From the NCBI GenBank assembly GCA_019096065.1, contig JAGUCH010000002.1, positions 13,900,501 through 13,964,500 of the forward strand: 64,000 nucleotides of DNA, read 5' to 3'. Shown here one piece after another: positions 1-64,000 of the stretch. The DNA comes from Paracyclopina nana (lineage: Eukaryota > Arthropoda > Copepoda > Cyclopoida > Cyclopettidae). Position 1 is the first letter of the stretch; every line of letters starts with the position of its first letter. Both the position numbers and the translations under genes were made by a program. Under the pieces are notes generated by a model. That model ran no database searches. It saw nothing but the letters and a program-made list of their open reading frames with translations, and was not told where the DNA came from.

Positions 1-233
1 ACAATTCTTATTTCCTGTGTTGTTGCCACTGTAGGAACTTCTTTTAGAGTAGGAGCTGGAGTTGGCATTGGCACCGATTTACTCGACGGTGCCATGTTCG
101 GAATGGCATTTGATGCAAATGTTGGTTTCACATTGGGAATGTCATTCGATGCTGATGAAGGAGGAGTGGCCAGGGGAAGCACCAATGACCATGACATCGC
201 AAAGGCAACGAAACATGCAATTCTTCCTCCCAT
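1..233 (-). CDS. N-terminal part of an unknown secreted protein (runs off the window)
   Basis: An open frame starts at the ATG at 233-231 and stays open to the window edge (77 complete codons). The first residues, MGGRIACFVAFAMSWSLVLP, look like a signal peptide (basic start, hydrophobic core), followed by a small-residue stretch ending in PPSSA where signal peptidase could cut. The mature part is rich in Pro, Ser, Thr, Ala and Asn and contains two similar units, SNDIPNV and SNAIPNM, then a PMPTPAPT stretch. Such a low-complexity linker is common at the front of secreted or cuticle-associated arthropod proteins. No family is recognisable from this fragment. The frame may also be interrupted by an intron beyond the edge. 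Confidence 0.6.
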   Translation of the reverse strand, partial: MGGRIACFVAFAMSWSLVLPLATPPSSASNDIPNVKPTFASNAIPNMAPSSKSVPMPTPAPTLKEVPTVATTQEIRI

Positions 234-1067
234 TTTATCTTTTAGGATCCTAATTTTGCCGGCTTTTTAAGCTCAAACTGAACACACAGCTTGGCAACTG
301 ACAAGTTAAGGCTCAGCTTTTTTTGTAAAAGCGTTGCCAGAAAAAAACTTCATGAATATAGCAAATTTGCTTTAATTTCTCCTCATAAACTCGGGATAAA
401 CATTTCCAACAAACCAAGATAATAAATAATGCGCAACATGAAAACTTTAAATTAAGAAAATTAAGCAATTATTTAAAAAAATACAGTCATAGTAAAACTA
501 TCCCGCATTATTTGACCACTCAGATAAATACAAACTTATGAAAAATTAGGGTCATACCAGAGCATTATTATTATGATTAAAAAAATCTACAGCTCTCGGC
601 AATACTTATGACCTCAATAGTTAGGTACATAAATGCTCAAAACCTTATCTTATGTATGTGTAGTATAATGCATTTTCAAGTTGAAGATGCGGGCCAAAAT
701 ATGAAATGAATCATTTTTCTTTTTACCATTAAACTAAGCTTTTTAAAAACAATTATCATGCGGAAATCAATAGTTCGTCAGCATAATTTTTTCTTAGAGA
801 GCATTTTTTATCAGTCACACCATTGTAGCTTACCCAGCGCTGATGAAAAAGCTTTTTTAAAAAAATATTAAAAAATATTAAAAGAACAAAACAAATATAG
901 GTACTGATAATATCAGTTAGTTGTTTTACATTATTAGCTTTTTCTTCGTTGGTAGCCCGACCTTTCATTAAACTGCAACTGCAAAAATAGCTGAATTTAT
1001 TCTTAGGCATACAAAGGGAAATGTTTGCGCGAATCATGTCAACATTTTCATTGATCGCAAATTCGAA
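234..1067. other. Intergenic spacer; poly(A) signal of INTS9
   Basis: AT-rich non-coding sequence between the partial secreted-protein gene and the end of INTS9. On the minus strand an AATAAA lies at 1001-996, about 67 nt past the INTS9 stop, and is the likely polyadenylation signal. A 93-codon minus-strand frame at 756-1037 has no recognisable domain. Nothing else is seen. Confidence 0.5.
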
Positions 1068-3326
1068 TCAGAAAGTGTTAAGACACGATACAATACTTTT
1101 GCGGATTGCTTCACGGTCCTTACTTTTAGGGTCCTCGCAAACCACGTGGGTTTCATTTTCGTCAATTTTTATCAAAGCCTCCTCTTTTTCCTACGAAAAA
1201 AACCAATATTGAAAAAAAAATACAAACATGCGAAAGGCATTTTGTTACCAAATGAATAATGAAGCTTCCTGGTCCTGGCTCTTCTACTTTACCAGCAGAA
1301 ATCCCATGAGCAGCCAGGTTTTGCAACAAGTCTGCAATATTGATTTTTCCAAACATGTGACAAGTGGGAGGTCTGTCTTTCTCCCCTTTCCTTGGCCTCT
1401 TTTTCTCAGAGGACACCTCTTCCAAATCTGTCAATTTGTACTTGTTGTTGATCACCTTCAGGTTTCCAGTCACAGTGGCCAAAGTGATGCCAGGCTTCAC
1501 TTCTGAGGGTTGAAGCTTCTTGGCAAGTCCTGGATCGATGATGATTTTCTCATACTTGCTCGACACTGGCAGTTTCACACTTTCGTCTCTGCCAAAGGTG
1601 AACACTGGCACGTCCACCTCTAGCTGCAAGTCCGTTCTCTGTGAGGCTGAAGGGGGTGGAACTGTGTAGCACTTTGGCACTGCAATCATTCCAGGCTTGA
1701 GGTCACGTACGAGCTTTTTGGCTTGGCTGAAATTGAGGCTGGTATCAATGGGGCAGTTGACAGTCCTCATCTGCAGAGGCTGAAAAGGAGCCAACGCATC
1801 CAAGTATGGAAAACTGGGCTCTGAATAAAAAATGAAAACATCATTTCATGTAACACTTTTGATAAGATGAATAGGAGACGAACCAGTGAAAACGATCGTG
1901 TTGCTCGGGTTGTTGCCCCAAAGCTCGATGAAATGAATCACTTCGCCGAATCTGAGGCTGGGATGGCCAGCAAACATGACACAGGGTTGACGGTACTCTT
2001 GGCTGAAGGCCTCGTCATGCAAATTTTTGAAGCTTTTGAGCCGCCCGCATTTGACCAAGCTCCCGTGTGGGAATGGCTCCTCGGGCAAATATACCCGATT
2101 TTGCTTATTGGTTGACAGCCACTCTGCCATGATATTTGCATATGCCAATGAGGAGTCGGCCACAGGAGACACGAAAAACATGGGTACAGATGTGAGGCCA
2201 TTGATTTCCATTTGTCCAGCTAGACACTCCAATAGGTCATATACGATTCCAGAAGGAAAGCAAGGAACTAAGACGTTGCCTCCTTGCTTTGTCGTATCTA
2301 TGACAGTCTTGCAAAATTCTACTATCATGGGATCAGGATTTTGCGCAGGCGTCTGGGTGAGGGCAGTTAGAATCAGGCAATCGGTATTTCTTAAAGGAGC
2401 CTGATCCATGGGCCTAAAATTGAAGGTTTAGCTTTGCGCATTTTTTAAAGTAATTCCTGTATACCTTGGATGCGTTGTTAACGTGGAGGATCCAGACACA
2501 TATGCAATTTTCTCAAAACCAGAGTTTATCAGCCAATTGCTAGATCCGATGCAGAACCCAGAGCTAACTGGGGACACGGTGAGAAGTCCGAAAATGTCTT
2601 TTTGCTCACTGAATCCCACAAGAGTCACTTTATTCAAGCATCTCGTTATCTGATCTCTGGTGTAGATTTTCCTCCAAGTTTTGCATGCACTGGAAATGGC
2701 CTGCAGATTTCCTGGTAAGCTTTGCGAATGTGCTTTCCACACTGGTAAGGTCGAGTTTTTGGACGACCTGGGCGAGCACTGCTCAAGAAATTCAATTGTC
2801 TCTTCCATGAAGAGACGTCCGAAATGCAGAGAAGGCTCAGTCAAATAGATGGCGCCTGAAAAGCCAGTCTCTTCTGTGATGTAAGGCAAGGCCAGCATTG
2901 TTGTATAATTTGAAATGAGAATGGCATCAATGCTGGAGAAGTCAAATACTCCTAAATCAGGAGCGCCAAACTCTGGTTCAGCATCCACAAAGGTTTTGCC
3001 TTGAATCGCGGATTCTCTCAACTCCTGCTTAGAATGTGTTATTTAGTGACTTTAAAAATAGAGTTCTGTTCACTTACACCATCAAGGATAGGCTTGTCTT
3101 TGGAGAAGACTTTGGTCAACTGGGCAAGCCGAGTGCTGTGAACCAGGGGAATCGGCATAAAGTTCAACACTGGAGACATGTCCAGCCCGCAATCCAGCAT
3201 TAGTGTGACTTGTTTGAATTTAAGAATGTAACAAGGCCTGTTAGGCCGGTCGCTCAGACAATACTGCAATTTCGCAAGAATTTAATTCCGAATTCCTGTT
3301 ACAAATTGCGTTCTTACCAATCTCAT
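1068..3326 (-). CDS. INTS9: Integrator complex subunit 9
   Basis: INTS9 is the inactive metallo-beta-lactamase/beta-CASP partner of the INTS11 endonuclease in the Integrator complex, which cleaves snRNA 3' ends and terminates paused RNA polymerase II transcripts in the nucleus. I read six exons: 3326-3318, 3263-3078, 3024-2465, 2413-1884, 1820-1249 and 1190-1068. They sum to 1980 nt, 659 residues, close to the known animal length (about 658). The 9-nt first exon encodes MRL and splices to YCLSDRP, matching the conserved MKLYCLS start. Landmarks include MLDCGLDM, LALPYITEETGF, SSGFCIGSSNW, YVSGSSTLTTHPRPMDQ, YDLLECL and HPSLRFGEV. The active-site histidine motif of INTS11 is replaced by SNYTTML, as expected for the catalytically dead subunit. 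The last exon (EKEEALIKIDENETHVVCED) forms the INTS11-binding C-terminal domain. All five introns are 50-65 nt. Confidence 0.96.
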
Positions 3327-3801
3327 GTTGATGCCTTGATGAAATTAAAGTATTATAGATGAAATGTTTGTCGTATGCGGAGAAAATATTCGGTTGAAGA
3401 GTGAATAAGAATGCGTTTGTTATTGTTTTCTCTGGTTTGAGTGAAAGTCGCGAGCAACTAATTTTCAGGCCAACCTTGATTACATTCACCATTGTGCGAT
3501 AAGATTTAACTTGATAATCAGAAATTCAGAATGCTCATAACATCAATTTTAATTTTTTTTATAAAAACAATGCAAAATGTACATGGCATCATAAAAGTTT
3601 TATTTATTTACTTAAGTTTCATCAATTTGAGGAATAATTAATCGTGTAATTATTTCAAGTTCATAAAATATGCCTTATTTTTTACTTAAAACAGTTTGAT
3701 CTTCACTTTTTTGAAAGCATTTAGCTTGGGGCTCTGAAATGCAAAAAAAGGGATTGTAATACCTGTAGAAAGCTCAGGTATAGTAGACGTGTTTTTCAAT
3801 C
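3327..3801. promoter_or_regulatory. Shared divergent promoter region of INTS9 and the IQCB1-like gene
   Basis: The start codons of INTS9 (minus, 3326) and the IQCB1-like gene (plus, 3802) are 475 bp apart, so both promoters must lie here. The sequence is AT-rich with no clear TATA box. An open frame at 3241-3492 on the minus strand reads into INTS9 exon 2 out of frame and is not credible. Confidence 0.45.
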
Positions 3802-5586
3802 ATGAGTGATTTAAAGAAGAGGTTAAATGCCCTGCTTGCCTTGCAAAATGAGTACATAAAGCAGGTGGAAGATGAGAGTCCCGATCACGAGGAATCAATC
3901 AAGTACTACATAGAACTGATTGATGAGCTCAAAACTCAGATCAAACTGCAACCAATCAAGTTTGCCAAAAATATTGTCCTGAACAAGCATTTTCAATCAT
4001 GCTTGGAAGCTGCCAATGGTGAGGACTAATTCATTATAATCATTTAGCATAATAATCTGTGTTCTAGCTTCTGTATATTTGCCAATTTTGGACCTTGTTC
4101 AAATGATGTTCCGGGGTCACAAGTACTTAGCCACCCTAATTATCCAGGAGGTAATTATTAAGGATATCCATACGTTATAACATGCAATATTTTCCTATTT
4201 CTAGATCCCAGAGGCTTTCATTGAAACTGTGAAAAAAGTTTCCATCCACCTCAAGTTCACATATGAAGCGCTTTTATTCCACGAGGGACACAATAGGGCC
4301 AGGTCTCATAATAGAACAGTTCTGAAAGAGGACTTGGAAGAAGAAACTGACCCCATCTATTCAAAAAGTGAAGCTAAATCGATAGCTGATTTGAGCGCAA
4401 GACTCATGAAATCTTTCAAAGACGCATCAAATGATGTATTGACCTTCATCATCATAGAAATCCCTGAAATTATTGTAAGCTCCAATCAAAATAATGTGCT
4501 CGAATTAATCATAATCATACATTGCAGCAATTCATGTCCAAATGTGCAACCTTGATGAACTCTCGAGAGTTCTCTCGTCTTGCAATGGCTCTGATTGAAG
4601 AGGAGGAGAAAATACGAGAGATTGAGCTGAAAACTGCAGCCACAATGGTGATTCAGTCGTTTTGGAGATCTGTCTTGGTACGCAGAAGATGGCAGAAAAT
4701 GCGAGCTGGATTTGTTGCTCTACAAAAATTGTACAGAAAAAGGCTGCAAAGCCGCGAGGGAGATTTGTGGCGTCAATTTCGCAATTCGGAGAAAAAGTTC
4801 CAGCTCGAATTGGAGGAATTCAGGGACAGAAGGCATCAGCAAGAGAAGATTTATGAAAGCATAAGACAAACTCCATCGAGCCAATTGATGAATTTGTCCT
4901 TCAAAAATTCCGATGCTTCATTGATGCCGAAATCTGCAGTAAATCAACTTATTTTTTCATCCTTCACAAATCATTAAGTTGCTTTATCTTAAGGAGAATC
5001 TAGAAATGGACCCCCAGTTAGCGTCTTCTTTGGTCTTGGTGAATGAAAGGGAAGCAACAGCAGCAATGACAATACAAACTGCTGTGAGGAGATGGTTAAA
5101 TAGACGCATTAAAGAACACCTTGCCAAATCTCAGCCTTACTTGAACAAGCCCATCACGGAGGAAAGAGCTATTAAACTGCAACAAGAAATCGATGCTTGG
5201 CAACATCACCACAAAGTTAGTACAGTACTATTTATAAGGGGTTTTTCATTGCATGTAGTAAAACCTTTATTTTGAAGGTACCTCCAATGACCCCAAACGA
5301 ATTTGCGGAGCTGCATCACAAAGCCCAATTGAGGTATGCCAAGTTTTGCCAGTCACTCTTGCAAAGTCGTAGACGGGAGCAGAAGACTATGGCAATAGTG
5401 GCTCAAAGCAAAAATATCATTGACGTACTGGAGACTAGGCCGGATTTGCATTCCTACAATCCCAATGAAGACTGGCAAAAGTTCCACTCTTTACCTTTGC
5501 ACATTGCTACCAAAGCTCGTCTCGATCACAACGTCGCAGTAGCCAAATTGCAAATGCCCACCTGGCAACGCATTTTGGAAGACTGA
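3802..5586 (+). CDS. IQCB1: IQ calmodulin-binding protein, IQCB1/NPHP5-like
   Basis: Six exons: 3802-4018, 4068-4150, 4205-4474, 4528-4938, 4994-5215 and 5278-5586, 1512 nt, 503 residues. The N-terminal ~215 residues are helical (KYLATLIIQEIPEAF; IIEIPEIIQFMSKC), consistent with the HEAT/ARM-like region of IQCB1. Two IQ-type calmodulin-binding segments follow: AATMVIQSFWRSVLVRRRW and AAMTIQTAVRRWLNRRI, separated by a charged coiled coil. The C-terminal block, with SLPLHIATKARLDHN and LQMPTWQRIL, resembles the end of vertebrate IQCB1 (SRPVAAKAKQAHL ... IQAPWWKKL) from memory. IQCB1 is a ciliary transition-zone/centrosomal protein that binds calmodulin and CEP290. This copy is about 95 residues shorter than the human one, mostly N-terminally. 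The exon 5 acceptor could be 4979 instead of 4994. It ends tail-to-tail with DAXX, 53 bp away. Confidence 0.75.
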
Positions 5587-5639
5587 AATAATGTATAAAA
5601 ACTTACGTATAAAAATAGTTTAAAGGGCAAAAGGTGCAA

Positions 5640-7008
5640 CTAAGGAATTTCTTCTTCATTTTCTTCATCTTCTTCTTCATCTTCTGAGTCAGGCTCAGAC
5701 TCTGGTGAGTCATCATGGACTTCTTTGGCATCTTCTTTTAGCTCCATTTGCTTCTGAGCAAATTCCTCCAAAAGACTGTTGAGCCTTTCTGCAGCTGCTT
5801 TATGGTTGGCCTTGAGGGACTCCTTAAGATCGTCGTTTGACTTTGCCGGATCGTTGTCCTCTTCCTCTTCAGGAATATACGCATTTAGCACCTCTTGGTC
5901 ATCGTGGAATCGACGCGACTTCAATTGCTTTCCCACATCAACAAAAGTTTGCTTGGCTGAAATTACCATGGTTCATCATCAATTTTATAAGATGTTTAAT
6001 CGTGTTACCTAAATCCCCCAGATTACTTGTCGAGTAACCTAGACCCTTGACATCATTGACAGCCTTGTAAATGCCAAGAATATCGGCATAATCAGGGAAC
6101 CTGCGCTCCTTGTTTACCAGCTCCATAATCCTCGAGTTCACTTCAGGAATCCGTGATGATTCGGTCACGAACCTTTTGTCACACTTGCGATTCAGGCTGG
6201 TTCTGACGTTTCGCAGCTTGTCAATGGTCCGCAACAGTTTCATGTACCTCTTTTTATATCGATCCAATTTGATGTAATTGGAGTCTTCATCTTCAAGATC
6301 CTCAATTGACATTTCCTCTTCTTCCAGCCTCTTGATTTCTTTGCCGCAATTCTTCAAAGCCAACTCCAGCCTTTTGATGTGGGCTTTTTTCTTTTGCAAT
6401 TTGTACTGATCTTCGTTGCTAGGGTCGCCACCTTCAGGCCTGGAAGGGCCAGCAATGGCGTCAATCTTTGCGACAACCTTGGACTTGGGCTGATACTTGG
6501 CAAATTCATCTAGCAACTTTTTCAAAACATTAAAGACCTCCGTAGGCTTCTCAACAACTTTCTCACTACTTTTCACGAGAAATGTGAGCAAGTAGTCCAT
6601 TTTCAAAGAGCTGTCACAATCACCAATCCATGCCATTCGCTTCAACAGTTTCGACTTGACTTTGGCATACTCAACGTCGTTCATAGTGCCTTTGATGTCG
6701 TGCAAAAATGACAATATTTGAGTGTTGACCTGAGCGTATTGAGGATGCTGATAAGACGGAGGTTTCTCATCAATGTCAAGGCTGATTTCAACGGGAGGAA
6801 TCAGCTTGGGCGTGAATGAGCTCATGCGTTTACGGGCAGTCACTTTCTGTTTCGGCAAATCTTCTTCATGTTTGATATGGCCGTTACTTTGGCCATTCTC
6901 AAAAGGTCTCGTTGTTCCATTGGACTCGTGTTTAACCTTTTTTGGTCCAGGCTCACCGGTCTGCTCATCATCATCGTCATCACTGATGACAATTATGTCT
7001 TCAGCCAT
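5640..7008 (-). CDS. DAXX: DAXX-like H3.3 histone chaperone
   Basis: Two exons, 7008-6009 and 5956-5640, total 1317 nt, 438 residues. The N-terminus, MAEDIIVISDDDDDE, is a SUMO-interacting motif (IIVIS plus acidic tail); human DAXX has such motifs at both ends. Residues ~85-170 fit the four-helix bundle domain (QVNTQILSFLHDI ... LLKRMAWIGDCDSSLK). The histone-binding domain follows: KRLEEEEMSIEDLEDEDSNY, RIPEVNSRIMELVNKE, RRFPDYADILGIYKAV, then across the intron FVDVGKQLKSRRFHDDQEV. It ends in a Glu/Asp-rich tail after about 100 residues. DAXX deposits H3.3-H4 at heterochromatin with ATRX and acts as a SUMO-dependent corepressor. The long C-terminal tail with a second SIM seen in vertebrates is absent here. 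A basic stretch KKVKHE near residue 23 may be a nuclear signal. Confidence 0.92.
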
Positions 7009-7234
7009 CTTATTCCCAATGATTTGAGGAAGAGCAGCCTCAGAAGAAACAAACTGAATGCCAGGAAATGCGACTTATTCAAGGTAATGTGCGCAATTTT
7101 CAAAATTCGACAAAAAATCCAAGTTCAGCAATTTTCCGTCAAATTGCGGGTGTGATTTCGAAATGTCAACAAATCATGTGTAGATGTCCACTGTAGCAAC
7201 CATCGACACCTAGCTTACCTTGAAACTAGGGCCG

Positions 7235-7370
7235 ATTTAACTATTTTGCCCTTGAGGTTTTCGCCCCTTGGTACTTTTCCGATGAGGACTTAGCTCATGA
7301 GACTTTTGCCCTTGAATACTTTTGCCCTCAAGACTTTTATCCTTAGGCAATTTAGCCTAAAAGAAGCTTA
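7235..7370. repeat. Degenerate ~15-bp minisatellite
   Basis: About seven degenerate copies of a unit near TTTTGCCCTTGAGAC run head-to-tail, with variants such as TTTTCGCCCCTTGGTAC and TTTTATCCTTAGGC. It resembles in style the tandem-repeat arms of the foldback elements at 8197-9382 and 31528-32226, but I see no inverted partner nearby. It could be a solo arm. The rest of 7009-7234 is non-coding upstream sequence of DAXX. Confidence 0.5.
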
Positions 7371-7374
7371 GACC

Positions 7375-7631
7375 AAAACTTCACACATAGTGCAATTAGA
7401 TACCAAAATTTGTCACATCGCAACGCAGCACAACTCAGATAGACACAAAGAAAAAAGTTTCTTTGGCTTCATGAGTTACTTAATGTATACAGAAAGTCAA
7501 ATGGGCAAAGTTGGGCTCTTTTTGGCAAAAAAGTGGAAAAATTAGTCGAGTCATCTGGTTAAGTTTGTTTTGGTTGCTAGTTTCATGGTCATCTGCTCAT
7601 CACGCCTTGACACTATTCTTTATGCCATCAA
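7375..7631 (-). repeat. Truncated copy of the GGGCCTGGTCAT MITE family
   Basis: This stretch matches the complete element at 7685-8050 read on the opposite strand, for example CAACGCAGCACAACTCAGA, GGCTTCATGAGTTAC and GTCATCTGGTTAAGTTTG. Both terminal inverted repeats are missing, and the right side stops exactly where the next copy begins at 7632. It is a remnant into or next to which a second copy inserted. Confidence 0.7.
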
Positions 7632-7684
7632 GGGCCTGGTCATCTGAGGCTTTTTGTCACTAAGTGAGCAAAACTTGACACATA

Positions 7685-8050
7685 GGGCCTGGTCATTTAG
7701 TGTGTTCAAAATTTTTTGATATTGATATTTTTGGAGTGTCATGAAAAAGGTAACTTCGTTACGCAAAGAATAGTGTCAAGGAGCGACAAATAGATGACCA
7801 TGTAACGAGCAACCAAAACAAACATAACCAGATGACTTGATTAATTTTTCCACATTTTTACCAAAAAGAGCCCAACTTTGCCTTGTATAACCTTTTGTTT
7901 ACACTGGTAACTCATGAAGCAAAACAAACTTTTTACTTTGTGTCCGTCTGAGTTGTGCTGTGTTGCGACGTGACAAATTTTGGTAACTTCATTGCACAAT
8001 GTGTCAAGTTTTGGTCACTTAGTGACAAAAAGCCTCAGATGACCAGGCCC
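7685..8050 (+). mobile_element. Complete 366-bp MITE, GGGCCTGGTCAT family
   Basis: The element begins GGGCCTGGTCATTTAG and ends CTCAGATGACCAGGCCC, giving terminal inverted repeats of about 12-14 bp. It is flanked on both sides by ATA, a 3-bp target duplication. The interior is AT-rich and non-coding. TIR start and 3-bp duplication are reminiscent of PIF/Harbinger elements, but the duplication is not the canonical TWA, so I leave the superfamily open. Confidence 0.82.
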
Positions 8051-8489
8051 ATAGTGCACTGAAGTTACCAAAATTTGTCACATTGCAACACAGCACAACT
8101 CAGACGGACACTAAGAAAAAGTTTGTTTTGCTTCATGAGTTACCAGTGTAAACAGAAAGTTCGGCTCTTTGTGGTAAAAAATGTAGAAAAGTTAATGGGC
8201 GGCTGTACTTGGATTGACTAGAACATACTGTCCCTGGATAGACTGCAACACATAGACCCTGGATCGACTTTGTGAACACACTATCCTTGGATTGACATGA
8301 CGGGACCGTACTTGGATCGACAGCTGTGACAGTGAAGGACCTGGGTCGACTAGAACAAAATGTACTAGGATAGACTGTCAGATCACACTGTACCTGCATA
8401 GAAAAACGGATCATCCTTGAATCGATTGTTAAAACAAACAGTCCCTGGATAGGCTAGAACTGACCTGGTCCAGCTGGGAATTCCCATCT

Positions 8490-9196
8490 CACAGTGGACA
8501 AAAAGGCCATTTTTGCGCTCACAAGAAATTCCGTCAAATCGGCAAATTCTCATTTCAAGACCAATTTTTAGCTTCTTATTTGAATGACTTCTAGGCTATC
8601 AAAAGTGTCCAAATTAGTAGATATTGACAAATTAATATGAAAATTTGCCTTAAAAATCAATTTTTCTTGGATAAAGTCCATTTTTGGAAATGTAGCAGGG
8701 AGCGTGTCGGCCTACGGGTCGACCGCTCGCTGCGCGCGCTCGCCTCGGGCGCGCGGTAGTATATACGAGTAGTATAGTGAGATCATCAGTAAAGGAAATA
8801 AATTCACCGTATCGACACGTGTTGTCTACGGCCCAAGATTGACCTCTGGTAGCCTTCCAGGCCCGTCCCCGCTAGACGTAGCCTAGATCCGAGTAGTGGC
8901 TTGATAAGTCACAGTGGTATATCTCGACCTACTACAGAAAAATAGTAAAAGAGCCATTTTTTGGCTATTTTCAGGAAGCTATAACTTTTGTTTGCAACCG
9001 AATGTAATCAAGATATTGTGATAAAAAAATAACCAAGACATCATTTTAGGATAATCAATTGAAATTGGGTGCGGAAAATCGCGGAATGAGGAGCTATGAT
9101 ATCCTGTTTTTAGCTTACGACTATAAGAAAAAGGTTCTACGTCAATTTCACGACTTTTTCGGGATGAGAGTGAAAGCGGTCTTTTCAACCACTGTG
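8490..9196. mobile_element. Non-autonomous transposon with CACAGTG ends (Transib-like candidate)
   Basis: The ends are inverted repeats starting CACAGTGG: left CACAGTGGACAAAAAGGCC, right (reverse complement) CACAGTGGTTGAAAAGACC, about 23 of 32 positions identical. The element is flanked by CATCT at 8485-8489 and again at 9197-9201, a perfect 5-bp target duplication. Ends beginning CACWRTG with 5-bp duplications are known for Transib and the related RAG-type transposons. A solo LTR at 8691-8936 later inserted in it; without that it is about 457 bp and has no transposase. Confidence 0.65.
8691..8936 (+). mobile_element. Solo LTR of a retrotransposon, 246 bp
   Basis: The sequence begins TGTAGCAGGG and ends CTACTACA (TG...CA with a short inverted repeat). 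It is flanked by GAAA on both sides (8687-8690 and 8937-8940), a 4-bp target duplication. It is much more GC-rich than its surroundings, contains a TATA-like TAGTATATACGAG and, about 40 nt later, an AATAAA (near 8800), the order expected for an LTR promoter and poly(A) site. There is no internal region, so it is a recombination remnant. A Ty3/gypsy origin is likely but not proven. Confidence 0.7.
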
Positions 9197-9824
9197 CATC
9201 TATAATTTTTTCCAGGTATTGATCGTTTTTCTTGTCTAACCAAGTACAGTATGTTCTAGTCTATCTAAGGACAGTGTGTTCTGTTGATCGATCAAAGGAT
9301 GAATCATTTTGTCGATCCAAGTCCAGTTCGTCATAGTCTATCCATGGATGGTACATTGTCGATCCAAGGGTAGGAGTCCAAATTAATCAAGTCATCTGGT
9401 TAAGTTTGTTTTGGTTGCTAGTTACATGGTCATCTGCTTGTCACTCCTTGACACCATTCTTTGTGTCATGAAGTTACGTTTTTCATGATACTCCAAAAAC
9501 ATCAATAAAATTTTGTTTGAATGCACTAAATGACCAGGCCCTTAAGATTTTGATTTTAATAAATTGTTTTTTTAGACTTGTGACAGTGGTAACTCAAAAA
9601 TAAAAGCTCTGGTGCCTTACTTTATCAAGAGACACACATTATATTATCTATTTATATATGTAAACAATTTAAAAAACAAGCTAATAAAATAGCTGAGCAA
9701 ATTTTGTAAAGTTAAAATCAAGTGGCAACTTTGCGGGCTCGGACTTTGCAAGAGCCAAGTAATGCTATGAGATTTTTACTTTGTAATATGAGCTCAGACA
9801 TATTGTAAGCCTGTTTTATAATTT

Positions 9825-9828
<4 letters not shown>

Positions 9829-9922
<94 letters not shown>
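9829..9922. repeat. (AT)n microsatellite
   Basis: About 93 bp of uninterrupted AT dinucleotide repeats inside the left arm of the large inverted repeat. The corresponding site in the right arm (near 11380) has only a short TATATATTAATAG stretch, so the tract expanded after the arms duplicated. Confidence 0.95.
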
Positions 9923-10179
9923 GAATTTATATGATGGTAAGTAATTTTCAAATGTTAATGAAGTTACCAGACCAGGCAATCTTGACTTAGCATCTGATCC
10001 ATTACTTTGAGGGCTTGGGTTGAGAGGCCCTCAGAAGTGCAAGAATAGCTGAAAGCGTGTGGATTTTGAATTTGGCACTTATTGAAGCTAAAAGATGAGT
10101 TAAATCAAGTTTTGTCTGGTATCTCTGAAAGAGCACAAATGTCACTGTTAAAACAAATTTTACCAACCTAATACTTAGT

Positions 10180-10251
10180 AAATCAGTAGCTCAGTCAGTA
10201 GAGCGTCGGACTCCTAGTCTAGATGATCAGGGTTTGATCCCCATACAACGC
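10180..10251 (+). pseudogene. tRNA-like sequence (SINE head or tRNA pseudogene)
   Basis: An A-box-like TAGCTCAGTCAGTAGAGC (10187-10204) and a B-box-like GGTTTGATCCC (10231-10241) are spaced as in a tRNA gene. The anticodon-loop position would read CCT. The acceptor ends (about AAATCAG and ACAACGC) do not pair, and the anticodon and T stems are poorly paired, so it is not a functional tRNA. The polymerase III boxes suggest a tRNA-derived SINE. Confidence 0.65.
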
Positions 10252-10467
10252 ATTTTTTCTCCTTTTTTCTGCAATGGGATTTACTTCTTGGACAATATCA
10301 TGGTCTCTGGTCAAACAGAGGAGCAACACACCTTATAAAATACTTTATAATGTGTGTCACTTGATAAAGTTAAACGTCAGAGCTTTTATATATGTGTAGT
10401 TATATGAACTGAGACGAATTGGTAAACTGAATTATACATGCGAAAATTGCTTTCCATCATATAAAGT

Positions 10468-10608
10468 ATTTTACTAACTGTAACCGGTTTTACTCGCGAG
10501 TAAATTCACTTTGCCGATCGTGTCAGCTTTTTGCAAACCCCGTGACGTCACAACATGGCATTCCGGCAAGTTCATTTCGCTCGGAAAATCGGTCACAGTT
10601 AATAAAAT
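10468..10608. mobile_element. 141-bp hairpin MITE
   Basis: The ends are an inverted repeat: ATTTTACTAACTGTAACCGG on the left and, read on the other strand from the right, ATTTTATTAACTGTGACCGA. The middle is GC-richer (ACCCCGTGACGTCACAAC). No coding potential. It overlaps by a few bases the start of the next hairpin element. Confidence 0.6.
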
Positions 10609-10788
10609 TTGACTTGCTGCTTCTCAGGACTTCGAAGGTAACGTAAATAATGCCCTCGGTGAGTAAAATAAAACCTCGCCTCACTATTCCCCTCGCTTCG
10701 CTCGGTTCAAGATTCGGCTTGGTTTCATTTACTCACCTAGGGCAATTTTTACTTACCTTCTCAGTCCCGAAAAGCAGCAAGTAAAATA
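10607..10788. mobile_element. ~180-bp foldback MITE
   Basis: About 65 bp at each end form an inverted repeat. Left begins TTTGACTTGCTGCTTCTCAG and includes GGTGAGTAAAATAAAACC; right, reversed, begins ATTTTACTTGCTGCTTTTCG and includes GGTGAGTAAATGAAACC. The short loop is GC-rich (CCCCTCGCTTCGCTCGG). It sits in the centre of the larger palindrome. Confidence 0.65.
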
Positions 10789-10894
10789 CTATTATTAGGC
10801 GTGTCGCTCCCCTGTTTGACACCAAGGAATAGAACCAGGACATAATAGTCCACTAAGTAGATCACATTACAGAAAAAAAGATAAAAAGGACATC

Positions 10895-10968
10895 TTTCTC
10901 ATATGAGGATTGAAACCTGGACATTTGATATAGAAGTCTGATGATCTACTGACTGAGCTACTGATTTA
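10895..10968 (-). pseudogene. Second tRNA-like sequence, inverted partner
   Basis: On the minus strand the A box is TAGCTCAGTCAGTAGATC (10960-10943) and the B-like box is GGTTTCAATCCTC (10917-10905). It is the mirror copy of the tRNA-like unit at 10180-10251 in the opposite arm of the inverted repeat and is equally unable to form a good cloverleaf. Confidence 0.6.
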
Positions 10969-11390
10969 CTAACAGTATTGAGGGTAAAATTTTGTATGAC
11001 TGACCTCTGATGAAAAAGCTGAGTTAAGCTTAATATCGGAGATACCAGACAAAACTTGATCTAACATATCTTTTAGCTCAAAAAAGTGCCAAAATAAAAA
11101 ATTCACAGTTTTTAATTGATTAATTAACGCTTTCATCTACTTTTACACTACCGAGAGCCTCCCAAGCCCTCAAAGTAATGGATCAGAACCCTAGTCGAGA
11201 TTGCCTGGTCTGATAACTTCATTATCATTTGAAAATTACTTTCCATCATTTAGCAAAGTAAAAATCTCATGGCATCACTTGGCTCTCGGAAGCTTGTGCC
11301 CACAAAGTAACCTCTCGATGTTTACTTTCCAAAATTTGCTCAGCTATTTTATTAGCTTGTTTTATAAATTGTTTATATATATTAATAGAT

Positions 11391-11953
11391 ATTGCAACAT
11401 AGAAAGAGTCCGAAGAAGTATGTGGGGCGCACGCTTCAAGCGCGCCCCAATATATATTTGTTTATGGATGTCTATGAAATTTCGTTGTCGTCATAGAAGT
11501 CTATGAACAAAGAATAACAAAACAGAGAAAGAAGAAGCTCCTGCCAAAATTGAACCAAACTAGGACAACTTCATGAAAATTGAATCGCATCATGGTGCAG
11601 ATTCCTAGCGGGATTATTCTGCTTCCCATGGCAAATCCTTGAGCACCATTAAAACATAGGTAACTTATTTTGGGCGGAGAATCCTCAACATGCCTCAGTA
11701 TTTTTGTTGAGTCTTAGGTTTTTCTTAAAAAAAGGGATAGGGAGGCAAAATGAGTGGGATCAACGATTTTCGGTAACTTTTGCAGAGCAAACTCAAAGGC
11801 TGTCATCACACTCGTGGTTTTGTTTTTCACTAATTCTTGAGCCCTGCTTTACGCCCCGATATACCTAAGTTCATGTTTTTTTTCAGCTACTCCAAGAATC
11901 GCGCGATTCTACTGAAAAAGAGGAAAAAGGAGCCGGGTCGAATTTCAGTCCCA
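11391..11953. other. Spacer with short GC hairpin; putative 5' leader of the zinc-finger/coiled-coil gene
   Basis: A perfect short hairpin, TGGGGCGC ... GCGCCCCA, lies at 11423-11449. Further on, GTTTTTTTTCAG just before CTACTCC (about 11887) is a good 3' splice site, so the following gene probably has a non-coding first exon upstream and a leader intron ending here. Confidence 0.4.
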
Positions 11954-14900
11954 ATGAATCGCAACCAGGATCCCAGGAAGAGGACGTCGTCGACGTTGCC
12001 AGCCTTTCCGGGTAGCTCCAATAGTAAGCGAGAGCGTCGGTCCTCGTCGCAAAGTTCAGCCTCCGAGGACAACAGCAGCCCGCCCAAAATCCACTGTCGC
12101 TTGTGCAGGAATCAAGTGACTTGCAAGAACAGCGAGGAATTCGATTTTCATCTGTCACTCATTCACTATCGCGATCGGCTGTTTGAAGCCATCGGCTCGC
12201 CTCCATATGCTTGCAGATTTTGCAGCTTCGTGCCCACGGCTGAGGACCCCAATGAGGAGATGATCATGCACTATGGCTGCAAAGAACGACTGGCCATCAA
12301 GTACTACCAAGAAGACTGCATTTCCTTGCCCAACATTGAGATTAAAGCGGTTGACAAGTGCGCTGTGCTGGTGTGCCAATTGTGCAAGCACAAGTGCACC
12401 AATGAGAAACTCTTCAACTTACACATAACTCAGAAGCACTACTGGCAGGAGCTGAGGAGAAGGCTTCCCAAGGAAGTTCCCTTCAGGTGCCCTTATAAGG
12501 ACTGCAGCCACGTGAAAAAAGACGACTACGAGCTTGTCATGCACTATGGCATTGAGCATGGCATCAGCAAAGAGCTCTATAAAAGGCAGACTAAAAGTCC
12601 AGACTCGAATCAACAGCCTCACCTCAAAGAAGTGGACCTATTCAAAGGCCCAGACAGCAACGCTGCTTCTTCGTCAGTGAAAAAAACCATCACTTGCACC
12701 ATCTGCAAGGAGAAAAAGACCAGCTTTGTGACTGAGAAGTCTCTCAAGTACCATGTGATCATGAGCCACTTCTTTGCCAAACTCATGCAGGAGAAGATCA
12801 TCAAGTGTCCCAAATGCAAGATGAAGTTCCCTGCCAAAAATGAGTTTGCCAAGCACTTTATCGAGCTCCACTTTGAGGGCTACATCAAGGAATTCCTTCA
12901 GAGGAAGAGGGCCAATCCACCCAACAAGAAACTGCTGCAAAGTTGCCTCAGTGAGGAGTTGCCCAAAAAGCAGCCCTCACTTGAGGAGGACAGCAAGCCC
13001 ATTCCCAAGGCGAGGGAGATGAAAACCATCCATGGAGTGAGGCCTGTGGCTAAGGCCTCTCGAGTTGCTGATGACGAGCATGAGCCCAAAGCTAAGAACA
13101 GCCCTGTGGTCATCAGCAGTGCCAGACAGCGAATGATTGACAGATGGAAAGGCACCTCGATTGACGGCCAAAAATACGAGATTGAACAGCTGCAAAAGAA
13201 AATGGAAGACATGGAGGCCGAGCACAAAGTGGCACTGTCCAAAAAAGCCAAGGATTTCGAAAGGTGGATCAGCCAAAAAGAGAAGAGCATCGAGGACGAG
13301 GCTCAAAAGAGGCTGGAGATCGAGGGCAAGTTAGAAGAATCTCGGGTTGAGGTTGCTGACCTCAAGAAACAACTTGAACAGGCTGACAAGAAAGTGTCTG
13401 GCCTAGAGGAAGTTGTTGTTGAGCAGCACACCAAATGCGCCCTCATCGCCAGTGAGAAGAAGGAGATTGAAAAGAAACTAGCCAGCCAAGAGCTCCTGGG
13501 CAAAGAACTCCTTGACTTCCAGTCCTACATTGAGAAAATCAAGACTGACGGCAAAGAGGTGAAGGCAGAATTGGCCAAGAAATCGGAAGAGCTCAACGAG
13601 CTCGTGGAGGCCCAGGATAAGGAGAGGCAGGACCATGACAAAAGCCTGGCCAAGCTCCAAAAGCAGCTGGACGCTCTCAAGGCCAAGTTTGACAAGGTTG
13701 TGGAGGAGAAGAAGGAGAAAATGGCCCACATCAAGGAGATCACCAAGCTCCACAAGGAGTTGGAAAACGATCAAAAGAACCAGATTGCTAGGTTGACCAA
13801 GGAAAAGGCTGAAATGCTCAAGAAGGAGGAGCAGCAGCCAACCCTGGAGAACAGCACCTTGTCCAAAAAGGTCAAGGCCTTGGAAGCTGAAAAGAAGGAC
13901 AACGAGAGCACGATAAAGCTCCTTGAATCTCAACGCAACGCTCTGCTCGACAGCCTAGACCGAGTGCAGAAAATCCTCCAAGGCTTCGAGTCCGTCATCA
14001 AGGACAAAAACGAGAAGATCCAGGATGTGACGACCAAATTGGAGGAGGCCGAAATCAACCTCGAGGAAGCCTTGGAGAAGTTGAACCAGTCCAAAAAGAG
14101 TGAAAAGGAGAGCAAGGAGTTGCAAAAGCAGATCAAGCACCTCCAGTCGACTCTGAAAGAATGGGAAAACCGGCAGTTTGCCAATGTCAAGCTGATTTCA
14201 GGGCTTGAAAAGGAGAAGGCCGCCTTAGAGAAAAGACTCAAGGAGATGACTGAGCAACAGTCCAACCTAGATTCTCAAACCAAAAACATAACAGAAATCA
14301 AGGTGCTGAAGGATAGCAAAGATAAGTTCGAGCAAGACTTGGCCAAGACACAGGCATTGCTCAAATCCAAAACGAGCGAACTGAATGCCAAAAAGCATCT
14401 TTTGGCTCAAGCTGAGTCGAAAATCAAGGACCTGGAGAGGGAAATCCGTTTGGGCAAAGTGTCATCCAATGTGGTTGATCCCGATGACGACGAGACAAGG
14501 ATTCATATCAAGATGGAGCCTCTCGAGCAAGTCGACACCGAAGACAGGCAAATTGTCCTCAACATGCCCAATCAGAGTGATCTGATCACAGATGACGACG
14601 ATCAAGATTCTCCTTTGGGAAGGCTTTTCCACTCGACTGACAGCTATGACTTTGCGGACGTGGACATCGAAGGCCTCAACTCTCCTCCATTTTCAGACTC
14701 TGAAACCAGCAGCAGCATACCTAAAAAGAAGCCATCGTCCAAAGTTGCGAGCAAAATAGTGGACGTCAGTGATCAGTACAACGAGGAAGAGGATGACATC
14801 ACTTGTGGTATTTGCTTGTGCTGGGATCCTCCAGTGTCCAATGCTGAGGATACCGCCAGAACGTATACCACCAGTTGGGTAGGATGTGATTGCGGCCAAT

Positions 14901-15031
14901 GGTATCATAAACAGTGTACCAACCGAAAACGATTCACTTCTGCATTCTCTTGCAAGAGCGTGAAGAGGAAGTGTCAAAAAGTTCAACCTTCTAAAAGCCT
15001 GAATGACACGCCAGCTGAAATTCTGCCGTAA
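11954..15031 (+). CDS. Zinc-finger, long coiled-coil, PHD-like protein (unknown name)
   Basis: One uninterrupted frame. I prefer the ATG at 11954 (MNRNQDPRKRTSS), giving 1025 residues, because a strong 3' splice site near 11887 lies between it and an earlier in-frame ATG at 11837. Six N-terminal zinc fingers occupy residues ~45-310; they are C2H2-like but with an aromatic residue and a Leu/basic tail after the last His, for example HLSLIHYRDRL, HITQKHYWQELRRRL, HVIMSHFFAKL. Residues ~390-830 are an almost continuous coiled coil. An acidic linker (DPDDDETRIHIKMEPLE) may hold a SUMO site (IKMEP). The C-terminus (CGICLCWDPP ... GCDCGQWYHKQC ... FSCKSVKRKC) is a PHD-like zinc domain. Probably a chromatin-associated nuclear protein; I do not recognise an orthologue. 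The lack of introns contrasts with its neighbours. Confidence 0.85.
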   Translation: MNRNQDPRKRTSSTLPAFPGSSNSKRERRSSSQSSASEDNSSPPKIHCRLCRNQVTCKNSEEFDFHLSLIHYRDRLFEAIGSPPYACRFCSFVPTAEDPNEEMIMHYGCKERLAIKYYQEDCISLPNIEIKAVDKCAVLVCQLCKHKCTNEKLFNLHITQKHYWQELRRRLPKEVPFRCPYKDCSHVKKDDYELVMHYGIEHGISKELYKRQTKSPDSNQQPHLKEVDLFKGPDSNAASSSVKKTITCTICKEKKTSFVTEKSLKYHVIMSHFFAKLMQEKIIKCPKCKMKFPAKNEFAKHFIELHFEGYIKEFLQRKRANPPNKKLLQSCLSEELPKKQPSLEEDSKPIPKAREMKTIHGVRPVAKASRVADDEHEPKAKNSPVVISSARQRMIDRWKGTSIDGQKYEIEQLQKKMEDMEAEHKVALSKKAKDFERWISQKEKSIEDEAQKRLEIEGKLEESRVEVADLKKQLEQADKKVSGLEEVVVEQHTKCALIASEKKEIEKKLASQELLGKELLDFQSYIEKIKTDGKEVKAELAKKSEELNELVEAQDKERQDHDKSLAKLQKQLDALKAKFDKVVEEKKEKMAHIKEITKLHKELENDQKNQIARLTKEKAEMLKKEEQQPTLENSTLSKKVKALEAEKKDNESTIKLLESQRNALLDSLDRVQKILQGFESVIKDKNEKIQDVTTKLEEAEINLEEALEKLNQSKKSEKESKELQKQIKHLQSTLKEWENRQFANVKLISGLEKEKAALEKRLKEMTEQQSNLDSQTKNITEIKVLKDSKDKFEQDLAKTQALLKSKTSELNAKKHLLAQAESKIKDLEREIRLGKVSSNVVDPDDDETRIHIKMEPLEQVDTEDRQIVLNMPNQSDLITDDDDQDSPLGRLFHSTDSYDFADVDIEGLNSPPFSDSETSSSIPKKKPSSKVASKIVDVSDQYNEEEDDITCGICLCWDPPVSNAEDTARTYTTSWVGCDCGQWYHKQCTNRKRFTSAFSCKSVKRKCQKVQPSKSLNDTPAEILP

Positions 15032-15109
15032 ACGCAAATGAATGGTAACTATGATTATTTGCTGAATACATACTCTCTATTGTTATTTTTGAAAAAAAGA
15101 AAGGAATTT

Positions 15110-17583
15110 TTATTTGCCAGATCCTCCCGAGTTGGGCCTGTACTTGTCATTCGAGGTCGGTCTGCTCTTGTCTTCTAGGTAGCCAAGGATTTTCTTGAGA
15201 TCTTTGGACATAAAGTAGGGCTTCTCCGCGCTGCCATTATTCCTCTCAATGTCTTCAAGGAAGCAGAGGAACAAAGTGTCTACGCCCATTTCATAGACTC
15301 CGAAAAAGACATCGGCTATGAAGTACGCGCTGAGCGTAATAATGATGATGGGCACAAAGTAGTAATTGAGTTGAGGCAAGTCATATTTGATGTCAATCCT
15401 CCCGCTGAAAACATAGAAGGAGGCCACGCCCACTCCTCCAACTATGACAAGTTTGCCGAGCATCAGTAGGAAATCCGTAACTTTATCCAGCACGAAAACC
15501 CTAGGAGCGATGTGTCAATTTGTAGCGTTTAATTTTTTGATTGTTTTAAAATTTCCTTTTACCTTGCTATGTTTCTGATCAAAAGGCTGAAAGCTTCTTT
15601 TGCAGACCAGCAAAAGTTCTTTCCATAGACTGCGGTCATGATGTAGGCATTCCTGTTGAGGAACTTCATGAACCTCTCCAGGCACTCAAAGCAGCATTTA
15701 CAGAAACATGTCATGCATTTGGCAATTGGGTTGTCTTGGTGGTACTCCTTAAGTTTCTCCTCCACATACTCGATCATGACTTTGATCATTCGGATGATTG
15801 CTATGATTAGTGAGCCAAAAGCAAGAGTGCCAATGTGATATCTCAGTGTTCTGAAGAAGCTAGACATTAGTGGCAGCTTTTGGGTGTCCCTCTTGTCCAA
15901 AGTCCAATACCATGAGGCAAAAGCTCCAGCGAGGACCATTTGGTCAAAAGCCTCCAGGAAAAAGAAGCCCCAAAAGAATCCAAACAAATTATAAACCTGC
16001 AAAAGCTACAATCATGCCAGGAATTCATTTCTCAAATTTGAGGGTTCCGCACCTGCATTATGGTTGCCTCAGTGGTGGGACCATATTTGTAGAATTGGCA
16101 TTGAGCAACCGTATCTGCTTCAGCGCAAGTGTAATTCTGCCCCTCAAGGCATTTTTGGCCATCTCGTACAACAGTGCCATTCTCAACTTTGCATGTGTCT
16201 TCTTTGCCGCTGATGTTCACGTGGAACTCTTTGTTGTTGGATGAGGCCAGAAATGCGCCAACCACGATGAACCATGCAATCAGCATCACCTCCAAGATGA
16301 AGGGTATAATTGGGAAAAACAGCGTTGACATCATGTGACCCACAGCAATGGAGGCCTCTTCTATTAGCTCAATGGCAATTTTGATCCTTGTTCTCATGAA
16401 GCAAAGGAGGAGCAAGACAATCAACAGAGCTACGCCACTGATGACGAGGAACACCAGCCACGTGTAAGACAAGTCCAAGTATGACCTAAAGTTGGTGCTG
16501 AAGGAGAAGTCATTGAAGCTGTCACCTGAGCTGTACAGCTCCGAGAACTTGAATGCGCAATACACACAACTCAGGCCTTTTCAAGAATTACGAAGATTTT
16601 CAAAAACGAGTAATGCTGAACTTGTAGTAGAAGTTTACCTAGCAATCCCACTGACAAAATGATAGAAGCCCATACCATTACTGCTGCCACAAACCTCATC
16701 ATAATGATCCAAAAGAACGATACCAAGCTGGCCAAAAGAACCCCAACCAAGATGATCCACCAAGTGTCAATCACGTCATTGAGAACTTTCTCTCCAAAAG
16801 TGCGCAAATTCAACACTTCAGCCAGCCTTTTGACTGATGAAGTTAAATTAGCCACAGTAAAATCTCCATTCACCGAGTTCTCGGACATCTGAAAAAGATG
16901 TTTTTGTCAGTGCTTGATTTTGCATTCTTTTATGTAGAGTACCTGTCCGTTCGGAAAAAGGATAGCTGATGAGTTGCTGGTGTCGGTATTATTATTGATC
17001 TGGTTAAAAAATGGGACGCATCGGCCAATAAATGGGCTGGATGTGACAAACCATTCTGGACACACTTGCTGCGACATCATTGCTTTCAAAGAGTCTTTAT
17101 CGTTGTACTTATCCGGGTCGCAGTAAGGTTTGATGTCAGCTTTTATGGCCTCCTCAGGCACGCCAGCATTCAATTCAGCCCATGGACTACGAATCTTGTC
17201 AGGGCATTTTTCCACACATACCTAAAGTTATTGTGCAATTTCGTTATGGAAAACAGCTTTTTAATTGGTCTTACTTGTTTGGTTGGGCATCCCAATGCTA
17301 CTGATGCAGGTCGAAGGCATTTGGTTACGTCGAAAAACATCAAATATGGTCGACTGGCAAGGTTGCCTTTGCCACAAATCCTCCCATCTGAATCTGATGG
17401 GTAGATCAACGTGAGAGGGTTGCCATGCACAAATCCATAAATGGCCACAGCTCCCCATCCTCCCAGGAATGCAATGAAGATGAGCAGACATAAGATGTCG
17501 GTGCAACCTCGATTCTTGATTGGTCCTTTGTTGCAAGGGTTGTGATCACGATCAGCCTCTGCAGATCCCACACGACTTGACAT
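15110..17583 (-). CDS. Choline transporter-like protein (SLC44/CTL family)
   Basis: Six exons: 17583-17275, 17221-16943, 16888-16639, 16576-16053, 15996-15563 and 15500-15110; 2187 nt, 728 residues, in the range of SLC44A2/A4 (about 700-710). The family signature GPIKNRGCTD precedes the first membrane helix, followed by a large Cys-rich extracellular loop (YPSDSDGRICGKGN ... KCLRPASVALGCPTKQVCVEKCP), then a block of about nine further helices. Other hallmarks are FIPFILE-type helix text (FFPIIPFILEVMLIAW), MVLAGAFASWYWT, LGSLIIAI-like FGSLIIAIIRMIKVMIEYVE, NRNAYIMTAVYGKNFC and IADVFFGVYEMGVDTLFLCFLED. SLC44 proteins move choline or related substrates across plasma or mitochondrial membranes. 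It is tail-to-tail with the coiled-coil gene, 78 bp apart. A second, upstream start is possible (see 18921-18924). Confidence 0.95.
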
Positions 17584-19152
17584 TTTGCCCCCTGACGGAT
17601 CTGTGAGATCAGCTGTCCGGGAAAAATATCGAAATTACTTGATAAGGCTAGTAGGTATATAGATGTGAGTCATAATTGGCCTTTATCTCAATCGTTAAAA
17701 ACTAGCTACAATTTGCTTTAGTACATGCTGTTTCACGCATTGCACGGAGTGCATGTTTGAATAGAATTAATCAAACGGCCATAAACCTTATTTTTACCTC
17801 CTTTTAAAGCGATTGAGGAAGTGTAAGCAGTCTTGTGTGGTTATTTATACTCAAGGAAAGTTCATTTGTCCTTTGGGTTGACTAAGCATATGAGGAGCTT
17901 TCTAAATGCGTACCAAGGTATAGAAAAAGGTTTATGGCTGCATATGCTGATGTGAGTGGTTATTTTAACTATGCAAATTACTGCTTCTTTCGGACTGATC
18001 TTTCACGTGAATCATCATTGAAAACCTGAAATCCAAGTCGTCACTTCTTTCACTGAGACAGCTATGATCGCTGTTGCAAAGTTATCCAGGAAAGCCAAGC
18101 TAGAGGCATTTAAACTGAAGGTCTAGCTTCTTCTTTACCATTGAAAAAATCAATAAATATGACTCATTCAGAGGACAATTTTACTCTCATTGCTCTCGAA
18201 AAACTTACTTTCCTCCAAGTTGAGGCTTTTTAGAGATATTTTTTGAGAATATGGGCGACGAGAAATACTTTTCTGTGTCGACCCTGATGTTTTAGCGGAA
18301 AAATATACGCTTGCAAATAAAAATAATTAGCTTACACAATTCCTCCATAATTACTAACTCAGTATAGTATTTGGTTTGGTCCGGTGATAAAAATGCTTCA
18401 TTCTTGTGCAAAATTGCTTTCACAACTGACAAGACACATTTTGAGGCACATAAAGGCCTTTGTACATATTCTTTGTTTCCCTCCCAAGGCTGCTTCGGTT
18501 TTTTTGGGGGGTTACCTTATTTATCACAAGAAAATATGTATGTGCATTGTGTTTATTGACTATCAATGGATTTTTATCACTTTTCATCACAGGTATCAAA
18601 ACTTTTATAAATATATATGTGTTAATTTCAGAATACCATGCACGTAATTTCATCTTGCTTCCTACCGTACTTGAAAAAGTGATGAGGGAGGTATTCTAAA
18701 AATTACGTTTCCCTAATATTTTTCAAATGTAAATCATATATACGTTAACAACGGAAATATTCATGCATGTAATGATTGACTAGCGCTTGCCCATCGCAAT
18801 GATTAGAACTTTCTTCAATAGATAATAAACAAAGTGTCTTGGGTCTTTGTTTAAATTGAGCGAAGCGTTATATATAAGTGTAGTACCATCATTATTTTGG
18901 AGTTGAAGTGAATAACTTACCCATGCGACACTGCAGAAGATGAACCGCAAGCACTTTTGCTTGAAACTATTAAAGTGGTCTTGGAGGCTTTCTTATGCGT
19001 CCAGGACAGAACTGTTTTACCGATTCACACTGTCCTGGGCGGCAGATGGATCATGTTTGAAAAAGCTCGTACTTGATAAGAATCACGCAACCTCTCATCA
19101 TAATTAAAAAATGCTGTATATTCAAACACAAAATGGGAAAATTACTAATGGA
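17584..19152. other. 5' region of the SLC44 gene and spacer
   Basis: AT-rich, no further conserved coding sequence seen. A minus-strand 3' splice site at about 17613 (CCGGACAG before CTGATC) indicates a leader intron for the SLC44 gene. A TATATATAAG motif is near 18870. A 57-codon plus frame from 18940 has no visible support. Confidence 0.4.
18921..18924 (-). other. Candidate 4-nt first coding exon of the SLC44 gene
   Basis: On the minus strand CGCATGG is followed directly by GTAAGT, a strong 5' splice site. Joining ATGG to the 3' splice site at 17612 reads through 27 nt in frame into the ATG at 17583 and would add MADLTDPSGGK to the protein (739 residues). The intron would be 1308 nt, much longer than the gene's other introns. 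Inference from reading frame and splice motifs only. Confidence 0.4.
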
Positions 19153-20622
19153 TTAGGCATGTTTGCATTCACTACATCCGTTGGCAACAATCCAGGAGTA
19201 GTAATTAGCAACGTTCGTATACACCCCTGGAGAATCAGCAGAGCCACAGCCTCCCCATGAGGCAATGCCATGAAGCTCATAAGCTCCATTTTTCAAGCCA
19301 GCCAAAGGATCGCCCAAATCTCTATAACAAAAGTCTTTGCCTCCGTTTGGCAATGATCCAGCACAAATCATGTTAGAAGTCACAGGAAATGGTTGATAAA
19401 AGTCAGAGCAAATTTCCTTGGGGAGCACTTGTACATCAACCTTGTTCAAATTTGCCTGAATGTCTTTGATCAAAGCCACTGGTAAGGGTGTAATGGTACC
19501 CCAACCAGACACAGTCAAGTTAACGTAGTCAGGTGGTGATGCCGAAGCTAAGCATGCGGGATAAGTGTTACTATTGAAAGTCACAGGTGTTTTCAGCTTG
19601 ATCAGTGCTATGTCATTGTCTCCTTTTGGAAAAAAAGTAATTATTTTAAAATCAGGTACAATTTTGATATGTGCTCTTACTTGTGGTAATTGTGTAGTTT
19701 TCATGAATACTTATTGTCTCATAGTCAAGCACAATTGCAGTAGCTGGCGTAGGATTCACAGCACCTACAATCACTTTGAAAGGGATATAAGTACATTGCA
19801 CTGATGTGACCACATGCCATTCTGACACTAGTGTAGCTCCACAGAGCTTGTCATAATAATTAGTGAATCTGACTATGAGAGCCTGATATGGAATTTCTCC
19901 ATCAATGGCAGGGGAGCCTCCAATTATTCTAGTTGCCAATGGAGGGACGCCACACTGCCATTTTGGGATTGGCACTACGGTAGAACTTGTTGGTGTCGTA
20001 GTAGGTAATATTTTGGTGAAATAAATTTTAAGCTTGATTCCATAGGCTTTTGGAAAGGAATCACCATGTGTTAATAGAATCTCAAGAGAGCTTTGGTGTT
20101 TAAGAGGTTGTGTGCTACCAATTAGGCCTTGGAGAGTAGTACCTCTTCCAGATTGAATAATAGATCCATCCTGAGTCATCCTAAAGCCCCCTTGGGATTT
20201 CCTAAATCAAAGTCCACTATAAAGTATCATTTCTACTATTTCAATGCAACTAAAGTACTTGGTTGAAATTTGGAACTTGATAAAATCATAGTTGACCTTA
20301 TTGTAAGATGGTACCGTAATATTAATCTTGCAACTAAAACAATAATCATTGGAAAAATATTAAAAGTTAACATGGTTTAAAGGATACGTTTGAGCATCAA
20401 ATTTGGGGCCAATATAAGAAAACATGTATGGATTTGTCATCGTTGGATTTCCATTGTAAAATGTTCCATGTTGACAATTTATGGCCATTGACGTCTCCGA
20501 AACTTTATTCATGTCAATTCCGGTCACAAGCTGGACGTAAATGTATTCTTTGTATTTCAATGATATTTTTGAAAATGACCTACTGAAAAATAAGCAGCCA
20601 TAATTGCGGCGAGGAAAGACAT
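19153..20622 (-). CDS. Secreted CUB-like/trypsin-fold serine protease homologue, catalytically dead
   Basis: Five exons: 20622-20584, 20530-20388, 20333-20259, 20201-19681 and 19622-19153; 1248 nt, 415 residues. The 13-residue first exon (MSFLAAIMAAYFS) is a signal peptide. A region with CUB-like spacing follows (NCQHGTFYNGN ... FDAQTYPLTCKINITVPSYN ... YDFIKFQIST), then a Thr/Ser/Pro linker (ILPTTTPTSSTVVP). The S1 domain starts at RIIGGSPAIDGEIPYQA. Of the catalytic triad only Asp263 (NDIAL) remains: the His site reads VVTSVQC (His to Gln, residue 221) and the Ser site reads CYRDLGDPL (Ser to Leu, residue 362). The protein should therefore be a non-catalytic homologue; such proteins act as cofactors in arthropod clotting or melanisation. 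Cysteines and the GIASWGGCG and PGVYTNV motifs are intact, so the fold is under constraint. Confidence 0.88.
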
Positions 20623-20856
20623 CCTTTCTATGCTCCTTTCACTGCACGAATAAGTTTTGTGTTCTAACAAATGGAGGCTGACAAGTGTCATACCAATTGA
20701 ATCTCACTGGTTTTAACTTGAATTGCAGAATGCTACATCATGAATGCGAAATCTGCTTTTCTAGATGTACTAATAAAGTACGTGTAGCGTTTAAATAAAG
20801 GTTGCGAGATTTTGGAAGAAAATGTTGCGGAATCAAAGTTAGTAAATGATAAACAA

Positions 20857-21303
20857 ATGCAAATGGCACATTTTCCGCGAATCTACCAGGCGTTAATCAA
20901 CGGACGAAAGAGTGGCTTGTCAGTGCATACTACTTCTGTTTTGCTTAAGCAACACAAAAAGCAAGTTCCAAATGAGCTTGTCATTATACTCAACAGTCAA
21001 GATGGTGCTATTTCAATAATTGGAAAGTCTAGAGGATATGCTGAAAAAGTGATACGGCTGAACATCTCTGATACTTCAAACTTTCTTTGTGAGCTTGAAG
21101 GTCTTAGTGATAATTGCAAGGCAACATTTTATAAAAGTGACACCACTGCGGAATTTCTAGAACTCAAACTGAGTAAACAGATCGTTACTCTGAGATCTTG
21201 TGATACATTCGGCGATCTTGACCGCGAGGTGCTTATCAACCTCAACCTTGAGCAAACAGCAACTTTGACTAAAAAGCTTAAAGAATATGTCAGCCAATCC
21301 TGA
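20857..21303 (+). CDS. Small conserved-looking protein of unknown function overlapping ALKBH1
   Basis: An open frame of 148 residues starting MQMAHFPRIYQAL. It has an N-terminal helix, then alternating beta-like strands (ELVIILNSQDGAISIIG; ATFYKSDTTAEFLELKLS; QIVTLRSCD) and a C-terminal helix (LTKKLKEYVSQS). I do not recognise the family. Two short upstream ATG frames (starting 20822 and 20845) precede it. Its last 17 nt overlap the ALKBH1 start in a different frame, with no intron evident, so both could be on one mRNA or on alternative transcripts. It is divergent from the protease homologue; only 234 bp separate the two starts. Confidence 0.6.
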   Translation: MQMAHFPRIYQALINGRKSGLSVHTTSVLLKQHKKQVPNELVIILNSQDGAISIIGKSRGYAEKVIRLNISDTSNFLCELEGLSDNCKATFYKSDTTAEFLELKLSKQIVTLRSCDTFGDLDREVLINLNLEQTATLTKKLKEYVSQS

Positions 21304-22135
21304 TGAAGATTTGTTCAAGCCGGCTTTCAAGTACTATAAAGGCAAAGCCCCAACACCCAATTTTAATAGAGTGATTGACATTCATGAACTTAAGAACATG
21401 GAGGGAAAATGTCACTGTATCTCTCCTCTGGATGGACTTAGAAATGACCCTAGCCTCATCGATTCGATTGATTGGAAAGTGTACAGAATGGACAATGGCC
21501 TTTTCCTGCTGCAAAATCCTTTCAAGAGTTACGGCCTTTCATATTGGATTACAAGGTGTGTGAAAGATTTCAGCATGGAGAGGAACAATATAGCTAGTGT
21601 TGAAGGCTGGTTCATGGCTGCTCAGAACGACTGCAAATTAGTTGACAAATTGAGGTGGTCCACTTTGGGCTATCACCATGATTGGGATACAAAAGTGTAC
21701 GGCGAAAAGAGTTTGTCGGCATTTCCACGCGACTTGGCTAAATTAGCTCAAACAATTCTCACTTACATCGGCCATCCCGATGGGCCTGCATACAAGGCCG
21801 AAGCTGCCATCGTGAATTATTACCCCATGGACTCTACGTTGAGCGGTCATGTTGACTTTTCAGAGCCCAACAAGTCGGCTCCTTTGGTGTCGGTGTCTTT
21901 TGGGCAGAGTGCCATATTTCTTATTGGAGGGCCCACCAAAGCCACCAAACCAGATGCAATTATGGTCAGGAATGGAGATGTTCTGGTCATGACCCAGGCG
22001 GCAAGGCAGAGCTACCATGCAGTACCGAGAATCGTAAAATCAGACTTGGAGCTTGGCCTGGGCTTGGAGCCAGATTTCATCAAGAAATATGTTAGCTCTC
22101 ATCGCATAAACATGAACGTCCGTCAAGTTTTCTAG
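21287..22135 (+). CDS. ALKBH1: Nucleic acid dioxygenase ALKBH1
   Basis: A single exon of 282 residues. The 2-oxoglutarate/Fe(II) dioxygenase core is complete: YHHDWDTKVYG, NYYPMDSTLSGHVDFSE with the HxD metal ligands (His188, Asp190), SVSFGQSAIFLIGG, MVRNGDVLVM, the distal His244 in SYHAVPRIV, and the C-terminal Arg pair in SSHRINMNVRQVF (Arg273 and Arg279, which bind 2-oxoglutarate). ALKBH1 acts on tRNA (m1A58, mitochondrial tRNA f5C) and has been linked to DNA 6mA demethylation. At 282 residues it is about 100 shorter than the human enzyme, mainly in linker and tail. The ATG overlaps the preceding ORF by 17 nt. Confidence 0.95.
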   Translation: MSANPDEDLFKPAFKYYKGKAPTPNFNRVIDIHELKNMEGKCHCISPLDGLRNDPSLIDSIDWKVYRMDNGLFLLQNPFKSYGLSYWITRCVKDFSMERNNIASVEGWFMAAQNDCKLVDKLRWSTLGYHHDWDTKVYGEKSLSAFPRDLAKLAQTILTYIGHPDGPAYKAEAAIVNYYPMDSTLSGHVDFSEPNKSAPLVSVSFGQSAIFLIGGPTKATKPDAIMVRNGDVLVMTQAARQSYHAVPRIVKSDLELGLGLEPDFIKKYVSSHRINMNVRQVF

Positions 22136-23280
22136 TAGCAGAACTGTAAGTTGAAGTTTTCCCACAATAATGATAAAATATCCATTCATGAGTTACTCTG
22201 CATCTCGTCTCAGAATTTTACGCTGCTTTTTGTGTTGTGGCCAATCGCGAATAACAGGTGCTTTTATTGGCTCAATCGTTAAAAGGTCTGCTCATTAAGA
22301 GCTATTGTTGACAGAAAGGGGGTCGTATTTACTTATCGCCAACACTTATGGCCCTTTTGCCAGGTATGGCTGTTACTTTATTGATCAAAGGCTTTGTTGA
22401 AGCTTGATAATTTAAAGTCAGCTTAAAGATTTGAACGGGTGCCTAAATTGTCTTCTGATCTGTGCGAAATGAATGAATGGGGCAACATCTTCTGCAGTAT
22501 CTTTATGGAGAGTAGCAGCTTTAAAGCAGCAAGTTATGCCCGATGGCAACGCCGCACCTTTCCTGTCAAACACTGGGTGCTTCCAAAAATTGAAAAATTG
22601 GAAGACTAGGTAGCAGTAGTTGAAACATCTGTAATACAATACCGGTGCAAAAATGAATTTTGCCATTTCATTGTTCCGTTTTTGCACTTAATGATCCATT
22701 TGTACAACATACACACTCTCTGCAGAGTGCATGCGAGAGTCTGGCATTGTGAGTCACCCTGTTGCTTATAAGCTGCATGCCACTCTGTCTGTGTGCACCG
22801 TCGATCGTCGAATATGTGTGTGTGAAAACAACAGTCACACACCAACTTCAGCCCGGCCAATAACTACCTCCTGTGCAACAGGCCCCTTTTCTTACTACAC
22901 TTCTCCCCTCTTTCTGCTTTTTAACTCATCACTCCTTCATCAACGTAAGCAAAACGTCACTTCTTCTGCTTTTTAGAAATGCCTCTCTCTTTCAAAAATT
23001 CTGTTTACAAAATGAACATTTGCAATGCCATGGTAACCTGGCAAAGTTGTCACTGCATTATTCATACCTTTTTATGTGGGTGCTCCCAAAGCAAATGCAA
23101 AAGCCAATCAACGTAATGGGGCTGCTTTCCGAATTTCCAGCCCACGCCCAGTTTTGTAGCGAAGCAATGGCCTTTATTGGCGTCTTACCTAAATGTTTGT
23201 GCCTGGGTTAAGTAAATAAAATGCAGAGTTTCTTCTTCTAGATGCTTCACTTTCCCTCTTACCTTCTGGATTAACACATC
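22136..23280. other. Intergenic region
   Basis: No convincing gene. Short frames at 22418-22687 and 22606-22860 (minus) and 22873-23211 (plus) lack domains and overlap one another. The part before 23281 is presumably the promoter and leader of the zinc-finger gene. Confidence 0.4.
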
Positions 23281-24123
23281 ATGAGTCTGAGTAGTGATGA
23301 CTCCCAGTCTATCCTGGAAGGCAACTTTGACTCCATCCTGGATGAGCTGATCATCAGCCATCAGTGCCACCTTTGTCATCAGCATTTCTTGGCCAAGAAT
23401 GACTTCATTTGCCACTTGAGAATTCACGGGCAGCAGGAGATGTTCAAGTGTCCTCTCTGTGATCAACTTTGTCACGGCAGATCCACGAAGTTGTGGAGAC
23501 ACATGTCCAAGGCTCATTTCAAGACCAGAACAGAAGGCTTCAGTTGCAGTCTTTGCGAGTTCAAGTCGTTCAAGTTGGCTTTCAACTTCCATTTGCACAT
23601 GCTCATCCACCTGGAGGAGCAGCCGGAAAAGTGTCGGTTTTGTGCAAAGGCTTTCCGGACCAAGCCATCCCTGAGGAAACATGAGCTTATTCACACAGGT
23701 ATAGCCATATTTTATTGAGAGGTTTGGGGATTTTCCTTGCAAAAGTTGCTGAGCAGGCAAACGTATCGATGTGCTCATTGACTTTGCCCGTTTTCAGGCC
23801 TGAAACAATTCCAATGCCAGGAATGCAGCTCAAGATTCAAAACCAAAGATGAATTGAAGCAGCATAGCATTTCACACACAACTGGCAAGCCTTTTTGCTG
23901 CCACTTCTGCAGCAAGAAGTTCAAGTATCAAGCATCGCTCAAAAGGCACACTAAGAAGGACAGATGCAAGCCAAGCAAACAAATGTTGATCAAACAAGCT
24001 AATGAAGCAGCTGAAACATCACTTGATGATGGAGAAGACAAATTGTTTTTCGATGACTTTTTGGGCAACATCGATTGGGAGCCCAATCATGACTCCTCAC
24101 CAATTTTCTCTTTCCAGCAATGA
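23281..24123 (+). CDS. C2H2 zinc-finger protein, six fingers
   Basis: Two exons, 23281-23698 and 23798-24123, 744 nt, 247 residues. After a short acidic start (MSLSSDDSQSILEGNFDSIL) six zinc fingers follow: CHLCHQHFLAKNDFICHLRIH, CPLCDQLC ... HMSKAH, CSLCEFKS ... HMLIH, CRFCAKAF ... HELIH, CQECSSRF ... HSISH and a last one of C2HC form (CHFCSKKF ... HTKKDRC). The fourth-to-fifth and fifth-to-sixth linkers (HTGLKQFQC, HTTGKPFCC) are close to the TGEKP type, which implies DNA binding. The tail is acidic and aromatic (DKLFFDDFLGNIDWEP), a plausible activation segment. Nuclear transcription factor by inference; no orthologue assigned. An intron splits the linker after finger 4. Confidence 0.88.
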
Positions 24124-24503
24124 CCAGTTGCTTTCATTTCCCTTTTCTTGTGTCTGCATCACTCCTTTGCTTTCCACATCTTGCCTTGATTTCAATTTTC
24201 CTTAGGAAGGGCTGAACAGGCCCATGAAAGCAGAGCTGTGATACACAATTATTTATGGTGAACTGGTGACCTTCTTCTCCAGGAATCATTTTAAGGAATG
24301 AAGGCGCATCTTGAGTAGCTAAAAATGATCTGCTTTTTCAGTATTACAATTGAAAGTTGGTTGTACAATTCATCGCAGAGCTAAAATAAATCAGTTTCCT
24401 AGTGAACTACCAAGTCTACTCAATTATCCAATTGACATGACGCCAAGTTAGCACCGAAGCAGTAGTCTGGAAACAAGCTCAGTTTTTGCTTCATTCAAGG
24501 AAA
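24124..24503. other. 3' UTR of the zinc-finger gene and CCBE1 upstream region
   Basis: AATAAA at 24385-24390 is the probable polyadenylation signal of the zinc-finger gene. TTTTTGCTTCATTCAAG just before the CCBE1 ATG resembles a 3' splice site, so CCBE1 may have a leader intron. Confidence 0.4.
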
Positions 24504-26034
24504 ATGCGGCAGATTGAAGTGCTCCAAGTAGCTCTTTTGACTGTAGCATGTAGTGTGACATCATTTGAAGCGGGTGGTCATGATGTAGATGGCTTTTACC
24601 TAGACATATCCACATCCGGAGCCCACCATAACCTTGGTACACTCATATAAAATAAAATTTTGTTTCTATAAATAATTGTTACATTCGCCAGAGCCTATCT
24701 ATACTTCATTCGAGTCTGCTGCTTTAAGACCAGCAGATCTGGAGTGCCCTTCCAATAATGTCATAACCACAGCTTACAAATGTCAGGTACAATAATACAC
24801 CATTTTTGTTCATAACTTCCCTATTGAAAAATATATAATTCGAAGGTTAATGATGCCTGGACTGATTGCAGCAGGTCTTCTTGCTGTCCCAATTTCACCT
24901 TTGTAGCTGGCAGATGCATTCCTGAAGATATTAACCCTTGCAGCTTGAATTTGTGTGAGCAGAAATGCTCCGTGTTTTTCGGCAGGGTGGTCTGCACTTG
25001 CTATTCTGGATTTGTGTTCAACAAGGAGAAGCATATTGCACTGAGCAAATTAGGAAGAAACTCCCAAGAGAGAGTATGTGAAGATATTGATGAGTGTCTG
25101 GTTGACAATGGGGATTGTGACCAGATTTGCATCAATTTGGAAGGATCTCATAAATGTGGATGCAAGCCAGGATTCAGACTTGACAACGACAACCAGACTT
25201 GCATTGATGACATCCAGTTTGGGATGAGAACTCCTGATGATACAGTGACCATGAAAGGAGAAAGTAGCTTTCTAAAAATAATGTGCATGTCACTATAAAG
25301 AGGAACACACACCTGTCGTCTTTTTCAGGTACTTGCAGTTTAGGCTGCTCAACTTTGGTCAAGCTTAAGCAATCTTACAATGAACTTAGTGAAACAGTCA
25401 GAAGCCTAAATACTGCTATAAGGTTATACAGCTTTGCTTCAGGGCCTCCTGGTCCTCCTGGTCCCCCTGGTCCAATAGGCCCAACTGGACCAAGAGGTGT
25501 GTCTGCAAATATAAACTCATCCAAATGATGAACCATAATGGTTTTACAGGCTTTCCTGGGTCCTCTGTGGGGAGGACCAATTATGGTGAGGCTTTCCAGC
25601 ATCCACAAACTGTCAGCAGTGATGATGAAGAAGAAGGCCTTGAGTCTGATGATGACATTTTAGACAGCTTCAAAATGGTGAAAAAAAATGGCAAGAAGCA
25701 TTTCTGCAGGTGCAAAAGAGGACCAGTTGGTCCACCAGGTGCACCAGGCAGTGAAGGTGCGAGAGGTCCCAAGGGAGACCAAGGTATGCTTGGTCCCAAG
25801 GGTCATGCAGGCAATTTCGACTTCTTCATGCTCATGATGGCTGACCTCAGGCATGATCTTGAACAACTGCAAGCCAGGATTTACCCATCACCCAATGATA
25901 GGTCAAACTTGCCCAGATACAACATGCAGCAGCATTTGGCATGGGAAAAACGCATGAAGGAGAAGCAGATGAACTCAGTGGCTTTCAGTGATTTGCAGAA
26001 TCAAGATCACGTTGGAATCATCAACCATGATTAA
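24504..26034 (+). CDS. CCBE1: Collagen and calcium-binding EGF domain protein 1 (CCBE1-like)
   Basis: Five exons: 24504-24636, 24692-24786, 24846-25263, 25329-25496 and 25550-26034; 1299 nt, 432 residues (human about 406). A signal peptide (VLQVALLTVACSVTSFEAG) is followed by a Cys-rich region (LECPSN ... AYKCQ ... DCSRSSCCPNFTFVAGRCIPEDINPC), then a calcium-binding EGF domain (DIDECLVDNGDCDQICINLEGSHKCGCKPGFRL), a short coiled segment and two collagen stretches (GPPGPPGPPGPIGPTGPRGFPG; GPVGPPGAPGSEGARGPKGD). This order is that of CCBE1, a secreted matrix protein which in vertebrates promotes ADAMTS3 processing of VEGF-C. An acidic insert (SDDEEEGLESDDDILD) lies between the collagen blocks. 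A poly(A) signal AATAAA is at 26111-26116. Confidence 0.9.
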
Positions 26035-26815
26035 AAGCAAGACACATGCTTCTTGCATTGACAGATTCTTATTTGTTTACTTGTGGCGGTTTCAAGCATC
26101 AGTTGTTACAAATAAAAAAGTTTTTCTGGTAAAGTTATTCTAGCTGGTCCTACCGCTCCGGTGTTTTTGTTTACTTTTTTTTGGAACTTGAAGACTCACC
26201 ATACAAATTTTCCGCAATTGGCAAAATTGGTGGTAAGTAAGCTTCTAGATTTTCCAAGTTTTCAAAAAGCCGGAGACAACGTATAAAAGTACCAGCTTCA
26301 AATTATACATTCGTTTTTTGCTTCGTCGTCGTTGGATGGAATGACAGAAATTAATTTTCTAGTGCTGAATGTTAAGAGTATTTTAATATTTTTAATTACC
26401 GATTAGCTTGCAAGAGTGCAACGGTGATTGAATATATTTTCTATAATTGATGTGGTCAACAAAGAATACATAGTTTTAACTTTAGCCAATTGTGGTGGTA
26501 TTTGCAGCTGCTATTTTTGAGATCAGACAACAGTGAGGGTTAGTAGAAGTGAATAGGAAGGAGGCATATCAATTATTGCTGATGTGTGAAAATGAGTATC
26601 CAGCTATTTTTGATGCTTTTCAACAAAGAAGTGATGGTGTTAGAGGTGTCAAAACCGGGAAAAAATGCTAGAGATCATCATCTGCTTGCAAGATTAGCAC
26701 CAAAAAACAGCAAAGTTTGAGCAATTCTTCAATAATAGTACAGAGATATTTAACCATACAAGAGATTAAGTAGCCTTAAGATGAAGTAAGCATTAACATT
26801 ATGAACTAAAAGCAG
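26035..26815. other. Intergenic spacer between CCBE1 and the minus-strand zinc-finger gene
   Basis: Contains the CCBE1 3' UTR and poly(A) signal and, on the other strand, the 3' UTR of the zinc-finger gene that ends at 26816. Otherwise AT-rich with nothing recognisable. Confidence 0.4.
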
Positions 26816-29800
26816 CTAAACAGTAGAAATAATATCAAGAACATCCCTGCCATCCCTGAAGGTCTGTTCCACAATGGTCTTTATAGAAGTAAAGTCCTGA
26901 TCATTCAAGTTGAACCCCACCAGGTCCATGTCAACATCCCCATGTGGCTGCCACATGTTGTTGGTATCAGGAAAAATGTCCAGGTCCAAGTCAGACCTAT
27001 GCTGTGGAGAGCTCTCTGGCTCCTGTTTGATCAAGCTGCTCTCTGACATAATAACATGACTGTGCAGAAGCCTCGAATTGGCCATGTTGATCACACTGGG
27101 CTTACTGGCCTCTTCAGGAAAGCCAAAATAAGATCCCAGGTCATCAGAGATCATGCTGGACAGGCTGTCATCCACAAAGTTGTTGCCACTGTAATTGTTA
27201 TTCAAATCATCAGTGTTGGGAGTCATGGGAGGTTCATCCTTGATCATTGTGGCGAGTTTGGAAGTAGTGCAAGGCCTGTCCTTGCTGAGGATTTCATTTG
27301 GGTCCACAGCAAATGACTCTTGATAGGAGGGCAGGCCCACACAAGCACTGATCAGGCTGTCATGACAAGCAGTGGCCATTTCAAGGGCCAAATTTGGCCT
27401 TTGTGCTACTGCTGCATGTTGATCAACAGATCTATGCCTCATCAAAGACTTGCCTGGTGACCCATAAGGGTGGACCCTGACATCTTGCTTGCCTGTTTGG
27501 GTGGATTGGTAGCTCCTGCTTGGTTGATTGTCAGCTGTTGATTTGGCAGGGCTGGCTGGGCTGTACTGGTGGGTGACCCGGACCGTACTGTCAGCTGTCA
27601 GAATAGGTTTGACAGGGCTGCTGGTCACAGAGTGGTCAAAGTGATGGGTGACCCTGACGGTACTTCCTGCCGGAAGGCTAGCTGCCCAGGAGCAAATTTC
27701 CTGGGGTGGCAGACCAGTGGCTGCACTGAGAGCAGCAATGACTTGAGGTGACAGCTGACTGGTTGAGCTCTCTGGAAATTTGATCATTTCCTGTTGCTTG
27801 GGGTGCTCAACTTGTGGAGTGGCCACCAGGCTGCCATCTTCTAGCACAGCTAGTCCATAAGTATCTCCATTTAGCTGGATTTGCTGGCTCTGCATATAGA
27901 AGGTGGGCTGGGGTGGTTCGGCAGCTGCCACTGGTGCTTGCTCCACTGGCTTCTGAAAGCTAGGCCTGTCTTGATTGTTAGGCAAGGCAATTGGGCTGGG
28001 CAAGGAAGGACTGGTTAAGCCAAAGGAAGCTTCTTGCGGTGAACTAACCGCACTCTCTGAGGCCCTTGGCGGCTGTTGCTGCTGCTCTTTTGACTTGGAA
28101 GTGTTGAAGGATCTGGATCTTTTCTTGATGATGGTCTCACCCTCTGGAGTGACAATTGTCTTAGGACACCTGTTCAGCTTGGTATGCTTGATGAGGCCAT
28201 TCCTGTAGGTGAACCTGGTTCCACATTGGGCACAACTGTAGGCTTTTTCCCCCTGAAAGAAGGAGATAGTCGTGATTTGGTTTTTTTTTAGAATTGATGA
28301 GTAGGAGAGGAGCCATTAATTGGCAATTTATGTCATGTAGACAGCTGCTAAAGTGGCTTGAAATTGTAGACAAATGTGGCCGTATTCCTAGTCTGAGCAG
28401 AGATCTCATAAAAACATCTTTCTGGGCTATAACAGTCACTTCAATGAGGCGTGTATGGACAATTGGATGCGCACTACAATTCAGGCAGCTCAATTTACAT
28501 CTACTTCAGTTGAACTGATTCAATGACCATGCATTGCTTCAGAATGAGAAAGCTACCACCATTGCTGTAAAAAGCAAATATTGAAGAAGGTGACCCAGAT
28601 TAAAAAAGGGTAGTAGTAGTAGAAGTTGTAATGTTAACAGATTTGTTGTTGATTTTGGAGACACTTGAGTGACTGAAAAGCTAGAAGCTTTGCAATCCCC
28701 AAAGGGTCAAAAAGAAAGCACTTTATACTAAAATGTTGAAGTAGTCTGCTATGCTGCACATTTGAATAAAAGCAAAATTATATGAAGAAGTGCATCCTTT
28801 TAAATGACGACAGAAGCTAGATCAGAGGAAAAAGGAATTTTGCATCAAAATATGACTTTGTGACTAATAGAGTTCAGCCCTTTTTCTCACATGACAAATG
28901 GATTGTTTGGCCATCCATGCGAGAGAAAAAGGCCAGCATCACATTTAAAGGTGAACCAAAAGTTGAAAAATTGAAAGCAAGTCAGCTGGCCCTTGTAGAC
29001 ATTATTTTTTCCCCTTTAAATCCAGCATGAAATGAATGGTTTTTATTTAATTCTGGGAGTGCTTGAAAATGGGTACACTAACTGAGAGCTTCCTTCTTTT
29101 TTCCCAGTGCTTTGCAAAGATGAGGCTGCGATTGCACCAGACTCAAAATGCAAATTTATCAAACTTATTTGTCAGCAGGTGTTCACCACACATCTAGCTA
29201 CTTTTAAACTTCTCCTAGAAGCTAGAAAGAAGGTGGCAAAAGCAGCAGGGGGAGAAATCACTTTTTGAGGCAATCCTAAATCAAGTTATAATTTAATTGA
29301 CGCCTTCCCCGTGGCAAAACATTCCATTTAGAAAAGAAAACATCTCAATTTCCAGCAAATGTGAAAGCAATCCAGCTTTTTAGAGCTTTTTTAAAGCCAT
29401 TAGGTCTTTCTCAAGGCAAATGATCTTGACCTTATTGAACGGCACGCCCCTTTTTCTGAAGCTAAGCCACGCCTCCAGTATCCCTTACAAATTGCTAAAG
29501 CTGCTGCTGGCAACAAAAGGTGGTCAGAAAAATAAGTGCAGCAAGTAATTGATGATTGCAAACTTTTCTTGGCAGAGCTACAGAGTGAAAAATCACAGGT
29601 GCCATTTTTTACTGGATCAGATAACACAAAAGACGCTTTTCTCTCCTTTTAATGAAGTCTCCAGGATATTGATGATGATCTTCAGTTCAAGGCCAAGAAA
29701 CTGCATTTTTTTGCACTACAACTCATACTATCAGGAAAAGCAATCTTTGCTGGCAAAAAATAAACATTTCAACTTTTCAATGTGCAACTTCAATATCTGT

Positions 29801-32800
29801 GTGCTGATGTTATTTCTTGTTTTTGCCTAGCTGTAGTTAGGCCCACGTGTTATCAGCCCACATGGCAAAATTTAAGGGAAGAACAAGCTAAAAAAAGGTT
29901 TCAGATGTCACAGATAGTGTTTGAAAGTGTCTGGAAAGCTAAGACCAGTCTAAAAGTGACTCAGCATTTACCTGCTGTTTCATGCTAAGCCATGATAAAA
30001 GAGTCATCCTTAAAAGAAAAATACCCACATTAAATTCATCAAGATTAATGGCTTAGGATTTTTCCATGACAACTCTACACTGACTGGAATGTCATCTGAT
30101 TGACAAAAGAGTGCAATAACATAAATCTGTTGTGCTTATCTAGCTTTCTTGAATTAACTGCTTGGGAAATTCTATGGAAAGCACCTCATGTATTGATTTC
30201 TTCAGCCAGACATTTGAGCCCTCATTTTTTGACAGCAAAATGCATCTTACTTTTCCTGAAAAAAGTAGGGAAAATTTTGCCTCCTTTGCTTCAGCTTTTG
30301 CAGTTCCTGTTTTCTGTCAATGTTTTGAACAACAGTATATAAGAAGACTCCTGTTACACTCAAACTCTTTTTCCACTTCATGGATCTTGACTGCATAGGT
30401 AAAAAATAAGCAAGAAAAATGACTACAAAATTGGAGCAGCACAAGCTTGGCTGGAAATTTGCAGCAAAATATTGTTTGTTCATAAGCTGAATTAGAAAGC
30501 AAAATCTAGACTTTGTTTCAAGCCTCTAGTGTTTCACCCTCATTTAGAAAAGTGCTACGCCTCAATGTGCAAAATCGCCCAATCATTTTACACAAGCTCT
30601 CTATTAAAAAAGTATTCTTAGGGACTAGATTGCTCCCTAGGTGGCGCTTCAAACGCTTCATCCGCCAAAGCTGCCCTTCAGCCAGCCTATACAAAACTAG
30701 CTCACAAGTTTTTTGAGGCCTTCATGTTTGATTTTTCATTTTTTGTTAGGGATGAACAGAGCATAGTTTGCATTCTGGGCATAATTCTACTTTCTTCTTT
30801 TCTGTGCAAGGCCATCTACTACAGGGAAAATTTCAAGCAGACGAAAGCCAGAAAAAAGGTGGACAACAACAACAACATAACTTTGATACTGCTTTTCGCG
30901 TAAAACAATAACAATTGGCTGAAAAAAAAGCTTTCTCAAGTGGACGAACTGGGCTCTCCTCAATTTTTCCAGTTTTAACTGAATGGCAAAAATATCATTC
31001 ACATTGTTAAATGAGTGTTTTGACAGGCAAAATTACATGCATGACATTTTTATCTCCGGCATAATTAGTCAGACAGACAGTGGACATTGCACACAGTTTT
31101 AAATGCAAAATCATGCCGATTTCATTAAACATTGGAGTTTTGTTGAAGCATGGCATCATTTCCCTTTTCTAGATATTTCAATGAGATTCTTGAGCAGAAA
31201 AAAAGCTACAAATATTTGCTTTAAACACTAAAGAAAGAGGCCATTGTAGCATCAGAATGTACAGTGGAATGCAGCTTACATTTTTATGTGTAACTGGGAT
31301 AAAAAGGCTCAAATTCCAGCCTCAACCAGTTACTCTTGCTTTTTTTTTGCTTAAAGTTGGGAACTCTGCACATTATGTAGGCCGAGCAAAGTACGTTCAA
31401 TGGGTAGTTCTAAGCATGAACACTGAGCTAAAATACCTAGATTGGTTTTCGACAATTCGCTATATCACCAATTCCAAACATAATTATTCTTTACGGCTCA
31501 TTGTCCTCTGTGTATTTACATTGGCTCTACTGGTTAAAGGCTAATCGGTAAAAGGCTAATTGGTAAAAGGCTAAATGGTGTAAGGCCAATTGGCCAAAGG
31601 CTAGATTGGTGGAAGGCTAACAGAAAAAGGGCTAAATTGATAACGATACAAGAGTACAAATCATTGAATGACATCTTCCTTGATCATTGAAGTTCCAACA
31701 ATGAAAATCAGCTCCATCTTTTAAATGTTGAGTGAAATAACTGTTTTTCATTTTTCTCAACATTTAAAAAAGCAGATAGCTTAGCTTTTTTACCTTAGCT
31801 TAGCTTTTTCTGGCAACATGAGAACGGCCTAAGAGTCTTGCTTACCAAGTCTTCTTATATGAGCCAAATAAAATAAAGTTAATTTCCTTGGTGACAAGAG
31901 AATCAAGTCTAGCTTATTCTCAACAAGCTAATACAGCTAAGTCAGTTTAGTCAAGACAAGGAAGTCTTTTTTGGTATTCCCAAGCTAAGCCCAAAAAAGA
32001 CATTTTGTGTCACAAAAAATAATGAAACCAAGAATTAACTAGGAGAATTAAAAAAATAGGGATATGTCACTTGTGAACCAATCACTCAAAAAACATCTGC
32101 TATTGAACTTTTTTTCTTATCGCCTTTTACCAATGTAGCCTTTGGCCAATTGGCCTTTTACCAATTAGCCTTTAACCAATTAGCCTTACACCAAATTGCC
32201 TTTTACTGATTAGCCTTTAACCAGTATACCCTTTACATTGTTATCGTGGCCTAATTGATTTTTCTGAAAAGTAGCCCAAATAGTAGCTCAGAATAACTAA
32301 CAATGGCTTCAGTTTTTTTACATAATTGTTGAGATTTGACTTGATAAGGATTTTTTCATTGTGAAGTATACATCATTTTAAAAAGCATGCTGTATTTTGT
32401 GTCAAAATGAGCCTTGCGCAAGAAGGAATGTAAGCCACTAAAAGTGAAGCACCAATGTTTATCTCAACAATGACTCATCATTTTTGCGTGAAATCGATTC
32501 GTTTGACAACTACTGGGCATCTTTCCAAGCTTGGCCAAAAGTGACCCCCCTTTTGTACTGAGTAATTCTCTCAGCCTTTCTTGTCAAACACTAACAAACT
32601 CTAGCTAGGTGGGTGTGCCTTTCAGCATAAAATATCAGCTGACAAAGTGATTGTTATTATCAGCTTACCTGTGTGCAGGGCTACCAGGTTGGCCACTTTC
32701 GGACGTGGATATAACTGACTTGCTGGCAGTGGATTTTTTTTCGGAAAAATCTGTAGAATCCTTCAGTGAAAGACAGTGACTAGCTGTCAATCAGGAGTGA

Positions 32801-35800
32801 ATGCATTTTACTCAAGAATTGGCCTGCTCGCGCTATCATGCTGACTGGCAACAATAATGAGGGTGAAATACTTGTTATGCAAGAGCAAAGGAAGCTGCCA
32901 ATCTCTACATTGTCATTCAACGTCAATGCAGTTGACCTGCATTTGATTGATAGCTTCATTCTGCTCGGAGACAATTCCAAGATTGAGTGTAGTCGCGCAA
33001 ATGGAAAAGCTTCTTCAAGGAGCAAAGACAAGTGTGACCTTGAAGTCATTACTTTCCTTGCAGCACAAAAGGTTGTCAGCAGTCTCGATTTTCACGCTTG
33101 GCAAAAAATTGTCTTCAGCAACAATCGAGTCACTGCAACTCTTGTTTTTCATTTTTTTTTGTCCCAACAAGAACCGCGCATATTTTTAATATCTTCCAAA
33201 TTGCCACAATTAGTTGGTGTCACTTGGCATGAAAGTAGGCTAGCTAGCAAATGATTCAGGCCATTAATTCTTGTAAAAGCATTTGCATAAGCAGCCATTT
33301 GAGTGTAACACTCAAGGCTTTGACCACTGACAAATAAAAATGACTCAAGATGCTGACTGAATGGCCTTTGTGCTCCATGAGCAGCTTGCTATTTCTGCCG
33401 GCAAAAATGTCCACTTTTTCCCGTAAAGCCATAAAGCTTGAGGGTCGTAAAACATCTCGTCTTCAAGACATAAATTTGCCTACAACAATTTGTCCTCTTC
33501 TCATCAATGCCTTCAAGCAGTTAAGTGCAATTTATCAGGCTTTTCCCGACTTTCCGGCCATTGTTTACAAAGACACCCGAATTATTCCCACGTGCACGCG
33601 CGCGACATCCCCTTCTTCAAAACAACAACAAAAAATCCCTTTGTTGACGCTTCCTCACATAAGTGACATAACTCATCTTGTCAAATTGGAAAGCTTTCAA
33701 GGCTTCATGTGAGTCAGTAGGATCAAAATATGAGTGTGACGTGATATGCTACTAGGCTAGAATTTCCTCAAAATGTCATCAGCAATGCACTTTGTGCACA
33801 GCAGAAGAATACTCTTTGGGCAGGGAAAACGCCAATTTTTCGCCTGTCAATCTGAAAGCCACCTCATTTACTTGACTGGCGCTAGATCTTTTTGAAAGGA
33901 AAAAAGTGGTGCTGATTTGCTGCCATGCCTCATTTGCATTGCATAATAAAGGTAGAGAGAGAGAGGTGATAATTGACGCTTACCGAGTGCTTTCTTCTGT
34001 GCTCATTGAGCTGTTGCTTGGTCTTGCAGGTGAAAGAACACTCAGGGCAAGGGTAGGGCCTTTCACCCCCGTGGTCCATTTGGTGCTGCTTCAATTGCCA
34101 CTTGGTCCTGAACACTTTCTGGCAAACCCCGCATTGCTCTGGGTACTCAGCATTGTGTATTTTTAAGTGCAGCCTCAATGTCCTCAGCTCCTTGAACCCC
34201 TTCTCACATTGAGGACACTGAAATACTCGGTCCAGGGTATGCACCTAAAAAGAAAACTTGTCAGCCTTGCAAGTAAAGAAGAAGGGGAGGAGAGGCAATT
34301 TCTCTGGGACACTTGTAATCTGCGTTTTACACGCTTGACGCCCACAAAGTATTTTATCTTACTGCCACTTTGCTTTTGACAATAGATTCCTGCTCATTTT
34401 GAGGAGCAGATAAGCTTTCGGCCTACCAAGTTGCTGTTGCACTTCTCCGAGATGGTGAGTTGTCGCCCAGAATTAGAGAAAATTGATAAATGGTGGGTGC
34501 ACTGTAGCACTGATGCGATGCCGGGTCAAATGAGGCTTTCTCAGCCTGCTCTTATGCTTCTACAGCAACTTTGGTGGTGACTTTAATGGCATGAAAGCCA
34601 AATTTTGACTTGGCGGTGGAACGCTAAGCACGACACTTCAACAATGCAAACTATGAATTGCTTACTACTAGTGCTATAGTGATTGGCTAAAAAAACTGGA
34701 AAAGGGTTAAGCTGACGGAATGTAAGAATCAATTTGCTTTCAAATTTCTCCCATGGGACCAATGTGCACTTATGCACAGGCCCTTAATCTTGCCTGGTCA
34801 TCCGTTTGAGGGCAGAGTTGAAAAAAGTGAAAGCCATATAAACTAAAATTTTGCTTTTGTTGTACTGCACTCTCTCCCCAAACATTCAACATTCCGTCTT
34901 CGCATTGTCAAGAAATTGTTGGAGAAATATGCATCCGAAGTTTCTTCAAGTTCTTGTCTTTTTCGATTCAGTTGTGCTGTATAAGTGTCCAGCTTGCATA
35001 TCGTCACCCTCTGAAGCCCTATTGTCATTTCCACATAACTTGTGACCCATTTTAGCCCCTCTCCTTGCAGGAGGGCTACCATCAATCTTTCCCCAGAAGG
35101 AATTCGCGAACTGACATAAATTCACATTAGCACTCTTCTACAGTTACTTGACCATATTATAATTTGGCCAGTTGTCGTAGCCAGCGTTGTTACGTCCATG
35201 TGAAAAAGCCATTAAGTGGACTTAATAACCTCACTGAATGACTTATGATGTCTTAATGGGGGTCGACAAGGGCGTCAATCCATTCATGAGCTGGAGTTAA
35301 ATTGGCCTCAACGCAATAAAAGTTTAGTCGCCAAATCCTGGCGACAACTGAACAAGCCGCAGGAGATGGCAAAATTTATTGCCTCAAGTGCACACTTTTT
35401 ATGTGAAATCGACAATTACTCTAGGTGCTTGTTAATCTTGAGGGATTGGCCTGTGGATTGACCCTGGCACTGAGGCTAAATCCACAATAACAGAATTTCT
35501 CCTAAGCTATTTTCACTTCCCTGGAACGGCCAAACATTTCTCAGTTATGCTCCATTTGCTGAGCCACATATGTAAAAATTCTTTAGAGAAAATCGTCAAG
35601 TTGGCCTCAATGCCTACTAAAGCTTTAACCCATGTTGTCTAAATCAGCTCAGAGAATCAGTAACTAAATGGGTTTGGCAAGTTGTCGCTTGTCACCTTAT
35701 ACTTTTTGCACATAAATCGTTTACTTAGATCACCAGCAATTTCTAGGCAACACTGCTGTAAGAGAAATGACCTGAGCTAATGTTTGCCTTCAATAATTTT

Positions 35801-37868
35801 GAGGGCAATTGGCAAACCATTTAGAGGAGGATGCAACTGAGGAACCTGGCAAAAAAGCAACTGTACATGAAAATATGCGAAAGACTACTCCTTTAAACAC
35901 ATGCCAATAGGAAATCTCTCCCTGGCCTGGCCATAAAATTGTATTGCAAATTGTGTCCTTGCCAACAATACGGCGCCTACAAAACAATTCCTAATTGTCA
36001 ATGCAAGATGAAAATCAAGTGACCATGCATGCCCGGCTGCCTTTTTTCCATCTTGTTCAATTGTCGTGAGTCACAAAGCAGCATGGGTTGAAAACTGGAC
36101 TTGCCTTCCATCTACGAGAAAGTTGCATAAAAGTGGAATTTTTCCATGTCAACGAGTGAGTTATTTGGCGTGGCATCTTCCCGTCGTAAGTCTCTTAATG
36201 CCATATATGGATGACTGATGACGTACGCTAACTACGACAACTGGTCAACTTTTTTACTCGTGTTCAAAATCAGGAAGAAAAATGGTGAAAGCCAAGAACT
36301 GGAGAGAAATTATCTGTTTCAGCTTTTTGATTATTTTGATTTACTGACCGAATACTAAATAAGTCACAACTTCTTGGTTTAACTTCAGGAGTTAAGCGTG
36401 GAAATAATTAAAGGCATGTTCAAATACCCCCAAGCACTTGTTGTTACAGCCAAAACGAGCTGTTTTTGTAGCTGTAACAATGTTTTTCTGTGCAGTAAAC
36501 TAGGCCCCAGTCTAGACAAAACATCATCTAGTGCAACACCAAGTAGTAGTTTTGTGGCAGAAAAGCATCTTTTGTTCATATACAATAATGGACCCCTAAG
36601 TGTAATCTGATCATGATGCAAAAGATTTCAACAACAGAAAGTCAAGGAACGCTCATTAATCTTCCCCTGCTCTTGTCTTTCCCTCTCTCCAGTTCCTTAA
36701 TTAGAGATACAGATTGCATAGTTGATACAATTTATGGTCAATTTTCAGTGTTTTTGTTGCAGAAAACTTTCCCCAAGGGACAGTCCAGATTTATGACAGG
36801 CAATCCATAATAAGCCCCATGCTTGTAATAAGTAGGTCACAATCTCAGCTGTGACAAAAGGGGAGCTGATGACTTGTCACAAGAACAGAAGAGGTGATGT
36901 GACACTTAAGATTTTTATCAACGTCAATGTTGGGAAAAAAGGAGCAAAAGCTGCTGAGCGTTCATATCTCTCCATTTTTGGAGGGAGAGAATGGTATGGT
37001 GACAAGCAGCCCAATTTACGCACAGGGAATGTCCTACCTCAACTTGGTGCTTGGCAAGGGCCACTTTGTCATTGCAAATAAATCCACACACAGTGCATGA
37101 CGAGTTCACATGCGTTTTCACATGTTTCCTAAGGATGTCAGCTCTTGAAAACTTTTTGTTACACATGTGGCAACTGTGGGATGTAGAAGTTGTGGACCTC
37201 GAGCCACTTCCTGGACTCCCGCCCACCCCACTGTCCTCATCTGCACTTCCTGGAAGCAGAAGGAAGAGAATTCTAGGTCAATTAGCGTTATGCAGTGCTT
37301 TAGTACTGGTCAGAAGTGTGACTGACCTCTCAAGCCCTATGAAAGTCTTCAAAATTGACATTTTGAGCTAGCTAATGACTTTGAGCTGTGACAATAAATG
37401 GGTATAGAAAATTGTGAAATTGTATTGGCCACAGGAATAGGAGATGGCAAAAAAGAATGCAATTTTGCTGAGTTGTCGCCCATAGCGTTGTTCCCGTCTG
37501 GCATGTCTTGCTACAAATGAGGCTCAATTCAGGTCTAATTAGTGTCAAAAGATGTCTACTGCTATGCTGAGCAAAATTTATTTTACACTAATATTTGTAG
37601 GTGTCCACTAACAGCGTCAAATAAAAATGAAGCAAATGATGCACACGACAACTGACCAAGCCGCTCTATTCCTCAACTTACGTATGGGGGAAGGGGAATT
37701 TTGCAACTTGGTGGTTAATTGATCCAAGTCTGATGTGCTGCTATCTTCTGTCTGAATACTGGATCGTGGCAAAGGGCTGAGCGACCTGACAGCCTCGGTA
37801 ATGTCTAGGTCACTACTTTCAGCAGCCTCAGCCAGCTTGTCAATGAGAAGCTTTGGTTTGAACTTCAT
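26816..37868 (-). CDS. C2H2 zinc-finger transcription-factor-like protein with long introns
   Basis: Four exons: 37868-37682, 37249-37038, 34244-33984 and 28252-26816; 2097 nt, 698 residues, every junction in phase. The N-terminus (MKFKPKLLIDKLAEAAESS) is a short helical, Ser-rich segment. Six zinc fingers follow: CHMCNKKF ... HVKTH, CTVCGFIC ... HQVEVH (split by an intron), CPQCEKGF ... HLKIH, CGVCQKVF ... HQMDH, CPECSFTC ... HRRKH, and a C2HC finger (CAQCGTRF ... HTKLNRC) after the linker SGEKAYS. The long C-terminal part is Gln/Pro/Ser-rich with a duplicated STVRVTH motif and ends in an acidic-hydrophobic block (DMDLVGFNLNDQDF ... DVLDIIS) resembling an activation domain. Introns are about 0.4, 2.8 and 5.7 kb, against 50-70 nt elsewhere, which suggests regulatory content. 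No orthologue named. Confidence 0.85.
28253..33983. other. 5.7-kb intron of the zinc-finger gene
   Basis: Non-coding except for scattered short frames without domains (for example 32838-33254 and 33350-33712). It contains the foldback element at 31528-32226. The rest is AT-rich, with many short pyrimidine tracts. Intron length is exceptional for this window. Confidence 0.6.
31528..32226. mobile_element. Foldback element with arms of seven 15-bp tandem repeats
   Basis: The left arm (31528-31640) has about seven tandem copies of TGGTAAAAGGCTAAT and variants (TGGTGTAAGGCCAAT, TGGCCAAAGGCTAGAT). The right arm (32118-32226) has about seven copies in inverted orientation (ATTAGCCTTTTACCA). Even the order of variants is mirrored: the TGGTGTAAGG and TGGCCAAAGG versions occur in both. 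The ~480-bp centre is non-coding and contains its own hairpin (TTTTAAATGTTGAG ... CTCAACATTTAAAA, near 31718-31770). The structure is that of foldback (FB-like) transposons. No clear target duplication was identified. Confidence 0.75.
34245..37037. other. 2.8-kb intron of the zinc-finger gene
   Basis: No coding sequence or structured repeat recognised. Short frames present are consistent with chance. Confidence 0.5.
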
Positions 37869-39013
37869 TGTGGTGTGATGGGATTACATTATCATGTACA
37901 CAACATACAATTGAGATCTTGCTTCAAGGGAATATAAGCTTGTCCTTGTTTCAGTACACACAAACAATCACTTCTACTGCTGCTGCAGCAGCAGCTCCTC
38001 ACTTAATCAACTTTTGTTTACTTTTCAGGGTGGTGAGCATCATTGTTCATGTACCTACAATATGCTATGCTACTGCAGTAGATGTACATGTGCTTTCACC
38101 ACAGCCACCTCATCACAAGTGACTTCTTTACATTTTCGAAAGCTTTTTCAAGCAGGAGAGAGCGTTGGCTTAGCACGCCCGAAAGCTCACCAGGTCAGTT
38201 CACTTATGCAAAAATTTTCTACAGGGAAAAATACAGGGTTGACACTGGGTGGGTCAAGATTCTTGAGCCTTTTTTTGTGAGCAGCTTCTGTTGCACTTAA
38301 CTCTGCTACATCAAAGTGCTCTTCAATAGTACTTGCCAATGCATCAGTAAAAAGCTTCTCATTCTAAGCTATAATACAGACTGCTATAAACTTAAACTAA
38401 TAAGCTGTTTTTATTGCCAATGAGCAATGGCACTGTGGGCATGTTTGCAAATGATTGATTCATGGTTCAGTTCAAATGCCTAAAAAATGAACTGGATAAG
38501 CGTGGCCTGAGGAAAGAGCTAACAAATTGAGCCTGAATAAACAGAAGTTAGGATTAACATGATGGCCCCATTTGTTTTGATTTTCATGCAATTTTTTATG
38601 CCCCTTTTATCTTAACTGCATTTTTGTACACATTCTACAAACATTGTTGCGACACTTTAACTGACTGACGAATGGAGCAAGAAAAGCCTTGATCTCTTGA
38701 TCCTGTCTCACTAAAATGCTCTGGCCAAATGACCACAGAAAATAAAAAGCTCAGTATTTGCCAACGTGTATTGCCTAATAAAATCAAAGTCCAAAGCTGG
38801 TAGAATAGAAATAAAAAGACTGCTTTTTGTGAGATGGCGGGTGTTTATTAAAAGCTTTTCAAAAATGCATGAGAAAAATGGCTTTGCATCCTATGTCAAG
38901 CACTTGTTAGAATACTTGATCACTCCTTAGAAGCAGCTTTTACTGATGAATGAGAGTTGTTACAATTTCACTTTTAAAAAACAAATGACATGAGTATATC
39001 ATGCGGAGACAAT
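37869..39013. other. Upstream region of the zinc-finger gene and downstream region of the SLC22 gene
   Basis: Promoter and leader of the minus-strand zinc-finger gene next to 37868; 3' UTR of the SLC22 gene next to 39014. A short CAG-rich stretch (CTGCTGCAGCAGCAGC, near 37980) is the only repeat seen. Plus frames at 37868-38300 overlap each other and have no domain. Confidence 0.4.
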
Positions 39014-41355
39014 TCAATTTTCCTCATAATTATGAAGTTGCTCCAAGTCAGAATCATCTATAATAGCCATCATAGACATCATGGATCTGTAAGATCTCAT
39101 GGACAATGCTGGTATTTCAGCGAAGGAATAGGGCACTTCTGGAACTGGCAAATTTGGAGCTGATGCCATAATTGAGTCTTCACTGACTGGTATCTCCCCT
39201 GTGGACTCTTCAATGGGAGCCTCTACAGCTATCAGCCTTCTTTGGAGCTCAATCTCAGCTGTCAGTCTTGTCCTGTTCCAAAATGACCAAAAAGGTTTTC
39301 TGCCAAGTCTGGCTGCATCCTCAAAAGTGTCTGGTAATGGGTGGCCCAAAGTTTCTGGCAGGAGGAGAGATCCCAACCCGCCTGCCATGGTACAAAAGCC
39401 ATATATGAAAAATGGAACAATAGGAGAGGTCAGGCTAGGTAAATAATAAGTAAAGAATGGGGAGGCAATGGCCACAATCCTGGCAAGCACAGAGCTGGAA
39501 AGAAGTAACAAAATTTTGAGCATATTTCTCTCAAGCTGAAAGATGCAAAGGCAAATAGCATACCAAGCGCCCAAAGCAGTGTTTCTAATAGGTGTAGGGA
39601 AAATTTCAGCAGTGTAAACATAGGCAATTGCAAAAGCACTAGCGCAACCAAACTTGGCTAATAAGAGTAAAACCAGTCTTACAATCTCCAAGGTATCACT
39701 AGAGTGCAATGGTATGAGGCCAGCAGCAACGCAGCAAATTCCACCAATCATAAATCTGCCGTGGAAACTTCAGGTTAATTTTAGCCAATCAGAATGCAGC
39801 AATCAGCTGATGAGTTAAAGCGTCATCTAGCGGCAAAAAAAGAGAGTTACCCTAGAATGATGGTTGGCTTTCTTCCCCAAATGTCACTGATCCAAGCATT
39901 CCACATCAAACCTGCCAGCTCAGCAAAGGCTCCCATAATGAAGTTGATGAAAATATTTCCTCCAAGCAGAGTAAAGGTCATGCTGATGCCATAATAGACC
40001 AAGCTGACGGAGCCCCAATTCAATAGCATGACCAGGCTTCTGGTTCTTAGAACCTTGTTTGCAAACATGTCTATGCCTCGCATCACTGGAGGCTCCTCAT
40101 ACATGCATTCAGTCAATCTTCTGCTCCTGATTCTCTCATTAGCATCAGGAACCACCAATGTAGGTGGCAGCCTTGCTTGGTTCAATTTAAGGCACTGTTT
40201 GATTGTTTTTGAGAGAGGCTTCCATTTTTTCTTGGCTATCAACCATCTTGGAGACTCGGGAGCGACCCAAAATAGGAGCAACTGAGGAATAACAAGTGCG
40301 GATGTGACATAATGCAAGATTCTCCATTTCCTTATGAAATAGGCACACAGTCCAGTCTGTATAGTACTGTGAGGTTAAGATATGATAAGATGGTAAACAT
40401 GACTGTTTACACTTACAATACCAGTGCCAACTGAGAAGAAGCCTTGATTAAGGTTGCCAATTATGTTTTGGTATCTCGGCCCAACCAATTCAACTGATAA
40501 TGCACAGGAAACCTGGGTTAAACCCTGTTCTCCTATGCCACTGATGAGTCTGAAGATCACAAATGCAGGGTAAGAGTTAAACAGGGCAGCAAAAAGGTTT
40601 CCAAAGCCTCCAAGAAAAATGAACACAAATAGCACTGGTTTCCTTCCATATTTATCTGCTGGTGGGCCACCAATGAAGGCTCCAATGCATAGACCAAGCA
40701 TGTAGAGGGAAGAGGCCAAAGTCACCTGATCATTTGGTTAGTAGTACATTATGCGTTAGGACTACTGAATTGACTTACTTTGTATTGATTCTCGCAGACC
40801 AGATTAAAGTCTGTGACCACTGTGCTTTGGAAGTCAAATTCATCATAGATGATTCTCTCTTTGTTACTGTCACAAGCTTCATAAGACTCAAAGTCACCCC
40901 TTGTGAGCTGTGAGCAATTTGTCATGTGATGTGAACAATTTGAGGGCAAAGAAGGCTTGGTGCAAAATGCATCTGAGCTTCGGAAAAACAGGCTTGTATT
41001 GACATCTTCAAACCTTGCCTGTGGGCCATCACATGCCTAAATTAACAGATATGAGTGACTGCTAAAAACACACATATTGAATTACTTCTAGGGCACATCT
41101 GAAGGAATGGGGTTCTAAGGCACTAAAACTGGTTAAAAGGACTATGATTCCAGCTGCCATGGAGGGTGGCCACAAAGCTGCTACAGAGAGAAGTTGCCAT
41201 TTGCCCAAACCACCAATATGGGACAATATTTGGTCATAGCTGGATACCACTTCAGCTGCAGCAATTTGCTCTTCAGTTATACTTTTCTCGGAGAAGTCTG
41301 AATTTTGCCTTTGGCTTGACTCATTTTGTAGTAATGGAGATGTTTCCCCACTCAT
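39014..41355 (-). CDS. SLC22-family organic cation/anion transporter
   Basis: Six exons: 41355-41086, 41036-40779, 40725-40417, 40356-39851, 39755-39564 and 39494-39014; 2016 nt, 671 residues. It is a major-facilitator-superfamily transporter with 12 expected helices. A large extracellular loop after helix 1 has Cys pairs and N-glycosylation sites (NTSLFF, NCSHH, NCSQL). Signatures include CENQYKVTLASSLYMLG, GPPADKYGRKPVLF (the GxxxDRxGRR loop), PESPRWLIAKKKW, SDIWGRKPTIILG, YTAEIFPTPIRNTALG and LPETLGHPLPDT. This matches insect Orct-like carriers, which take up small organic ions at the plasma membrane. N- and C-terminal tails are longer than usual; the C-tail carries an RSYRSMMSMM stretch. 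The fifth intron (69 nt) is a multiple of three with no stop, so retaining it would keep the frame. Confidence 0.93.
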
Positions 41356-41508
41356 TGTGGATAATTGACTGTAGTAGCGCTAGCTTTTCTTCTATGACCC
41401 AAATTTTCCGTTCAAACTGGACTTTGGTAGCTTTAATAGTTTTACGCATCTTGGCTAGTGGATGATTTAGCTTCTTATGATCAATTACTCTTTGAAGTTT
41501 GGTGTGTA

Positions 41509-41620
41509 GTCAGGATGGCCGAGCGGTCTAAGGCGCCAGACTCAAGGTTTACCCTTGCTCTGCATAGCTGAGCTTTCTGGTCCTCGAATGAGGGCGTGGG
41601 TTCGAATCCCACTTCTGACA
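41509..41620 (+). tRNA. tRNA-Leu(CAA) with anticodon-loop intron
   Basis: The gene starts GTCAGGATGGCCGAGCGG, with A box GGCCGAGCGGTCTAAGGCG, anticodon stem CCAGA and anticodon CAA, then an intron of about 25 nt, the 3' half of the stem (TCTGG), a leucine-type long variable arm (CCTCGAATGAGGGCG) and B box GGTTCGAATCC. The acceptor stem GTCAGGA pairs with TTCTGAC, discriminator A. Eukaryotic tRNA-Leu(CAA) genes commonly carry such an intron, removed by the tRNA splicing endonuclease. A T-run (CATTTTTCCCC) follows as the polymerase III terminator. Confidence 0.97.
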
Positions 41621-44048
41621 AAACATTTTTCCCCTCAGTTTTTCATTATTGAGTCCTCTCAAAGAAGATTTTTTACGAAATGACCATTTTTAAGATGGAA
41701 GTACAGCTTCATTTTACAATACAAACCTAAAAAAGTTAATTGTGAATTAAAAGGTCAATTACTTCATTGTTAAGTCAGGGAATGTTTTGCAGTAGTCAAT
41801 ACTTCTCACAACTAATTTTTCATCAGATTTGTTCATCAATATTGCTAATAAGCTAAACTTAGGGCTGTCTTCTAAGACATGACCTTTGCATCCTCAAAGT
41901 TGTGCATTATGGCTCAGTGCAAGGTGTAATTACAGAAACATCAAAGCTTTGCTAGCTCTGCTTAGCACTGTCACTTTGAAAAAGATCCATTTTCTCTCAA
42001 GCATCTCAGAAACGAGTTTAGTTTGTTTTGGTCAATGCTTTAAGTTCGTTAAAAGGGGTCACATGGCCGACATCGCCATCTAGCGGGCAATATGCTAACA
42101 GGGAAAAACATTGCATTGTTATCACTCAGAAGGCCATCCGTTTTCCCCACCTGACAAAAATTACCCCCTATCACAGATAAATATTCAAATGCTTTCTCTC
42201 AAAGCTCAACAGAGAAGACGAAAATTGACAAAAGAAAATGCTAGCAGCTGAGCGTGTCGGCGTGCGCGCGAGCGCGCGCGTTCTCAGCTCAACAGCTGAA
42301 GCCACTTTGACCACCCACTGAACAATGAATGGAATTTGACAACACAACTTTCCTTCTCAGATTTTCCACGTGGCCTTGGGAATCAGCTAGAAAGCACCTT
42401 GTCAATCGAGAGATTGGGCGAAAATCAGTTATTGGCGCAATAACAATGCAATGCTGCTGGCCACATGAATTGTCTCAATCAGCTGACGCTTGACACTTGA
42501 CAGCCTGACCCATAGTTGTGGTTCTCAGCTTTTACAATCAGCGGGCATTATTTTTTTGTATGCCTCTACTCACTGCTGTGACTAGTTTACTATACTAGTT
42601 AGTTGTATAATGTGTGTAATGTATGTGTGCTTCAAGTGTGTCCATTGTTAGCATTATTTACATTCCGATTTCTGCGCTCAACTGGACCCCTGAAACTTTC
42701 AAAATGAAGGAAAAACTACGGGAAAAAAGGGCATGCCGCTAATGAATGCACAAAATAATAGTAGCTTGCAGAGGCCTTATATTTGAAATGTTTGCATTTT
42801 GGGAATCAGGAACGGCGATAAATTAAATGCAAAGAGCTTGAAGAGGAGAAAGCCTCAAATAAGTATTTGATGAATTTAGCAGATTAGCAGAGTAACAAAT
42901 TGCATCAGCGAACAATTTCAACGATTTTGTAGCAGCTCTACATAAATCTGGCGTTAGCAATTTCCATTTCACTAGTTGGGTGCAATTCAGTAAAGAAGCA
43001 CGAAATGTGTCTAAGCTGTGGGGCCTGAATTTGAACTCTTAATTGTTGTTATTGTAACCTGACTTTGTTTTGACCAATCCTCCATTAGACTGAATGAGAC
43101 ACTTCAGCACATTTCTTGGATGCTGGTTAAAGCTCTGTGCTAACAATTAAAATAGTTGCTCAAATAGGAGAGCCCCCAAAAGTGTGTAGCATTAACATAG
43201 AGGGGGTGAAAATTGACCCAGCTAAAAAAAGACAGTCTGTCAGGCTTCCGTTTTAAGCATCTGAAAGCCATACAAATTCACTAGAGGATGAAAGAGGCAA
43301 AAAATCACATCATTTCATGACTCTGAGGGGTGGAAGATGGCTATTTAGCAACAAACTACTATTGCCAGTTTCAACTAAACATCTTTCATGAAGCAAGAGT
43401 TGAGTTGTAGCTTATAGGTTGCTCATTGTTCCCAAGATAGTGACAGATGATAGCTAGTTTGCAGTCTAGACACATTCAAGGATAGAATCCCCACAAATGA
43501 TTTCTGTCTCGCTCTTTTCAAAGCTTCGAATAGATGATCCAATTTTGGCAACATATTGCATTTTGCAGGATTCAAATTTGAAAAACGGAGCGTCAAGGAT
43601 TGTTCTCAGTATTTAATCAACGTAGCACAAATTGTCTCTAGCCATATTAGATGTGGGGTGCTCCAAAATAACCTTGACAAAATCAGTCAGATGTGACTCT
43701 GCTGCAGGCTAATTGGACTGAGGTGGAACTGCGAATAGCACAATTTTCGTCCCTCTGGCTGGGGGAGTGAAAGCCACTTGTTTTCATGACGACAATACTA
43801 AGACTTGAAATTCGGTCAATGCGTTTTTTGCCCCTCCCCTCCCACTGCATTACTATCATCCTATAATAGAATGAAGCTAGGGGGAATAAGAGCTCAATGA
43901 GACAAAAACAGTCACTAATTTGATAAGCCCAAACTGCTTCATTTCGGAAATGAATTGAAATGATTGTTCAAGTGAATAACGAAAAAGTTTATATCACAGA
44001 AGTCATGATTTCTTACAAATAAAAAGGCTAGTAGGGCTCATAGCGTCA
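41621..44048. other. Intergenic region, no gene seen
   Basis: 2.4 kb of AT-rich sequence between tRNA-Leu and the 3' end of SDF2. A short alternating purine-pyrimidine CG tract occurs at 42261-42280. No frame with a recognisable domain was found on either strand. Confidence 0.45.
42246..42282. repeat. Alternating CG tract (Z-DNA-prone)
   Basis: CGTGCGCGCGAGCGCGCGCG at 42261-42280 is an almost perfect alternating purine-pyrimidine tract in an AT-rich setting. The preceding TAGCAGCTGAGCGTGTCGGC resembles the first ~25 bp of the solo LTR at 8691 (TGTAGCAGGGAGCGTGTCGG). Confidence 0.5.
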
Positions 44049-44905
44049 TTACAGCTCATCATGTTTTTGCTTCTTTGGGTTGAAATCGGATGGGTGAACA
44101 TAGACGCCTTCAGCCGTTTTCCACCTATAAAGAAAGGTAATCATAAATCAAGATATCTATGGATTTTAGCTCTCGCACTATGAAAGGAATGAACAGCGGC
44201 AACGTACTTAGCAGAAATATCAGGCATGGATAAACCAACGATTTCCATCTGTCCATTGATCGGTCGGCCATAGGTATGTCCCGAAGCACCCAAGAAAACA
44301 CCAGTGCCCACGTGCTTAAACATGATAGGCTCCTCACGCTGCCATACGTCTCCATCGCAGACAACGCTCCATACATCGCCAGAGTCACCCTCGCCCTCTT
44401 CTCCAAAAGCTGACACCTCTTGAGCATTTGACAGCGGAGATCCAAAGTGATGCGAGTGCAAATTACGGTTGGTTGTGATGTGCTCCAACCGAATTTCTTG
44501 GCCACATTTAATGGGTGAGCCTCTTGAACACTGCTTCATTGCTGTTGGTCCTGTTGGAAAATGCTGTTGGTCCAAAGATTGCTACTGCTTTCAAATTTCA
44601 AGCCTCACCTTTAATGGACCAATGCGAATTGACATCTTCTTTTACTTCTGTACCTGTAACAGATTGCTGTCCTGATCCTGATCCATACTTGACGTCGTGA
44701 GAATGAAGACGAATTTTATGGTAGATGTTTTGCAGTTTTATGACAGAACCGCATGTTACCTGAAATGATTATAACATTCGGTAATTCACGTAACTTTTTC
44801 AATGGTAAACAAATTGATTATTACCACTTGAGGACCTCGGCAAGAAATTCCGCCAAAATAAGAGGCGAAAAGAAGAAAGGAGGAGAAGAGCGTTCTAAGC
44901 TTCAT
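44049..44905 (-). CDS. SDF2: Stromal cell-derived factor 2 homologue (ER chaperone cofactor)
   Basis: Four exons: 44905-44825, 44759-44609, 44550-44208 and 44124-44049; 651 nt, 216 residues (human SDF2 is 211). A signal peptide (MKLRTLFSSFLLFASYFGG) is followed by three MIR repeats: VTCGSVIKLQNIYHKIRLHS, RLHSHDVKYGSGSGQQSVTG, SPIKCGQEIRLEHITTNRNL, LHSHHFGSPLSNAQEVSAFG, FKHVGTGVFLGASG and YGRPINGQMEIVG. The protein ends KQKHDEL, an ER-retrieval signal. SDF2 proteins bind ERdj3 and BiP in the ER lumen and prevent aggregation of client proteins, and are related to the MIR domains of O-mannosyltransferases. The start is divergent from U2AF1 with 600 bp between them. Confidence 0.95.
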
Positions 44906-45505
44906 TTTATCCGGCAATTTTCACTGTGTAACTTTTTCCAATTCCAGACGTTGTCATTTCACCGTGGACTCTCTTGATTGGTGGGAATTCATTCGCAACT
45001 CTTCCCCATTGGTCGAAAGTCCGAAATACAGGATCAATGAGCTCAGCTCTTACGATCAATAAACACGCATGTATTCGCATTTCTTACGTTCCAAATCCGA
45101 CCATTTGAAAATCATATTAGAATTATAAGTTTTTTAGCAAATGTATCAGGATTTTTTTGTGGAAAAGTAAAGTAGAAACTGACTGAAAATCGAAGACGTC
45201 TTGCCCTAAATAATGCTGACTGTTTTTCACATTCAGAGCGGAACATCTTTTTTTCAGGCATAAATGAATTTCGAGATGAGCACAGTCATCTTTAATTAAT
45301 TTTGTAACTCACAACATTATTTTGCTTTGGTGTGGAAAAACTCTATGCTGCATTGAGCTGACACAAAATTTCATTTAAAGCCGGAAAACCTCCAAATTAT
45401 AAGGTGAGATCGATTTTTTCTTTCGATCCCTCCCGGCGTCGTTTCTCAGTTGAATTTGACGAGAAAGTGTAAACAAGCGGTGCGAGATAAAAGTGGGAAT
45501 TGATC
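44906..45505. promoter_or_regulatory. Divergent promoter region of SDF2 and U2AF1
   Basis: 600 bp between the SDF2 start (minus) and the U2AF1 start (plus). Mostly AT-rich, with a GC-richer part near 45425-45485 just upstream of U2AF1. No clear TATA box. Confidence 0.4.
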
Positions 45506-46343
45506 ATGGCAGAATATCTTGCGTCAATTTTCGGCACAGAAAAGGACAAAGTCAATTGTTCGTTTTACTTCAAAATCGGCGCCTGTCGACATGGCGACCG
45601 GTGCTCCCGCATCCACAACAAGCCGACTTTCAGCCAAACGATTGTACTGAATAACTTGTACATTAACCCACAAAACTCGGCCAAATCCGCCGATGGCTCT
45701 CACTTGACCAATGTGAGCGACGAGGAGATGCAGGAACACTACGACAACTTTTTCGAGGATGTGTTTGTCGAGGCCGAAGACAAGTATGGCGAGGTTGAGG
45801 AGATGAACGTTTGTGACAACCTCGGTGACCACTTGGTGGGCAACGTGTACATCAAGTTCAGGCGGGAAGAGGACGCAGCCAAGGCCGTGGCCGAGTTGAA
45901 CAATCGGTGGTTCGGTGGTCGGCCAATCTACGCTGAACTCAGCCCTGTCACTGACTTTAGAGAGGCCTGTTGCCGTAAGTAGTCTAATTAACAAAGAACA
46001 GTTACTAATTAAAATTTAATTCTTTGCTAAACCTGCTTTAAAAAATGCCTCATTTATTGCAGGTCAGTATGAAATGGGAGAATGCGTGAGATCTGGATTT
46101 TGCAACTTCATGCATTTGAAGCCCATTTCTCGTGAGCTCAGAAGGGAGCTGTACGGTCGTAAGGGAGCTCAAAGTGGCCTCGGTAATCATGGAGCCGGAG
46201 CAGCCCCAATTGGCGGAGGTCGTGACAAGGAAAGACGCCGTTCCAGATCTCCGAGGGGTGACAAACGAGGTGGACGCTCACCCCGAGGAGAGAGGCGGAG
46301 ATCCCGTTCACGCGATCGGGGAGGTCGATCCGGACGCTACTGA
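45506..46343 (+). CDS. U2AF1: Splicing factor U2AF 35-kDa subunit
   Basis: Two exons, 45506-45974 and 46063-46343, 750 nt, 249 residues (human 240). Order: first CCCH zinc finger (NCSFYFKIGACRHGDRCSRIHNKP), U2AF homology motif (TIVLNNLYINP ... EEMNVCDNLGDHLVGNVYIKF ... NNRWFGGRPIYAELSPVTDF), second CCCH finger (CCRQYEMGECVRSGFCNFMHLKP) and an RS/glycine tail (RRRSRSPRGDKRGG ... RSRSRDRGG). The protein recognises the AG at 3' splice sites together with the large U2AF subunit, which binds the pyrimidine tract. The methionine at 45506 is preferred over one at 45500 because MAEYLASIFGTEKDKVNC is the conserved start. A poly(A) signal AATAAA is at 46377-46382. Confidence 0.98.
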
Positions 46344-46453
46344 AAACCAAATCATTGTTGGACTTGCTTTTTCCCTAATAAAAACCAAATCTGCGGATAA
46401 TTTTTGTTTCTGCAGTTGAACAGACAATTAACCCTTTTCTTTCTTTTTTCAAG

Positions 46454-46720
46454 ATGAGTTCTGAAGATGATGTTGTGCACAAAGAGCCTATCAAGGAGCT
46501 AAACACTGATACTAACACTTGGGAAGGTATGGCCAACACTTTCATCCTTTGGGTGGCCAAAGATCCCTGGACGTTCTTGGGCTATGTGGCCATGGTATTG
46601 GCCCCAATGTTCCTGATCTCGGCCTTGCTGTCGTGGAAGCTGTCGAAGGCCATCGAGAAGCAGGAGAACAAGGCCAAGCCTCGTCGTAGGTCACCGAGGA
46701 AAACTGCGAAAACTGACTGA
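46454..46720 (+). CDS. SMIM15: Small integral membrane protein 15
   Basis: 88 residues in one exon. The core WVAKDPWTFLGYVAMVLAP followed by MFLISALLSWKLSKAIEK is the SMIM15 signature (human: EWAAKDPYGFL ... LFLASAVLSWKLAKMIE), giving one membrane helix at about residues 40-62 and a strongly basic C-terminus (KPRRRSPRKTAKTD). The N-terminus is about 14 residues longer and acidic. Function is unknown in any species. The ATG follows directly on TTTCTTTCTTTTTTCAAG, a perfect-looking 3' splice site, only 110 bp after the U2AF1 stop, so the gene must have an upstream leader exon or be trans-spliced. It is convergent with TMEM104, 157 bp away. Confidence 0.88.
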   Translation: MSSEDDVVHKEPIKELNTDTNTWEGMANTFILWVAKDPWTFLGYVAMVLAPMFLISALLSWKLSKAIEKQENKAKPRRRSPRKTAKTD

Positions 46721-46877
46721 TTCCACATAAAGAGCACAAAAAGATTAACATTCCAACGTTCTATTTATTCACCATATAGAAATACAGGTCATCTCCTTTT
46801 TTGTATCAGTAGCAAAATCATGGTAGAAAAAGAGATCTGCTGTCAGCTGTATCACAGTTAAGTCAAAAATTAGCACG

Positions 46878-48598
46878 TCATATTTGGCCACGGTTGACAG
46901 CTTGAGCGATGTGGTTCCACGTGACCAAAACGACGCATCCAACAGCCCAAAAGTTGACAAAGTAGACCCAGATGGTGGATTGGAACCAGGATTGGTGGTG
47001 GTTTTGCACCCCGATCCCTATCGCGTTGGCCGTAGCTTTCCTGCTGGAGTAGACGAGGAAAGCTGGCACGACGTATTGAATGCCAGCCCCTGCATAGCTT
47101 CCAGTGATGCCAACAAGCAATTCCAGACTGTTGGTGGCAAAAGCTACACCAATTGGAGGAATCAGCGCCAGCAGCGGGAAAATGATATGTCGTGTGCACC
47201 ACGAGTACATTCTCCCTATAAGGATTGAAATAAAATACGTCTGAGTATAGTACAATTTCGTACCTTCTGTCAAGAAGAGAGCCTTCAAGTTGTTCCTAAG
47301 CGTAATAGCAATTATGGGGAAGTTTGTGGATAGGGTGAACACAGGGAAAAGACTGAGGAAGTAGTGGATGACTTGCATGTACCAAGGCTCCCCTGGTTGG
47401 GGCTGGAAGTTGAGTGTGTACAAGTCATTGAGCTCTTCAAACGCAAAGATTCCAGTGAAGGCCAGTAAGGCATAAAATGCCAGTATGATGGCATAGTCAA
47501 TGCTCACGAGAGTATACACATGCTTTTTCCTCGAAATGGGAGTCACTGCAATAACATTTGTTACAACAATTATTGCTTTGAATGCACTGCAAGTTAATTA
47601 CCCAAGGATGGAAGACTGTGATGACACATGAACGAGTACACGCAAACTCCGAACAAATTGGGCACTCCAGCAAAATCACTCACTGGAGGCTGGTAAATGT
47701 GGCCCTTGCCCAAGCGAATGCAAGCCAGCGTTATCATGACAATGAATGCTACCCATCGCATCAACGTTGTCAACATTTGCAAGTATTTGGTTTTTGTCAC
47801 GTTGAAGAAGGCGAAGGGTCCCAGCGCCACAACGAACACAGCCAAAGCTATTCTGTAGGCATCCATGCGAGTTAGTAGAGGAGATGACTGCCAGCATGGG
47901 TCATGCTCAGTTATGTTCTTCACTGAGGATTTGGTGGCATTGGGAGGCGTGTAGGTGCAAGCCACATCTCTCAAGCTTTTGGCCACGGCCGCTCCATAAA
48001 TGGCCAAGTCTCCATACAAATATATTGTGAGGCAAAGGTAGAAAGCAACCCTGCCAATCCGGTTGAAGAATAAGGAGGCCATTTTGCCCATCTCGAAAAT
48101 CTCGGTGATTTCATACATTCTCTCGTCATTGCTTTGCTGTTCTGCTGCGCTCGCTATCAGAGGCTCGTTTTCATCGGTGTCCTCATCGTTGTCAGTCCTG
48201 TTGACGTAGTCAAAATTGGAGGGAGTTTCCCTGCCTGAAGAAGCATTGTCCTCCTCTATGCCATGCTCTTCCATTTCAGGCTGAACAAATCTCACGTCAG
48301 AGGCTGCAATTTGACGACTTGAACTTGTAGACAGCTGGCTGGACCTCTTGAGCCTCTGGACTTTTCTGTGGTGCACCAAGGCATTGGCCGAGGCCATGGC
48401 CTCGATGACAAAGGTTGCAGTGAGGTATGACATGAAGGCCAGCAGTATAATGATGATTGTGCTCAGAAGCCATCCAGCATCATGGAATGCTGCTGGCAAC
48501 GTCAGAGCTCCTGTACCAACAATTAGGTTGAAAATGTAAATCAGCCCAGTGAAAGGGGAATATTGAGCCTGATTTTCAACCATTCCACCACCTGCCAT
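46878..48598 (-). CDS. TMEM104: Transmembrane protein 104 (amino-acid-transporter-like)
   Basis: Three exons: 48598-47602, 47545-47264 and 47215-46878; 1617 nt, 538 residues (human 496). The start is MAGGGMVENQAQYSPFTG; an apparent earlier start at 48631 lies upstream of a 3' splice site (TTAATTTTCAG, about 48620) and is not used. The first helix has the APC/SLC38-type glycine motif (FNLIVGTGALTLPAAFHDAGW). A long acidic cytoplasmic loop (residues ~90-170) follows, then FGVCVYSFMCHHSLPSL, LALIPPIGVAF and NFWAVGCVVLV. About 10-11 membrane helices are expected. The family resembles amino-acid/auxin permeases, but its substrate is not established. Confidence 0.94.
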
Positions 48599-51500
48599 AT
48601 TTTGACACTTGTCAGTCTGAAAATTAATCAAGGGAAGTTATAGAACACTTGTGCATTTTTCTGCTTTTATCAAGTGCAACAGCCTCTATTAAATACAACA
48701 ATGCTTCAAAAGGATTCAAAAATAAAAACATTGTATGCGTCAAAATATTGGGAAATAATGGGGAATTAAAATCCTTCTTGCCCAAGTAAGGCAAAGGGAA
48801 AGAATTTCCATTATCGTGTAAAATAGCTACTTACGTAATAAATGGCAACAAAAAATCCTACAAAGTTGAAATGTCACGAAATGTCATGCCCTCTTAAAAG
48901 CCTAAAAAGAAAGAGCTTATTCCCCAGTCCTCGAATGTTGATCGAGCTCTGCAAAAACTTGTGACATTTGAGGCCTTTGCTCAGTTTGCTAATGTAAGTC
49001 TATCCAACAATCATATGGTAGTTTTCCACCTGAAGCTGCATTGCATCAGGCTAAGAAATATTACAAAGCTTAGAAAATTTAAGCCAAACTTAATTGGGTC
49101 TTGTAACCCTTGCTTACATGAAAATTACAGCCAAAGAACAACTGAAAAAGTTGGCTAAAGTTGCCTCAAAAAAGCTGACAAGGTTTATTTGTAGCCTCCT
49201 ACTCAGTTTAGGGATATGATTAATGAAAAATAAGCAATATATTGAAAATTTACTTATCCTTTCTCCATTTATTCTTTAAGCTTTAATCATCAAGTGCGTA
49301 AAAAGTTAAAAGCTATTCATTAAAAAGCTGAGATCATCTTTATAGTAAGTCCAGCAGAGCCCTAAATTACGTGAATGGGCCAAGAAAATTTATGCATTGA
49401 AAATCACAGGACTTCATAAAGCAATGCTAAAAAATACTGAAATTATTGAATAATTAAAGCAAAATTGTCGATCTTGGTCAAAATCAAAACATTTCTATTT
49501 ATTTGAGCTTGGCAATTTTTTTTAACCGTAAAAATTGCAATTTTACTTCATTGGCCCTTCACGTTGACTCTACACGTGAGATGACATTTAGCTCACAGTG
49601 AGCCGAATTTTTTCCGTTAATTCGTCGCATCAAAACATTGCGACTCGTTTTACTAAATAAGAAGCCAAGAAAACTGCATCAAACTGTCGGGTAAGTGGTT
49701 CTATTCGCTTCTCCGCACATTTGTATCCAAAAATCATTCATATTTTCCAAATGCCACCGTTTGAAACATGGGGTTGAAGTTAGTTAAAGCTGCGGTGCTG
49801 TTGCACCTCTTTTACGTGTCTTCTATTGAGTAATAATCTTGAAATTATTTATTCCAATCATGCAAACAGATAAGATTCGCCTTTTTCTGCAAGTTAAATA
49901 CATTTTTGGTAAAATATTATAGCTTTATTGGAGCGAGGAAGCCTTATTGCGTAATAAGTGAGGGTGCCTAGAAAGAGTTAAATGCTTCAGTGTCTTTGCA
50001 TGTGTTTTAGCTGTAATGATAAAGCAAATAATAATAATTTTACTTTAAGTCGTCAGTCATAGTCAATATGGAGTAATCCTTTTTCATTTCGTAACTTGTC
50101 AATGAAAGTACTCATTCTTTTGCTCTGCTTAAAAAAGCCTTTCTCTTGCAGAGAGAATTGTGAAATGGAGCACAAATCGATATGTTCAATACTTATTTTC
50201 CGTTCGGGAAAATCGACCAATACAATATGTTGGTTTCTCTGTTTTCCCCAAAAAGCTTCTGCGTGCTACTAGCTTTGGTTCTAAGAAAGCATTCAGCTTT
50301 ATGGAAATCTAGGCTAAGAAATAAGTGCATTTGGCTGTGGAAATGTTCGTAATATTGGTCAAATTAGTGCACTAGATGTTGTTGCACTGGCCAGTTTTGA
50401 ATGAGCACGTTTTGCAGTTTGCAGCAACGATTACGTAATATATGAATGATTTTCTGTCTCGTTGTCCGCAACGTGCTGGAGGTCGGATAAAGTCTAGCAG
50501 AAAACTTGCTGTTAAAAATTGGAAGTCAATCTCATATGCTTGACCAAATCTTTCAGACTAACCTAAAGGTATATGATACATTTTTGGTGCCATGTTTGAA
50601 AACTCATTTGCATTTTCGGCATTTGTGGCAATTAGATTACATAACTACCCCAAAAATTACTTTCCAGTTGACAGCCAGTTAGTTTCAAGCTACTCATTTG
50701 GAAGTTGGTGTTACGCAACATTCAAGTTTGTACCAAAATACTTTGACCTCTTTTAAGGATTTTGGAGTTGTCGTAGTTGTATCGCAAACGAGTCACATGT
50801 CATTTTATTGCTTCAGTTAATTGTCTTCTTGAAGCGATTTCGACTGTCAACAACTAATTTATGGTTCAATAAGAACAACGTATGACTTTCCATCGAACTT
50901 AAAAAGGAGAGGTTATATAAAGGGATTTTTCTGGATGGTAACGTGATCATCAATATTCAGAGTGAATCTTTCTGCCATGTGATTAGCATGGGTTTTTTCC
51001 TCTTGATTCCTGTAAAGAAGCGTGGGCTCTTCTAAACTCCCTTTACTTAATGATATCAGATAAATTTTGTCACGATGTTTTCGTAGAAGATTTTTTTTCC
51101 TGCCTTGCGATGGACTTACAGTACTGGTAGACCCACATGACCGATCTTTTTTGTTCCGTTAAATTGGCATTGGTTTTATTGAACTGACCTAGAAATGGTT
51201 TCACAATTCTCTTAAATTTTTAGCCTCTCACGAGGCTCGCATCAAAAAGCTCTGCTGGATGAGAACACGGTAAGAGATATGGTTAATATAATTATATTTT
51301 TATAGTATTTTGAAATATTTGATTCAAAAGATTTTAAACACACGATGCTCTCATTTTAGATACACCATAAAATAAGTTTTAAAGTTCAATTGAAAGCTAT
51401 AAGAAATTGTGAAAAGGAGTAGAATGTTAAATGTATATATGTAATTTTTATATGCTCAATTTTTTTTATTTAAAATTGAAATTAAGCTGGGTGATTGCAA

Positions 51501-52923
51501 GGGTTTTCGCTCTCGATTCTCACATTTTTAGCTGGAGCAAATTTTCTTTTGTTCCGTCCAATTGGTGCTACATTTCAATTCAATTTTAGATGAATTTTAA
51601 CTTACACTGGCCGCTCGATTATCCACAGCTCCCCAACCTTGGACGCTTGGTACTGTTTTATTTTAATCAAAAGTAAGCTCTCTTAATTTAAGTTTTTCTT
51701 TGCTTTTTTCGAAATACCGAATGCATGCTTTGTAATTGGCTGTAACGAATTGAGCTCCATCTTATAGGGTCCAAGTTACAGCTCAAGACAGCCGTACAAA
51801 GATATGCCTGGGAAAAGTGCTCTGAAATGGGAAAATTAGAATGGGAATTTTAGATTGCCCTAAGTATTTTTTCGCTTCTGAAAGCCATTCACTAACAATT
51901 GCACGTGTCTTTTAACGGAAAATGCTTCCACTCTAAAATTATCTCCATAAAAATGTTTTCGAAGTAACTAATTATGATACTATTTGCTAGATTGTCAGCA
52001 AAGGCAAACTTTGAGTAAAAAAATTAGCTTCTTTGAGGTTTTTTGGGAATCACAGCAAGCCTTAATTTAAGTTAAGAGACTGACACGACCAAGTGTGAAG
52101 TGCCCTGCAACCTTATTTACACAAAATAGCATACTCCTTAAATTTGATCAGCCTTAAGTTATAGGCCTTATTTTGCTGCCATGTGTACTATACATGCGAG
52201 CATCATCGTATCTCACGCGGGTTTGGCCATTTTCATGGCAAGTCTGATAAACGGCAATTAAACCACATGCGTCCTCCACGTGCACCAGCCTCGAAAGTCA
52301 GAGAGAGCGGCCTCTGGTTTTGAGGCCAAAAGCGCGCTCTCGCGTGGCAAATCCACGTGTAAAGGTGGATCTCAGTCTTCTTCAATTCACGCACAAAAGC
52401 CGAAGTGGAAGCATCGTTGAATAGTTTTTGAAAGCAGTGTTGTGCTTAACTTATTGAAAAGTGTGTTGTACTTATTTATGCTAACAATATATTCCTAAGC
52501 CGCTAAAATTCCAGGTAAATTGTGGCTTCTATTAATTATTTTCTGCAAAATTATGTCCCCACAAATCAGTTTATTTTCATATCTGCTACTACAATAGGTA
52601 TGAGATATGCTCTCAGTAAAAGGCATTGATTTGGTTTGATTTTGGATCGGATAACATACTTAACGAAATCGTGCATTATTTGAGGGCAGCTCTGAAACTA
52701 ACAAGATAAACCTGCCTTATTAATTTAGTACTCTAAGGATCACCATTTGTTCTGCACACACCGTAGAATTGGCTAGTGTTGCAAAATTCAAGTCAGTTGT
52801 TATGCAATACAATTGTGACGATAGGAGACAAGTTTCAATCATGGATCAACGGTGCAATTGTATTTATAGTTGTTCTTAACCATATTTTTTTTATTTGTTG
52901 CAGGCTCAAATATTAAGCGAAAA
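48599..52923. promoter_or_regulatory. 4.3-kb upstream region and leader of period
   Basis: No coding sequence seen. Four perfect CACGTG E-boxes occur: 49573-49578, 51902-51907, 52277-52282 and 52353-52358. The last two are 76 bp apart just before a probable first exon; TTCCAG followed by GTAAAT at 52515 is a good 5' splice site, and TTTGTTGCAG ends the leader intron at 52903, 21 nt before the period ATG. CACGTG is the canonical CLOCK-CYCLE binding site that drives period in other arthropods. The remainder is AT-rich. The end adjoining 48598 is the TMEM104 promoter. Confidence 0.6.
52277..52358. promoter_or_regulatory. Paired CACGTG E-boxes upstream of period
   Basis: CTCCACGTGCACC (E-box at 52277-52282) and ATCCACGTGTAAAG (52353-52358) lie about 570-650 bp before the ATG and only 155-240 bp before the inferred end of the non-coding first exon. 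Two close E-boxes are typical of CLK-CYC-responsive clock promoters. The surrounding 100 bp is more GC-rich than the background. Confidence 0.55.
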
Positions 52924-55900
52924 ATGGACACAGGATCCGGTACCGGATCGGGCACAGGATCCGGTACCGGTTCGGGCACCGGATCCGGGTCCTCCGGCAG
53001 CCAGAGGGGCAACAAGAGCTCCAAGGGCTCGAGTTCTCGTACTGAGGGCCAAGAGGATGGGTCCATGTACAAAGGCTCCGAGTCTAGCCTTTACAAGGGC
53101 TCAGAAGTGTCCACATCCAAGCAGGTAAACATTAAAGAATGCTTATAAGGGGTCATTTAAAATTGAAGAGTTCATGTCTCTGTAAAAGCCCTTTTAGATA
53201 AATTAGCTGAAGTGTTGAAACAACAATTTTCTTATTTTATAAGGATTTGCAATTTTATTTTACGTCAAGTCACGTGGTCAAATTTTGAATTATGATAGCA
53301 GGATAATCGTTGAGGCAAACTTATCAAGTGCTTATAATGGGTAGTAAAATATTGAAAAGCCTAAGAGATCAGGAAAAATGGGATGATAGTTTCAATGTTA
53401 GCAGTGACAAATTCTATAGATCAGAGCTAATATTGTGAAATAGCAAACAAATTAGGATTGTTGAAACGTGTGCCCCAATATCAAAGTACGCTTCCTAACC
53501 ATTTTTGACGTTTGCAGATTTCTGACTCAGCATATGGATCTTTGGCCACTAGTCAGTACCATCGGTCCAGCAGCTCCAAATCCCCTAGCTCTAACCTGAG
53601 CAAATCCAGCACGTCAGGGTCATCCGGGTTCGGATGCTACAATACAGACGCCAAGGCCAAGGCGACCTCGACCCAACTCCCGCCGGCCTCCAGCTCCTCC
53701 CTGTCAACAGTGAAGAAGAAGGAGCCGAAACACAAAAAGTCCAAGTCGAAATCGACCTTGACCACCACAGCGGTTCCCGGGGGAGCTCCCAAGGGCGAGG
53801 AGGGCCAAGGTCAACGCCCTACGAGCCACACCTTGACCTCGGATGACAAGGCCTCCAAGGTGGCAGTGCTGTCACAAGCATTGGAGCTAATTGACAAGTT
53901 CCGCAAAAGCCAAGATTCCAAGGAGGACAAGACTGGAGGCCCCGATGAAGCCGAAATCAACGACTTGGCCACGAACCTCCAAGAGGCGAGCCAAGGCGCG
54001 TCGACCAAGTCGAACAAGAGCTTCCCCTTTGGTGGAGGCACCGTGGAGGCCACAAAGTTCCAGATCACCGAGGTACTGGACAAGGAGCAAAGCTCAACAG
54101 CCGTTGGGGGCTTTTGCGCGGCTGTCAGCCTCAACGACGGCATGGTGATGCAGACCACGACCACCATCACAGCTGTCCTCGGATTCCCCAAGGACATGTG
54201 GCATGGCCGGAGTTTCATCGACTTTGTCCACCCCAAGGATAGGATCACCTTCACCAACAAGATCACCTCGACGGTCATGTTGCCCTTTGGAGGCCAGGCC
54301 AAGGTCATTAATGCCCCTGCCCCTGTGGGCGGCGTGGTGGTCGATGGGCCAGCCTCCAATGGGTCTCTGAGTGGGGGCAACTTTTTCTGCAGGCTAAGAA
54401 TGTACAACAGCCTCAAGCAGGGCAAGTTCAGCATCAGGGCCAGGAAAACGGTGTATACGCCCTTCAAGTTGAGGGTGGACTTTCGGGAGATCGGTGCTCC
54501 TTGCTCCGGAGCTGGATCCTTAGGAGGATCTGAGGAAGGATCAAGATCACCGGCTGACAGCCACGGAGTCGAGGCTGAGGCTGCTGGCCTCCAGTCGGTG
54601 TGTCTCATCATCACTGCAGTGCCGTTGACCTCTGCATACACCGAGCCTGAACAGGTCAACCCATTTGGAGCGACCTTCATGACAAGGCATACATCCAACT
54701 GCGTCTATTCAAAGGTACTATTCTACGACCATCTAAAGCAATTCATGATTTCATTGAAATTCAATGAAGTAGTATCCACCTTACTAAAATATTATCCAGG
54801 ATATGTTTATGTGCCCACGTGACTTTTTGACGAGATATTCATTGACGTAAAATATTCAACTATTTTTGGCTGCAGCTAAGTCAACATCGATTAGTTCAAA
54901 TTGTCTCTTCGATCCCTGATTATCGAAAACCTTGAAAGCAGTCTTGAGACTGATAGTAAAAAACTGCGATGACTAGCTTGGCTGCAATATCAAAATTACT
55001 ACTACGGCAATGCATCAAGTAAGAGTTTATGCATAAAAGTAGCATTGCTTCTAGCTAAAATGCTCTACTAAATGGTTATTTTTGTGGCTACATTATTTGT
55101 TTTAGCTAAATGAGAGCAAAAAAGCTTGCTCTCAAGCATTTCTAGTGCAACAGGTGACGTTTAGCCATGAGAGCGGAGAAGGCAAAAGCTTTAAAGACAT
55201 ACGTGATGACGAGGAAAATATTTGACTTGAAAGAACTTAAAGAAGCCAAATTACGGCGCTGCTAGCGATAAAGCATAAAAACAAAATATGGCAATAGGTT
55301 GACCTAGCAACTGCACTGTTTGCTTAATGAAATTGACGCGTTTTTACTGACAAAAAAGCTTGTTTCAGAGTGGCAAAAATAGTGATAAAAATCAGCGAGG
55401 GATCTTCCTGTATGCTAGTTTGACCTGGACCAGCCGAAAAATCTTACTCCCAAGCTCTCATTTCAAATCTTAGAAATCAATTGGTTGCGTTCGCAGATCT
55501 TTCTTCTAAGGCATGCATGAAAATTAAGCAGCCGAAGGAATTACATCAAGGTTTTTTTTGCACAGACTTGTTGTAGATAAAGTAATAAGTAAAAGTGTTT
55601 CTTATTTTTAAATATTGGTTAACGTCTTAGTGATCGAGGATAGAATGCCATGAATTCTTAGTTTGGCTACAGTCCATCGTGGCTATAGCAACAGAGAGAT
55701 TTTTCATCCTCTAAGCTTCAAAGCGAAAAGCTCTGGAATTATAAAGCAGTGGCCATGCTACATCCCTAAATAGAAAAAGCTTCCCTGGAGACTCGTACAA
55801 TCTTCCTATTTTTGGTCGCCTCGTGTGCTCTTGACGACCAGGAAATATTGGAATTCATGATGATGCTATCTTTGTTGCTTTTATCATAGGTGGATGAAAT

Positions 55901-58900
55901 TGCCATTCCGTACTTGGGCTATCTTCCCCAAGAAATGGAGGGGTCTGACATGTTCAACTTTTACCACCCAGCAGACTTGCTGTACTTGAAGGAATCCTAC
56001 CAAAACATCATGGCTGAGCAAGGCAAGCCTTTCAAGTCTAGGCCTTACAGATTCAAGGCCAAAAACGGTTGCTACATCACCATGGAGACCGTTTTCTCCT
56101 GTTTCATCAATCCCTGGTCGAAGAAGCTTGAATTTGTCGATGCAAAACATGTCATTCTCAAGGGACCGGCCAATCGAGATGTCTTCGCTGAGCCCGGTGA
56201 AACCACCGAGGCTTCCTCCACCAATGCTGGACTCAGCACTCAGCAGCCATCTTCTACGGCAACCGAGCAACTTCAGCAGTCTGGAAATAATTCTGGTGGT
56301 CAGCAACAACAAACTTCTTCTGGAAGCAATGATGAAGTTTCAGACACCAAACAGGTAGGTCATCAGATATTGGCAATCCATGCTGATGATTATTGGTTTT
56401 CACAATAGCAATGGTGTGACCTAGCTGACACGTGGCTCACTTTACACCTTATATCCATTGCAGGCTAAAAGCATCCAGGAGAGCATCAAACTGCTGCTCC
56501 AGGAAACCATCACAAGAGCACCAAGCTCAAGCTTGGCAGACTTGCGCACCACAAACTCGTCAAGGCACCGCAAAAAATTGGCAACGCTCATGGGAACCAT
56601 GCTGGAGAAGATGACGCGAGCAGAGACCACAAAGGCCCCATCCACGACTGGAAACACGTCTGTCTTGGGCAACATATCACCCCACCATGATGAGACCGGA
56701 TCCGAGTCTCCGCCGAGCTACAACCAACTAAACTACAATGACAACCTCACGAGGTTCTTCAACAGCCAGCCTAAGACGCTGACAGAAAAGGAGGCCAATG
56801 CAATGGAGAGCTCGTCCATTTACAACGAGGATTGCAAGACTGTCTCGCATCAGGCATTGGACACGAGTTCAGGGTCCAGGCTGATGCGGTCAGGATCTCC
56901 CCCGTTTGACACGTCCAACACGGCCACGAACAGCGAGTCTGGAAACGGAAACGGGTCCAATTCTAGGAATGGAGGCCAGAAAGTCTCAAGCGGCACTGGC
57001 AAGGATCAAGGCCACGAGGGCTCGGGTGGCGACTCTGGAGAGAACGTATGCTCCGGTGGGACTGGCACTGGCACGTCTGGAGGCGTGTCAGCCGCAGCCA
57101 ATGCCCATCATAAGAGGATCCATGCGCATACCTACAGGCATTCCGGATCCGGCAACAGCGGAGGATCCGGGGACGGCAACATCCACTCCTCGGACTACTT
57201 CAAGCCACCCCTACTCACTGAGCAGCTGCTTTTAGCTCATAACCGAGGCATGGAGAAGAAGATGATCGAGTCCTACAAAGAGGGCAAAAAGGGAGACCTC
57301 AAGCTGCTCAAGAGCAGGCTGAGGTCGGCCAAGGTAGCCGCCCATCAGCAGGCCATGCGACGAACGCAGCACCACTCGTGGAACGACGCAGTGGACCACG
57401 AGAAGGTGGGTGGTCACCACCACCATCATCACCATCAGCAAGGCCACGTGTCCTCAGCTATGGATCCGCAACAGGTGTCCACCATCCAACTATGGCCTCC
57501 TTTCTCCGTGGCCAACGTGCCCATGCAGGTGAAGCCTGTGCAGACTGTGGCAGGTGCAACCACCTCTATGGTGACAACATCCGTACACCCACAGATGAGC
57601 AGGACTGGAGTGGTCCCACCCAGGGCCCATTCGGAGCAGCCTCAGCCCAGCTATCCCCCATCCCAGCCTCCGATGTACTCCAACCTGATCCCAGCCTACT
57701 ACATCCCCCCTCAAATGTCGTCGAATCTGAAGCCCTCCGGAGGCTACTTTGTCAGCATGCCCACCTTCATCCAGCAGCCTCTGCAATTCCTACAGGCGTT
57801 CCAGGGCTCCTCCATGATTTACCAGCCAGTGGAGTCACACAACGTGGGAGGTCCCAGCTTTGCAGCCTCTCCGCAAATCAGACCAGGTGGCTCCTTGTCT
57901 GAGAACAGAGCAATGCCCAGCCACCCTGGTATGACGCACCACCATCTCAGGACCACTATCATGAGTCCGGACAGGCAAAACTCCATGTCGATCGACAGCA
58001 GCATCATGGAGGAGCCTCAGCGCGGCCAGAGTCACGAGAAGCTCAGCTCCATTGACAGGGGTACCATCAAAAAGGCTTTTAAGTTCCAGCGACCTTCTTC
58101 CAGGACAGGGTCCAGGGCCACCTCTGTCAAGGCTGAGCCAGGATCAGCTCTCGAGTCGAATTTGGAGTCGAATGCCTCGGTGTCAGCCTCCGTCGGTGGG
58201 GTGAAGTTGGTCTCACCTGGAGGGGGCTTCATGGCCTCCTCCTCCAGAGCCTCAGGAGGACTACAGGAGCAGGTGTTAGAGTCAACGACCGACTCCTCAC
58301 TTTGCTCCCTAATGAAGAGTTCGGATGACTTCACGCCTACCACATCCAATGGGTCAGAGGACGATGAGAAGGATAGCGGTTCACTGGCCAGGCCCATTTT
58401 GCAAGACCCATTTTGGCTGACCAATGTGAACATGACGCCTCAGTTGACGTTCAACTACCAGATCAAGCTGAAGAAGAACGCTGACGTCCTCAAGAGGGAC
58501 TTGGAGATTTTGAATAACATGAACCAGCCCAACCAGGTCAGGGAGCAATTGTCTCAATTGTACAGAGAGTTGGAGGACACTGGAGAGGTCATAAGGCCCT
58601 TACTAGAAGCGGATGCCAACACATCTTGCACCTCCACGAGTAGTTCGTCCACCGGCGAGGACTCGGAGGAGAACGCTTGGAAATCTGAAAAGCAAAAACA
58701 AGTACTATTTGAACATTTTCCCACGTGGATCACTCGTTAATCCCCTATTCTTAGGTCAAATTTGAAAGGTATGCCATAATACACGGAGAGGACGCACCAA
58801 TGCCCCCATCTTTAAAAACACCTCAAATTCGAAAAGGTACTTTTTGGTTAAACCTCCAATGTGATCGATTGTATGTGAACTTGAGTTTCATTTATAGACA

Positions 58901-59614
58901 TCAAATCGTCTGGCACTAGCACCTCCTCCTCGTCGGGAGAGAACAACAAGTCAAGCAGTGGCACCAAGAGTGGCAGTAGGAGCCTGAAAACGTCTACTGA
59001 AGACTCCAACTCTTCAGTCTCCTCTGCTAGGTCCTCCAAGACTGGAGGCAAAAATAGCAGCAGTGGAGGCAATGGAGCCTCTACTTCTATGGGCTCTTCT
59101 TCTGCTATCACTGTGGATAGTATATCCAGTAGCAATTCTGGCGACGATGGTAGGTATCTTTTTGCAACAAATCCACAGTGCCAAAGAAAACGAAAATGGA
59201 CGATGAAAAGGTCTTTATAACAACTTACAATTAAGCCAATCAATTTAACCATAACTGTGTATCATCGTCGTCGTCATCCTCTAAACTCTGAGATGAGAGA
59301 CGACCAAACCTTGCCTTATTTGACCGTCCAATTTTGAGCTTACAGTTCCTTTTTAGTGTTTTCTGCTCATTGACTGCAATTTCCAATTTTATCTTCCAGA
59401 TCATAATAAAGGAAGTGGAACGAGTGGGACAGGAACATCCAAGTGTGACGAGGGCATAGGATCGAAATCAACTACTACAACCAACAATGACACTGTCAGT
59501 GGTTGTGACGACTCCTCTACCAAAGCTGAAAATGAAGTGGAAGTTCCGATGGAATTGGACGATCACAATCCATCCATGTGGCAGCAGAAAAAAGACGAAT
59601 CTGAAAAGAAATGA
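52924..59614 (+). CDS. per: Circadian clock protein PERIOD
   Basis: Seven coding exons: 52924-53124, 53518-54714, 55890-56354, 56464-58701, 58755-58836, 58898-59149 and 59400-59614; 4650 nt, 1549 residues, all in phase. PERIOD is the repressor of CLK-CYC transcription; it dimerises through PAS domains and is timed by kinase-driven decay. Seen here: an N-terminal GS/GT repeat; the conserved [12 protein letters not shown] ... SGSSGFG block; a basic nuclear signal [18 protein letters not shown] from about residue 264 ([33 protein letters not shown]); and PAS-B at ~455-565 ([59 protein letters not shown]). A very long Ser/Gly/His-rich region follows, then a conserved tail ([15 protein letters not shown]). 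It is longer than Drosophila PER (about 1220). AATAAA at 59730-59735. Confidence 0.97.
52933..52991 (+). repeat. GC-rich tandem repeat coding for the PER N-terminal GS/GT tract
   Basis: Alternating units of GGATCCGGTACC and GGATCGGGCACA type encode (Gly-Ser-Gly-Thr)n, about five units, directly after Met-Asp-Thr. The units differ at third codon positions, so the peptide repeat is kept while the DNA has drifted. Confidence 0.85.
54715..55889. other. 1.2-kb intron of period within the PAS-B region
   Basis: Long compared with most introns in the window. AT-rich; no coding frame or repeat recognised. Confidence 0.6.
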
Positions 59615-60089
59615 AAAATGAATGTGTACGAATATGATGGAGAATGATATTTTAATTACTACGATATATCAAAGCGTTGATCCCATATAAAAACCTTTAA
59701 TTAAACAACTATATACAATGCTATGATAAAATAAACCAGCTGAACTAGGCTACTATTTAATTAAGTATTGGCATAATTTTCAAATTGTCTCTTGTTGATT
59801 CGAGAAAATAAATTGGACTTCACAATGCTATCTTTAAAAGAGTTTCACTAAGCTTTGACAGAAGAGGAAAATGAAGAAATAAATTAAATTTCAAGCTTTT
59901 GAAGGTGCTATTTGAGCTATCTAAGTGCTTTAAGTGGAAGCAAAAAAAAAAAAAAAAAAACAGATTTTTGCGGAATTTATCTGATCTATGTTGCGTGATT
60001 TTTTCAGCCAAGTTCCGCTTCTCGTACACAAACAATAACAAGCACACGTGAAACCACAGCGATTTCGCGACTCCTTCAAATAAAAGAAA
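59615..60089. other. period 3' UTR and RPF2 upstream region
   Basis: Contains the period poly(A) signal at 59730-59735 and an uninterrupted A run of about 19 at 59942-59960. GTGATTTTTTCAG at about 59993-60007 is a candidate 3' splice site of an RPF2 leader exon. Confidence 0.5.
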
Positions 60090-61058
60090 ATGGGAGTTCT
60101 TCAGCGAGTTGTCAAGCCAAGAAACAAAAGAACGAAGAAGGCTCTGGAAAAAAGAGAGCCAAAGGCTTTGGAAAACAACAAAGGCTCGCTTTTCATCCGT
60201 GGTGCCAATTGCTCACAAACAATTGTCCAATGCTTGAGAGAGTTGCATGCTTTGAAGAAGCCAGATTCGGACTTTTACAGCCAGAAAAACGACATCAGAC
60301 CATTTGAAGACTTTACCAAGTTGGAGTTCTTCAGCCAGAAGCATGACATTTCTCTGTTCGCAGTTGGCAACGGGAACAAAAAGAGGCCTGACAATTTGAT
60401 TATGGGAAGGTTCTACGACCACAAAATGCTCGATATGGTCGAATTTGGCGTGGAAAACTTCAAGTCCATTGCTGATTTTGACGGGGACAAAATCCCGGTT
60501 GGAACCAAGCCTTGCTTGCTTTTCTCCGGAAGTCTCTTTGAAAATAACGAAGATTTGAAAAGGGTGAAAAATTTGCTCATTGATTTCTTTAGAGGACCAA
60601 GAGTGCCCAAAGTTAGACTTCAAGGGTTGGAACATGCTCTTCAATTCACTGCTGTTGAAAAGGAGGGCAAGCCAACCATACTAATGCGGTCATATAGGAT
60701 TGTCTTGTGTAAGTCTGGCACCAGAGTACCAAGAGTGGAACTAGAAGAAATGGGACCCCACATGGATTTTGTCCTTAGGAGGACACATTTGGCTTCAGAC
60801 GATCTATTTGATTCAGCCTGCAAGCAAGTAAAGAACGTCGACAAGCCCAAGAAGGTCAAGAATGTCACCAAGGATGCATTTGGATCCACTCTTGGCAGAG
60901 TGCATGTTCCAAGCCAAAATATTGGCACCATTCAAACAAGAAAAATGAAGGGTCTGAAGGAGACCAAAAAGGAAGAAAAGAAGCAAAAAATCATTGAGAA
61001 AAAGGAGAAGGCTGAACAAGCCAGGAAGGCTAATATTGAGGCTGTTTTCACTGAATGA
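60090..61058 (+). CDS. RPF2: Ribosome production factor 2 (Brix-domain protein)
   Basis: One exon, 322 residues (human 306). The Brix domain spans roughly residues 30-240: GSLFIRGANCSQTIVQCLRE, LHALKKPDSDFYSQKNDIRP, FEDFTKLEFFSQKHD, NKKRPDNLIMGRFYDHKMLD, VEFGVENFKS, GTKPCLLFSG, FFRGPRVPKVRLQGLEHALQ, SYRIVLCKSGTRVPRVELEE and MGPHMDFVLRRTH. The ends are Lys-rich (KPRNKRTKKALEKRE; KKEEKKQKIIEKKEKAEQ). RPF2 with RRS1 loads 5S RNP (5S rRNA, RPL5, RPL11) into pre-60S particles in the nucleolus. It lies 67 bp upstream of URB1, another 60S assembly factor on the same strand. Confidence 0.98.
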   Translation: MGVLQRVVKPRNKRTKKALEKREPKALENNKGSLFIRGANCSQTIVQCLRELHALKKPDSDFYSQKNDIRPFEDFTKLEFFSQKHDISLFAVGNGNKKRPDNLIMGRFYDHKMLDMVEFGVENFKSIADFDGDKIPVGTKPCLLFSGSLFENNEDLKRVKNLLIDFFRGPRVPKVRLQGLEHALQFTAVEKEGKPTILMRSYRIVLCKSGTRVPRVELEEMGPHMDFVLRRTHLASDDLFDSACKQVKNVDKPKKVKNVTKDAFGSTLGRVHVPSQNIGTIQTRKMKGLKETKKEEKKQKIIEKKEKAEQARKANIEAVFTE

Positions 61059-61125
61059 ATTTTGCCTGGCGTTTCTCCATGATCAAGAGAATGTTTTCAT
61101 TAATGCTTAATTTTTTTCTTCTAGC

Positions 61126-64000
61126 ATGGGTAAAAAAAGAGGACAACCTTCAGATGCTCAGCCTCTTGATGAGCCTTTGGCCAAAGCATCCAAAACCAGT
61201 GAAATGATTGTGGACCTGCTCAATGGGAAAAATGCTCTGAATGCTTTGAAAAGCATTGCAGAGTCTAGAAACAATGATGATATTGTTCAATTGTTGAGCC
61301 AAGGTGGGACTGGCAAAGACTTGCTCAGTATTCTAGTGAACAGTGCAGAAAAGCTGAAGAGTCCAGAGGTGTCTGTTGTGTTCAACGCTTGTGAAAAGTT
61401 TCTGCTCCATGTGACAACTTGCATGTCTGATGCAGCTAGCCCAGAAGAGGCATCCAAGTTCACCAATTTTGGTATTGAACTCTGTCGTGAGATTCTTGAA
61501 GACCATCTTGGGTAAGAATGTTGATTTTCTCTACATTATAATGCATATTTCATTAATTTTCTTTTCATTCAAGATACATCATTTTGTTGCTTTCTGGAAC
61601 CAACACTGCATACCAGGTGAAAAGTAGCTTACGACTCCTTACTGCTATGGTCACATGTTGTGGGCAAACAGCCAGAGAAGTGTTGCTCAAAGTAGACTTT
61701 GAGCACAAAAATTGGGAAAGTGTGGTGAAGAGGCAGTCTTCAGAGATTAGAACTGCCTTTGTTCAATTCCTCATGTCTTTCTTTGTGATCAACCATCCTG
61801 GAGTGGCTAAGGAATTCATTGAAAAAAGATTGCTCATATCAAGCATTTTGCCTGGGCTGATCAAGGATGATTGCGAACTCATCCAACTTGTCATGGTTTG
61901 GTTCAAAGAGAAAATCCTCGAGAATCCTTGCCTCAGCAAGACTTCAAAAATGAAGTTGTTTAGTGTGCACAATTTAAAGCATCTACTGGCCCTTTTCAAC
62001 TGGAGATGTCCTGACAAAGAAGCAACATTGGAAAATGCCTCAGAAGTGAAAGAACTTGTGACAGAATCTGTAGCTGAGTTTTTCAAAGCTGCCTTAACGT
62101 CTTCCAAATCAGGACTTGTGTTCAATGACTTGTCATATGGAACTTCTGGATCAAACTTGAACCTACTGATGCTCAACTTGGTGCAGGGTATTGTTGAGCC
62201 TTGGAAAAGGCCCATGCTGGCAAATGTTGTAATCCATGCTTTGGCGGCTTGCCCAGACCAGTTGAGGCCTTACATCATCAGGCAATTGCAGCCACTTTGG
62301 CAGCCAAGACATTCAGAGTCATGGTTTCAAGTGGTTGACTTTCTTTATGCAATCCTTGAAAAACTCAATGTAAGCAAAATAATTCAAGATCTCAAGGTGA
62401 AACCCAAGCTCCTTACTACTGTACTGAGCAATTTTCTTTGCAATGAAAGGATTTTCAAAGAAGTTATTCTTGAGAGTTTGAAAACTGATGATGCTCTTGT
62501 CAAGCTGAAAGGAGTGGAGCTTCTTGGCTTATTTTTGAACATGCTTGCCTTTGTGATGAAGAGTAGCCAAGTGCTGTCAAGTGTTAGAAAGCAAATTTTG
62601 TTCAGACTTCAAGACAAACTGCCTCCTTTGAGCATGATTTTAGATGTGTGGAACCAGGAGGCAGGAAAAGGAGTTGTTCAACTTGAGGACACTGACCTGG
62701 AGGCCCATGAAGAGAAGACTAATTATTTGCTTATTGCCACTCAAGTCATAAGCTTTTATCTCAACCACTACCCTGACAAGTTTTCATCATCTGATTTAGA
62801 TCTTCAAGTAATGCTTCAGAAGGTCAGCCAATCCGACATAGACAAAGATGGTACTGTCCAGCTGCTGCTTCTGAAGCACATGATGGCTTCTCATGGAAGC
62901 AATCAAACCAATCAAAAGCATTTGAACACCTTAATCAGCATTGCTTGCAAAAGTCTTGATGAAGAAAATGGTGCACTTGCTGTTGAAGCAATTTTCACCT
63001 TGTTGGTCAAGCACGATTTATGCTTGAGGCCTGATGATATAAAAGTGTGGCTTGCTTTTGTCAACACAGACAAGTTAGGCAAAGTTTGTCAACTACTGGC
63101 TGAAGAAATTGGAGAGCTTCTTGAAAATAAAGATGCCATCATGGATGAGATAAAAAAGGAAGTGAGCCAGCTTTCTTTTGATGATTCTGTTGGAACTGAT
63201 GACAAGCAAGACATTTTGGAAAAATTGATGAGAGCCGATATGGATTTGGATGACACACTGCGAAGTGAATCACCATTTTTTTCAATTAGCCCATTGACTT
63301 GGAAGCTGATGAAATCGAAAGCACTGATGCACCACAAACCTTACTATCAAAAGTGCTTAGTTGCCTCATTTGTTGTGCAATCAAATCCAAAGCCATTTTT
63401 GGAGATCCTTACAAGGCAAGACTTTCGATCATTCCCTTTGATCAAGTCTTTGATTGACCAACCATCAAGCATAGACATGCCAGAGTGCAGACACCAGGAA
63501 TTTGCCAATAGTCTGAAAAAGTATAGCCTTTTGGCTAAGTTCAAGATTGATCCAAACAATAGTGCTGAGTCTCTTCAAGACCTGAGAAGAACTATTTCAG
63601 AAAGTGACTTTGCTATGGTTCTTAGTCAAGATCTTGTGCTCCATTATTTCAACCCTTTTCTTAAACATGAAGAAGGCTTTGAAGAACTGCATCTTTTGAT
63701 AGCAGAAATTTTTGCCCAAACTCAATTCTGCCACAGCCATTTGTTGGTACCATATTCCAAGAAGACATGGATGCTTCTCAATGAGGCATTCAAGAAAAAA
63801 AGTGTTGAGGCTTCTCCTCTGTTCACCAACATATTTGAAGTCTTACCTTTTACAAATCAAGAAGTTATGTCTTTGGTAGAGGCATTATGTGAAACTCCCT
63901 TGACTTGCAAGTTTTCAATTGTAGCTCTTGGTGCTCTCTTGAAAAAGCTGTGCTCATCTGATCAATGGTCTCTTGCAAACCTATCCAGTCGATGCGCTAA
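61126..64000 (+). CDS. URB1: URB1/NPA1 nucleolar pre-ribosome protein, 5' part (runs off the window)
   Basis: Exon 1 is 61126-61511; exon 2 starts at 61574 and stays open to the window end, so about 937 residues are present of a protein that is about 2270 in human. The N-terminal NPA1 region is recognisable: EILEDHLGYIILLLSGTNTAYQVKSSLRLLTAMV, TAFVQFLMSFFVINHPGVAKEF, LIKDDCELIQLVMVWFKEKIL, FNDLSYGTSGSNLN and NLVQGIVEPWKRP. The rest consists of helical repeats. URB1 stabilises early pre-60S particles and anchors the 3' end of pre-rRNA in the nucleolus. The ATG is preceded by TTTTTTTCTTCTAGC, a 3' splice-site-like tract in the 67-bp gap after RPF2. Confidence 0.9.

Follow-up and report, generated by a model that had tools for sequence, protein, structure and literature searches.

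A short CACAGTG-ended element, very probably a non-autonomous Transib interrupted by a putative solo LTR, in the Paracyclopina nana genome

Introduction

The Anopheles Transib families N1-N3 are short, non-autonomous elements without a transposase. These families are named in a legend for a 12/23-like spacing of heptamer and nonamer (PMC8355894). More generally, the cited sections of three studies give heptamer-type ends and 5-bp duplications as typical of both Transib and RAG-like elements (PMC7204232, PMC8289069, PMC1852546). For HzTransib, the excerpts used here report the duplication GCTCG (PMC1852546), the catalytic triad D126, D225 and E436, and cleavage by nicking and hairpin formation in which the hairpins form on the flanks (PMC6941560).

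Here we describe an element with CACAGTG ends in the window, the 64,000-nucleotide stretch C2:13900501-13964500 of a 92-Mb genome in ten contigs. A preliminary description, made from the window sequence, had proposed that this element may belong, as a non-autonomous member, to the Transib/RAG lineage in an arthropod. Since ends and duplications of this kind characterise that lineage, the short family described below is a new representative of a type already known.

Materials and Methods

The two outer parts of the element were searched separately in its own genome, yielding 313 and 257 candidates; the best 40 were scored and 30 loci fetched for each part. The 60 fetched loci gave 37 distinct end pairs, five having none and 18 being duplicates. 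The consensus was made from 25 copies, which are those of 330-480 bp out of 29 whose duplication has no more than one mismatch. Since the first count of duplications chose the end pair with the best 5-bp match, it was repeated with ends recognised by sequence only. This recount comprised 30 end pairs, two of them from locus L068, and its expectation was obtained by swapping flanks between copies.

For the transposases, the PDB library was searched with a Transib fragment, which matched HzTransib (6pqn_A, E 1.7e-101); the HzTransib residues then served as the query for the genome. The searches covered Transib-type queries, namely HzTransib residues and two of the genome’s own proteins. Triad positions were mapped onto the HzTransib chain with an offset of 17. 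Six short-element ends were compared with the full elements, two from the 25-copy consensus and four from single fetched copies.

Results

The element in the window

The element spans 707 bp, with CACAGTGG at its start and CCACTGTG at its end (Table 1). It opens with CACAGTGGACAAAAAGG and closes with CAACCACTGTG. The element coordinates, the CACAGTG ends and the perfect CATCT duplication that were first described are all exact in the window sequence. The outermost 32 nt of the two ends form an imperfect inverted repeat with 72% complementarity. With 11 occurrences against 9.01 expected, the heptamer CACAGTG is at chance level in the window, and the case for an element therefore rests on the pairing of its ends, the duplication and the other copies.

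The preliminary description also compared ACAAAAAGG, next to the left heptamer, with the nonamer of recombination signals. This motif falls within the A-rich block that occupies positions 9-16 of the family ends and reads ACAAAAAAGCC in the left and TTAAAAATGCC in the right end of the family consensus. The block lies directly after CACAGTGG and the 12- or 23-bp spacer is absent. The likeness thus holds for a spacer-free, A-rich stretch, as had been said, and does not extend to the architecture of a recombination signal, since that needs the spacer.

Table 1. Features of the element and of the inverted repeats beside it (window positions)
Feature	Position	Strand	Basis or remark
Left target-site duplication, CATCT	8485..8489	.	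Sequence; generality from family copies
Left terminal inverted repeat: heptamer CACAGTG, G and A-rich block	8490..8521	+	
Left part of the element, very probably a non-autonomous Transib	8490..8690	+	191/201 identical to consensus 1-201
GAAA, 4-bp duplication to the left of the inserted LTR	8687..8690	.	Sequence compared with family consensus
Putative solo LTR, 246 bp, TGTAGC...CTACA	8691..8936	+	Own-genome search, sequence
Third CACAGTG	8910..8916	+	Within the LTR; not an element end, no role in the element
GAAA, 4-bp duplication to the right of the inserted LTR	8937..8940	.	Sequence compared with family consensus
Right part of the non-autonomous element	8937..9196	+	8939-9196: identity to consensus 200-456 in 241/258 aligned columns
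Right terminal inverted repeat, whose CACAGTG heptamer reads on the minus strand	9165..9196	-	
Right target-site duplication, CATCT	9197..9201	.	
Inverted-repeat arms	7720-7847/9380-9507		91%
Inverted-repeat arms	7504-7621/7765-7882		89%
Inverted-repeat arms	7922-8001/8050-8129		88%

The 707 bp are not a single element; this reading was ruled out because the middle 246 bp are a separate repeat. In the own-genome search, positions 201-449 of the 707-bp query belonged to a very common repeat (best 40 of 594 candidates scored), and among these best 40 there are five pairs 8.8-9.0 kb apart. We read the 246-bp repeat as a solo LTR. The short-family consensus contains GGAAAAATAG once where the window copy has the LTR with its GAAA duplications, and the window copy exceeds the 456-bp consensus because of this insertion. 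The nesting suggests that the element entered a repeat-rich region first and that an LTR retrotransposon then entered the element, leaving the solo LTR. Beside some copies of the LTR repeat (L002-L008), open frames appear to encode a zinc-knuckle gag-like stretch and a membrane-anchored env-like stretch.

A nest of long inverted repeats surrounds the element at window positions 7401-9507, as seen among the best 25 of 120 pairs. The flanking repeat is present in many places of the genome, and at C1:10980579-10982966 it occurs five times, once every 507 bp. Elsewhere the window contains a PERIOD protein, matched by Period circadian protein chains (E 4.3e-25), presumably of the fly, and by a Period circadian protein homolog 2 chain (E 1.2e-3), which we take to be that of the mouse; this difference fits an arthropod host. 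Two minisatellites with 15-bp units, at 31531-31620 and 32122-32235, are reverse complements of each other. A 112-bp tRNA gene was found with Rfam at 41509-41620 and was missed by ARAGORN in bacterial mode; given its length, the gene probably contains an intron.

A family of short elements with 5-bp duplications

The short-family consensus is 456 bp long and carries CACAGTGG at each end. Its terminal repeats, CACAGTGGACAAAAAAGCCGTTTTCGCGCTCA and CACAGTGGTTAAAAATGCCGCTTTCACGCTCA, are identical at 27 of 32 positions, and the Kimura divergence of the 25 copies from this consensus ranges from 1.1 to 13.8%. The left end was found with at most two mismatches at 59 sites, compared with none for the reversed control. 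Two more copies, both free of the LTR, have 5-bp duplications of their own (CAAAG and CCGAG).

In the first count, 23 of the 37 end pairs had an exact 5-bp duplication, six had one mismatch and eight had two to four. The recount, in which the duplication played no part in choosing the ends, gave exact duplications in 18/30 pairs (0.17 expected) and agreement at four or five of the five bases in 24/30 (1.66 expected). We also looked for other duplication lengths among the copies, and found that exact matches over 2, 3, 4 and 6-10 bp numbered 1, 0, 1 and 0 (expected 0.52, 0.34, 0.10 and 0). Whether 5-bp duplications are a general property of the copies was a test named in the preliminary description, and it is answered in their favour, with zero or one exact match at any other length. 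Pairs without an exact 5-bp match amounted to 14/37 in the first count and 12/30 in the recount; two of the latter (L061 and the 456-bp pair of L068) are one-base register errors, both being exact in the first count. The duplicated target often has the form CNNNG, which was seen in 13 of the 23 exact duplications against 4.45% of the 5-base windows in the window DNA (binomial p 2e-12), and in 9 of the 18 exact duplications of the recount.

One copy (L016) has 885 bp between its ends, with a further insertion of about 425 bp near consensus position 240. By eye, AGTATCATAAC lies in inverted orientation near both ends of that insertion. Three other copies (L020, L022 and L031) lose their similarity to the consensus at 285-298, either as a shorter subfamily or at a common break point. 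A search of a phage collection yielded nothing beyond one 29-base match (E 0.7).

The short family has relatives in the same genome. Allowing up to three mismatches, CACAGTGGNNAAAAANGCCRNTTT was found at 354 + 341 = 695 sites, compared with 7 + 17 = 24 for the reversed control. Two further subfamilies, CACAGTGGATCAAAAAGCCGATTT and CACAGTGGGTCAAAAAGCCATTTT, can be distinguished, and their joint pattern has 161 exact sites against none in the control. Five such loci were fetched. An exact 5-bp duplication is present in three of them, at 457-470 bp; a fourth has both ends and no duplication, and in the fifth a right end was not seen. Loci L085-L088 on C1 represent these two CACAGTGG short-element subfamilies of 457-470 bp.

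Transib transposases in the same genome

HzTransib residues gave 16 matches in the genome, with a best E of 1.5e-46. Once separate pieces were merged and a match at E 0.038 was dropped, 13 loci (L071-L083) remained. The two queries from the genome’s own proteins returned the same 13 loci, one of them adding a short N-terminal fragment. The matched stretch is a single piece without a stop in 10/13 loci; with a longer query, stops, some of which may lie in introns, appeared in four of these ten matches. The frame of L075 is shifted towards its end. The DDE triad (D, D, E) is kept in all ten proteins aligned with HzTransib (L071-L080; L081-L083 left out).

Both ends and an exact 5-bp duplication were found in 10/13 loci, a result that is partly selected and favours hits because the searches required similar ends and at least three or at least four matching flank bases out of five. 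All ten duplications are nevertheless exact in spite of this threshold: GGTTG (L071), CGCTG (L073), GCCTG (L074), CTCTG (L075), GACTT (L076), CTGTG (L078), CCCTC (L079), CACCG (L080), CCATG (L081) and CGGTG (L082). Six of the ten have the form CNNNG. L072 and L077 have one end each, and L083 is a fragment. In the ten full elements, the terminal repeats agree at 14 to 24 of their outermost 24 positions. Eight of the elements carry CACAGTGG at one end or at both, and the other two have CACAGAAGG. Since L074 and L075 (99.7%) and also L079 and L080 (96.3%) are near-identical, the ten elements represent fewer independent families. Complete elements measure 3.0-3.3 kb, and the transposase is the longest frame in the eight that were scanned.

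The protein of L073, a single frame of 688 aa, matched HzTransib in the PDB library with an E of 1.8e-59, compared with 0.61 for RAG1L. In a Pfam scan of three host proteins, one touched the RAG1 model below the cut-off (E 0.00076) and the other two had no match. In 9/12 loci (L071-L082), similarity to the transposase is interrupted around residue 207 (numbered as in the L073 protein), as if these loci shared an intron that L073 does not have.

Inner ends and the source of the enzyme

The preliminary description had raised the question of an autonomous copy with a Transib/RAG1-like transposase and the same ends. The genome does contain Transib genes with the same outer 8 bases and 5-bp duplications; the inner ends ACAAAAAAGCC and TTAAAAATGCC, however, were not found in any transposase-encoding element among the 13 loci from the whole-genome Transib searches. 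The question is thus answered for the outer bases and not for the inner ends. The full elements with CACAGTGG mostly continue with GGC, followed by AAAACTCGC or a similar block near positions 23-33, L073 being different. In the short elements, the A-rich block at 9-16 is followed by GCC and then by CGCGC, ACGCGC or ACGCTC near 25-31. The similarity of the six short-element inner ends to those of the full elements gave p values of 0.085, 0.131, 0.018, 0.438, 0.05 and 0.035 in shuffles; with three of six at or below 0.05, this likeness is suggestive at best. In a blastn comparison of the consensus with the full elements, no convincing common interior was found (best E 0.004).

Several candidates for an autonomous partner were inspected and rejected. 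At C2:7339321-7342112, a pair of ends in facing orientation is separated by 2.8 kb. The pair has no duplication and no transposase homology, and we take the ends as belonging to two separate copies. L020, L022 and L031 were considered as autonomous 5' parts; the fetched DNA past 285-298 has no transposase homology. A fragment at C3:3406845 was considered as a decayed partner and has no matching end within 501 bases upstream.

Discussion

The window feature is, with high probability, a non-autonomous Transib element, a MITE with a consensus of 456 bp that was later interrupted by the solo LTR. Its proposed membership of the Transib/RAG lineage is supported by the 5-bp duplications and by the Transib genes with the same outer 8 bases. 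The enzyme must come from elsewhere in this reading, and since an autonomous copy with the inner ends of the short family was not found in the Transib searches, we infer its source. Most likely it was a Transib that is now lost or unfound, or a present Transib acting across families.

A different superfamily (hAT, CACTA/EnSpm, Chapaev or an unknown one) might have moved the short family, with CACAGTGG at its ends by coincidence. This would agree with the weak inner-end likeness to the Transibs and with the result that none of the 13 loci has a Transib gene with the exact inner ends. The duplications are hard to reconcile with it, however. They are 8 bp long for hAT, 2-3 bp for CACTA and 4 bp for Chapaev, whereas the copies here favour 5 bp so clearly that other lengths are matched once at most, and over the 8 bp expected of hAT none of the 30 end pairs match. 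The Transibs of the same genome also agree with the short family in the outer 8 bases, in a duplication length of 5 bp and, in many cases, in the CNNNG target, and we regard another superfamily as improbable. An element of the RAG-like branch (a RAG1L/RAG2L transposon) in place of a Transib is less probable still. The exact heptamer CACAGTG equals the RSS consensus in the section cited (PMC8289069), and 5-bp duplications are ascribed to RAG-like elements as well in the cited part of another study (PMC7204232). In contrast, the L073 protein, which belongs to a related full element and is not the enzyme of the window family, is far closer to HzTransib than to RAG1L, and the size of the full elements and their longest frame fit the same picture. 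A RAG2 family search of the genome returned a single match, which was not significant (E 0.35) and lies on a contig that has no Transib locus, and Pfam RAG1 as a genome query returned no significant match; the controls of both searches were likewise without signal. The evidence, with one protein compared (L073), points to Transib over the RAG1L/RAG2L branch.

The least credible reading, to which we give almost no weight, is coincidence or artefact, with the junctions in a composite of repeats giving the appearance of an element. The chance-level frequency of the heptamer, the richness of the region in inverted repeats and the composite nature of the 707 bp are in its favour. It is refuted by the copies, which have independent flanks: the left end recurs at dozens of sites and never in the reversed control, and the two LTR-free copies have their own duplications. 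In addition, two copies of the flanking repeat on C8 read through without the element over a single CACCT-like target, with 7 and 10 bases aligning beyond the joint, and as possible empty sites these copies lend weak support to an insertion.

For the preferred Transib reading, the course of transposition can be outlined by analogy with the family. A Transib transposase from another element would act in trans and bind both ends. It would nick beside CAC, hairpins would form on the flanking DNA, and the element would be freed with blunt ends, as in the cleavage known for HzTransib. The freed element would then be joined to a 5-bp staggered cut, which is the step that the duplications show.

It is possible, although we hold it rather doubtful, that one or more of the present Transibs move several MITE families whose ends agree with those of the Transibs only in CACAGTGG and a loose (A)CKCGC near positions 25-33. 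If so, the enzyme would read mainly the heptamer and a distant block, comparable to the heptamer and nonamer that RAG reads, and the genome would be a natural test bed for the tolerance of a RAG-type recombinase to changed spacers. Its suitability for this use would come from the exact RSS heptamer and from how often CNNNG is the target.

Comparison with known systems

Transib is a relative of the RAG recombinase, and this small arthropod genome adds at least 13 Transib loci. Existing knowledge of the origin of V(D)J recombination is unchanged by the window family. Nevertheless, short elements with the RSS heptamer contribute several hundred end sites beside the Transibs of the same genome, which makes the genome useful for comparing how ends are recognised and targets chosen.

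A V(D)J signal consists of a heptamer, a 12- or 23-bp spacer and the nonamer ACAAAAACC, of which the window family has the heptamer only. With RAG-like elements (ProtoRAG, protostome RAGL) and V(D)J signals, as covered in the cited sections, it has in common the CACAGTG heptamer, an A-rich stretch and 5-bp duplications (PMC7204232, PMC8289069); it differs in lacking 12/23 spacing, and the transposase compared (L073) is Transib-like and not RAG1L-like. The Anopheles families N1-N3, set beside it by the description in the legend, are alike by name and in their Transib-type ends, but their 12/23-like spacing is absent here. The closest comparison is with Transib itself, represented by HzTransib from Helicoverpa zea. 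The window family differs from HzTransib in its CACAGTGG ends, its lack of a gene and the A-rich block right after the heptamer, and shares with it the 5-bp duplications and the heptamer-like ends; a homologous DDE transposase is encoded by other elements of the host genome.
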